DNA of 64,000 nt, from NCBI GenBank assembly GCA_900169975.1, contig LT827121.1, forward strand, positions 124,001-188,000, in the 5' to 3' direction. How positions within the stretch are numbered: the stretch's first letter is position 1; each line of letters starts with the position of its first letter. The notes beneath the pieces were generated by a model. The model made no database searches. It was not told the origin of the DNA and was given only the letters and a program-made list of their open reading frames with translations. The DNA comes from Pseudoflavonifractor sp. Marseille-P3106 (GTDB taxonomy: Bacteria; Bacillota; Clostridia; Oscillospirales; Oscillospiraceae). The position numbers and the translations under genes were made by a program. Positions 1 to 64,000 of the stretch are shown one piece after another.

Positions 1-105
1 GATGATGGCCAGGGCCTGCCCCTCGTCCAGGGAGAAGCTGATGTCTTGCAGGACTTTGGTGGAGCCGAAGTGCTTTTCGATCTTCTGTGCTTCCAAAAGT
101 GCCAT
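1..105 (-). CDS. Polar amino acid ABC transporter ATP-binding protein (N-terminal 35 codons only)
   Basis: Only the first 35 codons are inside the window; the gene runs off the left edge. The translation starts MALLEAQKIEKHFGSTKVLQ and continues DISFSLDEGQALAII, which is the start of a GlnQ/HisP-type ATPase just before the Walker A motif. A TAAGGAGGCG ribosome binding site lies just upstream. It follows a HisM-type permease and a lipoprotein receptor on the same strand, so it is the last of a receptor-permease-ATPase operon for amino acid import. The family call rests on context plus the short N-terminus. Confidence 0.8.
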   Translation of the reverse strand, partial: MALLEAQKIEKHFGSTKVLQDISFSLDEGQALAII

Positions 106-117
106 GGTCCCGCCTCC

Positions 118-798
118 TTATTTAAAGTAGTCCAGCCTGCGTTCCACCCAGCCCAGCAGGAGGGTGAGCACGCCGTTGAAGACCAGATAGTAGATGCCGG
201 TGAAGAACAGGGGCCAGACCAGCCCTGAGTAGCCATGGGAGCCCTTCAGGAAGGCATAGCCCGCCCAGATGACCTCCTGGAGGGAGATGATGCGGGCGAT
301 GGAGGTGTCCTTGACCAGGGTGATGATCTCATTGGACATGGGGGGCACGATGCGCTTGATCATCTGGAGCAGGGTGACCTTGAAGAAGATCTGGGACCGG
401 GTCATGCCCAGCACCATGCCCGCCTCCTGCTGACCGACGGGAACACCCTGGATCCCGCCCCGGTAGATCTCGGAGAAATAACAGGTGTAGTTGATGATAA
501 AGGCGATGGCGGAGGCCAGGAACCGGCCCTCCTCGCCGCTGCCCCAGGGACTGTATCCCAGCAGGCGGCCGGGGATGTAATAGAGGATGATGAGCTGGAG
601 CATCAGCGGAGTGCCCCGGATGACCCAGATCACCATCCGGGTGAGATAGCGCAGGGGAGCGAAGCGGCTCATGGAGCCGAAGGAGAGCACCAGCCCCAGG
701 GGGATGGCCCCCAGCAGGGTGACGGCGAAGAGCTTGAGGGTCTGTAAAAAGCCCACATTCAGAGCGCCCAGGACGGTTGCGAGCATGGCGTGTCCCAC
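118..798 (-). CDS. Polar amino acid ABC transporter permease (HisM/GlnP family)
   Basis: This inner-membrane permease of 226 residues has the family hallmarks: the RGTPL motif (residues 61-65) and the cytoplasmic EAA loop that docks the ATPase (about residues 125-153, EAGMVLGMTRSQ). It would form the channel for amino acids delivered by the lipoprotein encoded upstream. The annotated start is a GTG; an internal ATG at 786 is an equally plausible start because an AAGGTGG sequence precedes it. The substrate cannot be told from the sequence. The length is normal for the family. Confidence 0.9.
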   Translation of the reverse strand: MGHAMLATVLGALNVGFLQTLKLFAVTLLGAIPLGLVLSFGSMSRFAPLRYLTRMVIWVIRGTPLMLQLIILYYIPGRLLGYSPWGSGEEGRFLASAIAFIINYTCYFSEIYRGGIQGVPVGQQEAGMVLGMTRSQIFFKVTLLQMIKRIVPPMSNEIITLVKDTSIARIISLQEVIWAGYAFLKGSHGYSGLVWPLFFTGIYYLVFNGVLTLLLGWVERRLDYFK

Positions 799-824
799 CT
801 TACCTTTCCAATCAAAAAACGGAC

Positions 825-857
825 AAAAAGCAGAGGGCGTGCGCCCCCTGCTTTTTT
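825..857 (-). terminator. Hairpin between receptor and permease genes (partial terminator/attenuator)
   Basis: The arms AAAAAGCAGAGGGC and GCCCCCTGCTTTTTT pair around a GTGC loop and give a T tract on both strands. It lies between the receptor stop (877) and the permease start (798) of one operon. In such operons an intercistronic terminator usually lets the receptor be made in excess over the membrane components; that role is inferred. Confidence 0.7.
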
Positions 858-876
858 CGGCTGAAAAACAGCCCGG

Positions 877-1725
877 TCATTGCTCGATGAGCGCGGCCTG
901 AACGCCGTAGGTCTCGGCGGTCTTCTGCATGCTGCCGTCGGCGTAGGCGGTCTGGAAGAACTCGTTGAGGGCCGCAGCCAGATCGGAGCCCTTGCGGAAG
1001 CCCACGCCGTACTCCTCGCTGTTGAGGCCCACGGTGTAGGTCAGATCGGCGTAGCTGGTGCCCGCGCCCACCATGGCGGCGGCCATCAGAGAGTCGATGA
1101 CGGCGGCGTCGGCCGTGCCGGAGGAGACCTCCAGCAGCGCGGTGGCCTGATCCTGGACCTCGGTATAGCTGGCTCCCAGAGCCTCCACCTCAGCCTTGCC
1201 GGCGGAACCGGCCTCCACGGCGAAGGCCAGATCCTTTACGCTGTCCACGCTCTGATAATCGGCGGCCCTGGCGGAGGGGACGATGACCACCTGGGCGTTG
1301 TTGCAGTAGGCGTTGGAGCAGGCCATGGCGCTGGTGACCTCGTCGGTGAGGGTCATGCCGTTCCACACCACGTCGATGTTTTTGCCGTCCAGCTCCAGCA
1401 CCTTGTTGTCCCAGTCGATGACCTGGAACTGGCACTCCACGCCCAGGCTCCCGGCAAAGGCGCGGGCCATATCGGCGTCAAAGCCGATCCAGCTGCCGTT
1501 CTTGTCCTGGTAGTCCATGGGCTCGAACTCGGTGATGCCCACCACCAGTACGCCCTTGTCCTTGACATAGGCCAGATCGCTGCTGCCGACGGCACTCTCG
1601 GCGGGAGCCGCACTGCCGGCGGCCTCGGAGGGCGAGGCGGAGGGAGCTTTGCCGCCGCCGCAGGCGGTGAGGGAGAGGCCCATGGTCAGGGCCAGAGCAA
1701 GAGAGAGCAGCTTCTTGGGATTCAT
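877..1725 (-). CDS. Amino acid ABC transporter substrate-binding lipoprotein
   Basis: This is an extracellular solute receptor of the SBP_bac_3 family, 282 residues. It begins MNPKKLLSLALALTMGLSLT followed by ACGGG, a lipoprotein signal peptide with the lipidated Cys at residue 22, then a Ser/Ala-rich linker. The mature part has the family pattern, including VGITEFEPMDYQDKNGSWIG and FDADMARAFAG. I chose the ATG at 1725 because AGGAGGAACC lies directly upstream; the open frame extends further but without a signal peptide. It heads the operon with the permease and ATPase to its left. Ligand identity is not determinable. Confidence 0.9.
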   Translation of the reverse strand: MNPKKLLSLALALTMGLSLTACGGGKAPSASPSEAAGSAAPAESAVGSSDLAYVKDKGVLVVGITEFEPMDYQDKNGSWIGFDADMARAFAGSLGVECQFQVIDWDNKVLELDGKNIDVVWNGMTLTDEVTSAMACSNAYCNNAQVVIVPSARAADYQSVDSVKDLAFAVEAGSAGKAEVEALGASYTEVQDQATALLEVSSGTADAAVIDSLMAAAMVGAGTSYADLTYTVGLNSEEYGVGFRKGSDLAAALNEFFQTAYADGSMQKTAETYGVQAALIEQ

Positions 1726-1754
1726 AAAAGGTTCCTCCTGTTTCCATCGTCTTG

Positions 1755-1786
1755 ATACTTTAGTATGGTAACACGCTAAATAAGAA
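1755..1786 (-). promoter_or_regulatory. Candidate promoter and small palindrome upstream of the amino acid receptor gene
   Basis: Reading the minus strand, TTTACA is followed 17 bases later by TACCAT, a plausible -35/-10 pair. Just downstream, at 1755-1766, the palindrome ATACT-TT-AGTAT could be an operator. The divergent carboxypeptidase gene starts at 1935. This is weak, consensus-based evidence. Confidence 0.4.
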
Positions 1787-1934
1787 ATGTAAAGAGAAAT
1801 CCTTCCGGCGTTTTTCACAAAAGAGAGGCGGCATCCCTGTTTTTCCTGCGGCACCAAAATTCGCCTGGTATACGCGGAGGAAAATTCCACATCTTAAAGG
1901 CAGATTTCCAGATCAAAAAAATGGAGGCGGAACC

Positions 1935-3071
1935 ATGAAAAAATGGATGGCGGCCCTGTTGGCCGTTTCCCTGTGCATCTTCCCGGCTCGGGCCGCCGTG
2001 GCCGGAGCGCCGGAGGTGGCGGCGGGGGCCGCCGTGCTGATGGAGAAGGAGACCGGGCAGACCCTCTATGAACAGAACGCCCACGACAAGCTGGAACCTG
2101 CCAGCGTCACCAAGGTGATGACGCTCCTGCTGATCATGGAGGCCATTGACGGCGGCCTGCTCTCGCCGGACGACTCGATACAGGTCTCGACCCGGGCGGC
2201 CTCTATGGGCGGTTCCCAGGTCTATTTAAAGGAAGGGGAGACCATGACGGTCCGGGATCTCCTCAAAGCTGTGGTGGTGGTCTCGGGCAACGACGCCGCC
2301 GTGGCCCTGGCCGAGCGGGTGGCCGGAAGCGAGGGCGCCTTTGTGGAGCGGATGAACCAGCGGGCTGCTGAACTGGGCATGGCGGACACGACCTTCCTCA
2401 ACTGCACCGGCCTGCCCGCCGCGGGACATCTCACCTCCGCCCACGACATTGCCGTGATGAGCCGGGAACTCATTCTCCGCCACCCGGCCATCCGGGAGTA
2501 CACCACCATCTGGATGGATTCCATTCGGGACGGGGCCTTCCAGCTCTCCAACACCAACAAGCTCATCCGGTTCTACGACGGAGCCACCGGGCTCAAGACC
2601 GGCTCCACCGACGGCGCGCTCTACTGCATGTCGGCCACCGCCGAGCGGGGCGGCATGGAGCTCATCGCGGTGGTCCTCAAGTCCCCCACCTCGGCTCAGC
2701 GGTTTGAGGGCGCCAAGAGCATGCTGGACTTCGGCTTTGCCAACTACACGGTGCTGGACGCCCACCCGGCCCAGGCCCTGGCGCCGGTGGACGTGCTGCT
2801 GGGTGAGGAAGAGCAGGTCCAGCCGGTGCTGGAGGGCGGCGGCCGGATCCTGGTGGAAAAGGCACAGGTCAACGAGGTGGAGACCCGAATCGACCTGTGC
2901 GCCGATGTGGAGGCCCCGGTGGAGCAGGGTCAGAAGCTGGGCGAGATGACGGTGACGGTGGCGGGCGAGGTGCGCCAGACCATCCCCATCGTGGCGGCCC
3001 AGTCGGTGGCGCGGCTCACTATCCCCGGCATTCTCAAAAATCTGCTGGGATACTTCTTCATGGGCAAATAG
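1935..3071 (+). CDS. dacF: D-alanyl-D-alanine carboxypeptidase (DacF-type, penicillin-binding protein)
   Basis: This serine D,D-carboxypeptidase trims the terminal D-Ala of peptidoglycan stem peptides outside the membrane. The 378-residue protein has an N-terminal signal peptide (about residues 1-23), the SxxK catalytic motif SVTK (57-60), SGN (117-119) and KTG (221-223). A C-terminal PBP5-like beta domain ends in a short amphipathic stretch that probably anchors it to the membrane. GGAGG lies upstream of the ATG. It is a single gene divergent from the amino acid transporter operon and closed by a strong terminator. The exact paralogue (dacA, dacB or dacF) is uncertain. Confidence 0.88.
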   Translation: MKKWMAALLAVSLCIFPARAAVAGAPEVAAGAAVLMEKETGQTLYEQNAHDKLEPASVTKVMTLLLIMEAIDGGLLSPDDSIQVSTRAASMGGSQVYLKEGETMTVRDLLKAVVVVSGNDAAVALAERVAGSEGAFVERMNQRAAELGMADTTFLNCTGLPAAGHLTSAHDIAVMSRELILRHPAIREYTTIWMDSIRDGAFQLSNTNKLIRFYDGATGLKTGSTDGALYCMSATAERGGMELIAVVLKSPTSAQRFEGAKSMLDFGFANYTVLDAHPAQALAPVDVLLGEEEQVQPVLEGGGRILVEKAQVNEVETRIDLCADVEAPVEQGQKLGEMTVTVAGEVRQTIPIVAAQSVARLTIPGILKNLLGYFFMGK

Positions 3072-3091
3072 GAGCCGGTAAAAAAGAATGA

Positions 3092-3137
3092 AAAAAGCTG
3101 CGCCGCTCCCCCATTTGGAGACGCGGCGCAGCTTTTT
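3092..3137. terminator. Bidirectional intrinsic terminator
   Basis: The arms AAAAAGCTGCGCCGC and GCGGCGCAGCTTTTT form a 15-bp stem with T tracts on both strands. It sits between two convergent genes, the carboxypeptidase (+) and the M20 amidohydrolase (-), and can serve both. Confidence 0.92.
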
Positions 3138-3146
3138 GCCGCTTTT

Positions 3147-4331
3147 TTAAGAATGGCTCTGGAGGTATCGCACAGCGCAGTGGGCATACAGAGCGGCACC
3201 GGTGGGGAGGACGTCCTCTTCCACCACCATGCCGGGGTTGTGCATCCCGCAGAGATGCCCGCCCGCCGCGCTGCCCGCGCCCAGCTGAAAGAACACGGAG
3301 GGGACTTTCTGCGCCACTATGGTGAAGTCCTCGCTGCCCGACATACGGTCGCTCTCGATCACGGCTTCTCCGCCCAGAAGCTCCCGGCAGTAGCCGCTCA
3401 GGTCCCTGCACAGCGCCGGGTCGTTGTAGAGAGAGGGCATGCCGTATACAAATTCCACCTCGGCCCGGCCCCGGAAGGTGGCCGCCGTTGCCCGGCTGAT
3501 CTCCGCCACCCGCTGCTTGAGAAAGGCCCGCCCCTCCACCGAGTCGGCCCGGATGGAGGCCTCCAGCACACAGCTTCCCGCGTTGGTGTTGCAGCTGGTG
3601 CCGCCCCGGATCATCCCCACCAGCACGACGGCCTGCTGTTCGCAGGGGATCTCCCGGGCCGGGATGGCCTGGAGCGCGATAATTATGTGGGCCGCGATAT
3701 TGATGGCGTCCACACCGGCGCATGGGGTGCTGCCGTGGGCGTCTTTTCCGGTGATCGTGATCCGGACTGCGTCGCCTGAGAAGGAGGCACAGCCGGGTTT
3801 ATAGGTAATGGTTCCGGGTTCGCTGCAGCCCTCGACCCCCACTGCCACATGAAGCCCCATAGCGGCGTCTGCGGCGGGGTGTTCCAGAATGCCATTGGCC
3901 AGCATATCCCGGGCCCCGGCCAGCAGCTCCTCCGCCGGCTGGAACATCAGCTTGACCCGGCCCGCCAGCTCGGATTCGTGTTCCTTCAGCAGCCGGGCGG
4001 CCCCCAGCAGCATGGCGGTGTGGCAGTCGTGGCCGCAGGAGTGGCAGTTCCCGTTGCCCGCGGCGAAGGGGAGCCCGGTCTGCTCCGCCATGGGCAGCGC
4101 GTCCATGTCGGCCCGGAGCAGGATGGTCTTGCCCGCCCCGCTTCCGATGAGACAGGATACCCCCGCCCTTCCCACCCGCTGAGGCTCCAGACCGCAGGCG
4201 CGCAGCCGCGCCTCTACAAAAGCAACGGTTTGGGGCAGGTCGAAGCCTGTTTCCGCAAAGCTGTGGACGGTACGCCGGTCGGCGATGATCTGATCTTTGA
4301 TGGCCAGAGCGGCCGATTGATAATTCGTCAT
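3147..4331 (-). CDS. M20-family amidohydrolase / N-acyl-amino-acid deacylase-like peptidase
   Basis: This is a cytoplasmic metal-dependent amidohydrolase of the M20D type, 394 residues, of the group that removes acyl groups from amino acids or cleaves small amide conjugates. The metal site is visible as CHSCGHDCH (residues 96-104), with the catalytic QPAEE at 131-135 and the RADMDALP motif near 73-80. The ATG at 4331 is preferred; an in-frame TTG at 4352 has no ribosome binding site. It follows a membrane transporter in the same T-box-controlled operon, suggesting that the transporter imports its substrate. The apparent Trp-type T-box hints at a tryptophan-related substrate, but this is inference. 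Confidence 0.85.
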   Translation of the reverse strand: MTNYQSAALAIKDQIIADRRTVHSFAETGFDLPQTVAFVEARLRACGLEPQRVGRAGVSCLIGSGAGKTILLRADMDALPMAEQTGLPFAAGNGNCHSCGHDCHTAMLLGAARLLKEHESELAGRVKLMFQPAEELLAGARDMLANGILEHPAADAAMGLHVAVGVEGCSEPGTITYKPGCASFSGDAVRITITGKDAHGSTPCAGVDAINIAAHIIIALQAIPAREIPCEQQAVVLVGMIRGGTSCNTNAGSCVLEASIRADSVEGRAFLKQRVAEISRATAATFRGRAEVEFVYGMPSLYNDPALCRDLSGYCRELLGGEAVIESDRMSGSEDFTIVAQKVPSVFFQLGAGSAAGGHLCGMHNPGMVVEEDVLPTGAALYAHCAVRYLQSHS

Positions 4332-4406
4332 AGTGGATTCAGCACCTTTCAAATAAGAGGACGGCCCCCGCCGTGTGCGCAGGGCGCATCCGGATTGTGA
4401 CGGCAG

Positions 4407-5588
4407 TCAGAAGATCAGGGGGGCGACCACCCCCGCCAGAGCCACCGAAGCCACGCTCACGCTGGCGACTCCCGCAATGAGCATCTTGGGCAGGACGTAG
4501 TCGGTCAAATTCCGGATCTGCTCGGGGGTGAAGTCCCGGCCGAAGCTGGCGCCGGTGACCACCTCCATGGCCACGGCGTAGGTGACAGGGTAGCCCAGCA
4601 TGCAGCACAGGCCCACGGCAATGCTGAGCGAGGGGTCCCAGTGAAAGAGAAGCCCCATCAGGACGGAACAGATGGCCACGCCCGCGGCCCCCAGGACCAA
4701 AAGGCCGAATACCGGCAGGAGAATGGAGGCGAACTGGGAGAGAGACATGGTGACAAAGCTGGCGGTGCAGTAGGCATAGGTGGCCAGCAGCATCACGCCG
4801 TCTCCGCCCGCCCTTTGCAGGCTGTTTCGATCCAGAAGGCCCACCGCGGCAGCCAGCGCGCCCAGCAGCAGGTAACAGATGGTGGCGTTCAGCCCGGTGA
4901 GTTCCGAGAAGCCCTGGGCCAGCGCGCCTGTGGCGGCCAGACGGGCAAAGTGGGCGGTTGGAGTGTCCAGGGACTGCGGCGTGGCGGGGAGAATGCGGAG
5001 GTTGATCCGGCGGCTGTCCCCGGACTGACTTTGCAGGTGACCGCCTCTACCGATATATGCTACGGCGGACTTTCGGAGAAAGAAGCTGGCCAGGGGGAGG
5101 CCGATGAGGATCTGAAGGGCCATGACCGCCGAGGCGAAGCTGGCCAGGTCGACCCGCCCGGCGGTCTTGGCGGCCTCTCCGGTGATCATGGTGGCCACGA
5201 TCCCGCCGCTGATGGGGGCGATGGCGCTCAGAGCGTATTCCCGGCCAAACAGCAATTGTCCCAGGGCGGCGCAGAGAAGGATCACGCCCGCCAAACCCGC
5301 CAGGGAGACCAGAATGGTCCTCCACTCCTTTTTCAGCGCATGGAGGTCCAGGGTGGAACCCAGATTGGTGAGAATGAGCACCATGCCGAAGGTGGGGATC
5401 AGCGCGGTGAGGCCGGAGCGATCCATCAGGTCGGCGGGTAGGACCCTGAGCACTCCGCCGAAGAGAATGAATACCAGGATCGCGGTGATGAAAGTGGATA
5501 CGATGCCCCGGGTTTTCAGGGCGATATAGTCCCCCACGGCAAAGGTGAGGGCGACAAAGCCGAAGGCCGTGATCGGTGAAAATTCCAT
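4407..5588 (-). CDS. Polytopic membrane transporter-like protein, family uncertain
   Basis: The 393-residue protein is mostly hydrophobic, with roughly ten predicted membrane helices and glycine-rich turns such as PISGGIVATMITGEAAK, which look like transporter re-entrant motifs. I could not place it in a named family with confidence; DUF3100-like or GltS-like secondary carriers are possibilities. The start ATG at 5588 follows CTGGAGGAACTCTCA. It is the first gene after a T-box leader and precedes an M20 amidohydrolase, so uptake of an amino acid conjugate or amino acid is the most economical role. No ATPase is nearby, so it would be a secondary carrier. Confidence 0.7.
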   Translation of the reverse strand: MEFSPITAFGFVALTFAVGDYIALKTRGIVSTFITAILVFILFGGVLRVLPADLMDRSGLTALIPTFGMVLILTNLGSTLDLHALKKEWRTILVSLAGLAGVILLCAALGQLLFGREYALSAIAPISGGIVATMITGEAAKTAGRVDLASFASAVMALQILIGLPLASFFLRKSAVAYIGRGGHLQSQSGDSRRINLRILPATPQSLDTPTAHFARLAATGALAQGFSELTGLNATICYLLLGALAAAVGLLDRNSLQRAGGDGVMLLATYAYCTASFVTMSLSQFASILLPVFGLLVLGAAGVAICSVLMGLLFHWDPSLSIAVGLCCMLGYPVTYAVAMEVVTGASFGRDFTPEQIRNLTDYVLPKMLIAGVASVSVASVALAGVVAPLIF

Positions 5589-5703
5589 TGAGAGTTCCTC
5601 CAGACATGATTTGTGGGAAAAGCTGTGGGACGGCAAATGCTGTGCCGCCATCGTTCTCTCAATGTCATCTCTGATCCCTCCGTCCCTGTTTCTGAAAATG
5701 GGG

Positions 5704-5746
5704 ATAAAAAAACAGCCTTTGTCCCAACTCTGGGACAAAAGCTGCA
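5704..5746 (-). terminator. T-box regulatory terminator
   Basis: On the minus strand, CAGCTTTTGTCCCA pairs with TGGGACAAAGGCTG around GAGT and is followed by seven Ts. It lies just downstream of the T-box antiterminator sequence and would stop transcription when the cognate tRNA is charged. Confidence 0.88.
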
Positions 5747-5975
5747 GCTTCTGCGGTACCACCCGGATTGACGCCCAAAGGGCGCCCGCTCATTCGCACA
5801 CCATCATGCGCGTCCCTCTGATAACGGGTGGGAGACCCGGCATCCACTACTGAGCTGTCGCCGTTCGTATTGCCCTCGCAAGGCCATTCCATACGGCGCC
5901 CGCTGTCGTGATCTCACCGCCCACGACTCTCTTGGAACGCGCATTCCGCATGTACTCATCTTGCTCATCGGTTTT
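5747..5975 (-). promoter_or_regulatory. T-box riboswitch, specifier best read as TGG (Trp)
   Basis: The minus strand carries the antiterminator core GGGTGGTACCGC (5753-5764) next to an intrinsic terminator. Upstream is a recognisable Stem I: GCAAG pairs with CTTGC, CATGCGG pairs with CCGTATG, an AGTA loop-E element faces the sequence GAATGGC, and AGAGA/GGTGA distal motifs are present. By position after GAA, the specifier codon is TGG (5884-5886), i.e. tryptophan. The antiterminator bulge TGGT would pair best with a discriminator A, whereas bacterial tRNA-Trp usually has G, so a wobble or another reading (ATG) remains possible. It controls the transporter and amidohydrolase downstream. Confidence 0.87.
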
Positions 5976-6000
5976 GGATTCGGTTGTGTTGTTGGGTTTG

Positions 6001-6029
6001 GTTATAGCAGGTTTTTACACGGCTGTCAA
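6001..6029 (-). promoter_or_regulatory. Promoter of the T-box operon
   Basis: A consensus TTGACA (6024-6029) and TATAAC (6001-6006) are separated by exactly 17 bases on the minus strand. Transcription would start near 5994, just before T-box Stem I. Confidence 0.85.
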
Positions 6030-6062
6030 GTGGAAATTTGGAAGGGGGCGGAAAATTTCTCC

Positions 6063-6827
6063 TCAGCGCCGTTCCCCCTTGCGGGCCTGAAGAGACCAGC
6101 AGATCCGGGCGGCCAGACGGTCCGGGAGAAAACGCACCCCCAGCTTTACCGCCCGCATCAGCCCGCCGGGAATGAGCAGTTCCCTGCCCCGCAGAGTCCC
6201 GGCGATGGCAAACTCCGCCACCCGTGCGCTGCTGAGGCCTCCGGCGTTCAGGTTCGCCCCCGCCACCCGGTCAAACTCGGTCTCCACCGGGCCGGGGCAG
6301 AGGACGCTCACCGTCACGGGGCTGCCCGCCCGGCGCAGCTCCTCGCGCACCCCCTGGGACAGCCGCAGGACATAGGCCTTGGAGGCGTAGTAGGAGGCCA
6401 GCAGCGGCCCGGGCAGAAAAGCGGCGGAGGAGGCCACGTTGAGTACCCGCCCGTTTCCCCGGGCGGTAAAGTCCCGGAGGAAGAGCTTCATCAGTGTGTG
6501 CAAAGCCACCATATTCAGCTCCAGCATGGACTGTTCGGCGTCCAGGTCGGTCTCCAAAAAGGGACCGTAGACGCCCCGCCCGGCGTTGTTCACCAGCAGG
6601 TCGACGCCCTCCTCCCGCACCTGTTCGTAGAGCACGCGGCAGGCGCCGGGGGCGGTGAGGTCCATGGGAAGGACGGTGACGGGGACGTCCAGCTCCCGGG
6701 CCAGTTCCTCCAGCCGGTCGGCCCGGCGGGCCACCAGGATCAGGGACCAGCCCCGGCGGGCCAGGGCGCGGGCCATGTCCCGGCCCAGGCCGGAACTGGC
6801 CCCGGTGATGAGGGCTTTCACGGGCAT
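6063..6827 (-). CDS. Short-chain dehydrogenase/reductase
   Basis: This is a cytoplasmic NAD(P)-dependent oxidoreductase of 254 residues with a classical SDR layout: the nucleotide-binding TGASSGLG (residues 8-15), NNAG (80-83) and the catalytic YxxxK (Tyr146, Lys150). The C-terminal extension with RAVKLGVRFLP resembles the DltE/YqjQ-like group of SDRs of unknown substrate. The start follows AAAGGAGTGA. It sits 14 bases after the flippase start region on the same strand and may be co-transcribed with that gene. The substrate is unknown. Confidence 0.88.
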   Translation of the reverse strand: MPVKALITGASSGLGRDMARALARRGWSLILVARRADRLEELARELDVPVTVLPMDLTAPGACRVLYEQVREEGVDLLVNNAGRGVYGPFLETDLDAEQSMLELNMVALHTLMKLFLRDFTARGNGRVLNVASSAAFLPGPLLASYYASKAYVLRLSQGVREELRRAGSPVTVSVLCPGPVETEFDRVAGANLNAGGLSSARVAEFAIAGTLRGRELLIPGGLMRAVKLGVRFLPDRLAARICWSLQARKGERR

Positions 6828-6841
6828 TCACTCCTTTGGAC

Positions 6842-8377
6842 TCATGATACCTCTTTTTTCGCTGCGGCGCAAGGCCGGCTCACCACGCCCTGAGCCGCCA
6901 GGGTGCAGAGGTAGAGCACCACCCCAAAGGCAAAGCAGGCAAGGCATGCGGGAACTTCGCCCATCCCGGCCCCGGTGAGGATGGGGAACAGCAGATTGAC
7001 GCACAGTCCGGCCAGCAGAGCGGCCAGCCCGGGCGCGGCGATCCAGCGGAAAAACTGGAATTTCAGGTTGATGGCCCTGTGCAGGGACCGCCAGTTGAGA
7101 AAGACCCCCAGCACCGTGCTGACCAGCAGCCCCTCCACGTAGCCGTGGAGCCCCACGCCGCTCTGGCCCATCCGGGCCCAGGTGATAAGCAGCTGGACCG
7201 CCCCGCTGATGAGAGCGTTGCGGGCGGAGGCGGTCTGTCTGCCCAGGCCGTTGAGGGAAGCGCCCAGTACCGCTTCATAGCAGGTGAGTGCCACGCCCAC
7301 GGACAGGGGGGCGGCAAAGTCTCCGGCCGAGGGCTCACGAAAGAGCATCCGAGCCAGCGCGGGGGCCAGTACGGCCAGCAGGGCGGAGGCCGGGAGGATG
7401 AGCAGGGAGGTGGCCTCGAGGGCCTTGCCGGTGCGGCGGCGGGCCAGATCGGGGCGGCCCAGGGCGGCGCTCTCCGCCAGCCGGGGCACCAAGACCAGGG
7501 ACATGGCGGAGATGACCGCGGTGGGCAGGGCCAGCATGGGCACGGTCATGCCGCACATTACCCCGAAGGCGCTCATGGCCTGACTCACGTCGGCCCCTGC
7601 CCGCACCAGCCGCTGGGGGATCATCACCGAGGTGGCCGCCCCCATCAGATTGCCCAGCAGGGAAGTCCAGCCGATGGGAAGGGCGATCAGGCCGATCCGG
7701 CGGGGGAGCGTCCGGCGGGCGGCGCCTTCTCCCGCCGGATGCCGGCCCATGGCCCGCCGGTAGAGGACCGACAGCGTGACGGCCGAAAAGATCTCGCAGG
7801 CCACCATGCCGCAGACGATAAGCCCCACGGTGCGCTCCGGACTCTGAGGAAGAAAATGCCACAGCAGCCCCAGCACCGCCCCGGTGCGGATGAGCTGTTC
7901 GCAGATCTCAGTGACGGCGGGGGGACGGACATTCCCCGTACCGTAAAAGTAATGCTTGTGGATGTTCTCCAGCCCGGTGAGGAGGACGCAGGGCAGAAGG
8001 AGCAGCAGCCCCAGCCGGGATCTGGCATCCCCCAGCAGGCGCACTGAGATCCAGTCGGAGAGGGGGGCGGTGATGAGGGCCACCACCGTGAAGGCGGTCA
8101 GGAAACCCAGTACGCACTGGCGCACCACCTGGGCGGCGGCCTTCTCGTTGCCCAGAGCATGGTACTGGGCGGAGAGGTTGGAGCAGGCCACGGTGAAGCC
8201 CACGGCGGTCAAAGACATGAGGACGGACGATACCGGCAGGACCAGCTGATAGAGCCCCATGACCTCCGAACCCACCATTCGGGACAGAAAGACCCGGTAG
8301 ACAAAGCCAACTGCCTGGGCAAACAGGCTCACGGCGGTGAGGACGGCGGTGGAGCGCAGCGCGGACATGGCTTTCAA
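6842..8377 (-). CDS. MOP-superfamily flippase, SpoVB/polysaccharide exporter type
   Basis: This membrane protein (511 residues from the chosen start) has about 14 helices and the repeat architecture of SpoVB/MurJ-type lipid flippases; the N-terminus reads TAVLTAVSLFAQAVGFVYRV then FLSRMVGSEVMGLYQL. SpoVB in Bacillus is needed for spore cortex synthesis, which fits a spore former. Start choice is ambiguous: the TTG at 8377 has AGGGGGA eight bases upstream, whereas the ATG at 8368 is poorly spaced. A second flippase of the same superfamily lies at 24326, so which one is the true SpoVB is unclear. Confidence 0.85.
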   Translation of the reverse strand: MKAMSALRSTAVLTAVSLFAQAVGFVYRVFLSRMVGSEVMGLYQLVLPVSSVLMSLTAVGFTVACSNLSAQYHALGNEKAAAQVVRQCVLGFLTAFTVVALITAPLSDWISVRLLGDARSRLGLLLLLPCVLLTGLENIHKHYFYGTGNVRPPAVTEICEQLIRTGAVLGLLWHFLPQSPERTVGLIVCGMVACEIFSAVTLSVLYRRAMGRHPAGEGAARRTLPRRIGLIALPIGWTSLLGNLMGAATSVMIPQRLVRAGADVSQAMSAFGVMCGMTVPMLALPTAVISAMSLVLVPRLAESAALGRPDLARRRTGKALEATSLLILPASALLAVLAPALARMLFREPSAGDFAAPLSVGVALTCYEAVLGASLNGLGRQTASARNALISGAVQLLITWARMGQSGVGLHGYVEGLLVSTVLGVFLNWRSLHRAINLKFQFFRWIAAPGLAALLAGLCVNLLFPILTGAGMGEVPACLACFAFGVVLYLCTLAAQGVVSRPCAAAKKEVS

Positions 8378-8544
8378 GTGGAAATCCCCCTCTCTCCGGA
8401 CAGGGAGGCCGGCGGGTGCTCCGCTGTCCCAGATCCCTGCATTATCAGGGTATTCACCGGACAAGTCCGACATGCGGGCGAGGGGCGGGCCGGAAAATCC
8501 CGCATCCCTGATAAAAAAGAATGGAGCCTATGCCCATACTTCTT
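8378..8544. other. Intergenic stretch between divergent genes, nothing firmly assigned
   Basis: This GC-rich stretch separates the flippase from the DUF554 gene. It has a distant inverted pair, TTATCAGGG and CCCTGATAA, followed by an A run on the plus strand. No gene or known RNA family is recognisable. Confidence 0.5.
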
Positions 8545-8573
8545 TTGACAAATGGGGGAAAAACGTGTAGAAT
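8545..8573 (+). promoter_or_regulatory. Promoter of the DUF554 gene
   Basis: TTGACA (8545-8550) and TAGAAT (8568-8573) are 17 bases apart, a near-consensus sigma-A promoter. The start near 8580 rules out the longer reading frame that opens at 8521. Confidence 0.85.
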
Positions 8574-8613
8574 AATGCCAATTTCAGCGTTTTGTTGCGG
8601 AGGAGTGGGTCGC

Positions 8614-9324
8614 GTGGCCGCGGTGCTCATCAATGTGGTGTTGGTTTTGGCGGGCAGCTTTCTGGGCCTGCTGCTGAAGAGTCGGTTTTCCCAGCGGCTG
8701 GGTCAGGCGGTGATGTCCGCCCTGGCCCTGTGCACGGTTGGAATCGGCCTGAGCACGCTCCTCAAGACGGAAAATTCTCTCTGTGTGATCCTCTGCATGG
8801 TGGCGGGGACTCTCCTGGGGGAGTGGATCGGCATTGAAAAGCGCATGGACGGCATGGGGGAGTTTCTCCGGAGGAAGCTGGTTCGGGGCGAGGGGAGCAG
8901 CCGCTTTGTGGAGGGCTTTGTCACCGCCACGGTGCTCTACTGTGTGGGAGCCATGGCCATCAACGGCTCCATCCAGGCCGGCCTGAACCACGACTATGCC
9001 GTTCTGGTCTCAAAAAGCGTGATGGACGGCGTGAGCGCCATCACCTTTGCCGCGGCCCTGGGATTGGGTGTGGCCTTTTCTGCCGTGCCGATCCTGCTCT
9101 ATGAAGGGGCGCTGACCCTGCTGGCCGGGGTGGTCGGCCCTTATCTCAGCCCAGCCGTCATCACCGAAATGAGCGCCGTGGGCGGCGCCATCATCGTGGG
9201 GATCGCCTTCAATATGATGGGCCTTGGCCGGGAAAAGATCCGGGTGGGGAATATGCTGCCCGCCATTTTCCTGCCCATGGTGTATCTGCCGCTGGCCGAG
9301 TGGCTGGGAACGCTGCTGAGCTGA
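8614..9324 (+). CDS. DUF554 family membrane protein
   Basis: This 236-residue hydrophobic protein belongs to the DUF554 (YdfK/YqgA) family of putative transporters; typical segments are INVVLVLAGSFLGLLLKSRF, LCMVAGTLLGEWIGIE and VLYCVGAMAINGSIQAGLNH. The GTG at 8614 is chosen because GGAGGAGTGGGTCGC lies directly before it and the promoter sits at 8545-8573, downstream of alternative starts. Function in the family is unresolved. It is probably monocistronic. Confidence 0.85.
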   Translation: MAAVLINVVLVLAGSFLGLLLKSRFSQRLGQAVMSALALCTVGIGLSTLLKTENSLCVILCMVAGTLLGEWIGIEKRMDGMGEFLRRKLVRGEGSSRFVEGFVTATVLYCVGAMAINGSIQAGLNHDYAVLVSKSVMDGVSAITFAAALGLGVAFSAVPILLYEGALTLLAGVVGPYLSPAVITEMSAVGGAIIVGIAFNMMGLGREKIRVGNMLPAIFLPMVYLPLAEWLGTLLS

Positions 9325-9451
9325 GCGCGCGTGCGGCCTGTGCTTTTGGCATCTAGCAGAATACTTGCCAATCCGTGAGACGGGTGGGGGTGAATTCCTG
9401 TCCGCCTGCATCTTTCCGACAAAAAATTTTCTTTTTCCAGGCGATTTTATC

Positions 9452-9480
9452 TTGCGTCTACTCCCGAAAAGAGCTATACT
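9452..9480 (+). promoter_or_regulatory. Promoter of the butyrate operon
   Basis: TTGCGT (9452-9457) and TATACT (9475-9480) are 17 bases apart. Transcription would start near 9487, leaving a leader of about 170 bases before the crotonase gene. Confidence 0.75.
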
Positions 9481-9486
9481 AACGAG

Positions 9487-9570
9487 TGCAGTGTGATCGG
9501 CCGAAGGCCGTAGCAAGGCCGAATGCAACTGGAACAGTCATACCAAATGGCATAGGTTGCGTTTTTTTGT
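9487..9570 (+). promoter_or_regulatory. Structured leader with terminator-like hairpin ahead of the butyrate operon
   Basis: CGGCC (9498-9502) can pair with either of two GGCCG copies (9506-9510 or 9517-9521), giving mutually exclusive hairpins. GCAAC (9525-9529) pairs with GTTGC (9556-9560) and is followed by seven Ts (9562-9568), a terminator-like end. The upstream gene ended at 9324 and a promoter lies between, so this belongs to the operon's own leader. I could not match it to a known riboswitch class. Confidence 0.5.
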
Positions 9571-9578
9571 CACTTGTA

Positions 9579-9596
9579 TTGTTAAAAAAATCACAA
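9579..9596 (+). promoter_or_regulatory. Rex-like operator upstream of crt
   Basis: The sequence TTGTTAAAAAAATCACAA is a near-perfect inverted repeat (TTGTTA/TCACAA around six As) and fits the Rex redox-repressor consensus. Rex senses NADH/NAD+ and is known to control butyrate genes in clostridia, so location and sequence agree. Lying about 95 bases after the predicted start, it would act as a roadblock unless another promoter exists. Confidence 0.7.
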
Positions 9597-9657
9597 GAAC
9601 GGACAAAAGCCGCAAAAGGAACCAAGATCAGTACATGGATAGATGGAGGAAAGTAAC

Positions 9658-10434
9658 ATGGGATTTGTGAAAACCGAGCAGAAAGGCCACGTAGCCATTC
9701 TCACCATCGACCGGCAGGAGGCGCTCAACGCCTTAAGCGCCGACGTCCTGAAGGACCTGAGCGCTGCGCTGGACGATGTGGCGGCCAACGATGAGGCCTA
9801 TGTGGTCGTGATCACCGGCGCGGGCCGCTCCTTTGTAGCGGGCGCGGACATCGGCGAGATGAAGCCTCTCACCGCAGTGGAAGGCAAGGACTGGGGCCGG
9901 TTCGGCAACGATGTGTTCCTGAAGGTGGAGAGCCTTTCCAAGCCCGTCATCGCGGCAGTCAACGGCTTCGCTCTGGGCGGCGGCTGCGAGCTGGCCATGG
10001 CCTGCGACATCCGGCTGGCCAGTGAAAAGGCCAAGTTTGGGCAGCCTGAGGTGGGGCTGGGCATCACCCCCGGTTTTGGCGGCACCCAGCGTCTGGCCCG
10101 CATCGTGGGCACCGGCCGCGCCATGGAGCTGATCTTTACCGCCAAGGTCATCGACGCCGCCGCTGCCGAGAAGATCGGCCTTGTGAACGCCGTCTATCCT
10201 CCCGAGGAGCTGATGGACAAGGCCATGGAGATGGCCGAGGCCATCGCGGCCCAGGCCCAGGTGGCGGTGCGGGAGTCCAAGAGCTGCATCCGCCGGGGTA
10301 TTCAGACCGATATCAACACCGGTATTGCTTACGAGACGGAGGCTTTTGGCCTTTGCTTCTCCACAGACGATCAGAAGGAGGGCATGTCTGCCTTCCTGGA
10401 AAAGCGGAAAGAAAAGAACTTCACCGGAAAATAA
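9658..10434 (+). CDS. crt: 3-hydroxybutyryl-CoA dehydratase (crotonase)
   Basis: Crotonase dehydrates (S)-3-hydroxybutyryl-CoA to crotonyl-CoA in the cytoplasmic butyrate pathway. The 258-residue protein has the enoyl-CoA hydratase signatures SFVAGADIGEM (oxyanion-hole region), ALGGGCELAMACDIRLAS and the catalytic Glu in GQPEVGLGITPGFGGTQRL. The ATG at 9658 is chosen over one 15 bases upstream because GATGGAGGAAAGTAAC directly precedes it. It is the first gene of the crt-hbd-bcd-etfB-etfA operon. No thiolase gene is present in the window, so the first pathway step must be encoded elsewhere. Confidence 0.95.
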   Translation: MGFVKTEQKGHVAILTIDRQEALNALSADVLKDLSAALDDVAANDEAYVVVITGAGRSFVAGADIGEMKPLTAVEGKDWGRFGNDVFLKVESLSKPVIAAVNGFALGGGCELAMACDIRLASEKAKFGQPEVGLGITPGFGGTQRLARIVGTGRAMELIFTAKVIDAAAAEKIGLVNAVYPPEELMDKAMEMAEAIAAQAQVAVRESKSCIRRGIQTDINTGIAYETEAFGLCFSTDDQKEGMSAFLEKRKEKNFTGK

Positions 10435-10491
10435 GTAAGATAGACAGTCATTTCAACAGAACTCTATAATAAAAACTGGGAGGTATTACAT

Positions 10492-11349
10492 ATGAGCATC
10501 AACAAGGTAGTTGTGATCGGCGGCGGCACCATGGGTCTGGACATTGCGCAGGTTTTTGCCCGCAGCGGCAAGCAGGTCACTGTCCGCGACATCAACGATC
10601 AGCTGATCCAGGCCGCCGAGGCCCGTCTGAACAAGGGCCTGGACAAACTGGTGTCCAAGGGCAAGATGGATGAGGCCAAAAAGGCCGCCATCCTGGCCAA
10701 CGTGACCTTCACCACCAAGCTGGAGGATGCCGCCGACGCCGACCTGGTCGTCGAGGCCGCCACCGAGAATCCCGCCATCAAGAAGCAGATCTTCACCGAT
10801 CTGGACAACATCTGCAAGCCGGAGACCATCCTGGCCTCCAACACCTCCTCTCTGTCTCTCACCGAGATCGGCGGAGCCACCAAGCGGCCGGAGAAGGTCA
10901 TCGGCATGCACTTCTTCAACCCCGCCACCGTGATGAAGCTCATCGAGGTCATCCGGGGCGCCAAGACCTCCGACGAGACCTACAACACTGTGTTCGCCCT
11001 CTCTTCCGAGGTGGGCAAGGAGCCTGTCACCGTCAACGAGGCCCCGGGCTTTGTGGTCAACCGCATCCTGATCCCCCTCATCAACGAGGGCTGCGAGCTG
11101 GTGTACTCCGGCGTGGCCAGCGTGGAGGACGTGGACAAGGCGATGAAGCTGGGCGCGAACCATCCCATGGGCCCCCTGGAGCTGGGCGACCTCGTCGGCC
11201 TGGACGTGTGCCTGGCCATCATGAACACGCTTTACACCGAGACCGGTGATTCCAAATACCGCCCCTCTCTTCTCATGAAGAAGATGGTGCGGGCAGGCTA
11301 TCTGGGCCGCAAGACCGGCAAGGGCTTCTACGACTACTCCAAGAAGTAA
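10492..11349 (+). CDS. hbd: 3-hydroxybutyryl-CoA dehydrogenase
   Basis: This enzyme reduces acetoacetyl-CoA to (S)-3-hydroxybutyryl-CoA with NAD(P)H. The 285-residue protein has a Rossmann motif GGGTMG (residues 9-14), the 3HCDH motif [17 protein letters not shown] and, toward the C-terminus, [17 protein letters not shown]. Length and motifs match the clostridial Hbd family. GGGAGG precedes the ATG. It lies 57 bases after crt in the same operon. Confidence 0.96.
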
Positions 11350-11488
11350 GTCCGGCCCAAAATACGGCGGGTCCGGGAGGCGTTCGCACGCCGATGACCG
11401 GAGTGCCCTGAATTAAGAAGTCCCAATGGGGGGGACGAGGGATTCTCTCGCGCATCCCGTGAAAATATCAATGGAGGAAGGTATCAAT

Positions 11489-12646
11489 ATGGATTTGCAT
11501 CTGACCAAAGAGCAAGAAATGCTGCGCAAGATGTATCGTGATTTTGCGCAGAATGAAGTCAAGCCTCTGGCCGAAGAGGTCGATGAGGAGGAGCGCTTCC
11601 CCGAGGAGACCGTCAAAAAGATGGCCAAGCTGGGCATGATGGGTATTTACTTCCCGAAGGAATACGGCGGAGCCGGCGCGGACGTTCTGTCCTACGTCAT
11701 GGCCGTCGAGGAGATGAGCAAGGTCTGCGGCACTACCGGCGTTATCATTTCCGCCCATACCTCTCTGTGCGCCGCGCCCATCTATGAGCACGGCACCGAG
11801 GAGCAGAAGATGAAGTACCTGCCGAAGCTGTGCAAGGGCGAGTGGATCGGCGCGTTCGGCCTGACCGAGCCCGGCGCGGGCACCGACGCCCAGGGCCAGC
11901 AGACCACCGCCGTGGATGCCGGGGATCACTGGGTGCTCAACGGCTCCAAGATCTTCATCACCAACGCGGGCTTTGCCAACGTGTTCATCATCATCGCCAT
12001 CACCGGCAGCCACGCCGACAAGCGGGGCCGCAAGGTGAAGGATATCTCCGCGTTCATCGTGGAGCGGACCGATCCCGGCTTCTCCGTGGGCAAGCACGAG
12101 AAGAAGATGGGCATCAAGGGTTCTTCTACCTGCGAGCTGATCATGGAGGACTGCATCATCCCCAAGGACCGTCTGCTGGGCCAGCTGGGCAAGGGCTTCA
12201 AGATCGCCATGCAGACCCTGGACGGCGGCCGGATCGGCATCGCCTCCCAGGCCCTGGGCCTGGCGGAGGGCGCCATCGAAGAGACCATCGCCTACACCAA
12301 GGAGCGTGTGCAGTTCGGCAAGCGCATCTCCCAGTTCCAGAACACCCAGTTCCAGCTGGCCGACATGTACGCCAAGACCGAGGCGGCCAAGTGGCTGGTG
12401 TACTCCGCCGCCATGAAGAAGCAGAACCACGAGCCGTACAGCATGGACGCCGCCATGGCGAAGCTGGTGGCGGCCGAGACCGCTTCCGACGTGACCCGCC
12501 GGTGCGTGCAGCTCTTCGGCGGCTACGGCTACACCCGCGAGTATCCCATGGAGCGGATGATGCGGGACGCCAAGATCACCGAGATCTATGAGGGCACCAG
12601 CGAAGTGCAGCGGATGGTCATCTCCGCGCACCTGGGCATTAAGTAA
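11489..12646 (+). CDS. bcd: Butyryl-CoA dehydrogenase
   Basis: This FAD acyl-CoA dehydrogenase (385 residues) reduces crotonyl-CoA to butyryl-CoA and, with EtfAB, can bifurcate electrons from NADH to crotonyl-CoA and ferredoxin. Visible family features are GAFGLTEPGAGTDA, ITNAGFANVFI, QLFGGYGYTREYPMERMMRD and the catalytic base region ITEIYEGTSEVQR near the C-terminus. The start at 11489 follows GGAGGAAGGTATCAAT; the frame opens upstream without a second site. The 139-base gap after hbd has small hairpins but no gene. The electron-bifurcating assignment comes from the adjacent etf genes. Confidence 0.95.
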   Translation: MDLHLTKEQEMLRKMYRDFAQNEVKPLAEEVDEEERFPEETVKKMAKLGMMGIYFPKEYGGAGADVLSYVMAVEEMSKVCGTTGVIISAHTSLCAAPIYEHGTEEQKMKYLPKLCKGEWIGAFGLTEPGAGTDAQGQQTTAVDAGDHWVLNGSKIFITNAGFANVFIIIAITGSHADKRGRKVKDISAFIVERTDPGFSVGKHEKKMGIKGSSTCELIMEDCIIPKDRLLGQLGKGFKIAMQTLDGGRIGIASQALGLAEGAIEETIAYTKERVQFGKRISQFQNTQFQLADMYAKTEAAKWLVYSAAMKKQNHEPYSMDAAMAKLVAAETASDVTRRCVQLFGGYGYTREYPMERMMRDAKITEIYEGTSEVQRMVISAHLGIK

Positions 12647-12667
12647 GGAACTGGAGGGAGAAGCAAC

Positions 12668-13468
12668 ATGAAAGCAATCGTTTGTGTCAAGCAGGTGCCG
12701 GATACGTCCGGTGTCGTGGCGGTCAAGGAAGACGGCACCATGGACCGTGCCGCAATGGCTACCATCACCAACCATGACGACCTGGCCGCTGTTGAGGCGG
12801 CTCTGGAGCTGAAGGACGCCACCGGCTGCGAAGTGGTCGTGGTTTCCATGGGCCCCCCTCCTGCCGAGGGAATGCTGCGGGAGCTGCTGGCCATGGGCGC
12901 CGACAAGGCGGTCCTGGTCTCTGCCCGTGAGTTCGGCGGATCGGATACTTATGCCACCTCTCAGATCCTGGCTGCCGCCATCAAGAAGATCGGCGTGGAG
13001 CAGGACGACGTGGTGTTCTGCGGCCGTCAGGCCATCGACGGTGACACCGCCCAGGTGGGTCCCCAGATCGCCGAGAAGCTGCATCTGCCCCAGGTGTCCT
13101 ACGCGGCGGACGTGAAGATGGAGGGCAATGCCCTGACCGTCAAGCGGCTGCTGGAGGACGGCTATATGATGCTGAAGGTTCAGACCCCGTGCCTGATCAC
13201 CTGCGTCAAGGAGCTGAACACTCCGCGTTACATGTCCGTGCCCGGGATCTTTGAGTGCTACTCCAAGCCCCTGGAGGTGTTCAACTACGACACGCTGAAG
13301 GACGATGAGCTCATCGACCTGGACACCATCGGCCTGAAGGGATCTCCCACCAACGTGTACAAGTCCTTCTCTCCCCCGGTCAAGGGCGCCGGCATGATGC
13401 TGGAGGGCGCCGACAAGGCGACCGTGGACCAGCTGGTCGGCATCCTGGACGGCAAGCACATCATCTAA
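12668..13468 (+). CDS. etfB: Electron transfer flavoprotein beta subunit
   Basis: EtfB (266 residues) carries the non-covalent nucleotide or flavin that accepts NADH electrons in the Bcd-Etf complex. The start MKAIVCVKQVPDTSGVVAVK and the segments MGPPPAEGMLRELLAMGADK and VFCGRQAIDGDTAQVGPQIA are typical. It begins 21 bases after bcd with GGAGGGAGAAGC before its ATG, and etfA follows after 20 bases, the usual clostridial order. Confidence 0.95.
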   Translation: MKAIVCVKQVPDTSGVVAVKEDGTMDRAAMATITNHDDLAAVEAALELKDATGCEVVVVSMGPPPAEGMLRELLAMGADKAVLVSAREFGGSDTYATSQILAAAIKKIGVEQDDVVFCGRQAIDGDTAQVGPQIAEKLHLPQVSYAADVKMEGNALTVKRLLEDGYMMLKVQTPCLITCVKELNTPRYMSVPGIFECYSKPLEVFNYDTLKDDELIDLDTIGLKGSPTNVYKSFSPPVKGAGMMLEGADKATVDQLVGILDGKHII

Positions 13469-13488
13469 ATTGAGAGGAGATGGAAACA

Positions 13489-14595
13489 ATGGCTGAATTT
13501 AATAGTAAAGACACCGGCGCCTTCAAGGGCGTGTGGGTATTTTGTGAGCAGCGCGAAGGCGTGATCATGTCCATCAGCTATCAGCTGCTGAGCGAGGGCC
13601 GGAAGCTGGCCAACGATCTGGGCGTGGAGCTGTGCGGCGTGGTGCTGGGCAGCGGCGTGAAGGAAGAGTACATCAAGGCCCTGGGCGGCTACGGCGCGGA
13701 TAAGGTCTACTACTGCGACCACGAGCTGCTGAAGGACTACACCACCGACGGCTACACCAAGGTCATCTGCGACCTGGTGGAGGACAAGAAGCCGGAGATC
13801 TTCCTGATCGGCGCGACCAACATCGGCCGTGACCTGGGCCCCCGCTGCGCGGCCCGTCTGCACACCGGCCTGACCGCCGACTGCACCCACCTGGATGTGG
13901 ACGTGGAGAAGTACAAGAGCTTCCTGAAGACCACCTCCACCATCGACGTGGACAACACCGCGTTTGAGGTGAACACCAACCTGAAGATGACCCGTCCGGC
14001 GTTCGGCGGCCATCTGATGGCCACCATCATCTGCCCCCGGTTCCGTCCTCAGATGTCCACCGTGCGTCCGGGCGTCATGGCCACCCAGGCCTACGACGAG
14101 GCCGGTGCGGCCAAGACCGTGGTGGAGAACGTGCCCGTCAGCCTGAGCAAGGACGACATCCATGTGGAGATCCTGGAGATCAAGAAGGCCGCCAAGAAGA
14201 TGGTGGATCTGATCGGTGCGGATGTGGTGGTCTCTGTGGGCCGCGGCATCAGCAAGGATCCCGAGAAGGGCATTGCCCTGGCGCAGGATCTGGCCAACGC
14301 CCTGGGCGGTGTGGTCGGCTCCTCCCGTGCGTGCGTGGATGCGGGCTGGATCAGCGCCGACCATCAGGTGGGCCAGACCGGCAAGACGGTGCATCCCCGG
14401 ATCTATGTGGCTCTGGGTATTTCCGGCGCCATCCAGCACAAGGCCGGCATGCAGGACTCCGAGTGCATCATCGCGGTGAACAAGAACGGCGACGCCCCCA
14501 TTTTTGAGGTGGCGAGCTACGGCATCGTGGGCGATCTGTTCAAGGTAGCCCCCATGCTCACCGAGGCCATCAAGGCCCTCAAGGCGTCCAAGTAA
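13489..14595 (+). CDS. etfA: Electron transfer flavoprotein alpha subunit
   Basis: EtfA (368 residues) binds FAD through its conserved C-terminal domain, seen here as GRGISKDPEKG, GSSRACVDAGWISADHQVGQ, TGKTVHPRIYVALGISGAIQ and ECIIAVNKNGDAPIF. Together with EtfB and Bcd it completes electron delivery in butyrate formation. The ATG at 13489 is preferred to 13480 because GAGAGGAGA is eight bases before it. It is the last gene of the operon and is followed by a strong terminator. Confidence 0.95.
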   Translation: MAEFNSKDTGAFKGVWVFCEQREGVIMSISYQLLSEGRKLANDLGVELCGVVLGSGVKEEYIKALGGYGADKVYYCDHELLKDYTTDGYTKVICDLVEDKKPEIFLIGATNIGRDLGPRCAARLHTGLTADCTHLDVDVEKYKSFLKTTSTIDVDNTAFEVNTNLKMTRPAFGGHLMATIICPRFRPQMSTVRPGVMATQAYDEAGAAKTVVENVPVSLSKDDIHVEILEIKKAAKKMVDLIGADVVVSVGRGISKDPEKGIALAQDLANALGGVVGSSRACVDAGWISADHQVGQTGKTVHPRIYVALGISGAIQHKAGMQDSECIIAVNKNGDAPIFEVASYGIVGDLFKVAPMLTEAIKALKASK

Positions 14596-14609
14596 GCTGT
14601 TTTTCAAAT

Positions 14610-14651
14610 AAAACCACCGGGCCGCGGAAAACCGCGGCCCGGTGGTTTTTT
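14610..14651. terminator. Terminator of the butyrate operon
   Basis: AAAACCACCGGGCCGCGG pairs with CCGCGGCCCGGTGGTTTT around an AAAA loop, an 18-bp perfect stem followed by Ts. It sits 15 bases after the etfA stop. Confidence 0.95.
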
Positions 14652-14786
14652 CGGAGGCTCCTCCACACGCGAAAAAATCGCTGGAATCGGAAGGATTGAA
14701 GCCCGTAGCAAAAAACGGGCCGCATTTTGTGAGAATCGGAAAAAAGAATTCGAAAGGAGCCGGTCTTTTCTTTTCCGGCCGGATAT

Positions 14787-14794
14787 GATATAAT
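14787..14794 (+). promoter_or_regulatory. Extended -10 promoter element for queT-galU
   Basis: A perfect TATAAT (14789-14794), with a TG two bases further upstream (TGATATAAT), forms an extended -10. The corresponding -35 (TTTTCT) is poor. Transcription would start near 14801. Confidence 0.6.
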
Positions 14795-14800
14795 GCCTTC

Positions 14801-14930
14801 GACTGGTTCCCCACCCAGTCCAACCGGTAGGGAGAATGCCGTCCGAGAGCGCCGCGCCATGCTCTCGGGGAAAGGATCCCCTGCCGCTGTGCGTCGGCGC
14901 GCGTACTCTAAACAAAAAATGGAGGTATTT
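14801..14930 (+). promoter_or_regulatory. Structured leader of queT, candidate preQ1-type riboswitch
   Basis: About 130 bases between promoter and gene fold into several hairpins: ACTGG/CCAGT near 14803-14820, CCGAGAGC/GCTCTCGG (8 bp), GGGG/CCCC around 14870 and GCCG/CGGC. A leader of this size ahead of queT, a queuosine-precursor transporter gene, points to a preQ1-sensing element. preQ1-III riboswitches are known upstream of queT in Faecalibacterium-like bacteria. I cannot confirm the class from memory of its consensus. Confidence 0.45.
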
Positions 14931-14934
14931 TTTC

Positions 14935-15462
14935 ATGCGCAAATTTTCTGTGCGGGATCTGACCCTGGCCGCCATGGTGGCCGCGCTCTACGCCGTGATG
15001 AGCTATTTCGGCAACATTTTCGGCCTGACGTTCCTCGGCATCCAGTTCCGATTCTCCGAGGCGCTGTGTGTGCTGCCTTTCCTGTTTCCGGCCGCCGTGC
15101 CGGGACTCTTTGTGGGCTGCCTTATCACCAATCTGCTCAGTCCATACGGCCTTCTGGACATCGTGGTGGGCTCCGCCGCCACCCTGCTGGCCGCCCTGTG
15201 GACCAGCAGGCTGAAAAACAGGTGGCTGGCCCCGCTGCCTCCCGTGATCTGCAACACGGTGCTGGTGGGCTTCACCATCGGCTGGGCGGAGGCAGGCGGC
15301 TTCACCGCCGCGTTTCCGGCGGCCTGGGCCGTCAACGGCCTTTCGGTGGGACTGGGAGAGCTGGGGGCCTGCTATGTGCTGGGAATGCTGCTGCTGTATG
15401 CGCTGCCCAGGATCAAATCTGTTCGGACCATGATCCCGGAGGGACGGCTGAAGGTCGTCTGA
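14935..15462 (+). CDS. queT: QueT-family queuosine precursor ECF transporter S component
   Basis: This 175-residue integral membrane protein is the substrate-binding S component of an energy-coupling-factor transporter, predicted to import a queuosine precursor such as preQ1 or queuine. Family-typical segments are LAAMVAALYAVMSYF, GIQFRFSEALCVLPFLFPAA, VPGLFVGCLITNLLSPYGLL and DIVVGSAATLLAALWTSRLK. The ATG at 14935 follows GGAGGTATTTTTTC. It precedes galU by 33 bases. The shared ECF energising module is not in this window. Confidence 0.88.
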   Translation: MRKFSVRDLTLAAMVAALYAVMSYFGNIFGLTFLGIQFRFSEALCVLPFLFPAAVPGLFVGCLITNLLSPYGLLDIVVGSAATLLAALWTSRLKNRWLAPLPPVICNTVLVGFTIGWAEAGGFTAAFPAAWAVNGLSVGLGELGACYVLGMLLLYALPRIKSVRTMIPEGRLKVV

Positions 15463-15495
15463 GACTCCGGCCTCAAATACAGGAGGGAATACCAA

Positions 15496-16365
15496 ATGAA
15501 GGTACGCAAGGCTGTCATCCCCGCCGCCGGGCTGGGGACCCGGATGCTCCCGGCCACCAAGACGGTGCCCAAGGAGATGCTCCCCATGGTGGACAAGCCG
15601 GTGATCCAGTACATCATTGAAGAGGCGGTAGCCGCGGGGATCGAGGATATCCTCATCGTCACCAACCGTTCCAAGTCCGCCATGGACGACTACTTCGACT
15701 ACTACCCGGAGCTGGAGCGCCGGCTGGAGGCGTCGGGGAAGGAGAAGGAGCTGGAAGAGGTCCGGCAGGCCGCCGATCTGGCCAACGTGTTTTACGTCCG
15801 GCAGAAGGAGACCAAGGGACTGGGGCACGCCATCTGGCGGGCGAAGCGGTTCGTGGGGGACGAGCCCTTTGCCGTGCTGCTGGGGGACGACATTATGCGT
15901 GCCAGGCGGCCGGTGATCGGACAGCTGATCTCGGCGGCGGAGAAGTATGACGCCTCTGCCATCGGGGTGCAGCAGGTGGCCACTGAGGCGATCTCAAAGT
16001 ATTCCTCCGTCAAGATCTCTCCTCTGGAGGAGCGGATCTTCTCGGTCTCCGACATGAATGAGAAGCCCACGCCGGCGGAGATGTTCTCCAACTATGCCAT
16101 CCTGGGCCGCTATGTGCTCAAACCGGGGATCTTCGATCTCCTGGAGCACCAGTCCCCCGGCTACGGCGGGGAGATCCAGCTCACGGACAGCCTTAAGACC
16201 CTGTGTGGGCAGGACCGGATGGTGGCGGTGGACTTTGAGGGCCGCCGCTATGACACCGGCAATCTAAAGGGCTTTTTGGAGGCCACCATCGACTTCGCCC
16301 TGGATCACCCGGAGACGGGGGAGTGGCTGAGGCGGTTTATCCGGGAAAAGGCAGGGACATTATAA
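15496..16365 (+). CDS. galU: UTP-glucose-1-phosphate uridylyltransferase
   Basis: GalU makes UDP-glucose from UTP and glucose-1-phosphate for polysaccharide and glycolipid synthesis. The 289-residue length is standard. The nucleotide-binding signature GLGTRMLPATKTVPKEMLP lies near the N-terminus, followed by VDKPVIQYIIEEAVAAGI, LGDDIM and, toward the C-terminus, YDTGNLKGFLEATIDFAL. AGGAGGGAATACCAA precedes the ATG. It is the second gene after queT and ends at an intrinsic terminator. Confidence 0.95.
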   Translation: MKVRKAVIPAAGLGTRMLPATKTVPKEMLPMVDKPVIQYIIEEAVAAGIEDILIVTNRSKSAMDDYFDYYPELERRLEASGKEKELEEVRQAADLANVFYVRQKETKGLGHAIWRAKRFVGDEPFAVLLGDDIMRARRPVIGQLISAAEKYDASAIGVQQVATEAISKYSSVKISPLEERIFSVSDMNEKPTPAEMFSNYAILGRYVLKPGIFDLLEHQSPGYGGEIQLTDSLKTLCGQDRMVAVDFEGRRYDTGNLKGFLEATIDFALDHPETGEWLRRFIREKAGTL

Positions 16366-16372
16366 AAAAATC

Positions 16373-16415
16373 AAGAGCGCCGGAACGTGATTTCACGTTC
16401 CGGCGCTCTTTTTTT
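16373..16415. terminator. Bidirectional terminator after galU
   Basis: AAGAGCGCCGGAACGTG pairs with CACGTTCCGGCGCTCTT, followed by a T run. It separates galU (+) from the convergent tocopherol-cyclase-like gene (-). Confidence 0.93.
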
Positions 16416-16421
16416 AGCAGC

Positions 16422-17255
16422 TCAGGTGTGGGCCGCAGGGGGGACATACTCGTGCACCGCATGGGGACTGCTCAGGTCGAGAACAGGCTGCCGCCGGTCC
16501 CACAGGCGGACGTGGATCCACGCGTTGCTGCTCTCCCGGATGACTCCGGACATTTGTCCCCCTACGGGGGAGCGCAAGGGGTGGCCGGACTGGGAGGGGG
16601 ACAGATCCACCTCCAGAAGGAGGCTGCCCTGGGAGAGGCAGATATGCTGCTCACCGGCGGCGCGGATGCACACGCCGTTGTAGGTGGCAAGGCGGTATTC
16701 GCGGCCCCGGTGGACAAGCGCGCAGATACAGCCGGTAAAGTGCATTCCGCAGAACGGGATCTCCGCAATGGAGACCATGATGGAGCAGGGCTCCGGAAAG
16801 TCGCTGCACTGCAGCCAGAGGTAGGACCTGGGAAAGGACGTTCCGCTGTCTTTTTCCAGATACCCAGTCCCGCCGTCAAAGTCGTGCGGGACCCCGTCGA
16901 CGTTCAGGCTGCCCGTGAGGGTGTGCGCCATGCTGAGGACGCCGTGGCGGCATTCCATGGGGAAAAAGCGGAAGGGGCCCATGATGTCGGAGCGCAGCGG
17001 CGTGAGGGGGCCGTAGGCGATCTCACCCCGGACCCCCGGAAGTTCGATGGAGCAGCCCCGGGGTGAAAAGAAGCAGTTCCCCGCCTGGATGGTGTCCCCC
17101 CATACAGACAGCTCCGGCAGGTCGAACTGCCGGGAACCACCGTCTGAGATCATCTGGACGAACGCGCCGCTCTCCGCCCGCCCGGGAATCAGCGCGATCA
17201 TGTCGCCGTCCTTCTGGTGCTTGAAATACCAGCCCTCAAAGCCCCGCTTCCACAT
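16422..17255 (-). CDS. Tocopherol-cyclase-like protein
   Basis: The 277-residue protein matches the tocopherol cyclase-like family (PF14249) by its start KRGFEGWYFKHQKDGDMIAL and the signature GGTGYLEKDSGTSFPRSYLW. The fold resembles lipocalin-type calycins that bind hydrophobic ligands. In anaerobic Firmicutes these proteins have no known role, and no tocopherol pathway is present, so the catalytic name should not be taken literally. Its start overlaps the end of the Rieske/FAD oxidoreductase gene by 20 bases, implying translational coupling. Confidence 0.8.
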   Translation of the reverse strand: MWKRGFEGWYFKHQKDGDMIALIPGRAESGAFVQMISDGGSRQFDLPELSVWGDTIQAGNCFFSPRGCSIELPGVRGEIAYGPLTPLRSDIMGPFRFFPMECRHGVLSMAHTLTGSLNVDGVPHDFDGGTGYLEKDSGTSFPRSYLWLQCSDFPEPCSIMVSIAEIPFCGMHFTGCICALVHRGREYRLATYNGVCIRAAGEQHICLSQGSLLLEVDLSPSQSGHPLRSPVGGQMSGVIRESSNAWIHVRLWDRRQPVLDLSSPHAVHEYVPPAAHT

Positions 17256-18552
17256 GACTGTCCTTTCCGGCGGGATTGTCGATCAGCTTTCCGTGTTCGT
17301 CAAAGCGGGAGCCGTGGCAGGGGCAGTCCCAGCTGTGTTCCTCGGGATTCCATTTCAGCGCGCAGCCCAGATGGGAACAGCGCTTGGTGGTGGGGGTGAC
17401 AAAATCCAGCAGTGTGGTGCCCATATTGACAAAGAGCTGCCCGGTGAGCGCGCTCCTGTTCGGCCGGAACGCGGGGGCGAAGGGATTTTTCCGGCCCGAC
17501 ACCAGATCGGCCAGGATCCCGGCAGCTGCCATGGAGGTGGTCATTCCCCAGAGATTGAAGCCGGAGGCCACGTACACGTTGGGCAGACCGGCGCTGTACG
17601 CCCCGATATAGGGCGCGCCGTCCAGACTGACACAGTCCTGGTTTGCCCAGGCGTATTTTTCTTTCGCGTTGGGGAAATATCGTCTGGCAAAGGCCCGGGG
17701 GACTGCAAACCCGCCCCCGGGCTTTCCGGTGCGGTGATCGCCGCCCCCAATGAGAAGCAGCCCCTGATAATTGCGCAGATAGATGCCGTTTTCCGCCGCG
17801 TCCTCTATGGTGCAGCCCAGGTCCGGGGCGTTTTCCAGGGCGATGACATAGGAGCGCTGCTGGTAGAGCTTCATAAAATACAGTCCGCGGCTGTTGAGAA
17901 AGGGGTAGTGGGTGGTGATGATGACCTTTTGGGCACGGATCCGTCCATGCTCAGAGTATGCGGTGGTGCCGTCCAGCGTTTGAATGAACGTGTTTTCGTA
18001 GATGTGCAGCCCCCTGGCCGCGCCGTATAAAAACTTCATCGGATGGAACTGGGCCATGCCGGGGTAACGCACCGCCCCGGCCACGGGAAAGGGCAGAGAG
18101 GTTTCCGTCGTGAACTCCGCCTCGAAGCCCAGGGATCGGACGGTCTCAGCCTCCCGCTCCAGAAGCGGGCGGTCGCGGAGGGAATACATGACGGACGGCC
18201 GCTCCTCAAAGTCGCAGGGGATCCGCTGCGACAGGGTGCGAAGGCGCTCCACGGCCTGAAGATTTGCGTTTAGGTAGAGCCTTGCTTTCTCTGCGCCGAA
18301 CCGCTTCACCAGATCCTGATACAGTGTATCGTGCTGGGCGGTGAGGACAGCGGTGGTGCCTTTGGTAATGCCGCCGCCGATCCGCTTGCCTTCCGCGAGG
18401 ACACAGGAAATTCCGGCTTCCTGTAATTGCAGTGCGCACAGGATCCCGGCCATGCCGCCGCCGATCACCAGGACTTCCGTTTCCACCTCCCCCCGCAGCG
18501 TGGGAAAGTTTGGGGGTGTTAGGCCCTTCGGCCATAAAAAATCCATATTCAT
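17236..18552 (-). CDS. FAD-dependent oxidoreductase with C-terminal Rieske [2Fe-2S] domain
   Basis: The 438-residue protein combines a DAO-type FAD domain (dinucleotide motif VIGGGMAGILCALQLQEAG near residue 30) with a Rieske domain at the C-terminus (CSHLGC and CPCHGSRFDEHGK supply the two Cys and two His ligands). The architecture resembles Bacillus YhfW. It probably oxidises an amine or hydroxy substrate and passes electrons to the iron-sulfur cluster; the substrate is unknown. It is co-transcribed with the tocopherol-cyclase-like gene and divergent from the radical SAM gene, 58 bases apart. Confidence 0.87.
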   Translation of the reverse strand: MNMDFLWPKGLTPPNFPTLRGEVETEVLVIGGGMAGILCALQLQEAGISCVLAEGKRIGGGITKGTTAVLTAQHDTLYQDLVKRFGAEKARLYLNANLQAVERLRTLSQRIPCDFEERPSVMYSLRDRPLLEREAETVRSLGFEAEFTTETSLPFPVAGAVRYPGMAQFHPMKFLYGAARGLHIYENTFIQTLDGTTAYSEHGRIRAQKVIITTHYPFLNSRGLYFMKLYQQRSYVIALENAPDLGCTIEDAAENGIYLRNYQGLLLIGGGDHRTGKPGGGFAVPRAFARRYFPNAKEKYAWANQDCVSLDGAPYIGAYSAGLPNVYVASGFNLWGMTTSMAAAGILADLVSGRKNPFAPAFRPNRSALTGQLFVNMGTTLLDFVTPTTKRCSHLGCALKWNPEEHSWDCPCHGSRFDEHGKLIDNPAGKDSHVEAGL

Positions 18553-18610
18553 GCCTCCTTTCCCAATAGTATTCGCCTTTTCAGGCAGAATAACGATGGG
18601 AGGGATGAAT

Positions 18611-19609
18611 ATGGATCTTACATTTGACGCGGTCTATTATGAGCCCCAGGCGCTGGAGTACCCCCTGGGAAAAGCCATGCGGGAAAAGTACCGGACCCTG
18701 CCCTGGGTGGAGATCACGTCTCACAACCGGATCCCCGAGCTGAGCGCTGCGGAGAACAAGGCGTTTGCGCAGCTCAAACGGCATTTGGTCCTGGGGGTCC
18801 GCAAGACCCACCAATATACCGAAAACCACAAGGTGTCGGACTGGCTGGTGCCGTATACCTCTTCCGGCTGCCGGGCCATGTGCCTATACTGTTATCTGGT
18901 CTGCAACTACAATAAGTGCGCCTATCTGCGCCTGTTTGTAAACCGGGAGCAAATGATGGAAAAACTTCTGAAAAAGGACCGAGCCGCGCCTGTTCCGCAG
19001 ACGTTTGAGATCGGCAGCAACAGCGACCTTGTTTTGGAAAACGCCGTCACCGACAATCTCCCGTGGACCATTGAGCGATTTGCCCGGGAGGGGCGGGGCA
19101 GACTGACATTCCCCACCAAATTCGAGATGGTGGGTCCGCTTCTCCCTTTGGAGCACGGGGGCAAGACCATCTTTCGCATGAGCGTCAACCCGGCAGAGAT
19201 CGTCTGGCAGGTGGAACTGGGGACCTCGCCGCTGGAGGCGCGGATCCGCGCGCTCAACGAAATGGCGGCGGCGGGGTATCCGGTAGGGCTCCTGGTCGCC
19301 CCCGTGATCCTGATGCCGGACTGGCGGCGGCAGTACGGAGAACTGATGGACGCCCTGGCCGGCGGACTGTCCCAACAGGTCAAACGCACGGGATTTGTGG
19401 AGGTGATCCTCATGACATACAGCTTTGTGCAGGATGCCATCAACACGGAGGCGTTCCCCGGGGCGGCACCCATCTTTGACCGGGCGCTCATGACAGGACG
19501 GGGACGGGGGAAGTACTGCTATCGAGGCCAGGCGCGTGCAGAGGCAGAGCATTTTCTGCAGGAACAGATCCGGGAGAAGCTGAACATGCCCATTCTCTAC
19601 CTGGCATAA
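18611..19609 (+). CDS. Spore photoproduct lyase-like radical SAM protein
   Basis: Overall sequence resembles SplB, which reverses spore photoproduct in DNA at germination. The 332-residue length is close to the family's ~340, and the CxxxCxxC cluster motif is at Cys87, Cys91 and Cys94 (CRAMCLYC). However, where Bacillus SplB has the H-atom-donating Cys141 (FEAACTSD region), this protein reads FEIGSNSD, i.e. Ser136. It may therefore be a paralogue with another substrate rather than a true SplB; the alignment was made by eye. The start follows GGGAGGGATGAAT; two ATGs lie just upstream. Confidence 0.82.
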   Translation: MDLTFDAVYYEPQALEYPLGKAMREKYRTLPWVEITSHNRIPELSAAENKAFAQLKRHLVLGVRKTHQYTENHKVSDWLVPYTSSGCRAMCLYCYLVCNYNKCAYLRLFVNREQMMEKLLKKDRAAPVPQTFEIGSNSDLVLENAVTDNLPWTIERFAREGRGRLTFPTKFEMVGPLLPLEHGGKTIFRMSVNPAEIVWQVELGTSPLEARIRALNEMAAAGYPVGLLVAPVILMPDWRRQYGELMDALAGGLSQQVKRTGFVEVILMTYSFVQDAINTEAFPGAAPIFDRALMTGRGRGKYCYRGQARAEAEHFLQEQIREKLNMPILYLA

Positions 19610-19629
19610 CCGCCTCCGTGCAGATCCTT

Positions 19630-21894
19630 TTACGGCTTTGGCGTCTGGTCCAGCAGCCGCTCATACGCATCCTGAGGCATGGGACGGCCACAGTAGTAGC
19701 CCTGAATGTAATCGCAGCCGATTTTACGCAGGTACTCCGCCTGCAAAGCGGTCTCCACGCCTTCTACGATTACGGACATGCGCAGTTTTTTTGCCATCTC
19801 CACCACAGACTCCAAGATTACCTCTGCCCGTTCGTTGGGACGGCTGGGGAGAAAACGCATGTCGATCTTCAGCACATCCACCGGCAGATCTTTGAGGATG
19901 TTCAGAGAGGAATACCCGCTTCCGAAATCATCCATCATGATCACAAAGCCCAGCTCCTGCAGCTGACGAACAATGCCCTGCATGGCGTGCGGGTTGTCCG
20001 AATATGCCGATTCGGTGATCTCCAGATTAAAAAGTTCGCTGGGGATCTGATAGGCCTTCACCAGCTGCCGGACGCGCTCGATCAGATCGGTTTTGAACAG
20101 ATCCACCCGGGAGACATTGACCGAGATGGGAGACACCGGCTTCCCCGCATCCATCCGCCTTCTCAGCATCATGCAGGCCTGCTCCCAGACATAGGAGTCG
20201 AGCTGCGCGATGAAGCCGTTCCGCTCAAAGAGGGGGATAAACTCGTCCGGAGGAATGATCCCCTGGTCCGGATGCTGCCAGCGCACCAGAGCCTCGGCCC
20301 CGGCGGGCCGCTGTGTGTCCACCGTGTATCTGGGCTGGTAGTAAACGATAAACTGTCCGCCTTCCAAGGCTTGTACCATTTGCCCGGTCAACTCGCTCTC
20401 CCGCTCCAGCGCCGCCCGCATGGATTCCTCGTAAAAGGCGTAATTGTGCATGTAGTTTCCCTTGCAGTATTCCGATGCCAGGATGGCATTGTCGTACATG
20501 CGGTCTACGCTCATTTTAGGGTCGGTGATGACGTAGAGGCCGAACCGGGAAGAGATCTGGATGCCTTCAAACAGAGCCTGAACCTGGTCGCGGGCCAGCG
20601 CCAGCCAGGCAGAGACCTCCTCCCGGGAGAGAAAGGGCATACAGATGCAGAAAACATCGGCGTAAATATAGCCGTAGGTCATCATGGGCTGCAGGGCGGC
20701 GTACTGCCGGAAGAGCTGGGCGATCTGCCGCAGGACGTGATCCCCTGCGGCGGAGCCAAAGTAGGAATTGATCAGTTTAAATTTCTCAATATCGAATCGA
20801 ATAAAGATAAAGCGTTTTTGGGGGTGCGCCAGAAGCATGTCGTGGGTCATTTCGAAAAACATCTGCTTATTGTAAATGCCTGTAACCGTATCGTATTCCG
20901 CCAGGTATTTCAGACGATTGAAGGCGCTCATCTGGCTGCGCAGGATCGCATTGCGCAGACGGGACCTCAATACCTCCATGTTATAGGGCGTGGAAACGAA
21001 GTCCCAGGCGCCCAGCTTCAGCGCCTGGCTCTCCCGTTCGGCGGCGTTGCTGCCGGTGGCCACAAGGACAGGGATATCCTTCCAGATGCTCCGCCCCTGC
21101 AGTTCGGTGAGGAACTCAAAGCCGTTCATGACGGGCATCAGAAGATCAAGGATGATGACCTCGATCCGTGTGCCGTACCGCTCCAGCGCGTTGAGTGCCT
21201 CCCGGCCGTCTCCGGCCTCCACGATGTCGTATTCATCCGATAAATTTTTTCGCAGGATCCTGCGGTTGACGGCACTGTCGTCTACCACCAGAACCATCCT
21301 GCGCCGGGAATTCGGAGAGGCGTCCAGTTTCCATCTCCGCAGCTGGCTCCCTTTGGGCAGCAGACCCTCCGTGCGCTTGATCCGGTACAGCGTTTCGTCT
21401 GCGCGCTGAAAAAGTTCCCCGTAGCTGCACGGCAGCCCGCCGCTCATGGCAAAGCCGATGCGGAATGCGGGCCGGGGCAGATGGGGATCCCATCCCCCGT
21501 ATGGAACGGCAGCGTTCAAAACTTCGATCTTTTTTTCCACGGCGCGGGAATTGGGTACATCGACCATCAGCGCCACAAGCATGTCCCTGCTGATGTGACC
21601 GACAATGTCGTTTTTGCGAAAATAATTCAGCAGAAATTCAGAAGCGGCACGAACGGACTTTTTGACCGTTTCTCTTTCCGCCGGATCAGTTTGTCCGCGC
21701 CAGCCGTACATATCGATCAGCAAGAGCGCGTGATTTTGGTCCGGCCGCTCCGCCAGCAGAGCGGAGATCTCCGCCTCGGTCTCCACCCTGCCCGGCAGTT
21801 TCGCCGTATCATACATTTTGGAAAAACAATGCGGCTGCCCAGTCTTGACAGACGGTTCCCTGCTTGCAGAATTTCTTTCCTTGTTTGGCTCCAT
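19630..21894 (-). CDS. Cyclic-di-GMP phosphodiesterase with GGDEF-like, REC and EAL domains
   Basis: The 754-residue soluble protein has a degenerate GGDEF-like domain (about 52-178), a receiver domain (200-315; acidic pair Asp205-206, phospho-acceptor Asp250), a second degenerate GGDEF domain (330-495; the signature is YADVF) and a C-terminal EAL domain (505-750). The EAL part keeps EALVRW (534-539), NLEITES, DDFGSGYSS, DVLKIDMRFL and EGVET, so it should hydrolyse c-di-GMP. The conserved receiver Lys is replaced: STPY stands where a KP is expected. Neither GGDEF domain can be a cyclase. No partner histidine kinase is adjacent. Confidence 0.9.
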   Translation of the reverse strand: MEPNKERNSASREPSVKTGQPHCFSKMYDTAKLPGRVETEAEISALLAERPDQNHALLLIDMYGWRGQTDPAERETVKKSVRAASEFLLNYFRKNDIVGHISRDMLVALMVDVPNSRAVEKKIEVLNAAVPYGGWDPHLPRPAFRIGFAMSGGLPCSYGELFQRADETLYRIKRTEGLLPKGSQLRRWKLDASPNSRRRMVLVVDDSAVNRRILRKNLSDEYDIVEAGDGREALNALERYGTRIEVIILDLLMPVMNGFEFLTELQGRSIWKDIPVLVATGSNAAERESQALKLGAWDFVSTPYNMEVLRSRLRNAILRSQMSAFNRLKYLAEYDTVTGIYNKQMFFEMTHDMLLAHPQKRFIFIRFDIEKFKLINSYFGSAAGDHVLRQIAQLFRQYAALQPMMTYGYIYADVFCICMPFLSREEVSAWLALARDQVQALFEGIQISSRFGLYVITDPKMSVDRMYDNAILASEYCKGNYMHNYAFYEESMRAALERESELTGQMVQALEGGQFIVYYQPRYTVDTQRPAGAEALVRWQHPDQGIIPPDEFIPLFERNGFIAQLDSYVWEQACMMLRRRMDAGKPVSPISVNVSRVDLFKTDLIERVRQLVKAYQIPSELFNLEITESAYSDNPHAMQGIVRQLQELGFVIMMDDFGSGYSSLNILKDLPVDVLKIDMRFLPSRPNERAEVILESVVEMAKKLRMSVIVEGVETALQAEYLRKIGCDYIQGYYCGRPMPQDAYERLLDQTPKP

Positions 21895-22284
21895 ACCAGC
21901 TTACCTTCCCAGCCATCATGTTTCGCTTCCCTTTGAAGCGCTGCGCCGATCCACAGCGCAGTTTAAAAGATCGCAGGCGTCTCTGGCAGGCATGCCAGAA
22001 AGCGGCTGCGTCCCGGTTGTTTTCCCGCAAGTCGAAGAAGGTAATAATTCAACTTAAGACTACCATAAACTGTCTTAAAAAACAACTTATTTTAAGGCTT
22101 TTGAAAAAAGCAAGAAACAGGACAGGCAAAAGTCGGAAACCATCCGAATAGAAACCGAAGCAGGGAAAAGACTTTAAAAAATAGGTTGCATTTTTTAAAA
22201 ATGTGATATAATGGAACTGGATCGTATACCTTTGCAGGCCGAGAAACAGATCAAATAATTCGTCAATGGAAGGGAGTCATACTT
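21895..22284. promoter_or_regulatory. Regulatory region between the EAL gene and the superoxide reductase gene
   Basis: These 390 bases hold no convincing gene. The AT-rich right half contains a perfect inverted repeat TTAAGAC/GTCTTAA (22054-22060 and 22072-22078, 11-base spacer) that could be an operator for either gene. A TATAAT with TG extension at 22207-22212 and a TTGCAT at 22186-22191 (15-base spacer) form the likely promoter of the superoxide reductase gene. No promoter for the EAL gene is obvious. Confidence 0.55.
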
Positions 22285-22659
22285 ATGAAATTTTACGAGT
22301 GCAGCCATTGCCACAACATCATTGCCTATGTGAAGAGCTCCGGTGTGCCCGTCATCTGCTGCGGAGAGCCCATGAAAGAGCTGATCCCCAATACCACCGA
22401 TGCTGCCGGTGAAAAGCATGTGCCTGTCATTCAGGTGGAGGGGAACAAGGTCACCGTAACGGTGGGATCGGTGGAGCACCCCATGCTGGACGCCCACTAC
22501 ATCATGTGGATCGCGCTGGAAACCAAGCAGGGGAATCAGCGCAAGGAGCTGCACCCGGGCGAGAAGCCCTGCGCAGAATTTATGATCTGCGAGGGTGACG
22601 AGGTTGTGGCTGCCTATGAGTACTGCAACCTTCACGGGCTTTGGAAAGCTGAGGCCTGA
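22285..22659 (+). CDS. dfx: Desulfoferrodoxin / superoxide reductase
   Basis: This non-haem iron protein reduces superoxide to peroxide without producing oxygen, a typical anaerobe defence. At 124 residues it has both domains of class I desulfoferrodoxin: an N-terminal rubredoxin-like FeS4 site (CSHC and CC, residues 6-30) and the SOR domain with EKHVP, EHPMLDAHYI and CNLHGLW supplying the His4Cys site. The ATG follows GAAGGGAG. It is a single gene closed by a terminator. Confidence 0.93.
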   Translation: MKFYECSHCHNIIAYVKSSGVPVICCGEPMKELIPNTTDAAGEKHVPVIQVEGNKVTVTVGSVEHPMLDAHYIMWIALETKQGNQRKELHPGEKPCAEFMICEGDEVVAAYEYCNLHGLWKAEA

Positions 22660-22736
22660 TCGGCTCAAAGGGATCTCGGGATCAGAGTGGTTCCGGGGCT
22701 TGACCGCCGTGCCTCGTCCGTATTTTTCTGCAAACA

Positions 22737-22783
22737 GAAAGGGCTTGCCGTCTGTACCTCACAGACGGCAAGCCCTTTTATTT
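22737..22783. terminator. Terminator after dfx
   Basis: AAAGGGCTTGCCGTCTGT pairs with ACAGACGGCAAGCCCTTT, followed by a T-rich tail. It is shared by dfx (+) and the convergent rqcP (-). Confidence 0.93.
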
Positions 22784-22838
22784 TACAGATGTGCCGCGTC
22801 GGCCTGTTCTGTTTGGCGGCATTCTGCCGGGATCCTGC

Positions 22839-23081
22839 TCAGAGGACCTCTTCGTACAGTGCTCCGGCGTCGGCCTTCCCCACGATCTCCTGAATGGAGA
22901 GGACTTTCACCCGGACCACCCGTTCTCCGAACCTCAATTCCAACAGGTCGCCGGGCTTGACCTCGTAGGATGCCTTCACCGGGCGGCCGCCCACGGTGAC
23001 CCGCCCGGCGTCACAGGCCTCGTTGGCTACAGTGCGGCGCTTGATGAGGCGGGAATTTTTGAGCCATTTGTCCAGTCGCAT
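22839..23081 (-). CDS. rqcP: S4-domain RNA-binding protein RqcP (YabO)
   Basis: This 80-residue S4-domain protein matches RqcP, which stabilises the tRNA in the 50S subunit while RqcH adds Ala tails to stalled nascent chains. The S4 core is visible as MRLDKWLKNSRLIKRRTVAN and AGRVTVGGRPVKASYEVKPG. The ATG at 23081 follows AAAGGAGTACGACCC. Its neighbours hup, mazG and a flippase reproduce the Bacillus yabM-yabN-yabO order, which supports the assignment over a generic HslR-like protein. Confidence 0.88.
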   Translation of the reverse strand: MRLDKWLKNSRLIKRRTVANEACDAGRVTVGGRPVKASYEVKPGDLLELRFGERVVRVKVLSIQEIVGKADAGALYEEVL

Positions 23082-23115
23082 GGGTCGTACTCCTTTATGA
23101 TGGGATATGTGCAAA

Positions 23116-23144
23116 AGCGGCCCCGGGAGACCGGGGCCGCTCTT
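23116..23144 (-). terminator. Hairpin between hup and rqcP
   Basis: GCGGCCCCGG pairs with CCGGGGCCGC around a four-base loop and is followed by TTTTG on the minus strand. It would partially separate hup from rqcP, allowing much higher hup expression. Confidence 0.75.
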
Positions 23145-23159
23145 TATCAGAGAACAGGC

Positions 23160-23435
23160 TTATTTCGCAACAGTGTCCTTCAGGGCCTTGCCGGGCTTAA
23201 AGACGGGAACCTTGGAGGCGGGGATCTGGATAGACTCCTTGGTCTTGGGGTTGCGGCCGATGCGGGCGGCACGGCACTTCACCTCAAAAGCGCCGAAGCC
23301 CACCAGCTGGACCTTGTCCCCAGCGGCCAGGCAATCGGCAATCGCCTCAATGGCGGCGTTCACAGCAGCTTCGGTATCTTTCTTGGACAGGCCGGCCTTC
23401 TCGGCGGCGGCGTTGATGAGTTCAGCCTTGTTCAT
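23160..23435 (-). CDS. hup: HU-family DNA-binding protein
   Basis: HU is a small histone-like dimer that bends and compacts DNA. The 91-residue protein has the canonical start [20 protein letters not shown], the [20 protein letters not shown] arm region and the [20 protein letters not shown] motif. The start follows AGGAGGAAACTATT. It lies between mazG and rqcP; an upstream extension of the frame lacks HU homology. Confidence 0.96.
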
Positions 23436-23499
23436 AATAGTTTCCTCCTGTTTTTTCTCGGCGGTGACCCGCCAGAATATACTTAAGGCTCTAATGCCG

Positions 23500-24288
23500 T
23501 TAAGTCCGTTTGGCCTCTTCCCAGAGCTTGTCCAACTCTTCCAGAGGCAATTCCGCCATATCCTGTCCGGTCTGGGCGGCCAGACGCTCCACCTTTTCAA
23601 AGCGGGAGATGAATTTGTCGGTGGCGGCGGTGAGGGTCTCTTCCGGATCCGCCTTTATGAGCCGGGAGACGTTGACGGCGGCGAAGAGCAGGTCGCCCAG
23701 CTCCTCGGCCACGTTGCTGTTTTCGGTGACGGCCTGCTTCAGCTCCTCCAGCTCCTCGGAGAGCTTGTCCATGGCGCCGGAGGCGTCCGGCCAGTCGAAA
23801 CCGGCCTTTTTGGCCTTTTTCTGCACCTTTTCCGCCCGCCACAGGGCGGGCAGGGAGCGGGCCACGGAGCGGAGGGTGTCGGAGTAGGTCTCCTGCCCCT
23901 TTTCCTCCCGCTTGAGGACCTCCCAGTTCACCAGTACCTCGTCGGAGCCGGAGACGGACACATCCCCAAAGACGTGGGGGTGGCGGAAGATGAGTTTTTT
24001 GCAGATCCCGTCGGCCACATCGTCCAGAGTAAAGCGGCCGGCGTCCTTTTCGATATCTGCGTGAAAGACCACCTGCAGCAGAACGTCGCCCAGCTCCTCC
24101 TTCAAATGGGAGGCGCTGCCCTCATCGATGGCCTCCACGACTTCGTAGCTCTCCTCCAGCATGCCGCGGCGGAGACTCTCGTGGGTCTGCTCGCCGTCCC
24201 AGGGGCAGCCCCCCGGGGCGCGGAGGATGGAGACGATATGCTCCAAGTCGTTGAGGCTGTAAGAATCTTTCTTCACAAAATCTATCAT
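23500..24288 (-). CDS. mazG: Nucleoside triphosphate pyrophosphohydrolase MazG
   Basis: MazG hydrolyses non-canonical or excess NTPs to NMP and pyrophosphate as housecleaning. The 262-residue protein shows the duplicated all-alpha MazG domain, each half with an EELGDxL helix: [16 protein letters not shown] in the first and [16 protein letters not shown] in the second. The opening [17 protein letters not shown] with EQTHESLRR is diagnostic. In Bacillus the equivalent yabN carries an extra methylase domain that is absent here. Confidence 0.93.
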
Positions 24289-24325
24289 ATTTTACCTCTC
24301 ACTGCAAGTGGTTTTGACGAAAAAG

Positions 24326-25963
24326 TCAATGGATATGGAGGATTTTTGCGATTTTATCTCCCTTTGGCATGAGGGAGAGGTCATCTTTTGAAATGACCCG
24401 CAGCGCCAGCACCAGGACGAGGTACACCACCACGCCCACCAGGATGCCGCCCAGCGTGGCCAGAGAGCTGCCGAAGCCGAGCACACCGGTGAGCAGCCCG
24501 TAGACCGCCCGGGCCGCCAACGCCATCAGGGCGGAGGGGATAAAGGGCTTGAGAAAGGCCCGAAGGAAGCTGGGCGGCGCGGGAATGGCCCGGCGGATCA
24601 TGAACATCTCCAGGGCGGAGATGACGATAAAGCAGCACAGGGTGCCCACCGGAGCGCCGTTGATGCGGATGTCCGGGTTGCCCACCAGGGTGTAGTTCAC
24701 TCCGATCTTCACCACGCCGCCGATGACCACCGCCAGAATGGGCAGATTGACCATGCCGTTGGCCTGGAGGATGGAGTTACACAGCAGCTGGAGCGCCACA
24801 AAAATGGAGGCCAGACCCAGCACGGAGAGGAGGGGGCCGGCGATGGAGACATCAATGGCGGGGAAGAGAAGCCCCATGATGGGGCCGCCCAGAGCGAAGA
24901 GGCCCATGCCCATGGGCAGAGCCAGCAGCAGGCCCACCCGGAGGGCGGACTCGCTCACCCGCTGGGCCTCTCGGCGGTCCTTCCGGGCCAGGGCGGCCGA
25001 GACTGCGGGGATGATGCAGGCGGTGAGGGGGACCATCATGGAGAAGGGCAGGTTGTAAATGGACATGGTCTTGCTGTAAATGCCGTAAAGCCCTCGGGCG
25101 GCGTCCAGAGCGGCGGTCCGGGTCATGCCGTCCACCGTCTGGTAGACGGTCTGGAGCTGGCTCATGACCAGCTTGGTGTCGATGAGGGTGACCAGGGAGG
25201 TGGCCGCTGAGCCCAGGGTGATGGGGATGGCCAGCTTGAGCAGGGTGCCGAAGATCCGGCGAGAGGAGTCGGGCACGTCGTCGGAGCGGGTGCGCCGCCG
25301 GTGTCCCCGGGCCCGGAAAAAGAGGAAGAGGATATAGAGAAGGGCCACCACGCTGCCGCAGGAGACGCCGATGATGGCGCCTACGGAGCCGAAGTCCGGC
25401 TTTTTGAGCACAGAGACAAAGTAGATGGCCAGGGCCAGGCCGATGATGAGCTTGAACAGGGCCTCAATGACCTGAGAGACGGCGGTGGGCTTCATGTCGA
25501 AGTGGCCCTGGAAGTAGCCCCGGATGGAGGACATGACGCACACGCACAGCACCGACGGGGCCAGCGCCATCACGCAGTAGACCGCCTTGGGGTTGCTGAT
25601 GACCAGCTGGGCCATGGGCGCGGCCAGCACCGTCATGCAGAAAAAACTGATGAGGCCCAGAGTCAGGAAGGTGAAGAAGGCCACACGGAAGGTCTTATCC
25701 ACCTGATTGCGGCGGCCCAGGGCATTGGCCTCCGAGATGGTTTTGGACAGGGCCACCGGGAGACCGGCGGTGGAGATGGTGAGGAAAAAGTTATAGATGT
25801 TGTAGGCGCTGTTGTAGTCGCCCATGACCTCGTCGGGGAGGATGTTGCCCAGGGGAATGCGGTAGACGGCCCCGATGAGTTTGACCAGAATGGCGCTGGC
25901 GGCCAGAATGGCCGCCCCGCCGAAGAAAGTGCTCTTTTTCTGTGATTCTGACAAGTGAGACAC
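24326..25963 (-). CDS. Polysaccharide/lipid flippase of the MOP superfamily (YabM/SpoVB-like)
   Basis: The 545-residue membrane protein has about 14 helices and the MOP start FGGAAILAASAILVKLIGAV then YRIPLGNILPDEVMGDYNSA. By position next to mazG and rqcP it corresponds to Bacillus yabM (formerly spoVB-like), a flippase for lipid-linked precursors. A second homologue lies at 6842-8377. The substrate is not deducible. It is 37 bases upstream of mazG and probably heads that operon. Confidence 0.88.
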   Translation of the reverse strand: MSHLSESQKKSTFFGGAAILAASAILVKLIGAVYRIPLGNILPDEVMGDYNSAYNIYNFFLTISTAGLPVALSKTISEANALGRRNQVDKTFRVAFFTFLTLGLISFFCMTVLAAPMAQLVISNPKAVYCVMALAPSVLCVCVMSSIRGYFQGHFDMKPTAVSQVIEALFKLIIGLALAIYFVSVLKKPDFGSVGAIIGVSCGSVVALLYILFLFFRARGHRRRTRSDDVPDSSRRIFGTLLKLAIPITLGSAATSLVTLIDTKLVMSQLQTVYQTVDGMTRTAALDAARGLYGIYSKTMSIYNLPFSMMVPLTACIIPAVSAALARKDRREAQRVSESALRVGLLLALPMGMGLFALGGPIMGLLFPAIDVSIAGPLLSVLGLASIFVALQLLCNSILQANGMVNLPILAVVIGGVVKIGVNYTLVGNPDIRINGAPVGTLCCFIVISALEMFMIRRAIPAPPSFLRAFLKPFIPSALMALAARAVYGLLTGVLGFGSSLATLGGILVGVVVYLVLVLALRVISKDDLSLMPKGDKIAKILHIH

Positions 25964-25977
25964 AGCCTTTCCGGGGA

Positions 25978-27279
25978 TCAGTTCCGCCCAAAGAGGACGG
26001 GGACCGCGTAGTCCAGGACTTCACGACGGACCTTCTCCGCATCGATGGTGCGGAACTCCCCGTTTTCATATATGACCTTGCCCCGGCACATATTCAGGAT
26101 GACGTTGCCGCCGTGGGCGGCGTAGGCCAGGTTGTTGGCCGCGTCGTGGCAGGGGGTCAGATTGGGGGCTTCGGCGTCGAGCAGGATGAGATCGGCGTCC
26201 CGGCCGGCTTCGATGACGCCGGTGTTCCGGCCCAGGGCCCGGGCGCCGTTCACCGTGGCCATCTCCAGCGCGTCCCAGGCATTCAGGGCCAGCGGGTCGC
26301 ACCGCACGCCGTTTTGGAGGATGGCGGCGATCTTCAGATCGGCGAAGAGGTCGGTGGCGTTGTTGGAGGAGACGCCGTCAGTGCCCAGAGCCACGTTGAC
26401 CCCGGCCTTGCGAAGATCGGGGATGGGAGCCACGCCGGAGCCCAGCTTCAGGTTGGACACCGGGTTGTGGACAGCGGAGATCCCTTTCTCGGCCATGACG
26501 GCCCAGTCCTCAGGCTCGGTCCAAACGCAGTGGGCGGCGATGGCGCGCACATCGAACACGCCGTATTTCGCCAAAGTCTGAATGGGGGTGTTCCCCCAGC
26601 GGGCCCTGCACTCCTCGTGTTCCCGCTTTGTCTCGGAGATATGCACATGCATCCCAAGCCCCCGGGATTTGGCGAAGTCCGCCGTCCACTCCCACAGACC
26701 GGGCTTGGAGGTGTATTCCGCGTGGAGGGAGGCGTCGATTTGAATGCGGCCGTGGTCGTGACCGTGCCACCGGTCGGCCAGTTCGGTCTCATTGGCGCAG
26801 TCGACGCAGACGGCGGGGGAGAAGTCCTCCCCGAAGAAAACGCCGCCGCAGGAGAGGTTGGCCGAAATGCCGGCGTCGGCCGCCGCCTGCGCGATCACGC
26901 CGGTGCGCATGTACATGTCGGCGATGCAGGTGGTGCCCGAGGCGATCATCTCCATAAGTCCCAGGGAGGTGCAGGCGGCAACGGCCCGGTCGTCCCATCG
27001 GGATTCCACGGGGAAGATAAAGTCGTTCAACCAGTCCTGAAGGTTGTGACCGTCGCCGTAGCCCCGCATGGCGGTCATAGGGACGTGGGTGTGGGCGTTG
27101 ACGAGGCCGGGCATGAGAATGCCGCCCCTGCCGTCGATCTCCCGATCGAAGGAGCCCGCCGGCCGGGTGACGCCCACCGAGTCGATGGTTCGGCCCTCCA
27201 CCGCCACATAGGCGCCTTCCAAAACAGTGTGGGCGGGGTCCATCAAAACGGCGGTGACGTTTTTGAACAGAATTGCCAT
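25978..27279 (-). CDS. mtaD: Amidohydrolase, probable 5-methylthioadenosine/S-adenosylhomocysteine deaminase
   Basis: This cytoplasmic metal-dependent deaminase (433 residues) belongs to the MtaD/TrzF-like branch: metal motif NAHTHVPM, AHCVWTEPED and the C-terminal TDGVSSNNATDLF and EAGRDADLILLD. The family converts MTA or SAH to the inosine analogues. A purine nucleoside phosphorylase gene nearby makes a two-step salvage (deaminate, then phosphorolyse) plausible. Other adenosine-like substrates cannot be excluded. Confidence 0.85.
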   Translation of the reverse strand: MAILFKNVTAVLMDPAHTVLEGAYVAVEGRTIDSVGVTRPAGSFDREIDGRGGILMPGLVNAHTHVPMTAMRGYGDGHNLQDWLNDFIFPVESRWDDRAVAACTSLGLMEMIASGTTCIADMYMRTGVIAQAAADAGISANLSCGGVFFGEDFSPAVCVDCANETELADRWHGHDHGRIQIDASLHAEYTSKPGLWEWTADFAKSRGLGMHVHISETKREHEECRARWGNTPIQTLAKYGVFDVRAIAAHCVWTEPEDWAVMAEKGISAVHNPVSNLKLGSGVAPIPDLRKAGVNVALGTDGVSSNNATDLFADLKIAAILQNGVRCDPLALNAWDALEMATVNGARALGRNTGVIEAGRDADLILLDAEAPNLTPCHDAANNLAYAAHGGNVILNMCRGKVIYENGEFRTIDAEKVRREVLDYAVPVLFGRN

Positions 27280-27292
27280 AGCATTGTTCCTT

Positions 27293-27532
27293 TCAGCGGT
27301 TCAGTCCCGCCGGGATGCGGCGGGCCGGTTCCAGATCCTTTCGCCGAACATAGATGCGGTATTCATAGGCGATGGGAGTCACATTTCCCACTGCGGTGCT
27401 TTTTCGTCCGCCGCAGTGAGAAACCTTGACTGTGCAGTCGATCCCAACCCCGGCCAGAGCATCCCGGATTTCGGCCTGTCGTCTGAGATCCCGGGTAAGA
27501 ATCAGCTCCCCGCGGTTTAAAACAGGAATCAT
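27293..27532 (-). CDS. Small conserved-looking hypothetical protein
   Basis: This 79-residue soluble protein (MIPVLNRGELILTRDLRRQA to RRIPAGLNR) resembles the short DUF2007-like proteins with an alpha-beta fold and a basic C-terminus, but I cannot name a function. It ends 13 bases before mtaD starts on the same strand. GGAG lies very close to the ATG, so the ribosome binding site is imperfect. Its coding status is supported by an amino acid composition like its neighbours and by the operon-like spacing. Confidence 0.6.
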   Translation of the reverse strand: MIPVLNRGELILTRDLRRQAEIRDALAGVGIDCTVKVSHCGGRKSTAVGNVTPIAYEYRIYVRRKDLEPARRIPAGLNR

Positions 27533-27589
27533 GCTCCAGCCGTCCTTTCCATGCAGAGGCTTCTTTTACTGGTGCAATAGAGCGGTTCT

Positions 27590-27704
27590 CCCAAAGCAAT
27601 CTCTCTATAAAAGCTTTTTTGTCTTGAGAAAGAATGGGATGGGTCTGGTCCGGAGTTTTTATAAAAGCTCTTTTTGCCTCCTTTTTCTCTCAAGAAAAAG
27701 GAGG
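27590..27704 (-). repeat. Intergenic repeat-rich segment with a strong hairpin after the PNP gene
   Basis: Immediately after the PNP stop, CCTCCTTTTTCT pairs with AGAAAAAGGAGG around CTCA, a perfect 12-bp stem (27677-27704). TATAAAAGCT occurs twice on the plus strand (27606-27615 and 27660-27669). The motif CAAGAAAAAGGARGTCA recurs after smpB near 42260, suggesting a dispersed intergenic element. Confidence 0.55.
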
Positions 27705-28529
27705 TCACATTTTGGAGAGGCAGGTGAGGACCAGCCGGGAGAAGGTGTCCTTGGCGGCCTCGGCGGCAGCGTTGACTTCCTCCCCGCTGAGGGGCTGATC
27801 CAGGATGCCGGCGGCCATATTGGTCAGCAGAGTGAAGCCCAGCAGCTTCATCCCGGCGTGGACAGCCGCGGTGGCCTCGGGGGCGGTGGACATGCCGCAG
27901 GCGTCGCCGCCCAGGACCCGGACGGCCCGGACCTCGGCGGGCGTCTCGAACTGGGGGCCGGGGAAGTAGCAGTAGACGCCCTCTCTCAGGGTGAGGCCCA
28001 GCTCCTTGGCGCTCTGGCGGGCGATGTCCTGAAGGGCGGGGGTGTACATGTGGGACATGTCGGGGAAGCGGGTGCCGAACTCGGGGATGTTTTCGCCCCG
28101 GAGAGGGGACTCCATAAAGAACTTGATCTGGTCGGTGATGAGCATGACCTCGCCGGCGTGCCAGGCGGTGTTGACGCACCCGGCGGCGTTGGTGACTACC
28201 AGTGTGGAGCAGCCCAGCAGCCGCAGCACCCGGGCACCGTAGGACACATCCTCGTAGGAGTAGCCCTCATAGTGGTGCATCCGGCCCTGCATGACGGCCA
28301 CCTTCTGTCCGGCCAGAGTGCCGAATACCAGCTGGCCCTTGTGGCCGGGGGCGGTGGAGACCTTGAAGTGGGGGATCTCTCCGTAGGGGACGGCGATGGG
28401 GTTTTCCACCACGTCGCCCAGGAAGCCCAGGCCGGAGCCCAGGATCATGGCCACGTCAGGGGTGAAATCACCGATCCGGGTGCGGATATAGTCGGCGCTC
28501 TCTTTGTAGGATGCAAAGGGATAGCTCAT
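27705..28529 (-). CDS. punA: Purine nucleoside phosphorylase
   Basis: PNP splits purine nucleosides with phosphate into base and ribose-1-phosphate. The 274-residue protein is a trimeric-type PNP: AMILGSGLGFLGD near the N-terminus, GHKGQLVFGTLAGQKVAVMQ then GRMHHYEGYS (phosphate site), VVTNAAGCVN, and the purine-site segment GPQFETPAEVRAVR and STAPEATAAVHAGM. Family length is about 270. It lies upstream of the MTA/SAH deaminase on the same strand, so a joint purine salvage role is likely. Confidence 0.94.
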   Translation of the reverse strand: MSYPFASYKESADYIRTRIGDFTPDVAMILGSGLGFLGDVVENPIAVPYGEIPHFKVSTAPGHKGQLVFGTLAGQKVAVMQGRMHHYEGYSYEDVSYGARVLRLLGCSTLVVTNAAGCVNTAWHAGEVMLITDQIKFFMESPLRGENIPEFGTRFPDMSHMYTPALQDIARQSAKELGLTLREGVYCYFPGPQFETPAEVRAVRVLGGDACGMSTAPEATAAVHAGMKLLGFTLLTNMAAGILDQPLSGEEVNAAAEAAKDTFSRLVLTCLSKM

Positions 28530-28646
28530 AAAGAATCCTTCCTTTCGGGTGTAGATGGTAAGTTTCGGTCAATCAAGGTATTTTACACCGTTTTGCCGGA
28601 AAAAGCAATCACTGTGTAGAAAGCGGCCGCACACCGCGGAAAAGGC

Positions 28647-28674
28647 GGAGGAGCGCCCAGATGGGCGCTCCTCC
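28647..28674 (-). terminator. Terminator of the oligopeptide transporter operon
   Basis: GGAGGAGCGCCC pairs with GGGCGCTCCTCC around AGAT. On the minus strand it follows the cyclophilin stop by nine bases; the downstream T run is short. Confidence 0.8.
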
Positions 28675-28682
28675 GTTTCGGT

Positions 28683-29168
28683 TTATTCCGTGATCTCCAC
28701 GCGGGTGATGACAGGCATGTTGAGCGGCTTGTTCCAGGTCTCCGGCCCAGAGGTGGCCACCCCGGCGATGGCGTCCAGCACGTCGAACCCGGCGGTCATC
28801 TGACCGAAGGCGGCGTATCGGCCGTCCAGCTTGTGGGCGTCCCGATGGACCACGAAAAACTGGGTCCCGGCGGTGTCGAAGCCGTCGTCCCTGGCCATGG
28901 ACAGCGCGCCCCGGATGTGGGGCAGGGGATTGTCCACGCCGTTTTCCCGGAATTCCCCCTTGAGGTGGAAGCCGCTGTCTGTCATGATGTCATCGTCGGG
29001 CGAGCCGGACTGGATGACGTAATCCTTGACGATACGGCACCAGCCCAGGCCGTCAAAGAACCCGCTGCGGGCTACCCGGACAAAGCTCTCCACCGTGAGG
29101 GGGGCATACTGGGGATAGAGGGTGAACACCATCTCCCCAAAGTCCCCGGTGACAATGCGGCATTCCAT
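28683..29168 (-). CDS. Peptidyl-prolyl cis-trans isomerase, cyclophilin type
   Basis: This 161-residue cyclophilin catalyses proline isomerisation. The active-site strand is visible in divergent form: GWCRIVKDYVIQSGSPDDDI, FHLKGEFRENG, GALSMARDDGFDTAGTQFFV and KLDGRYAAFGQMTAG. It has no signal peptide, so it is cytoplasmic. Its ATG overlaps the stop codon of the oligopeptide receptor gene by one base (29168), so it is translationally coupled to the transporter. A second cyclophilin is at 41555. Confidence 0.92.
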   Translation of the reverse strand: MECRIVTGDFGEMVFTLYPQYAPLTVESFVRVARSGFFDGLGWCRIVKDYVIQSGSPDDDIMTDSGFHLKGEFRENGVDNPLPHIRGALSMARDDGFDTAGTQFFVVHRDAHKLDGRYAAFGQMTAGFDVLDAIAGVATSGPETWNKPLNMPVITRVEITE

Positions 29169-30829
29169 TACTTGCTGACCTTGGCGTCCTTGAAGTAGAG
29201 GTTTCCGGAGGCGGTCATGTAGTAGCCGGAGACGTAGTCCTTCATCAGGAAGTCGTTGGTCTTGTAGTAGAGGGGCAGGCAGCAGTACTCTTTGGACGCC
29301 AGAGCATCGGCCTGGAGGGTGAGCTCGGCGGCGGCATCGGGGTCTGTGGTGGTCATGACCTTATCCACCAGCTTGTCGTAGTCGGGGTTGGAGTAGAAGG
29401 CGGTGTTGGTGGAGTCGCCGGTCTTGAAGAGCGGCAGGAAGCTCATGGGGTTGAGGTAGTCGGCGCTCCAGCCCATGGCGCCCACCTCGTAGTTGCCGGA
29501 CTGGACGGACTCATAGTAAATGGCCCAGTCGTTGGAGGAGATCTCCACGTCGATGCCCAGGTTGTTCTTGAGCATCTCAGCCATGGCCTCCACGACCTTT
29601 TTCACGGTGTCGTCGGAGTAGTAGGACAGGCGCAGCGTGGGGAAGCCCTCGCCGCCGGGGTACCCGGCGTCGGCCAGGGCCTTCTGGGCGGCCTCCACAT
29701 TGGCGGTGGCGGACAGGTCAAAGGTCTCCCGCCCCTTGGTGATGTCCATGCCGCCCACGCTGTAACCGGGGGCCAGGAAGCTGTATGCGGGGGTGGCATT
29801 GAGCTGGACCACGTTGTCGATGAGGGCCTGGCGGTCGATGGCCAGGTTCAGGGCTTTGCGGACCAGAACGTTGTCATAGGGGGCTTTGGCGCAGTTGATG
29901 TTGTAGTAGACGGTGCCGTAGTTGGGCACGGTCTGGATCCCGGCGCCGGCGGCCTTCAGCCGGGCATAATCGGCGGTGGGGATGGAGCGGATGCCGTCCA
30001 CCTCGCCGGACTCATAGGCGGTGAGGGCGGTGGCGGAGTCCAGAATAAAGCGGAAGGTGAGTTTCTCCAGAGAGACGTTGGCGGCGTCCCAGTAGTTCTC
30101 GTTTTTTTCCAGTACGTAGCCCTCGCCCATCTTCAGCTGGGTCATCTTGAAGGGGCCGTTGCAGATGTAGGTGTCGGCAGCGGCGGTCCAGCGGTCGCCG
30201 TTGGCCTCGATGGTGGCCTTCTGCACCGGGTCGTAGCACCACATGCTCACCAGGTCGATGAAGAAGGAGGTGGGCTGGATGAGGGTGATCTCCAGGGTCT
30301 GGGCGTCCACGGCTTTGACGCCCAGCTCATCGGCGGTGGCGGTGCCGTCATAGAACTCCTGGGCGTTCTTGACATAGCCGGTGACCATGCTCACATACTG
30401 GGCGGTGGTGGCGGGAGTGAGCACCCGCTGGAGGGAGTAAACAAAGTCCTCGGCGGTGAGATCGCTGCCGTCGCTCCACTTCAGGCCGTCCCGGAGATGG
30501 AAGGTGTAGACCAGACCGTCGTCACTGATGTCCCAGGTCTCGGCGGCGCCGCCCACGATGGAGCCGGTGGCGTCATAGGTCACCAGGCCCTCGAAGCAGT
30601 TGGCCAGGATGCACTGGGCAAAGGAGTTGTTGGTAACGGTGGGGTCGATGCCGTCGGGCTCGTTGCTGAGCACGAAGGTCAGCTCCTGAGCGCCGGTGGC
30701 CTCGACGGAGGGGGCGGCGCTGGGGGCGGCGGAGGACACGTCGCCGATGTTGCCGGGATCCTTGCCGCCGCAGGCGGTGAGACCCAGGCAGAGAGCGCAG
30801 GCCAGGGCAAGAGAGACGAGCTTTTTCAT
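29168..30829 (-). CDS. oppA: Oligopeptide ABC transporter substrate-binding lipoprotein
   Basis: This 553-residue extracellular peptide receptor of the SBP_bac_5 family carries a lipoprotein signal (LGLTACGGK, lipid Cys about residue 20). Family hallmarks include LKWSDGSDLTAEDFVYSLQR, TVYYNINCAKAPYDNVLVRK ALNLAIDRQ and the C-terminal GWSADYLNPMSFLPLF. The start at 30829 follows AGGAAGGATCTGAA. It is the last transporter gene after oppB, oppC, oppD and oppF, an order in which the receptor comes after the membrane components. Peptide specificity is unknown. Confidence 0.93.
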   Translation of the reverse strand: MKKLVSLALACALCLGLTACGGKDPGNIGDVSSAAPSAAPSVEATGAQELTFVLSNEPDGIDPTVTNNSFAQCILANCFEGLVTYDATGSIVGGAAETWDISDDGLVYTFHLRDGLKWSDGSDLTAEDFVYSLQRVLTPATTAQYVSMVTGYVKNAQEFYDGTATADELGVKAVDAQTLEITLIQPTSFFIDLVSMWCYDPVQKATIEANGDRWTAAADTYICNGPFKMTQLKMGEGYVLEKNENYWDAANVSLEKLTFRFILDSATALTAYESGEVDGIRSIPTADYARLKAAGAGIQTVPNYGTVYYNINCAKAPYDNVLVRKALNLAIDRQALIDNVVQLNATPAYSFLAPGYSVGGMDITKGRETFDLSATANVEAAQKALADAGYPGGEGFPTLRLSYYSDDTVKKVVEAMAEMLKNNLGIDVEISSNDWAIYYESVQSGNYEVGAMGWSADYLNPMSFLPLFKTGDSTNTAFYSNPDYDKLVDKVMTTTDPDAAAELTLQADALASKEYCCLPLYYKTNDFLMKDYVSGYYMTASGNLYFKDAKVSK

Positions 30830-30895
30830 TTCAGATCCTTCCTTTCGAAGTTCAGTTCTATTGACAGACGGGACACAGTTCCGCCGGATCAACCG

Positions 30896-31852
30896 TCAGT
30901 ACAGGTGGCAGGCGGTCTGGTGGCCGGGAGAGACCTCCTTCATGCATGGGGCCTCCTGGGAACAGACTTCCTTTGCAAAGGGGCAGCGGGTGTGGAACCG
31001 GCATCCGGAGGGCGGGTTCACAGGGCTGGGCAGGTCGCCCTCGATGCCGCTTTGCTCCTTCTCCCGGGCCAGCTTGGGATTTGCCACGGGGATGGAGGAG
31101 AGGAGCCCCTGGGTGTATGGGTGGAGGGGGTGGGCGTAGATCTCCTCGGCGGCGCACAGCTCCACCAGCTGGCCCAGATACATCACACCCACCAGGTCGG
31201 AGACGTAGCGAACCATGGACAGATCGTGGGCGATGAACAGATAGGCCAGGCCCTGCTCCTGCTGATAGTCCCGCAGCAGATTCACCACCTGGGCCTGAAT
31301 GGACACGTCCAGCGCGGAGATGGGCTCGTCGCAGATGACCAGCTCGGGCCGGAGCACCAGGGCCCGGGCGATGCCCACCCGCTGGCGCTGGCCGCCGGAG
31401 AACTCATGGGCGTACCGTCCGGCGTGCTCCCGGGTCAGCCCCACCCGCTCCAGCATGGGATAGACATAGTCGTTGGCCTCCTCCCTGCTCTTCACCACAT
31501 GGTGGGCCAGCAGGGGCTCGGCAATGATGTCCCGCACCGTCATCCGGGCGTTGAGGGAGGCGTAGGGGTCCTGAAAGATCATCTGCATCTTCTTCCGGCG
31601 GGGCTGGAGCTCCTTCTGAGACATGTGGGTAATCTCCTCGCCGTCCAGGACGATCCTGCCGCCGGTGGGGTCGTAGACCCGGATGATGGACCGGGCGCAG
31701 CTGGATTTGCCGCAGCCCGACTCTCCCACCAGACCCAAAGTCTGGCCCCGCTGAATGGAGAAGGTCACGCCGTCCACGGCGTGGACCACATCCCGGCGGT
31801 TGACCGGAAAGTGCTGGGTGAGGTCTGTGACCTCCAGAATGGGGCCGCTCAT
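30896..31852 (-). CDS. oppF: Oligopeptide ABC transporter ATP-binding protein OppF
   Basis: This 318-residue ATPase energises peptide import. Walker A GESGCGKSSCAR, the ABC signature EFSGGQRQRVGIARAL, Walker B LVICDEPISALDVSIQAQ and the C-terminal oligopeptide-type motif with Cys residues (SGCRFHTRCPFAKEVCSQEA), which in related proteins binds an iron-sulfur cluster, are visible. It begins with an ATGA overlap to oppD (stop at 31849), so translation is coupled. A longer open frame upstream overlaps oppD and is not coding. Confidence 0.95.
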   Translation of the reverse strand: MSGPILEVTDLTQHFPVNRRDVVHAVDGVTFSIQRGQTLGLVGESGCGKSSCARSIIRVYDPTGGRIVLDGEEITHMSQKELQPRRKKMQMIFQDPYASLNARMTVRDIIAEPLLAHHVVKSREEANDYVYPMLERVGLTREHAGRYAHEFSGGQRQRVGIARALVLRPELVICDEPISALDVSIQAQVVNLLRDYQQEQGLAYLFIAHDLSMVRYVSDLVGVMYLGQLVELCAAEEIYAHPLHPYTQGLLSSIPVANPKLAREKEQSGIEGDLPSPVNPPSGCRFHTRCPFAKEVCSQEAPCMKEVSPGHQTACHLY

Positions 31853-32868
31853 CGCGCCTCCTCCTCTCGGAAGGGATTGCCCTCGGCGGGGGCGTCCGGC
31901 TGGAGGAGCCAGCACATAGAACGGTGGCCCTCCCCCACGGCGGCGTAGGGAGGCAGCTCCCGGGCGCAGATCTGCCGGGCGTAGGGGCACCGGGGAGCAA
32001 AGGGACAGCCCGCCGGTGGATTGGTCATGTCGGGAGGGGAGCCGGGGATGGAGTCCAGCCGGGCCCCCTTGTCCTGATTCAGGGCGGGAATGGAGCGCAG
32101 CAGCCCCAACGTGTAGGGATGGCGGGGGCGCTCGAAGAGATCGTCGATGGGGGACTCTTCCATGATGAGCCCGCCGTACATCACCAGCACCCGCTGGCAC
32201 AGCTCGGCCACCACGCCCAGATCGTGGGTGATGAAGATGATGGCGGTGTTCCACTCCCGCTGGAGGGCGCGCAGCTGCTTGAGGATCTGATCCTGGATGG
32301 TCACATCCAGGGCGGTGGTGGGCTCGTCTGCGATGAGCAGGTCGGGCCGGTTGGCCAGGGCCATGGCGATCATCACCCGCTGGCGCATGCCGCCGGAAAA
32401 CTGGTGGGGATACTGGGCAAAGCGCTTTTCCGGCTCGGGGATGCGCACGTCCTGAAAAAGGGCCAGCGCCCGTTTGCGCAGCTCCTCCCCGGACAGCTCC
32501 CTGTGGTGGATCTTGATCATTTCCTCCACCTGATTCCCCACGGGGATGAGGGGGTTGAGGGAGGACATGGGGTCTTGAAAGATCATGGCGATCTTCTGGC
32601 CGCGGATATCCCGCAGCTGCTTTTTGGGCAGCCGGGACAGATCCCGCCCCTCAAAGAGAATGGAACTTTCTGGATCAATGCGGGCGGTGTCCGGCAGAAG
32701 GCGGAGGATGGACATGGAGGTGACGCTCTTGCCCGAGCCCGATTCCCCCACGATGCCCACGATCTCCCCCTTGTTCAGAGAGAAGCTCACTCCCCGGACG
32801 GCCTGGACCTTGCCGGAGCTGGTGAGGAAGGCGGTTTTTAAGTTGTCGACTGTCAGGATGGGTTCCAT
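31849..32868 (-). CDS. oppD: Oligopeptide ABC transporter ATP-binding protein OppD
   Basis: This is the second ATPase of the importer, 339 residues. It has Walker [21 protein letters not shown], the signature [20 protein letters not shown], Walker [21 protein letters not shown] and the C-terminal Cys-rich motif [16 protein letters not shown]. The ATG at 32868 follows GAGGTGCGTC; a GTG at 32880 overlaps oppC but is poorly placed. It pairs with oppF by a 4-base overlap. Confidence 0.95.
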
Positions 32869-32876
32869 GACGCACC

Positions 32877-34025
32877 TCACTTTTTCAGCTTGGGATCCAG
32901 GGCGTCCCGCAGGCCGTCGCCCACGAAATTGAAGGCAAACATGATCAGGCAGATGACCAGCGCCGGAATGAAAAGCTCATAGGGGCTGGTGCGCAGATTG
33001 GCGTTGGCGTCGTTGCACATGGTGCCCAGACTGGCCAGGGGGGGCTGCAGCCCGATGCCCAGATAGCCCAGGAAGGCCTCCATGAAGATGGCGGAGGGGA
33101 TGAGCATGGTCACCGTCACCAGGATGGCTCCCATGGCGTTGGGGATGAGGTGCTGGGCCAGAATGGTCTTGGTGGAGGAGCCGATGGTCCGGGCTGCCAG
33201 CACGAACTCCTGCTGCTTGAGCCCCAGCACCTGACCGCGCACCACCCGGGCCATATCCACCCAGTAGACCGTGCCCAGGGCGATGATGATGCTGTGGAGC
33301 CCGGGGCCCAGGACCACCATGATGAGAATGACATAGAGGGTGAGGGGTATGGTGCTGATGATGTCCACAATGCGCATCATCACCGCGTCGGCCGCCCCGC
33401 CCAGATAGCCGGAGAGGCCGCCGTAGAGGATCCCGATGACCAGATTCACCAGCACGGCCACGAAGGCCACGGCCAGAGAAACCCGGGTGCCGTACATCAG
33501 CCGGGCCAGGATGTCCCGCCCCAGGGCGTCGGTGCCCAAAAGGTTGGTGCGGTTCCACACATGGCCGGAGGAGTAGATGTTGCCGCTTTGCTCGTCGCAC
33601 ACCACATAGGAGCCGCCGCCGTAGTAGAGGGCCAGCTCGGTGCCGTCGCAGTCGAAGACGGACATGGATTTGCCGCTCTCCTCCCGGAGGAAGGGGAGGG
33701 GCTCTCCCAGAGTGTTGTCGCTGTTGACCCGCAGCAGCTTGAGCGCCTGGGTGATGTAGACCCGCTGGCCGTTGGGGATCTCGTAGACCTTCATCAGCGG
33801 CGGGATGTTGACCCCCCTCAGGTTTTGGTCGGCGTAGGAGTAGGGGGTGAACAGGGGACCCAGCAGGGAGAAGAGGAGCAGAAGCAGGATCATGACAAGC
33901 CCGGCGATGGCGGTGGGCTTGTGGCGGAAGCGGAACCAGACATCACCAGCAAAAGTGCGGTTTTTGCGCCAGATCTTCTCCCGGTCTTCGCTGGACTGTT
34001 CCAGCGGCGCCCATTTGTCTTCCAT
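32877..34025 (-). CDS. oppC: Oligopeptide ABC transporter permease OppC with an enlarged external loop
   Basis: This 382-residue permease has the usual OppC N-terminal helix (38-58) and, from LLGTDALGRDILARLMYGTR on, the BPD_transp_1 domain with the EAA loop AARTIGSSTKTILAQHLIPN. Between them (about 75-158) sits an insertion of roughly 80 residues, not seen in ordinary OppC, probably an external domain (VFDCDGTELALYYGGGSYVV). Such long OppC proteins exist in some Firmicutes. The start at 34025 follows AGGGGGTCCTATCC. Confidence 0.92.
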   Translation of the reverse strand: MEDKWAPLEQSSEDREKIWRKNRTFAGDVWFRFRHKPTAIAGLVMILLLLLFSLLGPLFTPYSYADQNLRGVNIPPLMKVYEIPNGQRVYITQALKLLRVNSDNTLGEPLPFLREESGKSMSVFDCDGTELALYYGGGSYVVCDEQSGNIYSSGHVWNRTNLLGTDALGRDILARLMYGTRVSLAVAFVAVLVNLVIGILYGGLSGYLGGAADAVMMRIVDIISTIPLTLYVILIMVVLGPGLHSIIIALGTVYWVDMARVVRGQVLGLKQQEFVLAARTIGSSTKTILAQHLIPNAMGAILVTVTMLIPSAIFMEAFLGYLGIGLQPPLASLGTMCNDANANLRTSPYELFIPALVICLIMFAFNFVGDGLRDALDPKLKK

Positions 34026-34039
34026 GGATAGGACCCCCT

Positions 34040-34957
34040 TCATTCGTATTTGATCCGGGGATCAATGAGGCAGTAAAACACATCCACCACCAGCACCATG
34101 GCCATCAGGAAGGCGGCGTAAAAAACGGTGACGCCCATGATGGTGGTGTAATCCCGCTGGGAAACGCTGTTGACAAAGTGGACACCGAGGCCGGGGATGG
34201 CGAAGATCTTCTCCACCACGAAGCTGCCGGTGAGCAGATTGGCCACGGTGGGGCCCAGCACGGTGATCACGGGGAGAAGGGCATTGCGCAGGGCGTGGCG
34301 GGTGATGACCTTGAACTCACTCAGGCCCTTGGCCCGGGCGGTGCGGATGTAGTCCTGGCCCATGACCTCCAGCAGGCTCGAGCGGGTGAGCCGGGCCAGG
34401 TAGCTCACGGAGTAGCCTCCCAGAGCGATCACCGGCAGGATGTATCCCTTCCAGGAGTCCAGTCCGTAGGTGGGCAGCCACCCCAGCTTGAAGGAGAAGA
34501 GATAAATAAGGATGGAGGCGATGACAAAGGAGGGGATGGTGACGCCCACCGTGGCCACGGCCATGATGCCCATATCCTGCCACCGGCCGTTTTTCACCGC
34601 CGCCAGGATACCCATGGGAAGGGCGGCCAGCAAAACAAAGAGAATGGTGGCCGCGCCCAGCCGGGCGGAGACAGGGAAGCCGTTGACGATGAACTCATTC
34701 ACCGTCTTGCCCGTATACTTGTAGGAGGGGCCCAAGTCTCCGTGGAGCAGTCCCCCCAGATAATTGACAAACTGTACGGGAAGTGGGTCGTTGAGGCCGT
34801 ACTTTTCGTTGAGGGCGGCCTCCACCTCGGGGGTGACCTTCCGGTCGCTGGTGAAGGGGCCCCCGGGGACCGCGTGCATCAGGCAGAAGGTGATGAGGAT
34901 AATGGCCAGCATGGCCGCCAGGGTCATTCCAAGCCGTTTGGCAAAATATTTGACCAA
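34040..34957 (-). CDS. oppB: Oligopeptide ABC transporter permease OppB
   Basis: This 305-residue permease, first gene of the operon, shows the OppB N-terminal pattern MVKYFAKRLGMTLAAMLAII, the loop with PLPVQFVNYLGGLLHGDLGP and the EAA loop ARAKGLSEFKVITRHALRNA. The start codon is TTG, supported by GGAGGTCCTTTC directly upstream. It forms the translocation pore with OppC. Confidence 0.95.
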   Translation of the reverse strand: MVKYFAKRLGMTLAAMLAIILITFCLMHAVPGGPFTSDRKVTPEVEAALNEKYGLNDPLPVQFVNYLGGLLHGDLGPSYKYTGKTVNEFIVNGFPVSARLGAATILFVLLAALPMGILAAVKNGRWQDMGIMAVATVGVTIPSFVIASILIYLFSFKLGWLPTYGLDSWKGYILPVIALGGYSVSYLARLTRSSLLEVMGQDYIRTARAKGLSEFKVITRHALRNALLPVITVLGPTVANLLTGSFVVEKIFAIPGLGVHFVNSVSQRDYTTIMGVTVFYAAFLMAMVLVVDVFYCLIDPRIKYE

Positions 34958-35141
34958 AGAAAGGACCTCCCTCCGACGAGAACACTTTTATGCTATGATA
35001 CAGCAGCTTTTTAGTGTGCTAAATAAAACGGGGATAAAAACAAGGCGCTTGGAAATGACATCCAACACTGCGCCCGTGTACCCGTGTAAAATTAAGTTCT
35101 ATTTTACAGCAAATTTTGCACCGTGGCAAGATAAAAATTGC
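34958..35141. other. Intergenic region upstream of the opp operon
   Basis: This AT-richer stretch lies between the convergent-side dpaB terminator and oppB. On the minus strand TTTAGC and TATCAT are 17 bases apart, a weak candidate promoter for opp near 35005-35035. No gene is visible. Confidence 0.4.
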
Positions 35142-35178
35142 AAAAGCCGGAGGCGGTTATTGGCCGCCTCCGGCTTTT
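35142..35178. terminator. Terminator after dpaB
   Basis: AAAAGCCGGAGGCGG pairs with CCGCCTCCGGCTTTT, a 15-bp stem with T tracts on both strands. It lies 47 bases after the dpaB stop. Confidence 0.93.
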
Positions 35179-35225
35179 GAAAAAGAATCGCAGACGAATT
35201 GTGCAGGAGTGACGGACACCGTCCA

Positions 35226-35825
35226 TCATGAGCCGGCCGCGTCCGGACCCAGGAGAAGTGGCTGGAGCTGGCGCTGGGCCAGGGCGGCGGAGATGGCGTC
35301 GGGCACCAGGGAGAAATCGGAGACCAGGGACGTGGGCTTTTCACCGGGGTCGTCCTGGCGGAAGGGGACAAAGTACACGTGCTTTTTGTCCAGGAGAGTC
35401 CCGATGCTTTTGGCGGAGGAGGCCAGACCGTCGTTGGTGGAAATGGCGATGACCAGAGGCCGGCTGTTGCGGAGATGGGCCTTGGCGGCCAAAGTGACGG
35501 TAGAATCGGTGATTCCGGCGGCCAGTTTTCCCAGAGTGTTCCCGGTACACGGACAGATGACCAGAACGTCAAAAAGCTTTTTGGGGCCGATGGGCTCCGC
35601 TTTCAGCATGGTGTCAATGACTCGACGGTCACAGATGCGCTCCATCTCCCGCATAAAATCATGGGCGTTGCCAAAACGGGTGTCGCAGGCGGCGGAGGTT
35701 TCCGAGACCACGCACGTCACGTCTCCAAAGCGGGCTTTGACCCGCTCCAAGGCCTCCATGGCTTTGGAATACGTACAAAAAGAACCGCAGAAGGCAAACC
35801 CTACGCGGCAGAGCTGCTGCTCCAT
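35226..35825 (-). CDS. dpaB: Dipicolinate synthase subunit B
   Basis: DpaB (SpoVFB) is the flavoprotein-like subunit that, with DpaA, makes dipicolinic acid in the mother cell for spore core dehydration. The 199-residue length equals the family's ~200. Typical segments are GFAFCGSFCTYSKAMEALER, VISETSAACDT-like VVSETSAACDTRFGNAHDF, VICPCTGNTLGKLAAGITDS and AISTNDGLASSAKSIGTLL. It starts two bases after dpaA stops, with GGGAG inside dpaA. Its presence indicates a spore former. Confidence 0.95.
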   Translation of the reverse strand: MEQQLCRVGFAFCGSFCTYSKAMEALERVKARFGDVTCVVSETSAACDTRFGNAHDFMREMERICDRRVIDTMLKAEPIGPKKLFDVLVICPCTGNTLGKLAAGITDSTVTLAAKAHLRNSRPLVIAISTNDGLASSAKSIGTLLDKKHVYFVPFRQDDPGEKPTSLVSDFSLVPDAISAALAQRQLQPLLLGPDAAGS

Positions 35826-35827
35826 AG

Positions 35828-36691
35828 TCACACTCCCAATTCTGTCAAGATGTTGTAGACGGTGTTCTTGATGGCCAGCCCGGCGGTGACGGGGGCAGTC
35901 TTTCCGGGGAGGGAAAGGGCCCAGATGACTTTGACGCCCAGTTCGGCCGCCGCCGCAAAGTCCACCCCCCCGGGTTTGGAGGCCAGGTCGATGATCAGAC
36001 AGCCGCCGCTGATGTCGGACAGCTCCGCCCAGCCCAAGACCGGGGCGGGGACGGTGTTGATCACCAGGTCGTAGCCGCACAGCCAGCCGGAGAGCTGGTC
36101 GGAGCGTTCCACCCCGTAGCCGCAGGTCTGTGCCCAGGCCAGGTCGGTCCAGCTCCGGGCGGCCACGCTGACCAGGGCTCCCAGGCCCTTCAGCTGTCCG
36201 GCCAGGACTTTGCCCAGCCGGCCGTAGCCGATGACCAGCACCCGGGCACGGTGCAGGGTGATGGGAAGCTCCTCCATGGCGATTTGGATGGCGCCTTCGG
36301 AGGTGGGAACCGCGTTTGCCACCGCAAGTTCCTCCCGGGTGAAGTAGTCCCGGAACACAAGCCCCTTGCCTTCAGCGGCCTCCCGGAGATCAGAATCGGC
36401 CATCCCGGCACAGAGGAGCTGCCCCGGACAGAGTGGAGCGAGGACCTGGCTCAGGGTGAGGCGCTGGCTGGAGAGGGGGGCGTTGAGGCGTTCGCCCTCT
36501 GCCGCGGGAAGCGGGAGGATCACGCAGTCGGCCAGCGCCGCGCCCGCCAGACTGTCGGCGGCCAGAGCAGGTTCTCCGCCCCGTTCCAGCGCGTAGGTAT
36601 GTACGGTGTGCCCGTCCTCGGAGAGGGATCGGGCCAGAGCCATCTGCCTTGGGTCCCCCCCGATGACCCAGAAATTCAATCGCTGCCGCAT
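35828..36691 (-). CDS. dpaA: Dipicolinate synthase subunit A
   Basis: DpaA (SpoVFA, 287 residues) is the Rossmann-fold reductase-like subunit of dipicolinate synthase. Features are VIGGDPRQMALARSLSEDGH near the N-terminus, TSEGAIQIAMEELPITLHRA RVLVIGYGRLGK for the second dinucleotide fold and CLIIDLASKPGGVDF toward the end. The ATG at 36691 follows GGAGGGAACGCCT. It forms a two-gene operon with dpaB; sporulation sigma control is expected but I do not see a clear promoter. Confidence 0.94.
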   Translation of the reverse strand: MRQRLNFWVIGGDPRQMALARSLSEDGHTVHTYALERGGEPALAADSLAGAALADCVILPLPAAEGERLNAPLSSQRLTLSQVLAPLCPGQLLCAGMADSDLREAAEGKGLVFRDYFTREELAVANAVPTSEGAIQIAMEELPITLHRARVLVIGYGRLGKVLAGQLKGLGALVSVAARSWTDLAWAQTCGYGVERSDQLSGWLCGYDLVINTVPAPVLGWAELSDISGGCLIIDLASKPGGVDFAAAAELGVKVIWALSLPGKTAPVTAGLAIKNTVYNILTELGV

Positions 36692-36803
36692 AGGCGTTCC
36701 CTCCATATCACTTGCTGGGCCATCCTATGCCGGAGCAGAAAAGAGGGTTCGCCCCGTGTTTGCGGGGAGGGCTGACTTTCGTCGGTTTTACAGGAGAAAA
36801 AGT

Positions 36804-36832
36804 TTGACAGTATAAGGATTCTCGGATACACT
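36804..36832 (+). promoter_or_regulatory. Promoter of the CoA-transferase gene
   Basis: TTGACA (36804-36809) and TACACT (36827-36832) are 17 bases apart, a good sigma-A promoter. It leaves a leader of about 60 bases. Confidence 0.8.
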
Positions 36833-36899
36833 GATTCATGGAATAGAACGGGATCGGCGAGGGCTGGTCTCAGACAAAAATCGAGAAAAGGAGACTCCG

Positions 36900-38240
36900 A
36901 TGAATTATCAAGCAATGTACCAAGAGAAGCTGACCTCCGCAGAGGAGGCTGTGAAGACGGTCCGGTCCGGTGACTGGGTGGATTACGGCTGGTGCGTGGG
37001 GACACCCCGGGCGCTGGACAAGGCGCTGGCTGGGCGGTACCGGGAGCTGACCGATGTGAAGATCCGCGGCGGCGTTCTGTTTGAGAAGCCTGCCGTGATG
37101 CAGGTGCCCGACACAGCGGAGCACTTTACCTGGAATTCCTGGCACATGTCCGGCGTAGAGCGGAAAATGATCGCCGACGGCACCGCTTTTTATGCCCCCA
37201 TGCGCTATTCTGAACTGCCTCGGTTCTACCGGGAAAACGTGAACGTGGATGTGGTCATGATCCAGGTGGCCCCCATGGACGACTTCGGCTATTTTAATTT
37301 CGGCCCCAGTGCCTCCCATTTAAAGGCGGCCTGCGACGCGGCCAAGACCGTCATTGTGGAGGTCAACCGGAACATGCCCCGGTGCCTGGGCGGCTTTGAC
37401 GAGGGGGTCCATATCTCTCAGGTGGCCCACGTCGTGGAGGGGGAGAACCCCGCCATGTGGCAGCTGGGCGGCGGCGGCGCGCCCACCGCGGTGGATCAGG
37501 CGGTGGCCGATCTCATCGTCCCCCAGATCCCTGACGGGGCCTGCCTGCAGCTGGGTATCGGCGGGATGCCCAACGCCGTGGGCTCCATGATCGCCAAGTC
37601 CGATCTGAAGGACCTGGGCGTTCACACCGAGATGTACGTAGACGGCTTTGTGGATATCGCCATGGCGGGCAAGATCACCGGCGCGCGGAAGAACCTGGAC
37701 CGGGGCCGCCAGACCTACGCCTTTGCCGCCGGGACCCAAAAGCTCTACGACTACCTGGCCGACAACCCCGCCTGCATGAGCGCGCCGGTGGACTACACCA
37801 ACGACGTGCGGGTGGTGGCCCAGCTGGACAACTTCATCTCCATCAACAACGCGGTGGATCTGGATCTCTTCGGCCAGGTGAACGCCGAGTCCGCCGGGGT
37901 CAAGCACATCTCCGGCACCGGCGGCCAGCTGGATTTTGTGATGGGCGCATACCTCTCCAAGGGCGGCAAGAGCTTTATCTGCCTGTCCTCCACCGTGACC
38001 GGAAAGGACGGCACGGTCAAGAGCCGCATTGTCCCCACCCTGACCCCCGGCTCCATCGCCACCGATCCCCGCACCTGTGTGCAGTATCTGGTGACCGAGT
38101 ACGGCATGGTCAATCTCAAGGGCCTGTCCTCCTGGGAGCGGACCGAGGCCATCATTTCCATCGCCCATCCCGATTTCAGGGACGAGCTGATCAGTCAGGC
38201 GGACAAGATGCACATCTGGCGGAGATCCAGCAAGCGGTAA
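36900..38240 (+). CDS. Acyl-CoA:acetate CoA-transferase, butyryl-CoA or 4-hydroxybutyryl-CoA type
   Basis: The 446-residue protein belongs to the Cat1/4-hydroxybutyrate CoA-transferase family, which moves CoA between short acyl groups and acetate; with the crt-etf operon it could finish butyrate formation. Family segments are [37 protein letters not shown], the motif [20 protein letters not shown] and the C-terminal ITEYG-like [11 protein letters not shown]. Length matches butyryl-CoA:acetate CoA-transferases (~445-450). I cannot separate butyryl- from 4-hydroxybutyryl-specific members by eye. It has its own promoter and terminator. Confidence 0.88.
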
Positions 38241-38265
38241 CGCGGCGCAATCAGTGCGCCGGGGG

Positions 38266-38295
38266 AAGAGGGGCCGCCCGGGCGGCCCCTCTTTT
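38266..38295. terminator. Terminator after the CoA-transferase gene
   Basis: AAGAGGGGCCGCCC pairs with GGGCGGCCCCTCTT in an almost loop-free palindrome, followed by TTTTG. The next gene starts 27 bases later. Confidence 0.85.
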
Positions 38296-38321
38296 GCCGG
38301 ACGTGAAAGGAAGCGGAGCAC

Positions 38322-39080
38322 ATGGAATATACCATTGAGAATCAGGCCTTGGCCCTGACGTCCTCCACCCTGGGCGCGGGACTTCGGAGCCTGAGCACCC
38401 GGCAGGGCCTGCCCCTTCTGGGAGAGGGGGCGACGGTGTGCTTTCCCTGGTGCGGGACCATCGAGGGGGGCTGGTATGAGGATCGGGGATTTCAGTACCG
38501 GGAGGCCGATTCCCTCAACGGCTTCGTCCGGGACAAGGAACATCTGCTGATGGGGCGGGAGCCGGGGCAGCTTTCCTTCCGGCTGGAGTGGCCCGGAAGC
38601 CTGGGCCTGTGGCCCTGGGCTTTTGAAGTCGAGACGGTCCATACGCTGGAGGGAAACCGGGTAGTGACTGTCTGCACGGTGGAGAACCGGTCCGGGCGGC
38701 CCATGCCGGTTCAGTTCGGCTTTCATACCGAGCTTTGCTGTCCCTTCCTGCCCGAAACAGAGGTCAGAGAGTATCAGGTGCGCCTTGAGAGCGGCCGGGT
38801 GATCCCGCTGAAGCCGGAGCTCTTTGGGCGGGAAGCCCCTGACGTTCCAGAGGCCGGGGCCTGGGTCCGGCTGGAGCATCGGGAGACGGGCAAGTACCTG
38901 GAGGTGGGTACGCAGGGGTATCCCGGTGTGCATCTCGCAGGCGGGGCCGGCGTTTTGTGCCTTGAGCTTTGGAGCGGCGCCGCCGGGCGCGGACATGAGC
39001 TGATGGACCGGCCGGGAACGGAGCTGATGCCCCACGGAGAAAAGCGGAGCTGGCGGCAGGTCGTGGCGGCAGAGCTCTGA
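38322..39080 (+). CDS. Aldose 1-epimerase-like protein
   Basis: The 252-residue protein has the galactose-mutarotase fold signature: an N-terminal beta stretch ending LLGEGATVCFPWCGTIEGGW, the loop LNGFVRDKEHLL (active-site His in this position in true epimerases) and a later FGFHTELCCPF. A conserved C-terminal catalytic Glu region is not obvious, so activity and sugar substrate are uncertain. GAAAGGAAGCGGAGCAC precedes the ATG. Confidence 0.75.
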   Translation: MEYTIENQALALTSSTLGAGLRSLSTRQGLPLLGEGATVCFPWCGTIEGGWYEDRGFQYREADSLNGFVRDKEHLLMGREPGQLSFRLEWPGSLGLWPWAFEVETVHTLEGNRVVTVCTVENRSGRPMPVQFGFHTELCCPFLPETEVREYQVRLESGRVIPLKPELFGREAPDVPEAGAWVRLEHRETGKYLEVGTQGYPGVHLAGGAGVLCLELWSGAAGRGHELMDRPGTELMPHGEKRSWRQVVAAEL

Positions 39081-39106
39081 CCCCTGACCTGAGGCAGCCA
39101 GCCGGC

Positions 39107-39135
39107 TTGCTTTTTTTCCCGACCTGTGTTATACT
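39107..39135 (+). promoter_or_regulatory. Promoter of the L25 gene
   Basis: TTGCTT (39107-39112) and TATACT (39130-39135) are separated by 17 bases. Transcription would start near 39142, before the hairpin at 39169. Confidence 0.75.
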
Positions 39136-39168
39136 GAATAAAACTAAATACAAAAAGAACCGTCTTTG

Positions 39169-39224
39169 AAGAAGGGCTTTTGGTAGTGCGCTGTAAAGCG
39201 CCCTATGAAAAGCCCTTCTTTTTT
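39169..39224 (+). terminator. Long terminator hairpin in the leader of the L25 gene
   Basis: AAGAAGGGCTTTT pairs with AAAAGCCCTTCTT; an inner stem GCGC/GCGC extends it to more than 20 bp, and a T run follows. It lies between the promoter at 39107-39135 and the L25 start, so it is an attenuator or a terminator that most transcripts must pass. Confidence 0.8.
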
Positions 39225-39262
39225 ACAAGGCGCCAAAAATTTAATGTTCAGGAGGAATAATA

Positions 39263-39847
39263 ATGGACATCATCAAGGCAGAAATGCGGAATCCTGCGGC
39301 AAAGGCGAAGCAGCTCAGGCGCTCCGGTATCATTCCCTGCGTGATCAGCGGCGCTGAGCTGAAGGAGTCTCTCTCCATTCAAATAGATGAAAATACAGCA
39401 AGGCAGCTCAAACGCACCAAACGTGACGGGAGCAAGGTAGACATCCAGGTAAACGGAAAGGTTTATCACACGCTTATCAAGGACTTGGAATACAGCAGCT
39501 TGAATGACGCTATCGTTCATATCAGTTTCCATATTTTAAACGCCGGAAAGAAGGTCAACAGCATCGCGGACATTATGCTGCTCAACAAGGATAAGGTTCA
39601 GGGTGTTTTGGAACAGATACAGATGAAGATCCCGCATGCGGCGGAGCCGGAAAACCTTTTGGATGTTGTCACGATAGACCTGGACGGTGTCCCGATCGGA
39701 ACGACGATTACGATTAGTGATATTCCAGAGTTCCAAAGCGACAAAATTGAATTGCAGGCCGATCCGGACAGCATCGTTTTGCGCATCCGGGATAAAAAAC
39801 TTGCTGGCGCAGGGGCGTCGGGTGATCATACAGAAGCGGCGGAGTAA
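39263..39847 (+). CDS. rplY: 50S ribosomal protein L25 / general stress protein Ctc
   Basis: This 194-residue protein of the L25/TL5/CTC family binds 5S rRNA. The N-terminal L25 domain (1-90) shows KAKQLRRSGIIPCVISGAEL, and the C-terminal TL5-type beta domain (about 95-180) follows with LLDVVTIDLDGVPIGTTITI. Codon use is AT-richer than in most neighbours. The ATG follows AGGAGGAATAAT. It stands behind a promoter and a leader terminator of its own. Confidence 0.88.
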   Translation: MDIIKAEMRNPAAKAKQLRRSGIIPCVISGAELKESLSIQIDENTARQLKRTKRDGSKVDIQVNGKVYHTLIKDLEYSSLNDAIVHISFHILNAGKKVNSIADIMLLNKDKVQGVLEQIQMKIPHAAEPENLLDVVTIDLDGVPIGTTITISDIPEFQSDKIELQADPDSIVLRIRDKKLAGAGASGDHTEAAE

Positions 39848-39867
39848 TTTTCAAACATCAAACAAGC

Positions 39868-39895
39868 AGTCCCCACCCTGGAAAGGGCGGGGACT
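39868..39895 (+). terminator. Hairpin after the L25 gene
   Basis: AGTCCCCACCC pairs imperfectly with GGGCGGGGACT, followed by CTTCTAT. The T tract is weak, so read-through into the next gene is possible. Confidence 0.65.
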
Positions 39896-39921
39896 CTTCT
39901 ATATGAAGAATGGAGGCAAAA

Positions 39922-40719
39922 ATGAAACTCATAGGACAGCCGATCAAACACAGGATCTTTGGTGCCGGAGTCGTTACGGGTTTAGCGGAAAACACGGTGA
40001 CGATATGCTTTCAGGACAGCGAAAAGAAATTTATTTACCCGGATGCCTTTCAAAACTTTTTGATTTTAAAAGACCCAAAAACACAGCGGCGCATTGAGAA
40101 AGAAATTGCAGACCGGGAGATCGCGACCCAAAAGGAAAGGCGGGCTGAGCAGGCTAAACAAGATAGAAAGCGGAAAATGTTGAACTTCAACGTTACCGCA
40201 AATTCTCATGCTGTCTTTCATGTGGCACCGGATCGGGTTGACCAGACGATCAGAGAGTGTCAGGTCTATACCGGGACATATTTGAGCGGATATTCCAAAG
40301 GGCAGCCGAGAGTGGCAGACCGCATGAAGCCCAATTCCGTGTGTCTGCTTACCACACGCCCAAGCGGGCAGGATGAGCAGGCACGCATCATCATCGGCGC
40401 TTTCATGGTCAGGGAAGATTTTTTTGGAGAAGATGTTCATGATGGTATCATCAAAGGGCATCCGCAACACCGCATCTTTCTTCCGAAGGAAAGCCAAATG
40501 CTATTCTGGAAATACTTTGGCCAGAATACCATGCCTCGCTGGGGAAATACAGCATTTAAATACTGTCCAGCCAATGTGGTGAATCAAATACTGGCTGATA
40601 TGGTGGGTCTGCTGAGGTCTAGTGAACAGGAAAGAACAGCCGTAGAACATTATAGGTATTTCTGCAAAATAAACCAATTAAACACGCTCATAAACCTTGA
40701 AGGGGAGAAGCTGGAGTAA
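39922..40719 (+). CDS. Hypothetical protein, AT-rich
   Basis: I do not recognise this 265-residue soluble protein. The N-terminal 45 residues (IGQPIKHRIFGAGVVTGLAE) resemble a small beta-barrel 'CarD/MalT-like' or SH3-like segment. Then comes a charged coiled-coil-like helix (about 55-90, rich in Glu, Arg, Lys and Gln), then a mixed alpha-beta domain. It has no signal peptide or membrane helix. The start at 39922 follows TGGAGGCAAAA. Composition is AT-richer than flanking genes, like its L25 neighbour, suggesting possible transfer. Confidence 0.72.
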   Translation: MKLIGQPIKHRIFGAGVVTGLAENTVTICFQDSEKKFIYPDAFQNFLILKDPKTQRRIEKEIADREIATQKERRAEQAKQDRKRKMLNFNVTANSHAVFHVAPDRVDQTIRECQVYTGTYLSGYSKGQPRVADRMKPNSVCLLTTRPSGQDEQARIIIGAFMVREDFFGEDVHDGIIKGHPQHRIFLPKESQMLFWKYFGQNTMPRWGNTAFKYCPANVVNQILADMVGLLRSSEQERTAVEHYRYFCKINQLNTLINLEGEKLE

Positions 40720-41027
40720 AGGCTATGGCGGATATCACGCAAATTTTTTCTGGAAGCCTTCCTCCTGTATACTGCTGTGCCTTTCAAAAAGGTGTCCTGT
40801 GCAGCACACAGGACACCTTTTTTATGTGGCTATTTTGCCAGGGGAATGGAAGATTCAAATTTGCACCCATGTTCTTTTGCTGTTTTTCCTTCTGCGGCTG
40901 ATGTAGTACGATCATAGCATAAAGGAAAGAAGGTCGACAGGTTTTGCATCAAAAACCTGTCAACCTATCTTGGCTGAGCATGATACACCAAAGGCGAACC
41001 CCTTGCGGGGTTCGCCTTGATGCATGT
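40720..41027. other. Intergenic region with three hairpins before tmRNA
   Basis: No gene is evident. A strong terminator for the upstream gene lies at 40786-40823 (AAAAAGGTGTCCTGTG / CACAGGACACCTTTTT). Two more hairpins follow: GACAGGTTTT/AAAACCTGTC (40936-40961) and AAGGCGAACCCC/GGGGTTCGCCTT (40991-41018). The last lies just beyond the 3' end of tmRNA and probably terminates it. Confidence 0.8.
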
Positions 41028-41373
41028 TGGTGGAGGCGGGGGGAGTCGAACCCCCGTCCGAAAACGCTTCAACGGGAACTTCTCCGGGCGCAGACAGTCA
41101 TTTACATTCCCTTACCCAAGCGTGGGCTGACACACTCAGGGGCTTGGTAGCTTCATGATGCATGGTGCGCTCAAAGCTTTGCGCACGCACGTTCGCCACT
41201 CAACGACGCCCCATCCCGGATCGTGGCCCCTCCGGGTGGGACGGTCACGGCTTAAGCCGCGACAAGCTCAACGTTATTGTTGGCGTTTAAATGTTTTTGC
41301 CCATTTTAAGGATGTTAGGCGCATCCGCCCGCTATTCCCGCCTCTACGTCCCCGTCGAAACCAGTACGCCCCC
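41028..41373 (-). ncRNA. ssrA: Transfer-messenger RNA (tmRNA)
   Basis: tmRNA rescues stalled ribosomes and tags the incomplete protein. The 5' end GGGGGCG pairs with the 3' CGCCTCC just before ACCA, and the T arm GGGGGTTCGACTCCCCC precedes the CCA end at 41028. The tag frame runs from 41284 to the TAA at 41252-41254 and reads ANNNVELVAA (10 residues), ending in the expected hydrophobic Ala-Ala. Its partner gene smpB is about 900 bases away on the same strand. Confidence 0.97.
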
Positions 41374-41418
41374 TGATCGGAGCAAGCCAAGCATCGTCCT
41401 CTCCGCTGCGTCCCTTCC

Positions 41419-41448
41419 GCCCCCCAAGCAGATGCCTGCCTGGGGGGC
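41419..41448. repeat. Hairpin between ppiB and ssrA
   Basis: GCCCCCCA pairs with TGGGGGGC across a 14-base loop that itself contains a repeat of GCAGATGCCTGC. It may mark the 3' end of the ppiB message. No T tract follows. Confidence 0.45.
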
Positions 41449-41554
41449 TTGGACACGGGAGTCACAAAAGCGGCCTGCAAAGGGTGCCTTCGCTTCTGGG
41501 TAACGTCCAAAACAGACTGAAGCAGCCTGCTTTCAAGTGAATTTTGTGCCCGCG

Positions 41555-42076
41555 TCAGGACTTTTTCGGTGCGGGATACTCCACACCGAAGGTCTCCACA
41601 GTGACCTTCTTCATGCGCTGGGGAGTCTTGGGTTTGTCGTTCCAGTCGGTGGGGACGGCCACAATGGCGTCCGCCGTCTCGATCCCTTCCACGACCTTGC
41701 CGAACGCGGCATACTGGCCGTCCAGGTGGGGGGCCTTCTCCACCATGACAAAGAACTGACTGCCTGCGGAGTTGGGGTCGTTGGTCCGGGCCATGGACAA
41801 CACGCCCTTGTCGTGCTTGAGATCGTTCTGAAAGCCGTTGGCGGTGAACTCGCCGGGGATCTCGTAGCCGGGGCCGCCTACGCCGGAGCCCTTGGGATCG
41901 CCGCCCTGGATCATGAAGCCGGGGATGACCCGGTGGAAGATCAGCCCATCGTAAAAGCCGGAAGAGACCAGGGAGATAAAATTGTTGACGGTGTTGGGAG
42001 CCACCTCGGGATAGAGTTCTGCCACCATTTTGGCGCCCGACTCCATTTCAAAGGTGACTATCGGATTTTGAGCCAT
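41555..42076 (-). CDS. ppiB: Peptidyl-prolyl cis-trans isomerase B (cyclophilin)
   Basis: This 173-residue cytoplasmic cyclophilin has an intact active site: FHRVIPGFMIQGGDPKGSG (catalytic Arg), GVLSMARTNDPNSAGSQFFV and HLDGQYAAFGKVVEGIETAD. It is closer to consensus than the cyclophilin at 28683. The ATG at 42076 follows GGAAAGGACGTGTTTCCC. It lies between smpB and ssrA on the same strand, separated from smpB by a 195-base gap with palindromes. Confidence 0.94.
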   Translation of the reverse strand: MAQNPIVTFEMESGAKMVAELYPEVAPNTVNNFISLVSSGFYDGLIFHRVIPGFMIQGGDPKGSGVGGPGYEIPGEFTANGFQNDLKHDKGVLSMARTNDPNSAGSQFFVMVEKAPHLDGQYAAFGKVVEGIETADAIVAVPTDWNDKPKTPQRMKKVTVETFGVEYPAPKKS

Positions 42077-42271
42077 GGGAAACACGTCCTTTCCTTCTGT
42101 TTGAACCATTCAGCCCCAATCAGGCTGTGAAAGTTTTTTGCCTGCTTCTCCCGCAGGGATCGGCAAACGATCAAAGTTGTTTTTGCTCCCTTTTCCCCTT
42201 TGGGGACGTACTCCACTATCATTTTGCGTCGCAAAATCAAGTGTCGTTACAGTCTTTCAAGAAAAAGGAAG
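42077..42271 (-). repeat. Palindrome-containing gap between smpB and ppiB
   Basis: The gap holds the palindrome ATTTTGCG-T-CGCAAAAT (about 42221-42237) and GTCCCC/GGGGAC near 42200. It also has a copy of the CAAGAAAAAGGAAGTCA motif that also follows the PNP gene. A 60-codon open frame exists here but lacks support. It may be a dispersed intergenic repeat. Confidence 0.45.
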
Positions 42272-42739
42272 TCAGTAGCGGCCCCGGTCCTTCATGGCCC
42301 GGTCGATGGCGCGTTTGGAGTCCCGCTCGGCGGCGGTGGCCCGCTTGTCGTAGAGCTTTTTGCCCTTGCACAGCCCCACCTCCACCTTGACCTTGGCGTC
42401 TTTCCAGTAGAGGGAGAGAGGGACCAGGGTGAGCCCATCCCGCTGGGCCGCGGACTGCAGCCGGAGGATCTCCCGGCGGTGCATCAAAAGCTTTCGGGTG
42501 CGGCGGGGATCCTTATTGAAGATGTTGCCCTTCTCGTAGGGGCTGATATGTACCCCGTAGAGCCAGAGCTCCCCGTCCTTCACCTGGCAGAAGCTGTCCT
42601 TCAGATTCACTGCGCCCTGGCGGATGGACTTGACCTCGGTGCCCGAAAGGACCACGCCGGCTTCAAAGGCCTCCTCCACAAAATAGTCGTGAAAGGCTTT
42701 GCTGTTTTTGGCGATCTGCTTGGTTCCCTTGCGGTCCAT
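42272..42739 (-). CDS. smpB: SsrA-binding protein SmpB
   Basis: SmpB delivers tmRNA to stalled ribosomes. The 155-residue protein has the signatures NSKAFHDYFVEEAFEAGVVL, GTEVKSIRQGAVNLKDSFCQ, GVHISPYEKGN and the C-terminal tail KKLYDKRATAAERDSKRAID, whose basic end enters the mRNA channel. Length is standard. It precedes ppiB and ssrA. Confidence 0.97.
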   Translation of the reverse strand: MDRKGTKQIAKNSKAFHDYFVEEAFEAGVVLSGTEVKSIRQGAVNLKDSFCQVKDGELWLYGVHISPYEKGNIFNKDPRRTRKLLMHRREILRLQSAAQRDGLTLVPLSLYWKDAKVKVEVGLCKGKKLYDKRATAAERDSKRAIDRAMKDRGRY

Positions 42740-42786
42740 AGGGCACCTCCTCTCCGCACAGGTGTGCTCCTATTATAGCATAATTC

Positions 42787-43290
42787 TCAAAAATGTAAAC
42801 GCAAAAAATGGTAATAGAGCGCGGAGAGGGCGTTATGGGCAAAGATGGGCTTTCCCGCCTCGTCCAGCCGGGCGGGGCGGAGGGGATCGGGAGACTGGGG
42901 CGCGCCGAACTCGCAGCAGACGGCGGCGGCCCCCTCCGCCTCCGCGGGGAGGGAGAGCCAGTATTTTCCCTCCCACCACCAGAGAGCGGCATCCACCGGG
43001 GTGTGCCGGAGGGCCAGGGCGGCCTGCAGGACATCTTCCAGATCGTCAAAGGTGAACCAGCAGGGGCCCACGGGGCGGACATGGGCAAAGACCAGGACAC
43101 CGCAGCACTCCGGATACGCCTCGATCTCCACTGAGCCGTCCAGAACGATCCCCGCCCGGTCGCAGGCGCGGCGGGTCAGGATGAGGGCCTGTTCCAAGGT
43201 CAGGCCGGAGGGGGTAAAGCCGTATTCCGACAGATCGGCAGGGGTCAGATAGAGGGCCACGCTGGCGGCTCCGATGGGCTGGATGGTCAT
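42787..43290 (-). CDS. MecA-like adaptor protein (tentative)
   Basis: The 167-residue protein resembles the N-terminal part of MecA/YpbH adaptors, which present substrates to ClpC: LTPADLSEYGFTPSGLTLEQ, LILTRRACDRAGIVLDGSVE IEAYPECCGVLVFAHV. The C-terminal half (FDDLEDVLQAALAL onward) matches the expected second alpha-beta unit more loosely. The start at 43290 follows GGAGGTCCCCT. No clp gene is nearby. I regard the family assignment as likely but unconfirmed. Confidence 0.6.
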   Translation of the reverse strand: MTIQPIGAASVALYLTPADLSEYGFTPSGLTLEQALILTRRACDRAGIVLDGSVEIEAYPECCGVLVFAHVRPVGPCWFTFDDLEDVLQAALALRHTPVDAALWWWEGKYWLSLPAEAEGAAAVCCEFGAPQSPDPLRPARLDEAGKPIFAHNALSALYYHFLRLHF

Positions 43291-43449
43291 AGGGGACCTC
43301 CTTTTTGGGTTTGCCTCATTATATGTCACCGGGGCTTGACTGTATAGCTGTAATGATTGGGAGGGATGGAAAAGAAATGGAACGGGCAGCAAAAGGGCGC
43401 CGCCAAACTGTGGCGGCGCCCCTCTGCTGCTGCTTTGGAACCCAGATTC

Positions 43450-43611
43450 TTATTTTCCCGGATGGCACGCCCCGCTGCAGGAGCAGCCGGAACAGCTTCC
43501 CCCACAGGAGCAGCCGCTCTTTCCTTGGCGCCGGTTGTAGATCCCTCTGGCCACCACGGCCACAAAGAGAGCCAGCACCACAAGGCCGATGAGAAGGGTG
43601 GGAACGTTCAT
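43450..43611 (-). CDS. FeoB-associated Cys-rich membrane protein
   Basis: This small gene encodes 53 residues: one membrane helix (MNVPTLLIGLVVLALFVAVV) followed by a Cys-rich tail (GCSCGGSCSGCSCSGAC) and a final HPGK. It matches the FeoB-associated Cys-rich family (PF12669), which accompanies FeoB in Firmicutes and is thought to assist iron transfer. It lies 12 bases after feoB on the same strand with AGGAGG before its ATG. Confidence 0.88.
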   Translation of the reverse strand: MNVPTLLIGLVVLALFVAVVARGIYNRRQGKSGCSCGGSCSGCSCSGACHPGK

Positions 43612-43623
43612 GAAAAGACCTCC

Positions 43624-46092
43624 TTATTTGGCGGCCGCCGGGGCCGCCGTGTGGATGGTGAGATGGTTTTCATCGTTCCGGTTTTTCCGGAACAGCAGGA
43701 AGAGAAGTCCTGTCAGGCAGAGTGCCGCGGCCAGAGTGCCCGGGCCAAAGGGGACCTGACCCAGGATCAGTCCGCCCAGCTGGTAGGTCATCAGAGACGC
43801 CGCGTAGGCGAACCCGCACATGTAGCCGATGGCGGCAAAAGTCCACTTGGCGCTGTTCATCTCCCGCTTGATGGCGCCCATGGCGGCAAAGCAGGGGGCG
43901 CACAGCAGGTTGAAGATCATAAAGGAATAGGCGGCCAGCGGGGTGTAGGCCCGGGCGATTTCCAGACTCAGGTTGCCGGAATAGAGAACGCCGAAGGTAG
44001 AGACCACCTCCTCCTTGGCGATGAGGCCGGTGAGGGTGGCCACGGCGGCCTGCCAGGTGCCGAAGCCCAGCGGCGCAAAGAGGAAGGCGATGCCGGAACC
44101 CACAGCGGCCAGCAGGGAATGGTCGTTGTTCTCCACCATGCCGAATACGCCGTCCACATAGCCGAAGCCCTGGAGGAACCACAGAAGGATGGAGGAGGCC
44201 AGAATGACCGTGCCCGCCCGCTTAATAAAGGACCAGCCCCGCTCCCAGGTGGCCCGCAGCACGTTGCGGGCGGCCGGGACGTGGTACGGGGGCAGCTCCA
44301 TGACAAAGGGGGCCGGATCGCCGGAAAAGCCCCGGGTCTTTTTTAGGATAATGCCCGAGAGAATGATGGCGGCCACTCCGATGAAGTAGGCCGACACGGC
44401 CACCAGGCCGCTGCCGCCGAAGAGTGCCCCGGCAAAGAGGGCGATGATGGGCATTTTTGCCCCGCAGGGGACAAAACAGGTGGTCATGATGGTCATGCGC
44501 CGGTCCCGTTCGTTTTCAATCGTCCGGGAGGCCATGACGCCGGGAACGCCGCAGCCGGAGCCCACCAGCATGGGGATAAAGGACTTGCCGGACAGGCCGA
44601 ACTTGCGGAAGATCCGGTCCATAATAAAGGCCACCCGGGCCATGTAGCCCACATCCTCCAGCAGAGACAGCATCAGGAAGAGCACCAGCATCTGGGGCAC
44701 GAAACCCAGCACGGCGCCCACACCGCCGATGATCCCGTCCACGACCAGACCGGAGAGCCAGTCGGCGCATCCAACAGACTCCAGCCAGTTTCCCACAGCC
44801 GCGGGGATCCCATTGATCCATGTGCCGTAATCGGCGGGATCCGGCTCGGTTACGGACAGGGCGGAGGTAAAGTCTGCGGCGGCTATGGTCTGCGTCGTTG
44901 TCTCGCCGCTTTCGTCGTCATAGAAATAGACCTCGGTCTCCAGATCTCCGGTCTGAGCAAGAAACGCATCCAGTACGGCCGGCTCCGGCATTCCCGTCTC
45001 CCGGGCCTCGCTGAAGGCAGAGACGTCCACGCCCGCCGCCTCTGCGGCGGAGAGGTATCCGTCAATGACGGTGCTTGCCTCCTCATAGGCCCCCTTGTCA
45101 TCCTCATAACCGCTGCCGCCCGAGAGGAACCAGCCGTCACCGAAGAGCCCGTCGTTGGTCCAGTCTGTGGCCCAGGTGCCCACGGTGCCGATGGCGATGT
45201 AGTAGACCAGGAACATGACCAGCGCGAAGATGGGCAGGGCCAGCACCCGGTTGGTGACGACCCGGTCGATCTTGTCGGAGGCCGACAGGGCATGTGAAGG
45301 GGATTTTTTCCGGACCGACCGCTCCACCACCCCGCTGATGTAGGTATAGCGCTGATTGGTGATGATGCTCTCGGCGTCGTCATCCAGTTCCCGCTCGCAG
45401 TCGGCGATATGCTCCTCCAAATGGGCCCTGAGCGTTTCCGGCAGATCCAGTTCGGCCAGGACTTTCTCGTCCCGCTCGAAAACCTTGATGGCGTACCAGC
45501 GGAGATAGCGGCCGTCCACTCGGCCCTCCAGGGACTCCTCGATGTGGGCGATGGCGTGCTCCACGCTGCCGGTGAACACGTGGGGGTGCTCCCCGGACTG
45601 CCCGGAGCGGGCCGCCGCCATAGCCTGCTCGGCGGCCTGCTGTCCGCCCTCCCCTTTGAGGGCGGACATGGGAACCACCGGGCAGCCCAGGGCGCCCCCC
45701 AACCGGTCCAGATCCACCTGATCCCCGTTTTTCTGCACCAGGTCCATCATGTTTACCGCCACCACCACCGGAAGGCCCAGTTCAATGAGCTGGGTGGTGA
45801 GATAGAGGTTGCGCTCAATGTTGGTCCCGTCCACGATATTCAAAATGGCGTTGGGCTTCTCGTTCACCAGATAACCCCGGGCCACCACCTCTTCCAGCGT
45901 GTAGGGCGACAGGGAGTAAATGCCGGGCAGATCCTGAATGACCACGTCTCTGTGGCCCTTGAGCCGCCCCTCCTTTTTTTCCACCGTCACGCCGGGCCAG
46001 TTGCCCACATACTGGTTGGAGCCGGTCAGGGCATTGAACAGCGTGGTCTTGCCGCAGTTCGGATTGCCCGCCAGCGCGATCTTCCACTCCAT
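43624..46092 (-). CDS. feoB: Ferrous iron transporter FeoB with enlarged loop
   Basis: FeoB imports Fe2+ under anaerobic conditions. The 822-residue protein has a G-domain (GNPNCGKTTLFN at 9-20, DLPG 54-57, NMMD 114-117), a helical spacer and the membrane domain with two Gate motifs (GCGVPGVMASRTIE and the later PCFAAMGAIKRE region). Between the first membrane helices (about 322-425) is an insertion of roughly 100 acidic residues, likely external and absent from typical FeoB of 650-770 residues. It follows two feoA genes. Confidence 0.95.
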   Translation of the reverse strand: MEWKIALAGNPNCGKTTLFNALTGSNQYVGNWPGVTVEKKEGRLKGHRDVVIQDLPGIYSLSPYTLEEVVARGYLVNEKPNAILNIVDGTNIERNLYLTTQLIELGLPVVVAVNMMDLVQKNGDQVDLDRLGGALGCPVVPMSALKGEGGQQAAEQAMAAARSGQSGEHPHVFTGSVEHAIAHIEESLEGRVDGRYLRWYAIKVFERDEKVLAELDLPETLRAHLEEHIADCERELDDDAESIITNQRYTYISGVVERSVRKKSPSHALSASDKIDRVVTNRVLALPIFALVMFLVYYIAIGTVGTWATDWTNDGLFGDGWFLSGGSGYEDDKGAYEEASTVIDGYLSAAEAAGVDVSAFSEARETGMPEPAVLDAFLAQTGDLETEVYFYDDESGETTTQTIAAADFTSALSVTEPDPADYGTWINGIPAAVGNWLESVGCADWLSGLVVDGIIGGVGAVLGFVPQMLVLFLMLSLLEDVGYMARVAFIMDRIFRKFGLSGKSFIPMLVGSGCGVPGVMASRTIENERDRRMTIMTTCFVPCGAKMPIIALFAGALFGGSGLVAVSAYFIGVAAIILSGIILKKTRGFSGDPAPFVMELPPYHVPAARNVLRATWERGWSFIKRAGTVILASSILLWFLQGFGYVDGVFGMVENNDHSLLAAVGSGIAFLFAPLGFGTWQAAVATLTGLIAKEEVVSTFGVLYSGNLSLEIARAYTPLAAYSFMIFNLLCAPCFAAMGAIKREMNSAKWTFAAIGYMCGFAYAASLMTYQLGGLILGQVPFGPGTLAAALCLTGLLFLLFRKNRNDENHLTIHTAAPAAAK

Positions 46093-46113
46093 GGTCCATC
46101 TCCTCCTCTAGAA

Positions 46114-46127
46114 TTAGCAACGGCTAA
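46114..46127 (-). promoter_or_regulatory. DtxR-like half-palindrome upstream of feoB
   Basis: TTAGC-AACG-GCTAA has perfect five-base arms and resembles the metal-repressor boxes at 46629 and 46658. It lies in the 66-base gap between feoA and feoB, so feoB may have its own iron-regulated promoter. Confidence 0.55.
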
Positions 46128-46158
46128 CTGTGCCGCAAAAGAAAAATGCCGGCCGAGG

Positions 46159-46380
46159 TCACTCCACCTCGATCATTCCGGCATCGGCCTTCCGCACCGA
46201 GAGCTCATAGCCCCGGACGCTCAGCTCCATGGGGTCACCCAGGGGGGCCACCTTTCGGATGTGGAGCTCCACTCCCTTGGTGATCCCCATGTCCATGATG
46301 CGGCGCTTCACCGGTCCCTCGCCGTGGAGCCGAACTACGCGGGTGGTCTCTCCCACCTTACTGTCCCGCAGCGTTTTCAT
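46159..46380 (-). CDS. feoA: FeoA-family iron transport accessory protein
   Basis: This 73-residue SH3-like FeoA protein shows VKRRIMDMGITKGVELHIRK and DPMELSVRGYELSVRKADAG, the family core. FeoA acts at the cytoplasmic face with FeoB. It lies 15 bases after another FeoA-like gene, giving two feoA genes followed by feoB. Confidence 0.93.
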   Translation of the reverse strand: MKTLRDSKVGETTRVVRLHGEGPVKRRIMDMGITKGVELHIRKVAPLGDPMELSVRGYELSVRKADAGMIEVE

Positions 46381-46395
46381 CCATGTATCCTCCTC

Positions 46396-46605
46396 TCAGA
46401 TCAAAATCCGGTTGGCCATGCTTCTGTCCAGCGCCACCCGGCTGTCTTTCACCTGTATGATCAGGCCCCCCGCCAGTTCGCTGACCACGGTGACCACGCC
46501 GTCCACCACAAATCCCAGCTCCGCCAGATGGCGGCGAATCTCATCTTTTCCGGTGATCTTGCGGATGATCACAGATTCACCGGGCTTTGCCATGGTAATC
46601 GGCAT
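46396..46605 (-). CDS. feoA: FeoA-family protein, first gene of the feo operon
   Basis: This 69-residue FeoA paralogue has IIRKITGKDEIRRHLAELGF, VDGVVTVVSELAGGLIIQVK and DSRVALDRSMANRILI. Its sequence is distinct from the second FeoA. AGGAGGGAATTCAG precedes the ATG. It is the first gene after the metal-repressor boxes. Confidence 0.92.
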   Translation of the reverse strand: MPITMAKPGESVIIRKITGKDEIRRHLAELGFVVDGVVTVVSELAGGLIIQVKDSRVALDRSMANRILI

Positions 46606-46628
46606 CTGAATTCCTCCCGTCTTTAAAA

Positions 46629-46675
46629 GTTAGCCTAAACTAACTGCTTCTGAATGAAGTTTACCACTGCTAACT
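46629..46675 (-). promoter_or_regulatory. Two DtxR/IdeR-like operators upstream of the feo operon
   Basis: GTTAGCCTAAACTAAC (46629-46644) agrees closely with the DtxR box TTAGGTTAGCCTAACCTAA. A second imperfect copy, AGTTTACCACTGCTAACT, is at 46658-46675. Position directly upstream of the first feoA indicates iron-dependent repression by a DtxR-family regulator. Confidence 0.78.
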
Positions 46676-46682
46676 CTGCTTG

Positions 46683-47897
46683 TCAAGCATTTTTTGTACC
46701 TGACTTTTCCTGCGGATGAACGGGGGAACAAGCCGCGGGGAAGAGCGTTGAAGGGGACTGAGAATGGTTCCGGGGCCTGTTCCGGGGATAGACCGCCACA
46801 GCCAGGAGCACAGTGACGGGGACCGCCAGCACGATGCCGAAGCTGCCCGAAAGGCCCTGCATCACGGCAATGCCGATGTTGTTGGAGTTGATGATCTGGA
46901 GCAGGGGGAGGTCATAGGCGTAGTCCAGCACCAGCATGGAGGCACTGGAGCCTGCAAAGGCCAGGATGAGGGTGTTGGAGTCGGTGCCCATCAGATCCCG
47001 GCCCACCCGCATTCCCGCCTGAAACAGCGCTCCTCGGGAGAGGGCGGGGTTTTGGTCGTAGATCTCCCGGATGGCGCTGGAGATGGACATGGCCACATCC
47101 ATCACCGCCCCCAGGGAGGAGATGAGCAGTCCGGAAAAGAGCAGTCCGCCCACCTGGATGTCCCCGGCGCTGGCCAGGGTCATGAGGCTTTCGATGTCGG
47201 AGACGTTCCAGCCGGTGATGCCGCTGGCGGCGGAAAAAAGGGAAGCCGCCGCCCCGGCGATGACCACGCCGGACACCGTGCCTCCGACAGCCACGGCGGT
47301 CTTGGGGGTGGGGCCGCCGATGAGCCAGAGGGTGACCAGCGTGGTGACGGCGCAGACGAACACCGCTGTCCAGAAGGGGGACCAGCCCCGCCCCACCATG
47401 GGCAGGTAAACAAAGAGGATGCACAGAAATGTGAAGGCAAGCCCCAGCGCCCCCTTTACACCCTGCCGCCCGCCCACCAGACACAGCGTCAGCAGATAGA
47501 GTCCGGCAAAGAGGAGCAGTACCCCGCCCCGGTCGGGAGAGTATACGGCGGTGACGGTGGAATCTCCCGCCACGCTCTGGATGAGGATCACCTTCATCCC
47601 GACAGTGCATCCGGCTCCGAAGAGATAGCCCGAGCTGCTGGTGGTGACCTGCTCGGTCCCCGCGCGGACGCCGGAGGTCATTTTCACCAGAACGCGCTGT
47701 TCTCCGGAGCGGGTGCCGTCGCTTTGGAGATTGTCCTGAAGGATCTCGGTGACAACGCCGGTCTCAAAGCTCTGCCCCGCGCGGGAGACCAGAGGGATCT
47801 TCCCGGCGGAGTTGAGCCAGAGGACGAAAAGAAGGAAAAAGGCGGTGAAGATCAGCGGGAGGCCCCAGCGGAGCAGGGGCTTGGAGGGATGAGACAT
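46683..47897 (-). CDS. YibE/F-family membrane protein
   Basis: This 404-residue membrane protein (PF07907) has an N-terminal helix (about 12-30), an external domain (30-125) and about eight further helices, including the family block SAGDIQVGGLLFSGLLISSL GAVMDVAMSISSAI and GTDSNTLILAFAGSSASMLV. Function in the family is unknown; transport is suspected. The far C-terminal ~25 residues are hydrophilic. It has no obvious operon partner. Confidence 0.88.
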   Translation of the reverse strand: MSHPSKPLLRWGLPLIFTAFFLLFVLWLNSAGKIPLVSRAGQSFETGVVTEILQDNLQSDGTRSGEQRVLVKMTSGVRAGTEQVTTSSSGYLFGAGCTVGMKVILIQSVAGDSTVTAVYSPDRGGVLLLFAGLYLLTLCLVGGRQGVKGALGLAFTFLCILFVYLPMVGRGWSPFWTAVFVCAVTTLVTLWLIGGPTPKTAVAVGGTVSGVVIAGAAASLFSAASGITGWNVSDIESLMTLASAGDIQVGGLLFSGLLISSLGAVMDVAMSISSAIREIYDQNPALSRGALFQAGMRVGRDLMGTDSNTLILAFAGSSASMLVLDYAYDLPLLQIINSNNIGIAVMQGLSGSFGIVLAVPVTVLLAVAVYPRNRPRNHSQSPSTLFPAACSPVHPQEKSGTKNA

Positions 47898-47966
47898 GGG
47901 CGGGTGCTCCTTTCCGAGCCGCGCGGGCTGCGCGCCCCGCGGAGAATGATCAGATGAGGAGGGAAA

Positions 47967-48000
47967 GGCCCTCTCCTCCCACCGAGGGGGGAGAGGGCCC
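47967..48000. terminator. Terminator-like hairpin after the phosphoesterase gene
   Basis: GGCCCTCTCCTCCC pairs with GGGGGGAGAGGGCC around ACCGA. On the minus strand it follows the metallophosphoesterase stop by about 55 bases and is trailed by a short T run. Confidence 0.75.
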
Positions 48001-48055
48001 TGATCTGGGATTTTTGAAAGAGAGGACAGAATGGGGACTGCCCCTTCGGCGGGCC

Positions 48056-49924
48056 TTACAGGCTCACGCCCAGGGTGGAGAGGAAGCTGGCGGGGACGTA
48101 GTAGTTGTTGTTGGAGAGCAGGGCGGGCGTGGTGACGCTCCTGCCGTCCACGGTGAGGTTCAGGGTGACGGCGCTGCCCTCGGCAGAGCCGGTGGGCTTG
48201 TAACCGGTGTAGGCGGTCTTGGTGGTCACCTTCACGCCGCCGTCCCAGTTCACATCGAAGGCGTTGGAACTGGCGGCCAGGTCACGCAGGCGGTAGTAGG
48301 TCTGGCCGCCGGCGGTCAGAGAGGAGGCGGAAACAACGGGCTTCTGCTCGTTGGCGGGCTGGGAGGGGTCCTTCTTGATGGTAAAGGTCTCGTCGATCTT
48401 TTCCGCCTTGCCGTCGTCAGTGATCTGATAGGTGTCGATGGAGAAGGCGTCTGAGGTCATGGAGATGACGGAGTAGCTGGGCAGCCAGTTCTGGCTGCGG
48501 CTGGCGATGTAGTCCTGCTGGGCGGAGATCAGCTCATAATACTTGGAGCCGGAGGCGGAGTTGGCGGACATGTACAGGGTGCCCTTGGGGTTGGTCACGG
48601 TGTTGCCGCTGGCGCTCTCGATGGTGTAGCAGTAGTTGTCGGCCTGGAAGGCGGATTGGGCGGCGGCCCCTTCCGCGTCCTCAGGGGCCAGGGGGATCTT
48701 GGCGCCGTTCTGAGTGTTGTAGGCGTGGTCCCAGTCGTAGTCGGTCTTTTCCGCGTTGAGCTGGAACTCGTAGGTGCCGTGGGTCTGGCCGTCGCCGTAG
48801 AGCAGCTTGGAACGGGTGTAGGTGTGGTCGTGGCCCTGGAGCACCACGTCGATGTCGTTGCGGTCAAAAATGGGGGTGAGCTGGGTGCGGAGGATCATAC
48901 CGTCTGTGTCGGAGTGATCCAGGCCGGAGCCGTAAATGTCCTGGTGGATGGTCACCACCCGCCAGGCGGCGTCGGGAGCGGAGGCCACAGCCTCCTCAAT
49001 GGCCTTTGCGTGCTCGGCCACATTGTAGTTGTTGGTGTTGAGCACGATGAACAGCCCCGCGCCGTAGGTGTAATAGTAGTCGCCGCCCGCCTGGGTCTTG
49101 CCGTAGTCGGTGGCGTTGGGGTTGTTGAAGTGGTAGAAATAGTCGGCGTTCAAAGAGTCGTGGTTGCCGATGGTAGTGGCCACGGGGATGGACTGGAGCA
49201 CAGGGGCGGAGAGATATCCGGCATACTCCTCCTCCTTGGCCTTGCCGGTCTTGTTCACCTGGTCGCCGGCGGAGATGATGAAGCTCACGTCGGGGTTCTG
49301 CTGTGTGGCCACGGACAGGGTCCTGGCCCAGGCAAAGGCGTCGTTCCGGGCGGCGGTGTTGGCCGCGCCGGAGCTTGCCGACAGCTTTTCGCCGTTTTGA
49401 GGCTGGCCCTTGGAGGCGCCGATCTGGGGATCGCCCACGTAGAGCATCTTGACGGAGGAGAAGCTCTTGGCCTGATACTCTCTGACATCAGACTGGACAC
49501 CGTTTTTCTCCACGGTGTAGAAGTAGTTTGTATTCTCCTTCAGACCGGTGACGGTGACGTGGTTATAGACATACGCCGCGCCGCCGGTCAGGCTGGCGTC
49601 CACGTCGGCGGACACGCCGGTGAAGGCGGTGAGGGCGTCCTTGTTGGTGCCGAAATGGACCACGGGAGTGGCGGTCTTGCCGGGCTCGACTTTGGAGTAC
49701 CAGGCAAAATTCAGCTCGGTCTCGTTTTTGCCGGGGGTGAGGGAGACCTGGGTGTAGTCGCCGGAGAGGGTCTCCCACCCGTTGACCCATGCCTGCCACT
49801 GGGCGCTGTCGCCGGTGACACTGGAATCATTGTAGTGGACGGTGGCGGCCAGAGCTGCGGGGAAGGCCCCCACGGCCAGGGTGCCGGCCAAGACACCGGC
49901 CAGGACATTTTTGTGAAGCTTCAT
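48056..49924 (-). CDS. Secreted purple-acid-phosphatase-like metallophosphoesterase
   Basis: This 622-residue exported protein has a signal peptide (about 1-26), an N-terminal fibronectin-like domain (about 60-145), and a calcineurin-type catalytic domain with the metal motifs GDPQIG, SAGDQVN, IGNHDSLN, VVTIHQD and QGHDHTYTRS. The C-terminal ~95 residues are a copper-amine-oxidase-like stalk domain (RLRDLAASSNAFDVNWDGGV then NNNYYVPASFLSTLGV). It probably hydrolyses extracellular phosphate esters. The ATG at 49924 follows AAAGGAAG. A larger reading frame upstream has no signal peptide. Confidence 0.88.
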   Translation of the reverse strand: MKLHKNVLAGVLAGTLAVGAFPAALAATVHYNDSSVTGDSAQWQAWVNGWETLSGDYTQVSLTPGKNETELNFAWYSKVEPGKTATPVVHFGTNKDALTAFTGVSADVDASLTGGAAYVYNHVTVTGLKENTNYFYTVEKNGVQSDVREYQAKSFSSVKMLYVGDPQIGASKGQPQNGEKLSASSGAANTAARNDAFAWARTLSVATQQNPDVSFIISAGDQVNKTGKAKEEEYAGYLSAPVLQSIPVATTIGNHDSLNADYFYHFNNPNATDYGKTQAGGDYYYTYGAGLFIVLNTNNYNVAEHAKAIEEAVASAPDAAWRVVTIHQDIYGSGLDHSDTDGMILRTQLTPIFDRNDIDVVLQGHDHTYTRSKLLYGDGQTHGTYEFQLNAEKTDYDWDHAYNTQNGAKIPLAPEDAEGAAAQSAFQADNYCYTIESASGNTVTNPKGTLYMSANSASGSKYYELISAQQDYIASRSQNWLPSYSVISMTSDAFSIDTYQITDDGKAEKIDETFTIKKDPSQPANEQKPVVSASSLTAGGQTYYRLRDLAASSNAFDVNWDGGVKVTTKTAYTGYKPTGSAEGSAVTLNLTVDGRSVTTPALLSNNNYYVPASFLSTLGVSL

Positions 49925-50057
49925 CTGTCTCTTGACTTCCTTTCGCGTTGTCGTTTTGGAATGCAGGGACAGTGTAGCATTCAAAAAGCAGGAAAACAAT
50001 GGACTTTTCCAAACATTTACAATGTGTTGACCAAAGTGGGACAAAGGGAGTAAAAAA

Positions 50058-50093
50058 GGGCCCCCGGACACGCGGCTGCGTGTCCGGGGGCCC
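50058..50093. terminator. Terminator between two secreted-protein genes
   Basis: GGGCCCCCGGACACGC pairs with GCGTGTCCGGGGGCCC around GGCT, a 16-bp stem. On the minus strand it is followed by TTTTTT, so it ends the upstream DUF4358-type gene. Confidence 0.92.
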
Positions 50094-50105
50094 TGAGGGA
50101 GAGAA

Positions 50106-50989
50106 TTACTGCGCCTGGGAGACGGCGGCTTCAAACAGCTCCACCGCCTTGTCCACATCGGGGGAGATGATGAGCATGAGGTAGTCCCCGCTCTCCACCA
50201 CCCGTCCGGCTTTGGCCATGGCCAGGGGGTCGGGCAGGTACTGCTCGAAGGACTGCTGGATGGCGGCACGGTGCGCCTCCAGCTCGGCCTTGGCAGCGGC
50301 CTTGTCGGCCCCCTCGGCCAGCTTGCCGATGACCACGCTGTCGGCCCGGACCATCATGGAGGAGAAGCAGACCAGCTCTGTGTACCGGGCGGGGTCGATC
50401 CCCAGGAAGTCCTTGAGCTCGGCATCGGTGTTCTTCTGGGAGGAGGCCATTTCCGTGGCCTCGATGATCTCCCGTGCCAGCTTCACCAGGGGAGTGCCGT
50501 TGGGGGTGGTGATGAAGATCTCTTCGCCGCCTTCCGTGTCGTTCAGGGCGACGGTGTAGCCGGACAGGCCGGCGATGACGCTGACGGGCAGGAAGGTGAC
50601 ACCGTCGGTGACGGTGGCGGTGACGCCCTCCAGCGCGGCGTCGTCCACCATAACGGAGCCGTCCGCAAAGTTGACACGGATGCGGTGAGCATCCAAAGAA
50701 AAGAGACCCTGGTTTTCCTCCTGGAACCAGTCGGCGCAGCCGTAGTCGGCCTCAGCCACCAGACGCATGGGGAGAAGGGAGGCCGCGGCGGCGGGGAGGG
50801 CGGCATGGGGAGAAGGGAGGCCGCGGCGGCGGGGAGGGCGGAGGTATCCAGCTTTACACCGTTGACGGTGATGGCCGCAGAAGGGGCCGCGGGGGCGGTG
50901 GCAATGAGCAGGTCCTCCGCCAGAGCGGCGGGGGCCAGAGAGGCGGCCAGCGTGAGCGCCAGGGCCGCGGAGCCGATGCGTTTCATCAT
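50106..50989 (-). pseudogene. Secreted stalk-domain/DUF4358-like protein, disrupted by a 38-bp tandem duplication
   Basis: The N-terminal frame starts at 50989 (MMKRIGSAALALTLAASLAP, a signal peptide) and the C-terminal frame ends at 50106. They are joined only if one copy of a 38-bp direct repeat (50766-50803, 50804-50841) is removed; 38 is not divisible by three. The repaired product would have 281 residues: signal peptide, stalk domain (RIRVNFADGSVMVDDAALEG then FLPVSVIAGLSGYTV) and a DUF4358-like C-terminus (GIDPARYTELVCFSSMMVRA then SFEQYLPDPLAMAKAGRVVE). As sequenced, translation terminates near 50543 in an alternate frame. Confidence 0.82.
50766..50841. repeat. 38-bp perfect tandem duplication
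   Basis: Two identical 38-base units, each starting CATGGGGAGAAGGGAGGCCG, lie head to tail inside the secreted-protein gene. They shift the reading frame by two bases. Being perfect, the duplication is recent or a sequencing/assembly artefact. Confidence 0.95.
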
Positions 50990-51104
50990 GGGTGAGATGT
51001 CTCCTTTGTCGGTAATTGTATGCCCGCGGGGGCATCTGTTTTCTTTGGACGCTCCTCCGGGCAAAAAGTTCCCAAAAGAAGAAAAATTTTTTCTTCTGCC
51101 GCCG

Positions 51105-51581
51105 TCACTTGCTGACCGGGGCAAAAACCGCGCCTGTGAAGGCGGCCAGGTCCCCGGGAGAGAGGGTCACCTGCCGGCCCACCTTCCCCGCGGAGACCGT
51201 CATTTCCGGGAGGGTTTCCGCGCTGGCGTCAATGACCGTGGGAAAGCGCTTTTTCATGCCCACGGGGGAACAGCCTCCGTGGATGTACCCGGTGAGGGGG
51301 AAGAGCTGGGCCTGCTTGATCATCTCAATGGACTTCTCTCCGGCGGCCCGGGCGGCCGCCTTCAGATCCAGCTCCCGCTCCACCGGCACCACAAAGACGT
51401 GGTTTCGCTTGGAGGCCCCCACCGTCACCAGAGTCTTGAAGCAGGTCTCGGGGGACACCCCCAGCCGCCGGGCGGCGGTGACGCCGTCCAGAGCGCCGTC
51501 GCTGACGTCGTATTGGTGGGGGACATAGGGAACCTTCTTCTGATCCAGAAGCCGCATCACATTTGTTTTTTCTTCTGCCAT
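51105..51581 (-). CDS. ybaK: Cys-tRNA(Pro) deacylase YbaK/EbsC family
   Basis: This 158-residue protein removes Cys mischarged onto tRNA-Pro. It has the YbaK fold signatures KTNVMRLLDQKKVPY, DGVTAARRLGVSPETCFKTL, VPVERELDLKAAARAAGEKS, MIKQAQLFPLTGYIHGGCSP VGMKKRFPTVID and the terminal SPGDLAAFTGA. The ATG at 51581 follows GAGAGGTGTTTCCACG. It is divergent from the M42 peptidase gene. Confidence 0.93.
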   Translation of the reverse strand: MAEEKTNVMRLLDQKKVPYVPHQYDVSDGALDGVTAARRLGVSPETCFKTLVTVGASKRNHVFVVPVERELDLKAAARAAGEKSIEMIKQAQLFPLTGYIHGGCSPVGMKKRFPTVIDASAETLPEMTVSAGKVGRQVTLSPGDLAAFTGAVFAPVSK

Positions 51582-51651
51582 CGTGGAAACACCTCTCACT
51601 TTGTGGTAAACTATATGGGCATTATAGACCCAGTAAGGAGGAATTTCAAAT

Positions 51652-52698
51652 ATGAAGTGGGATGTGACCCCCTATCGGGATACCGTGATGGAATACGCCA
51701 AGGCCCTTTTGAGCCAGGACAGCCCCAGCGGCTTTACCCTCCGGGCGGTGGAGGCCGCCGAAAATCTGGCCCGGGGGCTGGGCTACGAGACCCGCCGCAG
51801 CCGGAAGGGGAACCTCACCATTCTGGTGCCCGGCCGGGAACATGAAAAGAAGGTGGGGCTGTGCGCCCATGTGGATACCCTGGGACTGATGGTCCGCTCG
51901 GTGACCGCCGACGGAAAGCTCCTCATCACCAAAGTGGGCGGGCCGCTGCTGCCCACTCTGGACGGAGAGTACTGCCGTATCTATACCCGGGACGGGAGAG
52001 TGTACACCGGCACCATCCTCTCCCTCTCTCCCGCGGCCCATGTGGAGGACGACGCCGGCACCCGTCCCCGGGACGAGCAGAGCATGGCCGTGCGGGTGGA
52101 CGAGGTGGTGTCCACCGCGGAGGATGTGGCCGCGCTGGGCATTGCCCCCGGCGACTACGTCTGCTATGATCCCAAGACCCTGGTGACCCCCTCCGGCTTT
52201 TTGAAGTCCAGGTTCCTGGACGACAAGGCCAGCGCCGCCTGCCTGCTTACCGTGCTGAAGATCCTGAGGGATCTCGGGCAGCTGCCCCGGTATGACGCCG
52301 AGATCACCTTCACGGTCTACGAAGAGGTGGGACACGGCGGAGCGACCTTCTCCGAGTCTCTGGACGAGCTGCTGGCGGTGGATATGGGCTGCATCGGCGC
52401 CGAGCTCACCTGCACCGAGGAGCAGGTCTCCATCTGCGCCAAGGACTCCGCCGGGCCCTACGACTACGCCATGGTGACCCGGCTGGTAGAGCTGTCCCGG
52501 GCCAACGGGGTGGACTATGCGGTGGACGTCTATCCCCACTACTCTTCGGATGCCGCCGTGGCCTGGAAGTCCGGCCGGGATCTCCCCGCCGCCCTCATCG
52601 GCCCCGGCGTCCACGCCTCCCACGGCATGGAGCGCACCCACTGGCATGGACTGAAGGCCACGATGGAGCTAGTGGGCCTGTATCTGGACTGCGAATAA
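51652..52698 (+). CDS. M42-family metallopeptidase (glutamyl aminopeptidase/endoglucanase-like)
   Basis: This 348-residue cytoplasmic metallopeptidase has the M42 metal and catalytic pattern: GLCAHVDTLGLMV, FLDDKASAACLLTVLKIL (bridging Asp), FTVYEEVGHGGA (catalytic Glu-Glu) and the C-terminal HASHGMERTHWHGLKATMEL. The ATG follows AGGAGGAATTTCAAAT. Its last 66 bases are duplicated 210 bases downstream, beyond a structured insert. Substrate specificity among M42 enzymes cannot be told. Confidence 0.92.
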   Translation: MKWDVTPYRDTVMEYAKALLSQDSPSGFTLRAVEAAENLARGLGYETRRSRKGNLTILVPGREHEKKVGLCAHVDTLGLMVRSVTADGKLLITKVGGPLLPTLDGEYCRIYTRDGRVYTGTILSLSPAAHVEDDAGTRPRDEQSMAVRVDEVVSTAEDVAALGIAPGDYVCYDPKTLVTPSGFLKSRFLDDKASAACLLTVLKILRDLGQLPRYDAEITFTVYEEVGHGGATFSESLDELLAVDMGCIGAELTCTEEQVSICAKDSAGPYDYAMVTRLVELSRANGVDYAVDVYPHYSSDAAVAWKSGRDLPAALIGPGVHASHGMERTHWHGLKATMELVGLYLDCE

Positions 52699-52699
52699 G

Positions 52700-52842
52700 G
52701 GAGCCCGTGCGCTCCATGGTCCCGCCGAAGGCGGGTCAATTTCGGAGCGAAGGGGAGAATTGCCGCAGGCGGAATTCACTTCCGCCGAGGATGGGAAGAG
52801 GATACGGGGCCCCCGGGGGGATGTCCCATCCCCCCGGGGCGT
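52700..52842. mobile_element. Structured ~143-bp insert between two copies of a gene end
   Basis: The insert carries CCGCC-GAA-GGCGG near 52722-52735 and a perfect 13-bp hairpin CCCCGGGGGGATG/CATCCCCCCGGGG (52811-52839). It separates two 66-bp copies of the M42 gene end. It looks like a small non-coding repeat element that was inserted or recombined into this locus; no transposase is present. Confidence 0.55.
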
Positions 52843-52908
52843 GCACCCATTGGCATGGACTGAAGGCCACGATGGAGCTGGTGGGCCTGTACCTGGACTG
52901 CGAATAAG
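52843..52908 (+). repeat. Duplicated 3' end of the M42 peptidase gene
   Basis: This 66-bp copy of 52634-52699 starts GCACCCA and ends at the TAAG. It differs at three positions, all synonymous in the frame of the gene (CAC/CAT, CTA/CTG, TAT/TAC). It encodes the last 20 or so residues and stop but has no promoter or start of its own. Confidence 0.9.
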
Positions 52909-52940
52909 CACGCATTCGGGCAAAATATTTCCCGCTCACA

Positions 52941-52969
52941 TTGTCAGGGACCTCTGAATTTGATATAAT
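52941..52969 (+). promoter_or_regulatory. Promoter of the recJ-rel operon
   Basis: TTGTCA (52941-52946) and TATAAT (52964-52969) are 17 bases apart, the strongest-looking promoter in this region. It lies 40 bases upstream of recJ. Confidence 0.88.
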
Positions 52970-53007
52970 AAAAGATAATTTTTTCAATTCGGAGGGCGGG
53001 AGAGCCC

Positions 53008-55074
53008 ATGAAATACAGACAATGGAACGAGCTTGGACCCCACCGGGAAGAGGGGCCCCTCTGCGCTGCGGGCATTCCGGCCCTGTGCGCAAAGGTGCTG
53101 GCCGCCCGGGGCTGGAGCGATCCGGAGGCCGCCCGCCGGTTCCTCTTTGAGGAGATCCCCCTGCGGGACCCCATGGAGATGGCTGACATGGACCGGGCGG
53201 CGGCCCGCCTGCGGCGGGCGCTGGACGGGGGAGAGACCATCGCGGTCTACGGAGATTACGACGTGGACGGCATCACCGCTACCTGCTTGATGACCGACTT
53301 CCTGCGCAGCGAGGGCGGGACAGTGCTGCCCTATATCCCGAACCGCCTGGAGGAGGGCTACGGCCTCAACCGGGGGGCGGTGGAACAGCTGGCTGCCCGG
53401 GGAGCGTCGCTGGTGGTGACCGTGGACTGCGGCATCACCGCCGTGGACGAGGCCGCCGTGGCCGCCGCGCTGGGAGTGGACGTGGTCATCACGGATCACC
53501 ACGAGTGCAAGGACACGCTGCCGGCCGCCGCCGCGGTGGTGGATCCCCATCGGAGCGACTGTCCCTATCCTTTTAAAAGCCTGGCGGGGGTGGGGGTGGC
53601 TCTGAAGGTGTGCATGGCCCTGGCGGGCCCGGCCCGCCGGGAAGAGCTGCTGGACCGCTACGCCGACCTCTGTGCCCTGGGCACGGTGGCCGACGTGATG
53701 GAACTCACCGATGAAAACCGCACCATCGTCCGCAGGGGGCTGACCGCCCTGTCCCGCACCCTGCGGCCCGGCCTGCGGGCCCTGCTGCGGGAGGCGGGAG
53801 CGGAGGGCAGGGCCCTCTCCTCCATCTCCATCGGCTACACCCTGGCCCCACGGATCAACGCTGCCGGACGCATGGGCCGGGCCGAGGTGGCGGAGGCCCT
53901 GCTGCTCACCGACGACCCCGCCCGGGCGGAGGCTCTGGCCCGGGAGCTGTGTGAGCTCAACCGGGAGCGGCAGGAGCTGGAGGCCCTGATCTTCGCCCAG
54001 TGCGACCTGCTGGTGGACGCCCTCCCCGCCGGGGAGCGGGACGCGCTGGTCCTGGCGGGAAACACCTGGCATCAGGGCGTGGTGGGCATTGTGGCCTCCC
54101 GCCTGACCGAGAAGTACGCCGTCCCCACCTTCATGATCTGCATTCAGGAGGGGAGGGGCAAGGGCTCCTGCCGGTCCTACGGCGGGCTGAACCTTTTCAC
54201 CCTGCTGGAGGGCTGTGCTGACCTGCTGGAGTCATACGGCGGACACGAGCTGGCGGCGGGCTTTACCATCCGGGAGGAAAACATCGTCCCCTTCCGCACC
54301 CGGGTCAACGCCCTCGCCCGCGCGGCGCGGGCGGAGGCCGAGCCGGTGACCGCCCTGGCGGTGGACTGCGCGCTGGGCTCCCCCGAGCTCCTCACGCTGG
54401 AGGAGGTGGAGGGGCTTTCTCTGCTGGAGCCTTACGGCCCCGGCAATCCCAAGCCGGTGTTCCGGCTGGACCGGTGCGCGGTGACAGGTCTGACCCAGGT
54501 GGGAAATGGGAAACATATGAAGTTGAAGCTCTCCGCCGGAGGCCGGAATCTGGATGCTATCTTCTTCTCCGCTACGGCGGAGGAGGCGGGCATCTCCGCC
54601 GCTGACCGGGTGGATGTGTGCTTTTATCCCCAGATCAACGAATACCGCAGCTGGCGCACCGTTCAGCTCCAGTTGTGCGATCTGCGCCCGGCCCGGACCC
54701 GGGCCCAGGCGGAGGAGGAGCTCTTCCGCCGCCTGATGGAGGGGGAATCCCTCTCCCGGAGCGAGGCCGCCGCCCTTCTGCCCACCCGGCAGGAATTTGC
54801 CAACCTGTGGCGCTATCTCCGCACCCGTCAGAGCGAGGGCTGCATCGAGGACACGGCCCAGCGCCTGGCCCGGAACGTGGCCCGATCCTGCGGGCTCCGG
54901 GAGACTTTTATGCGCACCCAGGTGTGCCTGGCGGTCTTTCACGACCGGGGGCTCATCCGGATGGAGCGCACCACCGACCATCTGCGCATCCAGATCCGGG
55001 ACACCGGGGAAAAGGTGGATCTGGAGAGCTGTACGCTCATGCGCCAGCTCCGCCGTCTGGCGGAAGAACCGTGA
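53008..55074 (+). CDS. recJ: Single-stranded-DNA-specific exonuclease RecJ
   Basis: RecJ degrades 5'-ended single-stranded DNA in recombination and repair. The 688-residue protein has the DHH phosphoesterase motifs GDYDVDGITATCL, VTVDCGITAVDE, ITDHHE and the DHHA1 part (GYTLAPRINAAGRMGRAEVA, GGHELAAGFTIRE). A Firmicute-type C-terminal extension (about residues 560-688) follows. Its ATG has GGAGGGCGGGAGAGCCC upstream. The rel gene starts 15 bases later. Confidence 0.95.
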   Translation: MKYRQWNELGPHREEGPLCAAGIPALCAKVLAARGWSDPEAARRFLFEEIPLRDPMEMADMDRAAARLRRALDGGETIAVYGDYDVDGITATCLMTDFLRSEGGTVLPYIPNRLEEGYGLNRGAVEQLAARGASLVVTVDCGITAVDEAAVAAALGVDVVITDHHECKDTLPAAAAVVDPHRSDCPYPFKSLAGVGVALKVCMALAGPARREELLDRYADLCALGTVADVMELTDENRTIVRRGLTALSRTLRPGLRALLREAGAEGRALSSISIGYTLAPRINAAGRMGRAEVAEALLLTDDPARAEALARELCELNRERQELEALIFAQCDLLVDALPAGERDALVLAGNTWHQGVVGIVASRLTEKYAVPTFMICIQEGRGKGSCRSYGGLNLFTLLEGCADLLESYGGHELAAGFTIREENIVPFRTRVNALARAARAEAEPVTALAVDCALGSPELLTLEEVEGLSLLEPYGPGNPKPVFRLDRCAVTGLTQVGNGKHMKLKLSAGGRNLDAIFFSATAEEAGISAADRVDVCFYPQINEYRSWRTVQLQLCDLRPARTRAQAEEELFRRLMEGESLSRSEAAALLPTRQEFANLWRYLRTRQSEGCIEDTAQRLARNVARSCGLRETFMRTQVCLAVFHDRGLIRMERTTDHLRIQIRDTGEKVDLESCTLMRQLRRLAEEP

Positions 55075-55089
55075 AAGGGGGGAGAGGGA

Positions 55090-57327
55090 TTGGACCCTAT
55101 TCTGGAGCGCTATCAGGCGCTGGAAGACAAAATCAAAGCCTATAATCCGACGCTGGACTCCGGACGGCTGTTCGACGCCTTCTCCTTCGCGGACAACGCC
55201 CACTCCGGGCAGCTGCGCAAGAGCGGAGAGCCCTATATCATCCACCCTCTGGCGGTGGCCGAGATCGTGGCCGATCTGGAGCTGGACACCGACTCCATCA
55301 TCGCCGCCCTCCTCCACGACACCATTGAGGACACCGGCGCCACCCACGAGGAGATCGCCAAGCGCTTCGGCACGTCGGTGGCCGATCTGGTGGAGGGAGT
55401 CACCAAGCTGACGCGGGTGCAGTATGTCTCCAAGGAAGAGGAGCAGATGGAGAATCTCAGGAAGATGCTCATGGCCATGGCCAAGGACATCCGGGTGATC
55501 CTCATCAAGATCTGCGACCGGCTGCACAACATGCGCACCATGGAGTACCAGTCCGCCCGCAAGCAGCGGGAAAAGGCGCTGGAGACCATGGAGATCTACG
55601 CGCCCATCGCCCACCGGCTGGGCATGCAGCGCATCAAGTGGGAGCTGGAGGACACCTCCCTGAAATATCTGGACCCCATCGGCTACAAGGAGATCGCCGA
55701 CGAGCTGGCCGCCCGCTCCTCCGCCCACGAGGAGTTTCTGGCGGCCATCCAGAAACGGCTCCAGGAGCGGATGGACGCCGAGGGCATCCGCTGCAAGGTC
55801 TACGGCCGGGTGAAGCACATCTACTCCATCTACCGGAAGATGTACGCCCAGAACAAGACGCTGGACGAGATCTTCGACCTCTACGCTTTCCGGGTCATTG
55901 TGGAGGACGTGCCGACCTGTTACTACGTCCTGGGCTGCATGCACGACCTATTCAACCCCGTGCTGGGGCGGTTCAAGGACTATATCTCCACCCCAAAGCC
56001 CAACGGCTATCAGTCCCTCCACACCACCGTCATCGGCCGGGAGGGCATCCCCTTCGAGGTGCAGATCCGCACTGAAGAGATGCACAACACCGCCGAATAC
56101 GGCATCGCCGCCCACTGGAAGTACAAGCAGGGCATGGCCAACGACAAGCTGGGCACCGAAGAGGCCTTCGAGTGGGTCCGCAAGCTCCTGGAGAGCCAGC
56201 AGGACGCCGACCCGGACGAGTTTGTCCGCACCCTCAAGGTGGACATGTTCGCCGACGAGGTCTTTGTCTTTACCCCCCAGGGGGATGTGAAGAGCCTGCC
56301 GGCCGGGGCCACCCCCATCGATTTTGCCTACTCCATCCACTCCGCCGTGGGCAACCATATGACGGGGGCCAAGGTCAACGGCCGCATCGTCCCCTTCGAG
56401 ACCAAGCTCAAGTCGGGGGATATCGTGGAGGTCATCACCTCCAAGGCCGCCCACGGCCCCAGCCGGGACTGGCTGAAGCTGTGCAAATCCAACGAGGCCC
56501 GCAACAAGATCCGGCAGTGGTTCAAGAAGGAGCGCCGGGAGGAGAACATCGCCACCGGCCGGGCGCTCTTTGAGTCGGAGCTCAAGCATCAGGGCCTGAC
56601 GCTGGCCGACGTCACTGAGGAGGAGATCCTTCCCGCCCTTCTGCGCAAGGTCCGGTTCGGCTCGCTGGACGAGCTCTACAACGCCATTGGCTACGGAGGA
56701 GCCTCCGCGGTGAAGGCGGTGGCCCGGATGAAGGACGAGCTCACCCGCATAGACCGCTCCGCCGCGGACAAGGCGGCGGCCGAGAAGCTGGCCGCCGGGA
56801 GCGGGGTCATCATGCCCGCCTCCTCCGCCAACACCGCCGCCAGCCTGAAGGCCTCCGCGCCCCGGCGTTCCCAGTCCGGCATCATCGTGGAGGGGCTGGA
56901 CAACTGCATGGTGAAGTTTGCCAAGTGCTGTTCCCCGGTTCCGGGGGACCCGGTGGTGGGCTTTATCACCCGGGGCTACGGCGTGTCGGTTCACCGGGCC
57001 GACTGCCCCAATGCCGTCGCGGAAAACCGAAATCCGGAAGAGGCCGGGCGCTGGGTCAAGGTGGACTGGGTGGACGGCGATCTGCCCGGCTACCGCACCT
57101 CGCTGGAGCTCTCCGCCAAGGACCGCGACGGGCTGACGCTGGACGTGGCCATGGCCCTGTCGGCGGCCAAGGTGAAGGTGACCAGCCTGTCCGCCCGCTC
57201 CATGCCCGACGGCTACGCCGTATTGAATTTGTCGGTGGAGGTCCGGGACCGGAATGAGCTGACCAACGTGGTCAACAAGTTGGGCCAGATCCAGAGTGTC
57301 TATCAAGTCAAGCGCGTGGTGGGATAA
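55090..57327 (+). CDS. relA: Bifunctional (p)ppGpp synthetase/hydrolase
   Basis: This stringent-response enzyme of 745 residues (Rel family) both makes and degrades (p)ppGpp. Domains in order: HD hydrolase (HSGQLRKSGEPYIIHPLAVA with LLHDTIED), synthetase (RVKHIYSIYRKM, DLYAFRVIV, GRFKDYISTPKPNGYQSLHT), TGS (DEVFVFTPQGDVKSLPAGAT), zinc-finger-like/RIS region (CMVKFAKCCSPVPGDPVVGF) and ACT at the C-terminus. The start codon is TTG, preceded by GGGGGGAGAGGGA. Hydrolase and synthetase motifs both look intact. Confidence 0.96.
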   Translation: MDPILERYQALEDKIKAYNPTLDSGRLFDAFSFADNAHSGQLRKSGEPYIIHPLAVAEIVADLELDTDSIIAALLHDTIEDTGATHEEIAKRFGTSVADLVEGVTKLTRVQYVSKEEEQMENLRKMLMAMAKDIRVILIKICDRLHNMRTMEYQSARKQREKALETMEIYAPIAHRLGMQRIKWELEDTSLKYLDPIGYKEIADELAARSSAHEEFLAAIQKRLQERMDAEGIRCKVYGRVKHIYSIYRKMYAQNKTLDEIFDLYAFRVIVEDVPTCYYVLGCMHDLFNPVLGRFKDYISTPKPNGYQSLHTTVIGREGIPFEVQIRTEEMHNTAEYGIAAHWKYKQGMANDKLGTEEAFEWVRKLLESQQDADPDEFVRTLKVDMFADEVFVFTPQGDVKSLPAGATPIDFAYSIHSAVGNHMTGAKVNGRIVPFETKLKSGDIVEVITSKAAHGPSRDWLKLCKSNEARNKIRQWFKKERREENIATGRALFESELKHQGLTLADVTEEEILPALLRKVRFGSLDELYNAIGYGGASAVKAVARMKDELTRIDRSAADKAAAEKLAAGSGVIMPASSANTAASLKASAPRRSQSGIIVEGLDNCMVKFAKCCSPVPGDPVVGFITRGYGVSVHRADCPNAVAENRNPEEAGRWVKVDWVDGDLPGYRTSLELSAKDRDGLTLDVAMALSAAKVKVTSLSARSMPDGYAVLNLSVEVRDRNELTNVVNKLGQIQSVYQVKRVVG

Positions 57328-57365
57328 AGCCGCCGCCGCAGAGAAATAAAAAAGAGGCAATGAAC

Positions 57366-57545
57366 ATGGATGAACAAGCTCTGAGCGCCCGGCTTTCGGA
57401 CGCCTTTGGCCACGGGGAGACCCTGCGCCGCCAGCTCCGGCTCACCGCAGAAGAGGCCGATTGGGCGGGCAAACACTATTCCGCCGTCCTCACCGCACTG
57501 GGCGAGGGCTGGTACGACATGGAATTTCAGGGGGCGTATTGCTGA
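57366..57545 (+). CDS. Small protein translationally coupled to the ATP-grasp ligase
   Basis: I do not recognise this 59-residue acidic protein (MDEQALSARLSDAFGHGETL to YDMEFQGAYC). It is soluble and mainly helical. Its TGA stop overlaps the ATG of the ligase gene by one base (TGATG), and AGAGG stands eight bases before its ATG, so it is probably expressed and may drive ligase translation. An alternative ATG lies six bases upstream. Confidence 0.62.
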   Translation: MDEQALSARLSDAFGHGETLRRQLRLTAEEADWAGKHYSAVLTALGEGWYDMEFQGAYC

Positions 57546-58756
57546 TGGCACAGCCTTTTGTCCCGCTCCTTCTGGGGGCGGACATCAATGTATACTCGAT
57601 GGCCCGGGCCTTTCATGAGGCTTACGGGGTCAAAACGGTGGCCTACGGCATGTACCCCTCCGGGCCATGCTACGGAAGCTCCATCATCGACTATCGGGTG
57701 AGCGAGCGCAACGACGAGCCCGATCGCGTGCTGGAAAACGTCTGTCATGTCGCCGCGGAGTTTCCCGACAAGACCATTCTCCTGCTGGGCTGCGGGGACA
57801 ACTACCTGACCTCCATTTCGGCCAATCTCCCCAACTACCCGGCCAACGTGGTGGCGCCCTACGTCTCTTTGGAGCAGATGGAGGGGCTGATCCACAAGGA
57901 GCGGTTCTACGCCCTGTGCGATCGGTACGGCATCGACCACCCCAGGACTTTCGTCTACAAAAAGGGGATGGGGCACGACTTCACCCTTCCCTTCGACGGG
58001 CCCTTTGCCGTCAAGCCCGCTGAGAGCGCCACTTACTGGGACCACCCCTTCGATACCCAGAAAAAGGCGTATATCCTCCAGTCCCGGGCCGAGGTGGATC
58101 AGGTCATCGATGACATCTACGGCCACGGCTACGAGGATTCCCTCATCATCCAGGACTTCATCCCCGGCGGGGACGAGAACATGCGGGTGCTCACCTGCTA
58201 CTCCGGGGCCGACGGCAAGGTGAAGCTCATGTGCCTGGGCCACGTCCTGCTGGAGGAGCACACCCGCCACGCCATCGGCAACCACGCTGTCATCATCACC
58301 GAGCCCGGCGGGGCGCTCTACGACGCCTTCCGCCGGTTTTTGGAGGACATCCGCTTCACCGGCTTTTCCAATTTCGACATCAAGTTCGATCCCCGGGACG
58401 GGAAGTTCAAGGCCTTTGAGATCAACTGCCGCCAAGGCCGGAGCAACTACTACGTCACCGGCGCGGGCTACAACCTGGCCAAGTATCTGGTGGAGGACCG
58501 GATCTTCCACAAGGAACAGCCCCTCGTCTGCTCGGAAAACCGACACCTCTGGTGGGCCATCCCCAAGCGGGTGGCCTATGACTACATCCCCTCCCGGTTC
58601 CATGAGGAGATGAAGGCTTTGGAGCGGGCCGGGGCGGCGGTCAACCCCCTGTGGTATCCCGCCGACCACGCCCTGCTCCACAAGCTGCGCATCTGGCGCA
58701 TCCAGCGCCGGCAGTTCGGCTGGTACGCGTCCTCGATGGAAAAGCCCAGGGACTGA
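57545..58756 (+). CDS. ATP-grasp carboxylate-amine ligase, probable D-aspartate ligase
   Basis: The 403-residue ATP-grasp enzyme closely resembles D-aspartate ligase of Enterococcus faecium, which adds D-Asp to the lysine side chain of peptidoglycan precursors: FVPLLLGADINVYSMARAFH EAYG, LGCGDNYL, LIIQDFIPGGDENMRVLTCY, FSNFDIKFDPRDGKFKAFEI NCRQGRSNYYVTGAG. The adjacent aspartate/glutamate racemase would supply D-Asp, as in the enterococcal pair. Its ATG overlaps the preceding small gene. The assignment relies on remembered similarity and context. Confidence 0.82.
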   Translation: MAQPFVPLLLGADINVYSMARAFHEAYGVKTVAYGMYPSGPCYGSSIIDYRVSERNDEPDRVLENVCHVAAEFPDKTILLLGCGDNYLTSISANLPNYPANVVAPYVSLEQMEGLIHKERFYALCDRYGIDHPRTFVYKKGMGHDFTLPFDGPFAVKPAESATYWDHPFDTQKKAYILQSRAEVDQVIDDIYGHGYEDSLIIQDFIPGGDENMRVLTCYSGADGKVKLMCLGHVLLEEHTRHAIGNHAVIITEPGGALYDAFRRFLEDIRFTGFSNFDIKFDPRDGKFKAFEINCRQGRSNYYVTGAGYNLAKYLVEDRIFHKEQPLVCSENRHLWWAIPKRVAYDYIPSRFHEEMKALERAGAAVNPLWYPADHALLHKLRIWRIQRRQFGWYASSMEKPRD

Positions 58757-58768
58757 AAGGTGATCGCT

Positions 58769-59473
58769 TTGACGAAAGGAAAGCTCGGGGTGCTGGGGGG
58801 GATGGGTCCCCAGGCCACCCAGATGTTTTACCAGCGGGTGCTGGACCAGACCCAGGCAGGGACCGATCAGGAGCACATTCCCGCCCTGATCCTGAGCGAC
58901 ACCCGGATGCCCGACCGCACGGCGGCCCTCCTCTCCGGGGAGACCGGGGCGGTGGAGGACCGGCTCCTGTCCGGCGCCCGGCTGCTGGAGGAGTGGGGCG
59001 CGGCGGCCATCGCCATCCCCTGCAACACCGCCCACGCCTTTGTCCCGGCGCTCCAGGCCCGGCTGAGGACGCCCATCGTGAACATGATCACCGAAACCGC
59101 CGCCGCGCTGAAGGCGCTGGGGGCGAAGCGGGTGGGGGTCCTGGCCACCGACGGCACCCTCCGCATGGGGCTCTACCGTGCCGCCTGCGCGGCCGAGGGG
59201 ATCGAGACGGTGAGCCCGCCGGCGGAGATCCAGCGGCTGGTGATGAGCGTTATCTTCGACGAGATCAAAAAGGGGGAGAAGGGCAGCCCGGAGAAGTTCT
59301 CCGCCATCGATACCGCTCTCCGCTCCATGGGCTGCGACCGGGCGGTACTGGCCTGCACCGAGCTGTCGGTCTACAAGGACTGGCATGTCCTGCCCGACTT
59401 CTATCTGGACGCCATGGATGTGCTGGCCCGGCAGAGCGTGCTGGCCTGTGGGTATCCCTTACGGAATGTGTAG
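58769..59473 (+). CDS. Aspartate/glutamate racemase family protein, probable aspartate racemase
   Basis: This 234-residue cofactor-independent racemase has the two catalytic Cys motifs: IAIPCNTAHAFV and LACTELSVYKDW, plus the N-terminal KLGVLGGMGPQATQMFYQRV. It interconverts L- and D-Asp and lies directly after the ATP-grasp ligase gene. The TTG at 58769 is favoured, with AAAGG eight bases upstream; a GTG at 58760 overlaps that site. Confidence 0.88.
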   Translation: MTKGKLGVLGGMGPQATQMFYQRVLDQTQAGTDQEHIPALILSDTRMPDRTAALLSGETGAVEDRLLSGARLLEEWGAAAIAIPCNTAHAFVPALQARLRTPIVNMITETAAALKALGAKRVGVLATDGTLRMGLYRAACAAEGIETVSPPAEIQRLVMSVIFDEIKKGEKGSPEKFSAIDTALRSMGCDRAVLACTELSVYKDWHVLPDFYLDAMDVLARQSVLACGYPLRNV

Positions 59474-59530
59474 GGCCAGCCTGACCGGATCGCGGAAGGG
59501 GCCGAAGCGGGCGGCGTCAGGGGGACTTTT

Positions 59531-59740
59531 ATGGAAATATTAGCGGAACGTCTGCGCCTGTTGAGAAAAGAACGAAAACTGACACAAGAGGAATTTGCAC
59601 GTTTCATGGGACTGTCTACTGGGTGTTACCAGAGGTATGAGCTCAACGAACGGGAGCCGAGCGCCTCTCAAATTGTAGATTTTTCTAAATATTTTGACGT
59701 ATCTGCCGACTTTCTCCTGGGGCTTTCCGACCAGCGCTGA
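59531..59740 (+). CDS. XRE-family helix-turn-helix transcriptional regulator
   Basis: This 69-residue DNA-binding protein is a single HTH_XRE domain: LRLLRKERKLTQEEFARFMG, LSTGCYQRYELNEREPSASQ and ASQIVDFSKYFDVSADFLLG, with the ending FLLGLSDQR common in phage-type and chromosomal XRE proteins. The ATG follows GGGGGACTTTT. Its target is unknown; it stands between the racemase and MurE genes with its own terminator. Confidence 0.92.
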   Translation: MEILAERLRLLRKERKLTQEEFARFMGLSTGCYQRYELNEREPSASQIVDFSKYFDVSADFLLGLSDQR

Positions 59741-59743
59741 AAA

Positions 59744-59766
59744 GAGGGGGAGTGGGCTCCCCCTCC
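59744..59766 (+). terminator. Hairpin after the XRE regulator gene
   Basis: GAGGGGGAG pairs with CTCCCCCTC around a short loop and is followed by CTTTGG. It lies a few bases after the regulator stop. Confidence 0.7.
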
Positions 59767-59828
59767 TTTGGAAACAGCCCGGGTCTTTCTGCGGGGCGGG
59801 GATGACCCCGTGACCTTACTTCGCAACG

Positions 59829-59862
59829 GCCGCGGGGTTCGGTGAGATGCCGCGGCTTTTTT
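59829..59862 (+). terminator. Terminator just upstream of the murE-type gene
   Basis: GCCGCGG pairs with CCGCGGC across GGTTCGGTGAGATG and is followed by six Ts. It ends 31 bases before the MurE start and may be either a terminator or an attenuator; a promoter for murE is not obvious between them. Confidence 0.7.
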
Positions 59863-59893
59863 GCTTTACTTTATTTGGCAGGAGGTATTTTTT

Positions 59894-61408
59894 ATGGAAC
59901 GTCCCCGTCTCCCTTTGGGTGACTATTATCAGCTCCTGCTGAAAAACGGACTGCTGGCCGATGCCTCGCCTCTGGCCGCAGACCTTACCAGAACGGTGAC
60001 CGCCGTCACCTGCGACTCCCGCAGCGCCGTGCCTGGGAGCATTTTCGTCTGCAAAGGGGCTTCCTTTAAAGCGGAGTATCTGGCCGAGGCCGTCCGCCGG
60101 GGGGCCTTTGCCTACGTCAGCGAGACGCCCTATGAGGCGCCCGCCCCCTGTCTCCGGGTCACCGACATCCGGTTGGCCATGGGCCTGCTGGCCGACCGGG
60201 CCTGGGGCCACCCCTCCGGGGCGCTGAAGGCCGTGGGGATCACCGGCACCAAGGGAAAGACCACCACCGCCTACTTTTTGAAGTCCATTCTGGACGCGTG
60301 GCGGGAGGCGCAGGGGCTGCATCCCGTGGGGCTTCTGTCCACCATCGTCACCGACGACGGGGCCCAGCGCCGCCCGGCGGTGCTCACCACACCCGAGCCG
60401 CTGGACCTCCAGCGGCACCTGTGGAACGCCGTGAACGCCGGGTGCGGCTACGTGGTCATGGAGGAGTCCAGCCAGGCGCTGAAGTATGGGCGGGTCATCG
60501 GCGTGGATCTGGCTGCCGCCGTGTTTCTGAATATCGGGGAGGATCACATCAGCCCCCGGGAGCACCCCACGTTTCAGGACTATTTTGCCTCCAAGCTGAA
60601 GATTTTCAACCAGGCAGAGGCCGCCGTGGTGAATCTGGACAGCGACCGCTCCGAGGAGGTGCTGGCTGCCGCGGCCCGGTGCGGGCGGGTGGTCACCTAC
60701 TCCATGCGGGATCCCGCCGCCGATCTCTTTGGCCGGGATCTGGCCCGAACGGAGGAGGGCCTTGCCTTCGCGGTGGGCTATGGGGAGGCGCCACTGCGCT
60801 GTGCCATCCCCATGACCGGAGACTTCAATGTCTCCAATGCTCTGGCGGCGCTGGCGGTGTGCCGGGTACTGGACGTGCCCGCGGACGCCGTTCAGGCCGG
60901 ACTGGCCCGGGGCCGGGTGCCCGGGCGGATGGAGACCTATTCCGCCGGGGGCCGGACCGTCATTGTGGACTACGCCCACAACGGCATGAGCCTGTCGGCC
61001 CTGCTGCGCTCCGTGCACAGCGACTACCCCGGCGCGCCGGTTACGGTGGTGTTCGGCTGCACCGGCGGCAAGGGGCTGGACCGCCGGGCCGGCATGGGAG
61101 CCGCCGCGGGAGAATTTGCCGACCGCATCCTCCTTACCGAGGATGACCCCGGACCCGAGGAGGTGGAGGCCATCTGCGCTGAGATCGCGGAGGCCGCCGC
61201 CCCCTTCGGTAAGATTTGCACCGTCATCCCGGACCGGGAGGAGGCGGTCCGCACCGCCATTTTGGAGACCGCCGCCCCGGGGGTCGTGGTCCTGGCGGGC
61301 AAGGGCAGCGAAGGACAGCAGAAGCGGAAGAACGGCCCGGAGCCCTGTGTCCCGGACGGCCTGCTGGCCCGGAAGTATCTGGGGCTTCCTCTGGACGGCG
61401 GAAGATGA
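59894..61408 (+). CDS. murE: UDP-N-acetylmuramyl tripeptide synthetase (MurE family)
   Basis: MurE adds the third amino acid to the peptidoglycan precursor. The 504-residue protein shows the ATP-binding ITGTKGKTTTAYFLKSIL, EESSQALKYGRVIGVDLAAA, AIPMTGDFNVSNALAALAVC, DYAHNGMSLSALL and the C-terminal VVLAGKGSEGQQKR. At the position of the DNPR motif, whose Arg recognises meso-diaminopimelate, it reads EDDPGPEE. It therefore probably adds another diamino acid such as L-Lys, consistent with the D-Asp ligase nearby, though I cannot prove the residue used. Confidence 0.88.
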   Translation: MERPRLPLGDYYQLLLKNGLLADASPLAADLTRTVTAVTCDSRSAVPGSIFVCKGASFKAEYLAEAVRRGAFAYVSETPYEAPAPCLRVTDIRLAMGLLADRAWGHPSGALKAVGITGTKGKTTTAYFLKSILDAWREAQGLHPVGLLSTIVTDDGAQRRPAVLTTPEPLDLQRHLWNAVNAGCGYVVMEESSQALKYGRVIGVDLAAAVFLNIGEDHISPREHPTFQDYFASKLKIFNQAEAAVVNLDSDRSEEVLAAAARCGRVVTYSMRDPAADLFGRDLARTEEGLAFAVGYGEAPLRCAIPMTGDFNVSNALAALAVCRVLDVPADAVQAGLARGRVPGRMETYSAGGRTVIVDYAHNGMSLSALLRSVHSDYPGAPVTVVFGCTGGKGLDRRAGMGAAAGEFADRILLTEDDPGPEEVEAICAEIAEAAAPFGKICTVIPDREEAVRTAILETAAPGVVVLAGKGSEGQQKRKNGPEPCVPDGLLARKYLGLPLDGGR

Positions 61409-61472
61409 CAGACGAAAACGCGGTCCCGGGGGCAGGTGCTGTCCTGCTCCCGGGGCCGCGCGGAAAGTGGTT

Positions 61473-62105
61473 TTATCCCAGCCTCTCCAGCAGAGCGGGG
61501 AGTTGGGAGAATGCGGAGATGGAAGGAACTTCCGGCGGCACCGTGCCGAAGCCGTAGGCCGCGTGGATGAAGGCCACTCCGGCCTCCCGGGCAGAGTGCC
61601 AGTCCAACTCGGTGTCCCCCACATAGACCGGTTTTTTCAGCCCATAGCGGGCCGCCGTCAGCGCGATATTTTGGCTTTTGGGCTTCCCGGTCCGGCCGGC
61701 GCACTCAAAGCCCTGAAAATAGCGCCCCAGCCCGGTCCCCTGAAAAAACGCCTGGATGTAGCCGTCCTGGCAGTTGCTCACCACGAGCAGCGGGCTGCGC
61801 CGGGAGAGGAGGGAGAGGGTCTCCTCCACCTCCGGATAGACCGCGGCGCCGTGCTCCGCCAGATATTCATTTTCCACCGCACAGCACTCTTCGATGATTT
61901 CCAGCTGCCTCTGTCTGTTCAATCCCGGAAGTCTGCGCGCGGCGATGTCCGCAATGCGCAGCCCCATACAGGAGCGGACTTCGTCCACTGTGAGGGGAGG
62001 ACGCTCCACCTGATTGCGCGCCAGAGCAAGATTCCAGGAGATGGTGATTTCCGGGACTGCATCCCAGAGCGTACCGTCCAGATCGAACAAGATACCGTCA
62101 AACAT
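61473..62105 (-). CDS. HAD-superfamily hydrolase, phosphoglycolate phosphatase-like
   Basis: This 210-residue cytosolic phosphatase has the HAD motifs: nucleophile DLDGTLWD (residues 8-15), motif II with LLVVSNCQDGY, the Lys in the TGKPKSQNIALTAARYGLKK region and the acidic VYVGDTELDWHSAREAGVAF. A small helical cap follows motif I. The substrate could be phosphoglycolate or another small phosphoester. It is convergent with the MurE-type gene. Confidence 0.9.
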   Translation of the reverse strand: MFDGILFDLDGTLWDAVPEITISWNLALARNQVERPPLTVDEVRSCMGLRIADIAARRLPGLNRQRQLEIIEECCAVENEYLAEHGAAVYPEVEETLSLLSRRSPLLVVSNCQDGYIQAFFQGTGLGRYFQGFECAGRTGKPKSQNIALTAARYGLKKPVYVGDTELDWHSAREAGVAFIHAAYGFGTVPPEVPSISAFSQLPALLERLG

Positions 62106-62229
62106 GGGTAAACTCCTTTAAATGTCGATTTAAGCCATTATAAAACGAAAGCCGCAAGTTGTAAATGCCCGGCCGCCCTGGTTTGAGCAGGGACGTAATT
62201 TGGGGCGGTGGCGGAGGGAGAGAAATATT

Positions 62230-62406
62230 TTGCAGGTTTACTTCTGGTTTTTCATTGCGCTGGGCCTTTTGATTTTCCTCTTCTCTCAGGAGATCGACCG
62301 TGCGGCCCGAAAAAATCAGAGAACGCCCCGGGCGCGTCTGGTGGCGGCCATCCTTCTGGCGGCCGGATTGATTGGACTGATCGTTACCGCCTGTTTCCCC
62401 AGTTGA
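62230..62406 (+). CDS. Small two-helix membrane protein
   Basis: This short gene encodes 58 residues from a TTG (62230): LQVYFWFFIALGLLIFLFSQ (helix 1), a basic linker EIDRAARKNQRTPRARL and VAAILLAAGLIGLIVTACF (helix 2). GGAGGGAGAG lies about ten bases upstream. It has no recognisable family. It sits alone between the HAD gene and the tRNA array. Confidence 0.55.
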   Translation: MQVYFWFFIALGLLIFLFSQEIDRAARKNQRTPRARLVAAILLAAGLIGLIVTACFPS

Positions 62407-62517
62407 CAGAACAGCATACTTGGGCTAAAATAAAAAAGCTCGGCACCCGGGGCTTAAGCCGCATATAAGGATAGCTCTACCGTTTTTTGGAACATTTGAA
62501 GGACCCAAATTGAATAC

Positions 62518-62611
62518 GTCTCCGTAGCTCAGTTGGATAGTAGCGTTCGCCTCCTAAGCGGCAGATTGTTCGATTCCTTCGAGCAATGAAAATTGCATAA
62601 ATCTTAAAAAT
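62518..62611 (+). pseudogene. Degenerate tRNA-Arg copy A
   Basis: The segment begins GTCTCCGTAGCTCAGTTGGA and keeps the D arm and the anticodon loop CTCCTAA, but carries an extra base in the D-loop region and a T arm that no longer pairs. It is the first of three ~93-bp units before the intact tRNA. It cannot fold as a tRNA. Confidence 0.85.
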
Positions 62612-62704
62612 GTCTCAGTAGCTCAGTTGGATAGAGCACACGCCTCCTAAAAATCGAATCGTTCGAATCCTGGAGCCCTGTAAAATTGAATATTTTCTGT
62701 ATAA
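62612..62704 (+). pseudogene. Degenerate tRNA-Arg copy B
   Basis: The 93-bp unit keeps the first ~45 tRNA bases up to CGCCTCCTAA. It then switches to an unrelated AT-rich tail (AAAATCGAATCGTTCGAATC and onward) identical to that of copy C. The 5' acceptor (GTCTCAG) no longer matches any 3' strand. Confidence 0.88.
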
Positions 62705-62797
62705 GCCCCCGTAGCTCAGTTGGATAGAGCGGTCGCCTCCTAAAAATCGAATCGTTCGAATCCTGGAGCCCTGTAAAATTGAATATTTTCTGTATAA
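62705..62797 (+). pseudogene. Degenerate tRNA-Arg copy C
   Basis: Another 93-bp unit. Its first 47 bases, from GCCCCCG through the anticodon, are identical to those of the functional tRNA; the rest is the same tail as in copy B. Only the 5' half of the tRNA is intact. Confidence 0.9.
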
Positions 62798-62874
62798 GCC
62801 CCCGTAGCTCAGTTGGATAGAGCGGTCGCCTCCTAAGCGACAGGCCACTGGTTCGAACCCAGCCGGGGGTGCCA
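62798..62874 (+). tRNA. tRNA-Arg (anticodon CCT)
   Basis: This 77-base gene starts GCCCCCG and ends GTGCCA. D arm GCTC/GAGC, anticodon stem GTCGC/GCGAC with loop CTCCTAA (anticodon CCT, reads AGG), T loop TTCGAAC and the acceptor partner CGGGGGT are all in place, with CCA encoded. It is the last and only intact member of a tandem array and lies next to an integrase gene, so it is a probable attachment site. Confidence 0.95.
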
Positions 62875-62880
62875 AAAATG

Positions 62881-62921
62881 ACCGTTGTAAGCCATTTTTT
62901 GATGGTTTACAGCGGTTTTTT
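62881..62921 (+). terminator. Terminator after tRNA-Arg
   Basis: ACCGTTGTAAGCCAT pairs with ATGGTTTACAGCGGT across TTTTTTG and is followed by six Ts. It ends the tRNA transcript six bases after CCA. Confidence 0.85.
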
Positions 62922-62989
62922 GTTATCGTTTTTCCAGAGCATTCTTGCTGCTCCACCGGAACGATTTTATACATTTTCCGCTGTATGCC

Positions 62990-63049
62990 TGCTAATTGGC
63001 TTCGAACTATTTTTCCGGCCTTGCTAATAAAAAACGCCGATTTGCTAAT
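62990..63049. repeat. Three direct TGCTAAT repeats near the integrase gene
   Basis: TGCTAAT occurs at 62990-62996, 63022-63028 and 63043-63049, all in the same orientation, between the tRNA and the end of the integrase gene. Short spaced repeats in this position resemble arm-type integrase binding sites of an attachment site. Confidence 0.5.
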
Positions 63050-63063
63050 ACGATTTTCCCGCC

Positions 63064-64000
63064 CTATTTTTCGGATGGGGCCGACGCCAGCAATGCAGCC
63101 AGTGTGTTGGCCAGTTCCGGCGACTTGCGAAGCTGTTCCACCAGGGTCTCCAAATCCATTGTGGCGGGCGCCGGTTCCTTTGGTTCCTCCGGGGGACGAA
63201 CCGAACGCAGGTCGGGATTGGCATAGAAGGCACTCTCAAACTTCTGGGCGTTGATCTTGCGGTCCTCGTCCAGAATGTGGGCATACACGCTGGTGATCAT
63301 GTCGATCTGGGCATGTCCAGTATCGCCCTGGGTGGCCTTCAGGTCGCCGTGGTTCAGCTTTAACTTATAGGTGGTGCTGGAATGGCGCAGGGAGTGAAAG
63401 ACCACTTTGGGAAGCCCTGCTTTCTCCCGCAGCTTCTCAAACGACTTCAGGATGATACGGTCCTCACAGGGGCGGCCATTGGCCAGCGCCACCACCAGGT
63501 CGTAGTCCTGATACTCATCACGGAGCAGCGCCCGCAGCTCGTCTTGCGCGGATTTCCATTCCCGCAGGATGTAAGCCAGGGTCTTGGGCAGCCACACCTT
63601 GCGGATGCTGGAATCGGTCTTGGGCTTCTTCAAAATGATCCTGGTGCTGGTATTGGGAAACAGAGGCGTGAACACATGATAGATGTCCTTTTGCCCCAGC
63701 ATCTCAATGGCTCGCTTGGAGGCCCGTGCCAGCTCCTTGTCGATGTAGACATAGGCGTTGTCATCGGCAATATCTTCATCGGAGATATGGACATTGCTCC
63801 AGGTCAGCCCCAGAATCTCCCCCATGCGCAGCGAACAGGCAAAGGCCAGGTTCATTGCTACATAGAGCTTGCTGTCCGTACACTGATCCAGGGCGGTGCG
63901 GATCATATCGGCGGTCCAGATGTCCCGCTTCTTGTATTCCACTTTGGGCAGTACCACATTGTCAAAGGGGTTCTTGGCAACCAGCTCCCACCGGACCGCC
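63064..64000 (-). CDS. int: Tyrosine-type integrase/recombinase (5' end beyond the window)
   Basis: The visible 312 codons run off the right edge; reading on from the internal start, the frame continues upstream as AVRWELVAKNPFDNVVLPKV. The catalytic domain shows the Arg region SLRMGEILGLTW, the HSLRHSS box (His-x-x-Arg), GDTGHAQIDMITSVYAHILD with the nucleophilic Tyr. A Pro/Glu-rich tail follows. Placed 190 bases from an intact tRNA-Arg and a TGCTAAT repeat set, it probably belongs to an integrative element that extends to the right. Confidence 0.93.
   Translation of the reverse strand, partial: AVRWELVAKNPFDNVVLPKVEYKKRDIWTADMIRTALDQCTDSKLYVAMNLAFACSLRMGEILGLTWSNVHISDEDIADDNAYVYIDKELARASKRAIEMLGQKDIYHVFTPLFPNTSTRIILKKPKTDSSIRKVWLPKTLAYILREWKSAQDELRALLRDEYQDYDLVVALANGRPCEDRIILKSFEKLREKAGLPKVVFHSLRHSSTTYKLKLNHGDLKATQGDTGHAQIDMITSVYAHILDEDRKINAQKFESAFYANPDLRSVRPPEEPKEPAPATMDLETLVEQLRKSPELANTLAALLASAPSEK

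Follow-up and report, generated by a model that had tools for sequence, protein, structure and literature searches.

Half copies of tRNA-Arg(CCT) beside an ICE very probably record nested integrations at the anticodon loop

Here, we explored the surroundings of tRNA-Arg(CCT) in a 64,000-nt stretch of the genome of Pseudoflavonifractor sp. Marseille-P3106 (contig LT827121.1, positions 124,001 to 188,000; hereafter, the window). Four units, A to D, that share the 5′ half of this tRNA lie in a row between a host gene and a tyrosine integrase gene (Table 1), with unit-to-unit steps of 94, 93 and 93; in A, B and C, the tRNA sequence breaks off at the anticodon loop, CTCCTAA (hereafter, the core), and the sequence that follows each of these cores is referred to as the tail. 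Only D was called as a tRNA by ARAGORN and scored as such by Rfam (59.7 bits); neither program found an RNA in units A to C. The initial annotation had described an array of tRNA-Arg(CCT) units with a period of about 93 bp, in which three units keep the 5′ half through the anticodon loop and the fourth is intact, next to an integrase, and the measured steps, the located cores and the PF00589 domain of the neighbouring ORF bear this out. It had further ascribed to B and C an identical, unrelated tail. The identity is exact, in that a 103-nt run recurs at a lag of 93 (62641-62743 equals 62734-62836), and the B tail together with the C 5′ half is identical to the C tail together with the D 5′ half; the word "unrelated" does not hold, because the A tail and the B/C tail fall into one loose cluster.

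Table 1. Features at the tRNA-Arg(CCT) locus of the window; "scar" denotes the interpretation argued for in the text
Feature	Coordinates	Strand	Basis or remark
HAD-type phosphatase gene, left host neighbour	61473..62105	-	ORF; name from reading, not HMM
Sigma-70-type promoter TTGACA-17-TAAAAT, 11/12, predicted driver of the array and D	62403..62431	+	Consensus match
Presumed scar A, 5′ half left from a previous tRNA-Arg(CCT); CTCCTAA core at 62551-62557	62518..62557	+	3′ half at G000:C11:10660-10704
Tail of the element thought to have split A, left-end arm, A-type cassette	62558..62611	+	Close copies in G121, G645, G646, G069
Presumed scar B, 5′ half of the tRNA probably delivered by the A-type element, core 62644-62650	62612..62650	+	
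Tail of the putative first T1 element, left end	62651..62704	+	Same or near-same tail in G078, G147, G169, G197
Presumed scar C, 5′ half equal to that of D, core 62737-62743	62705..62743	+	Exact 103-nt repeat
Tail of the resident T1 element, left end directly after the C core	62744..62797	+	G078 alignment
Intact tRNA-Arg(CCT) D, element-borne, core 62830-62836 (predicted next target)	62798..62874	+	ARAGORN, Rfam
Intrinsic terminator directly after D, element-borne	62880..62917	+	Predicted
Three TGCTAAT repeats, candidate arm-type integrase sites	62990..63049: 62990, 63022, 63043	+	Role inferred
Tyrosine integrase, 464 aa, runs past the window end to about 64458	63064..64000	-	PF00589 and SAM-like N-terminal domain

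The left flank, 61401-62517, has blastn matches in 7 of the 11 same-genus loci compared. Within it, the stretch between the promoter and unit A (62432-62517) has AAATTGAATA shortly before A, as in cassette tails, and may hide an older, decayed scar. The D-arm of unit A (62535-62550) is longer, with GGATAG[T/C]AGCG, and the same variant recurs in other genera (G305, G265 and G194), so that it looks like a mark of tRNA lineage rather than of decay. Downstream, the predicted terminator is the sole terminator-like site on the + strand within 62120-63060. A search of the window's own genome with CCTCCTAAGCGA returned a single match, D itself. Folding energies (z of -1.1 for D and -0.4 to -1.0 for A to C) are uninformative on the scars, because D itself folds no better than the half units. 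A resemblance to YrlA/Y-RNA was rejected at 19.7 bits in Rfam, against a gathering score of 69. Elsewhere in the window, a tmRNA gene occupies 41028-41373 (-) and encodes the tag ANNNVELVAA.

Alignment of the window with the corresponding locus of another genome, G078, delimits the left end of the resident element: there are 3 mismatches in about 150 nt to the right of the core and many to the left of it. The sequence common to both genomes runs from the core rightwards through the tail, the complete tRNA and the terminator, and thus the tRNA belongs to the element; further matches, in blocks of about 90-95%, extend nearly to the end of the contig that carries the window (C15), and the two integrases are 98.9% identical. 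A tRNA identical to D is present in both G078 and G060. Contig C15 also encodes a relaxase (PF03432), topoisomerase III (TopB), a CD1108-family NlpC/P60 protein and a VirB4 of the CD1110 family, whereas a VirD4 of the CD1115 family and the right end of the element are found on contig C11. By gene content, the element is an ICE, with integrase, relaxase and type IV secretion ATPases all present, the two separate contigs presumably being linked into one element. Three more TGCTAAT repeats are found at the right end (L157 10451, 10504 and 10515), and the repeats near both ends are candidate arm-type sites. A search for the attP pattern of this type of element (T1) gave 0 matches in genome_contigs and, in viral_contigs, one unrelated match that contains neither a tRNA half nor a tail.

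Several other features of the ICE were observed. A pemK RNA motif (RF02913, 45.4 bits) precedes the integrase gene outside the window (L005 4878-4958, -) and is also found in L067, L118 and L120; an RloB-like protein beside an AAA_21 ATPase (L005 11615-13554, -) looks like a defence pair; and the right part of the ICE (L157 1369-6325, -) contains group II intron RNAs and two group II reverse transcriptases.

Arrays of this kind are present in many genera, judging from the matches listed for a family sample of 300 genomes together with the retrieved loci. A search for the exact tandem pattern across 198 genomes of the order found them in 12, which belong to 6 families, and the control gave 0 hits; this is a lower bound, given that the pattern misses many variants. 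For a comparison of cassettes, we used 60 loci, a selection biased towards arrays, 49 of which have at least one scar (78 scars altogether). Under a loose clustering of the tails (72% identity, single linkage), the largest cluster comprises 22 cassettes, spread over 11 genera and 3 families and standing behind 18 different 5′ halves. The B/C cassette of the window itself, identical or a base or two off, recurs behind other 5′ halves (G078, G147 and G169) and, in G197, behind a variant core. A cassette that swaps its left neighbour but keeps its interior is an inserted piece, bounded on the left by the core. In G121, moreover, an intact tRNA has the same acceptor and anticodon-stem 5′ strands as scar B. 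In six genomes (G253, G262, G281, G211, G265 and G215), the assembly breaks within about 300 bases after this tRNA, perhaps because the populations were mixed for an inserted element.

The mobility of the cassettes bears directly on the possibility that the array arose by plain tandem duplication of the tRNA-Arg gene, through slippage or unequal crossing-over, with the 3′ halves decaying afterwards. The near-constant period of 93-94 bp and the exact copy of the B tail with the C 5′ half are what such duplication would produce, and the same cassette is repeated two or more times in tandem in G121, G493 and G645 as well. Duplication does not account, however, for the B/C cassette behind other 5′ halves, for unit lengths that vary with tail type from about 80 to over 500 bp among the 60 loci, or for the matching 3′ halves at the far ends of elements described below. 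We therefore reject it for the array as a whole, for which it is very improbable. For unit C alone, the suggestion of the initial annotation that an attachment remnant was duplicated in tandem might still apply, since the copy is exact, but the same element inserting twice in succession fits equally well.

The integrases follow the tails to a degree: median identity is 79.5% within a tail cluster (16 pairs) as against 32.7% between clusters (104 pairs), the link being loose, with 5 of the 16 same-cluster pairs near 40% and some different-cluster pairs reaching 82%. No relative of the window integrase was detected within 3.2 kb of the tRNA in 11 of 27 loci. Other elements at the same site have RepA_N, ParA and ParB beside the tRNA (tested in G049, and for ParA also in G041), and the arrangement appears similar, by eye, in further loci.

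An element that splits a tRNA gene at the core necessarily displaces the old 3′ half to its own far end. We searched 80 genomes for 3′ halves, obtained at least 2 matches in 25, and examined these 25 together with G079; a second 3′ half in G092, where the tRNA is cut by the contig start, and a third match in G232 (C35) were left out. A displaced 3′ half was found in 22 of the 26 examined genomes, the exceptions being G079, G092, G194 and G259, of which the last has two intact tRNAs. As many as 20 of the 22 displaced halves, including those of G043, G115 and G242, pair at 12/12 positions (acceptor 7/7 and anticodon stem 5/5) with a scar in the same genome, and against these 20 the intact tRNA of the same array pairs worse in 17 cases and ties in 3 (G144, G200 and G211). 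The two misfits are G143, where the half has no partner in the array, and G304, where it pairs with the intact tRNA instead of a scar. In a control covering 19 of the 22 halves, 28 of the 342 comparisons with arrays of other genomes reached 12/12. The initial annotation had proposed to look for the 3′ half of tRNA-Arg at the far end of the element, and in the window's own genome it is there: the half at G000:C11:10660-10704 adjoins the right end of the element and pairs 12/12 with A but only 9-10/12 with B, C and D. The pairing with D, at 10/12, shows that the displaced fragment is not cognate to the intact tRNA. The 120 nt that precede this half are 97% identical to the right ends of G078, G169 and G123, whereas to the right of the core the sequences of all four genomes differ; in the window genome, an acyl-CoA dehydrogenase-like ORF and then electron-transfer flavoprotein ORFs follow the 3′ half (names from reading).

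In classical tRNA integration, the element would carry a 3′ half alone, and the array would be unrelated debris. Displaced 3′ halves at the far end are indeed the usual sign of a tRNA island, as described for Islander (PMC4383910), yet in 17 of the 22 genomes the displaced half fits a scar better than it fits the intact tRNA, and the left boundary of the T1 element, as defined by the alignment with G078, precedes the whole tRNA. This explanation is thus scarcely credible. What had been called decayed copies are tRNA halves that were cut, as attested by the 3′ half that matches A elsewhere in the genome.

Thus, we are confident that the array preserves, in order, a series of nested site-specific integrations at the anticodon loop of tRNA-Arg(CCT), in line with the repeated integration suspected from the outset and now backed by the fit between A and its displaced half. 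The attP of the element would recombine with the 7-bp core, and 7 bp is described as the classical overlap size for strand exchange by an integrase (PMC8371274). The left end of each such element consists of a short tail, a complete tRNA-Arg(CCT) devoid of a recognisable strong promoter, a terminator and, often, the integrase gene. Upon insertion, the old 5′ half would remain beside the host promoter as a scar, the old 3′ half would be carried off to the far end, and the tRNA of the element would be transcribed from the host promoter across the scars. The next element would then enter the newly delivered tRNA, such that scars pile up with the oldest nearest to the promoter. The idea that the tRNA was rebuilt each time can accordingly be dropped: nothing is rebuilt from halves; each element delivers a complete tRNA, which also explains why it is the 5′ half that stays on the promoter side.

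The right-hand side of the loci is less complete than the left. There are three scars and one displaced half in the window genome, and four and one, respectively, in G169; in the former, therefore, the intermediate right ends are missing. Furthermore, the right end joined to the 3′ half of A is T1-type, whereas the tail beside A is A-type, which calls for an additional core-by-core recombination. Given that all cores are alike, two right-side cores can recombine and remove the older element between them; older elements probably were lost in this way, leaving behind the left scars about 90 bp apart, and such recombination would also explain the T1 right end at the 3′ half of A. Active excision of the element is presumed as well. 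Work on ICESt1 accretion reportedly describes stacked elements with common att cores that are lost by core-core recombination; these elements are not known to involve a replacement tRNA or scars on the promoter side.

Alternatively, the scars could be footprints of imprecise exit, with an element leaving via the core in its own tRNA rather than the attL core, so that a tail and a 5′ half remain. The shortage of right-end fragments relative to scars (3:1 and 4:1 in the two genomes above) and the same-genus arrays that lack an integrase relative within about 1.5 kb would be in keeping with such exits. Exit of this kind would, however, fuse the 5′ half of the element to the older 3′ half, and D pairs with its own 3′ half; the 3′ half of A, furthermore, sits elsewhere in the same genome. 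In G121, scar 2 has its 3′ half about 33 kb away, next to which comes the terminator of that older type of element, and this succession, a newer element still trailed by the older-type 3′ half and terminator, is stacking. We consider imprecise exit unlikely as the general source of the arrays, with the proviso that some scars may have arisen when an element left by way of the core in the tRNA that it carried.

One further locus shows a different arrangement. In G259:C23 (L207), an element's right end at position 3368 leads into CTCCTAA, followed by a T4-type tail and then a second intact tRNA-Arg(CCT). The order is attP-like (X-core-tail), and the contig is non-circular as judged by exact end overlap. 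Perhaps a scar core was used as the target, or this is a tandem junction. A PF00589 integrase is encoded about 2 kb before the right end, suggesting that some elements may keep the integrase at the far end.

Within the genus, 11 of the 16 genomes searched listed a CCTCCT-type tRNA-Arg. Upstream 5′ fragments of the same tRNA are present in 8 of these 11 loci, the window included, and absent from L013, L015 and L021. The fragments reach a core in four loci (the window, G003, G005 and G011), and in the four others all of them end in the D-loop. The window integrase had no tblastn match in the ten other loci within about 1.5 kb on each side of the tRNA; hence, there are same-genus genomes that have upstream 5′ fragments and no relative of this integrase near the tRNA. 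One of these is G005, where a displaced 3′ half nonetheless lies 52 kb away, so that the missing nearby relative does not show that the element is absent. A second kind of unit was observed upstream of tRNA-Arg(CCT) in L008, L010, L011, L016, L017 and L018, where the fragment ends with GGATA in the D-loop and is followed, in several cases, by a hairpin (e.g., CTGTCAC..GTGACAGTTAGTGCCGCGAAGCGGC), with two tandem copies in G004 and G010. Given that a similar hairpin is found elsewhere in G005 (C29:9884), it may be a small palindromic repeat.

Of the 58 first units, 41 (34/47 with a scar and 7/11 without) have a sigma-70 match of 11/12 or better in the 150 nt before them, as against 0 of the 78 later units, a comparison that somewhat favours the first units in that most of the later stretches do not reach 150 nt. 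A score of 10 was reached by 1/78 of the shuffled units and by 1/78 of the real later units. T3 tails contain TTGCAG-17-TATAAT, and this perfect TATAAT suggests that some cassettes may own a weak promoter. Most simply, each new tRNA would be served by the host promoter across the scars. Predicted co-transcription with the tRNA, together with the presence of arrays in many genera, could also mean that the half-tRNA units persist because they serve some purpose, either as attachment sites (decoys or spares) or as processed RNA fragments, and the junction in G259:C23, where a right end meets a core, a tail and a complete tRNA, would suit a scar core that acts as a target. Such retention seems improbable to us, considering that ARAGORN and Rfam find no RNA in A to C, that the tails differ widely and that the presence of the scars is explicable without function.

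Taken one step further, nested integration would imply that, across a bacterial order, competing conjugative elements seize one host tRNA promoter by means of promoterless replacement tRNAs and terminators. The tRNA-Arg(CCT) gene would then be mobile-derived and repeatedly replaced, the scars would be chronological, and the elements would be hard to lose, because the tRNA leaves with the element. We lean slightly towards this broader scenario. With nested integration as such, the order of past insertions is stored in a few hundred bases, and the succession of elements can be read without a time series; a host tRNA gene is repeatedly swapped for mobile-element versions. Such islands would presumably be mislocated by methods in which an intact tRNA is matched to its own fragment.

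The nearest known kind of system is the tRNA-dependent lysogeny of actinobacteriophages (PMC10865867), which, as described there, shares with the window a tyrosine integrase and a short core in a host tRNA gene, as well as junctions without a functional tRNA and an element-borne tRNA. In the window, junctions A, B and C are not tRNAs according to ARAGORN and Rfam, the right junction consists of element sequence and a 3′ half, and D, the element-borne tRNA, lies to the right of the left boundary of the element, in sequence common to G078. In actinobacteriophages, the tRNA is described as a separate phage gene, located for one phage downstream of int (Guerrero-Bustamante and Hatfull 2024, PMC10865867). 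By contrast, the tRNA in the window is situated directly at attL, seemingly relies on the host promoter, becomes the next target in turn and is preceded by an array of scars. The carriers differ too, phages in the published account and, by gene content, an ICE in the window, and tRNA-dependent integration would thus extend from phages to ICE, with promoter capture.

Classical tRNA and tmRNA islands, as catalogued by Islander (PMC4383910), resemble the window in the crossover at the anticodon loop and in the displaced fragment that marks the far end. However, Islander, as described, pairs the intact tRNA with its own fragment, whereas the fragment in the window partners a scar, and loci of the window type combine 5′ fragments on the left with 3′ fragments on the right; a 5′ fragment is given for 159 of 3919 Islander islands (PMC4383910). 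A looser parallel is provided by the tandem ssrA islands of Dehalococcoides (PMC3146451), where serial integration at one RNA gene has left many att repeats; these are reported to be 20 bp long, to match the 3′ end of ssrA and to lie within 100 kb on its downstream side. Unlike the elements considered here, these islands involve a serine recombinase and keep ssrA itself, and the part of that account available to us describes no compact 5′-half array. In the literature surveyed, mainly non-subscription and by titles and abstract openings, we recognised no account of whole-tRNA elements that leave arrays of 5′ halves. Relative to tRNA-dependent lysogeny, what is new is the serial targeting of whole-tRNA cassettes that leaves ordered scars, and the new points overall are the whole-tRNA cassette, its spread over families of the order and the displaced 3′ halves that match the scars.
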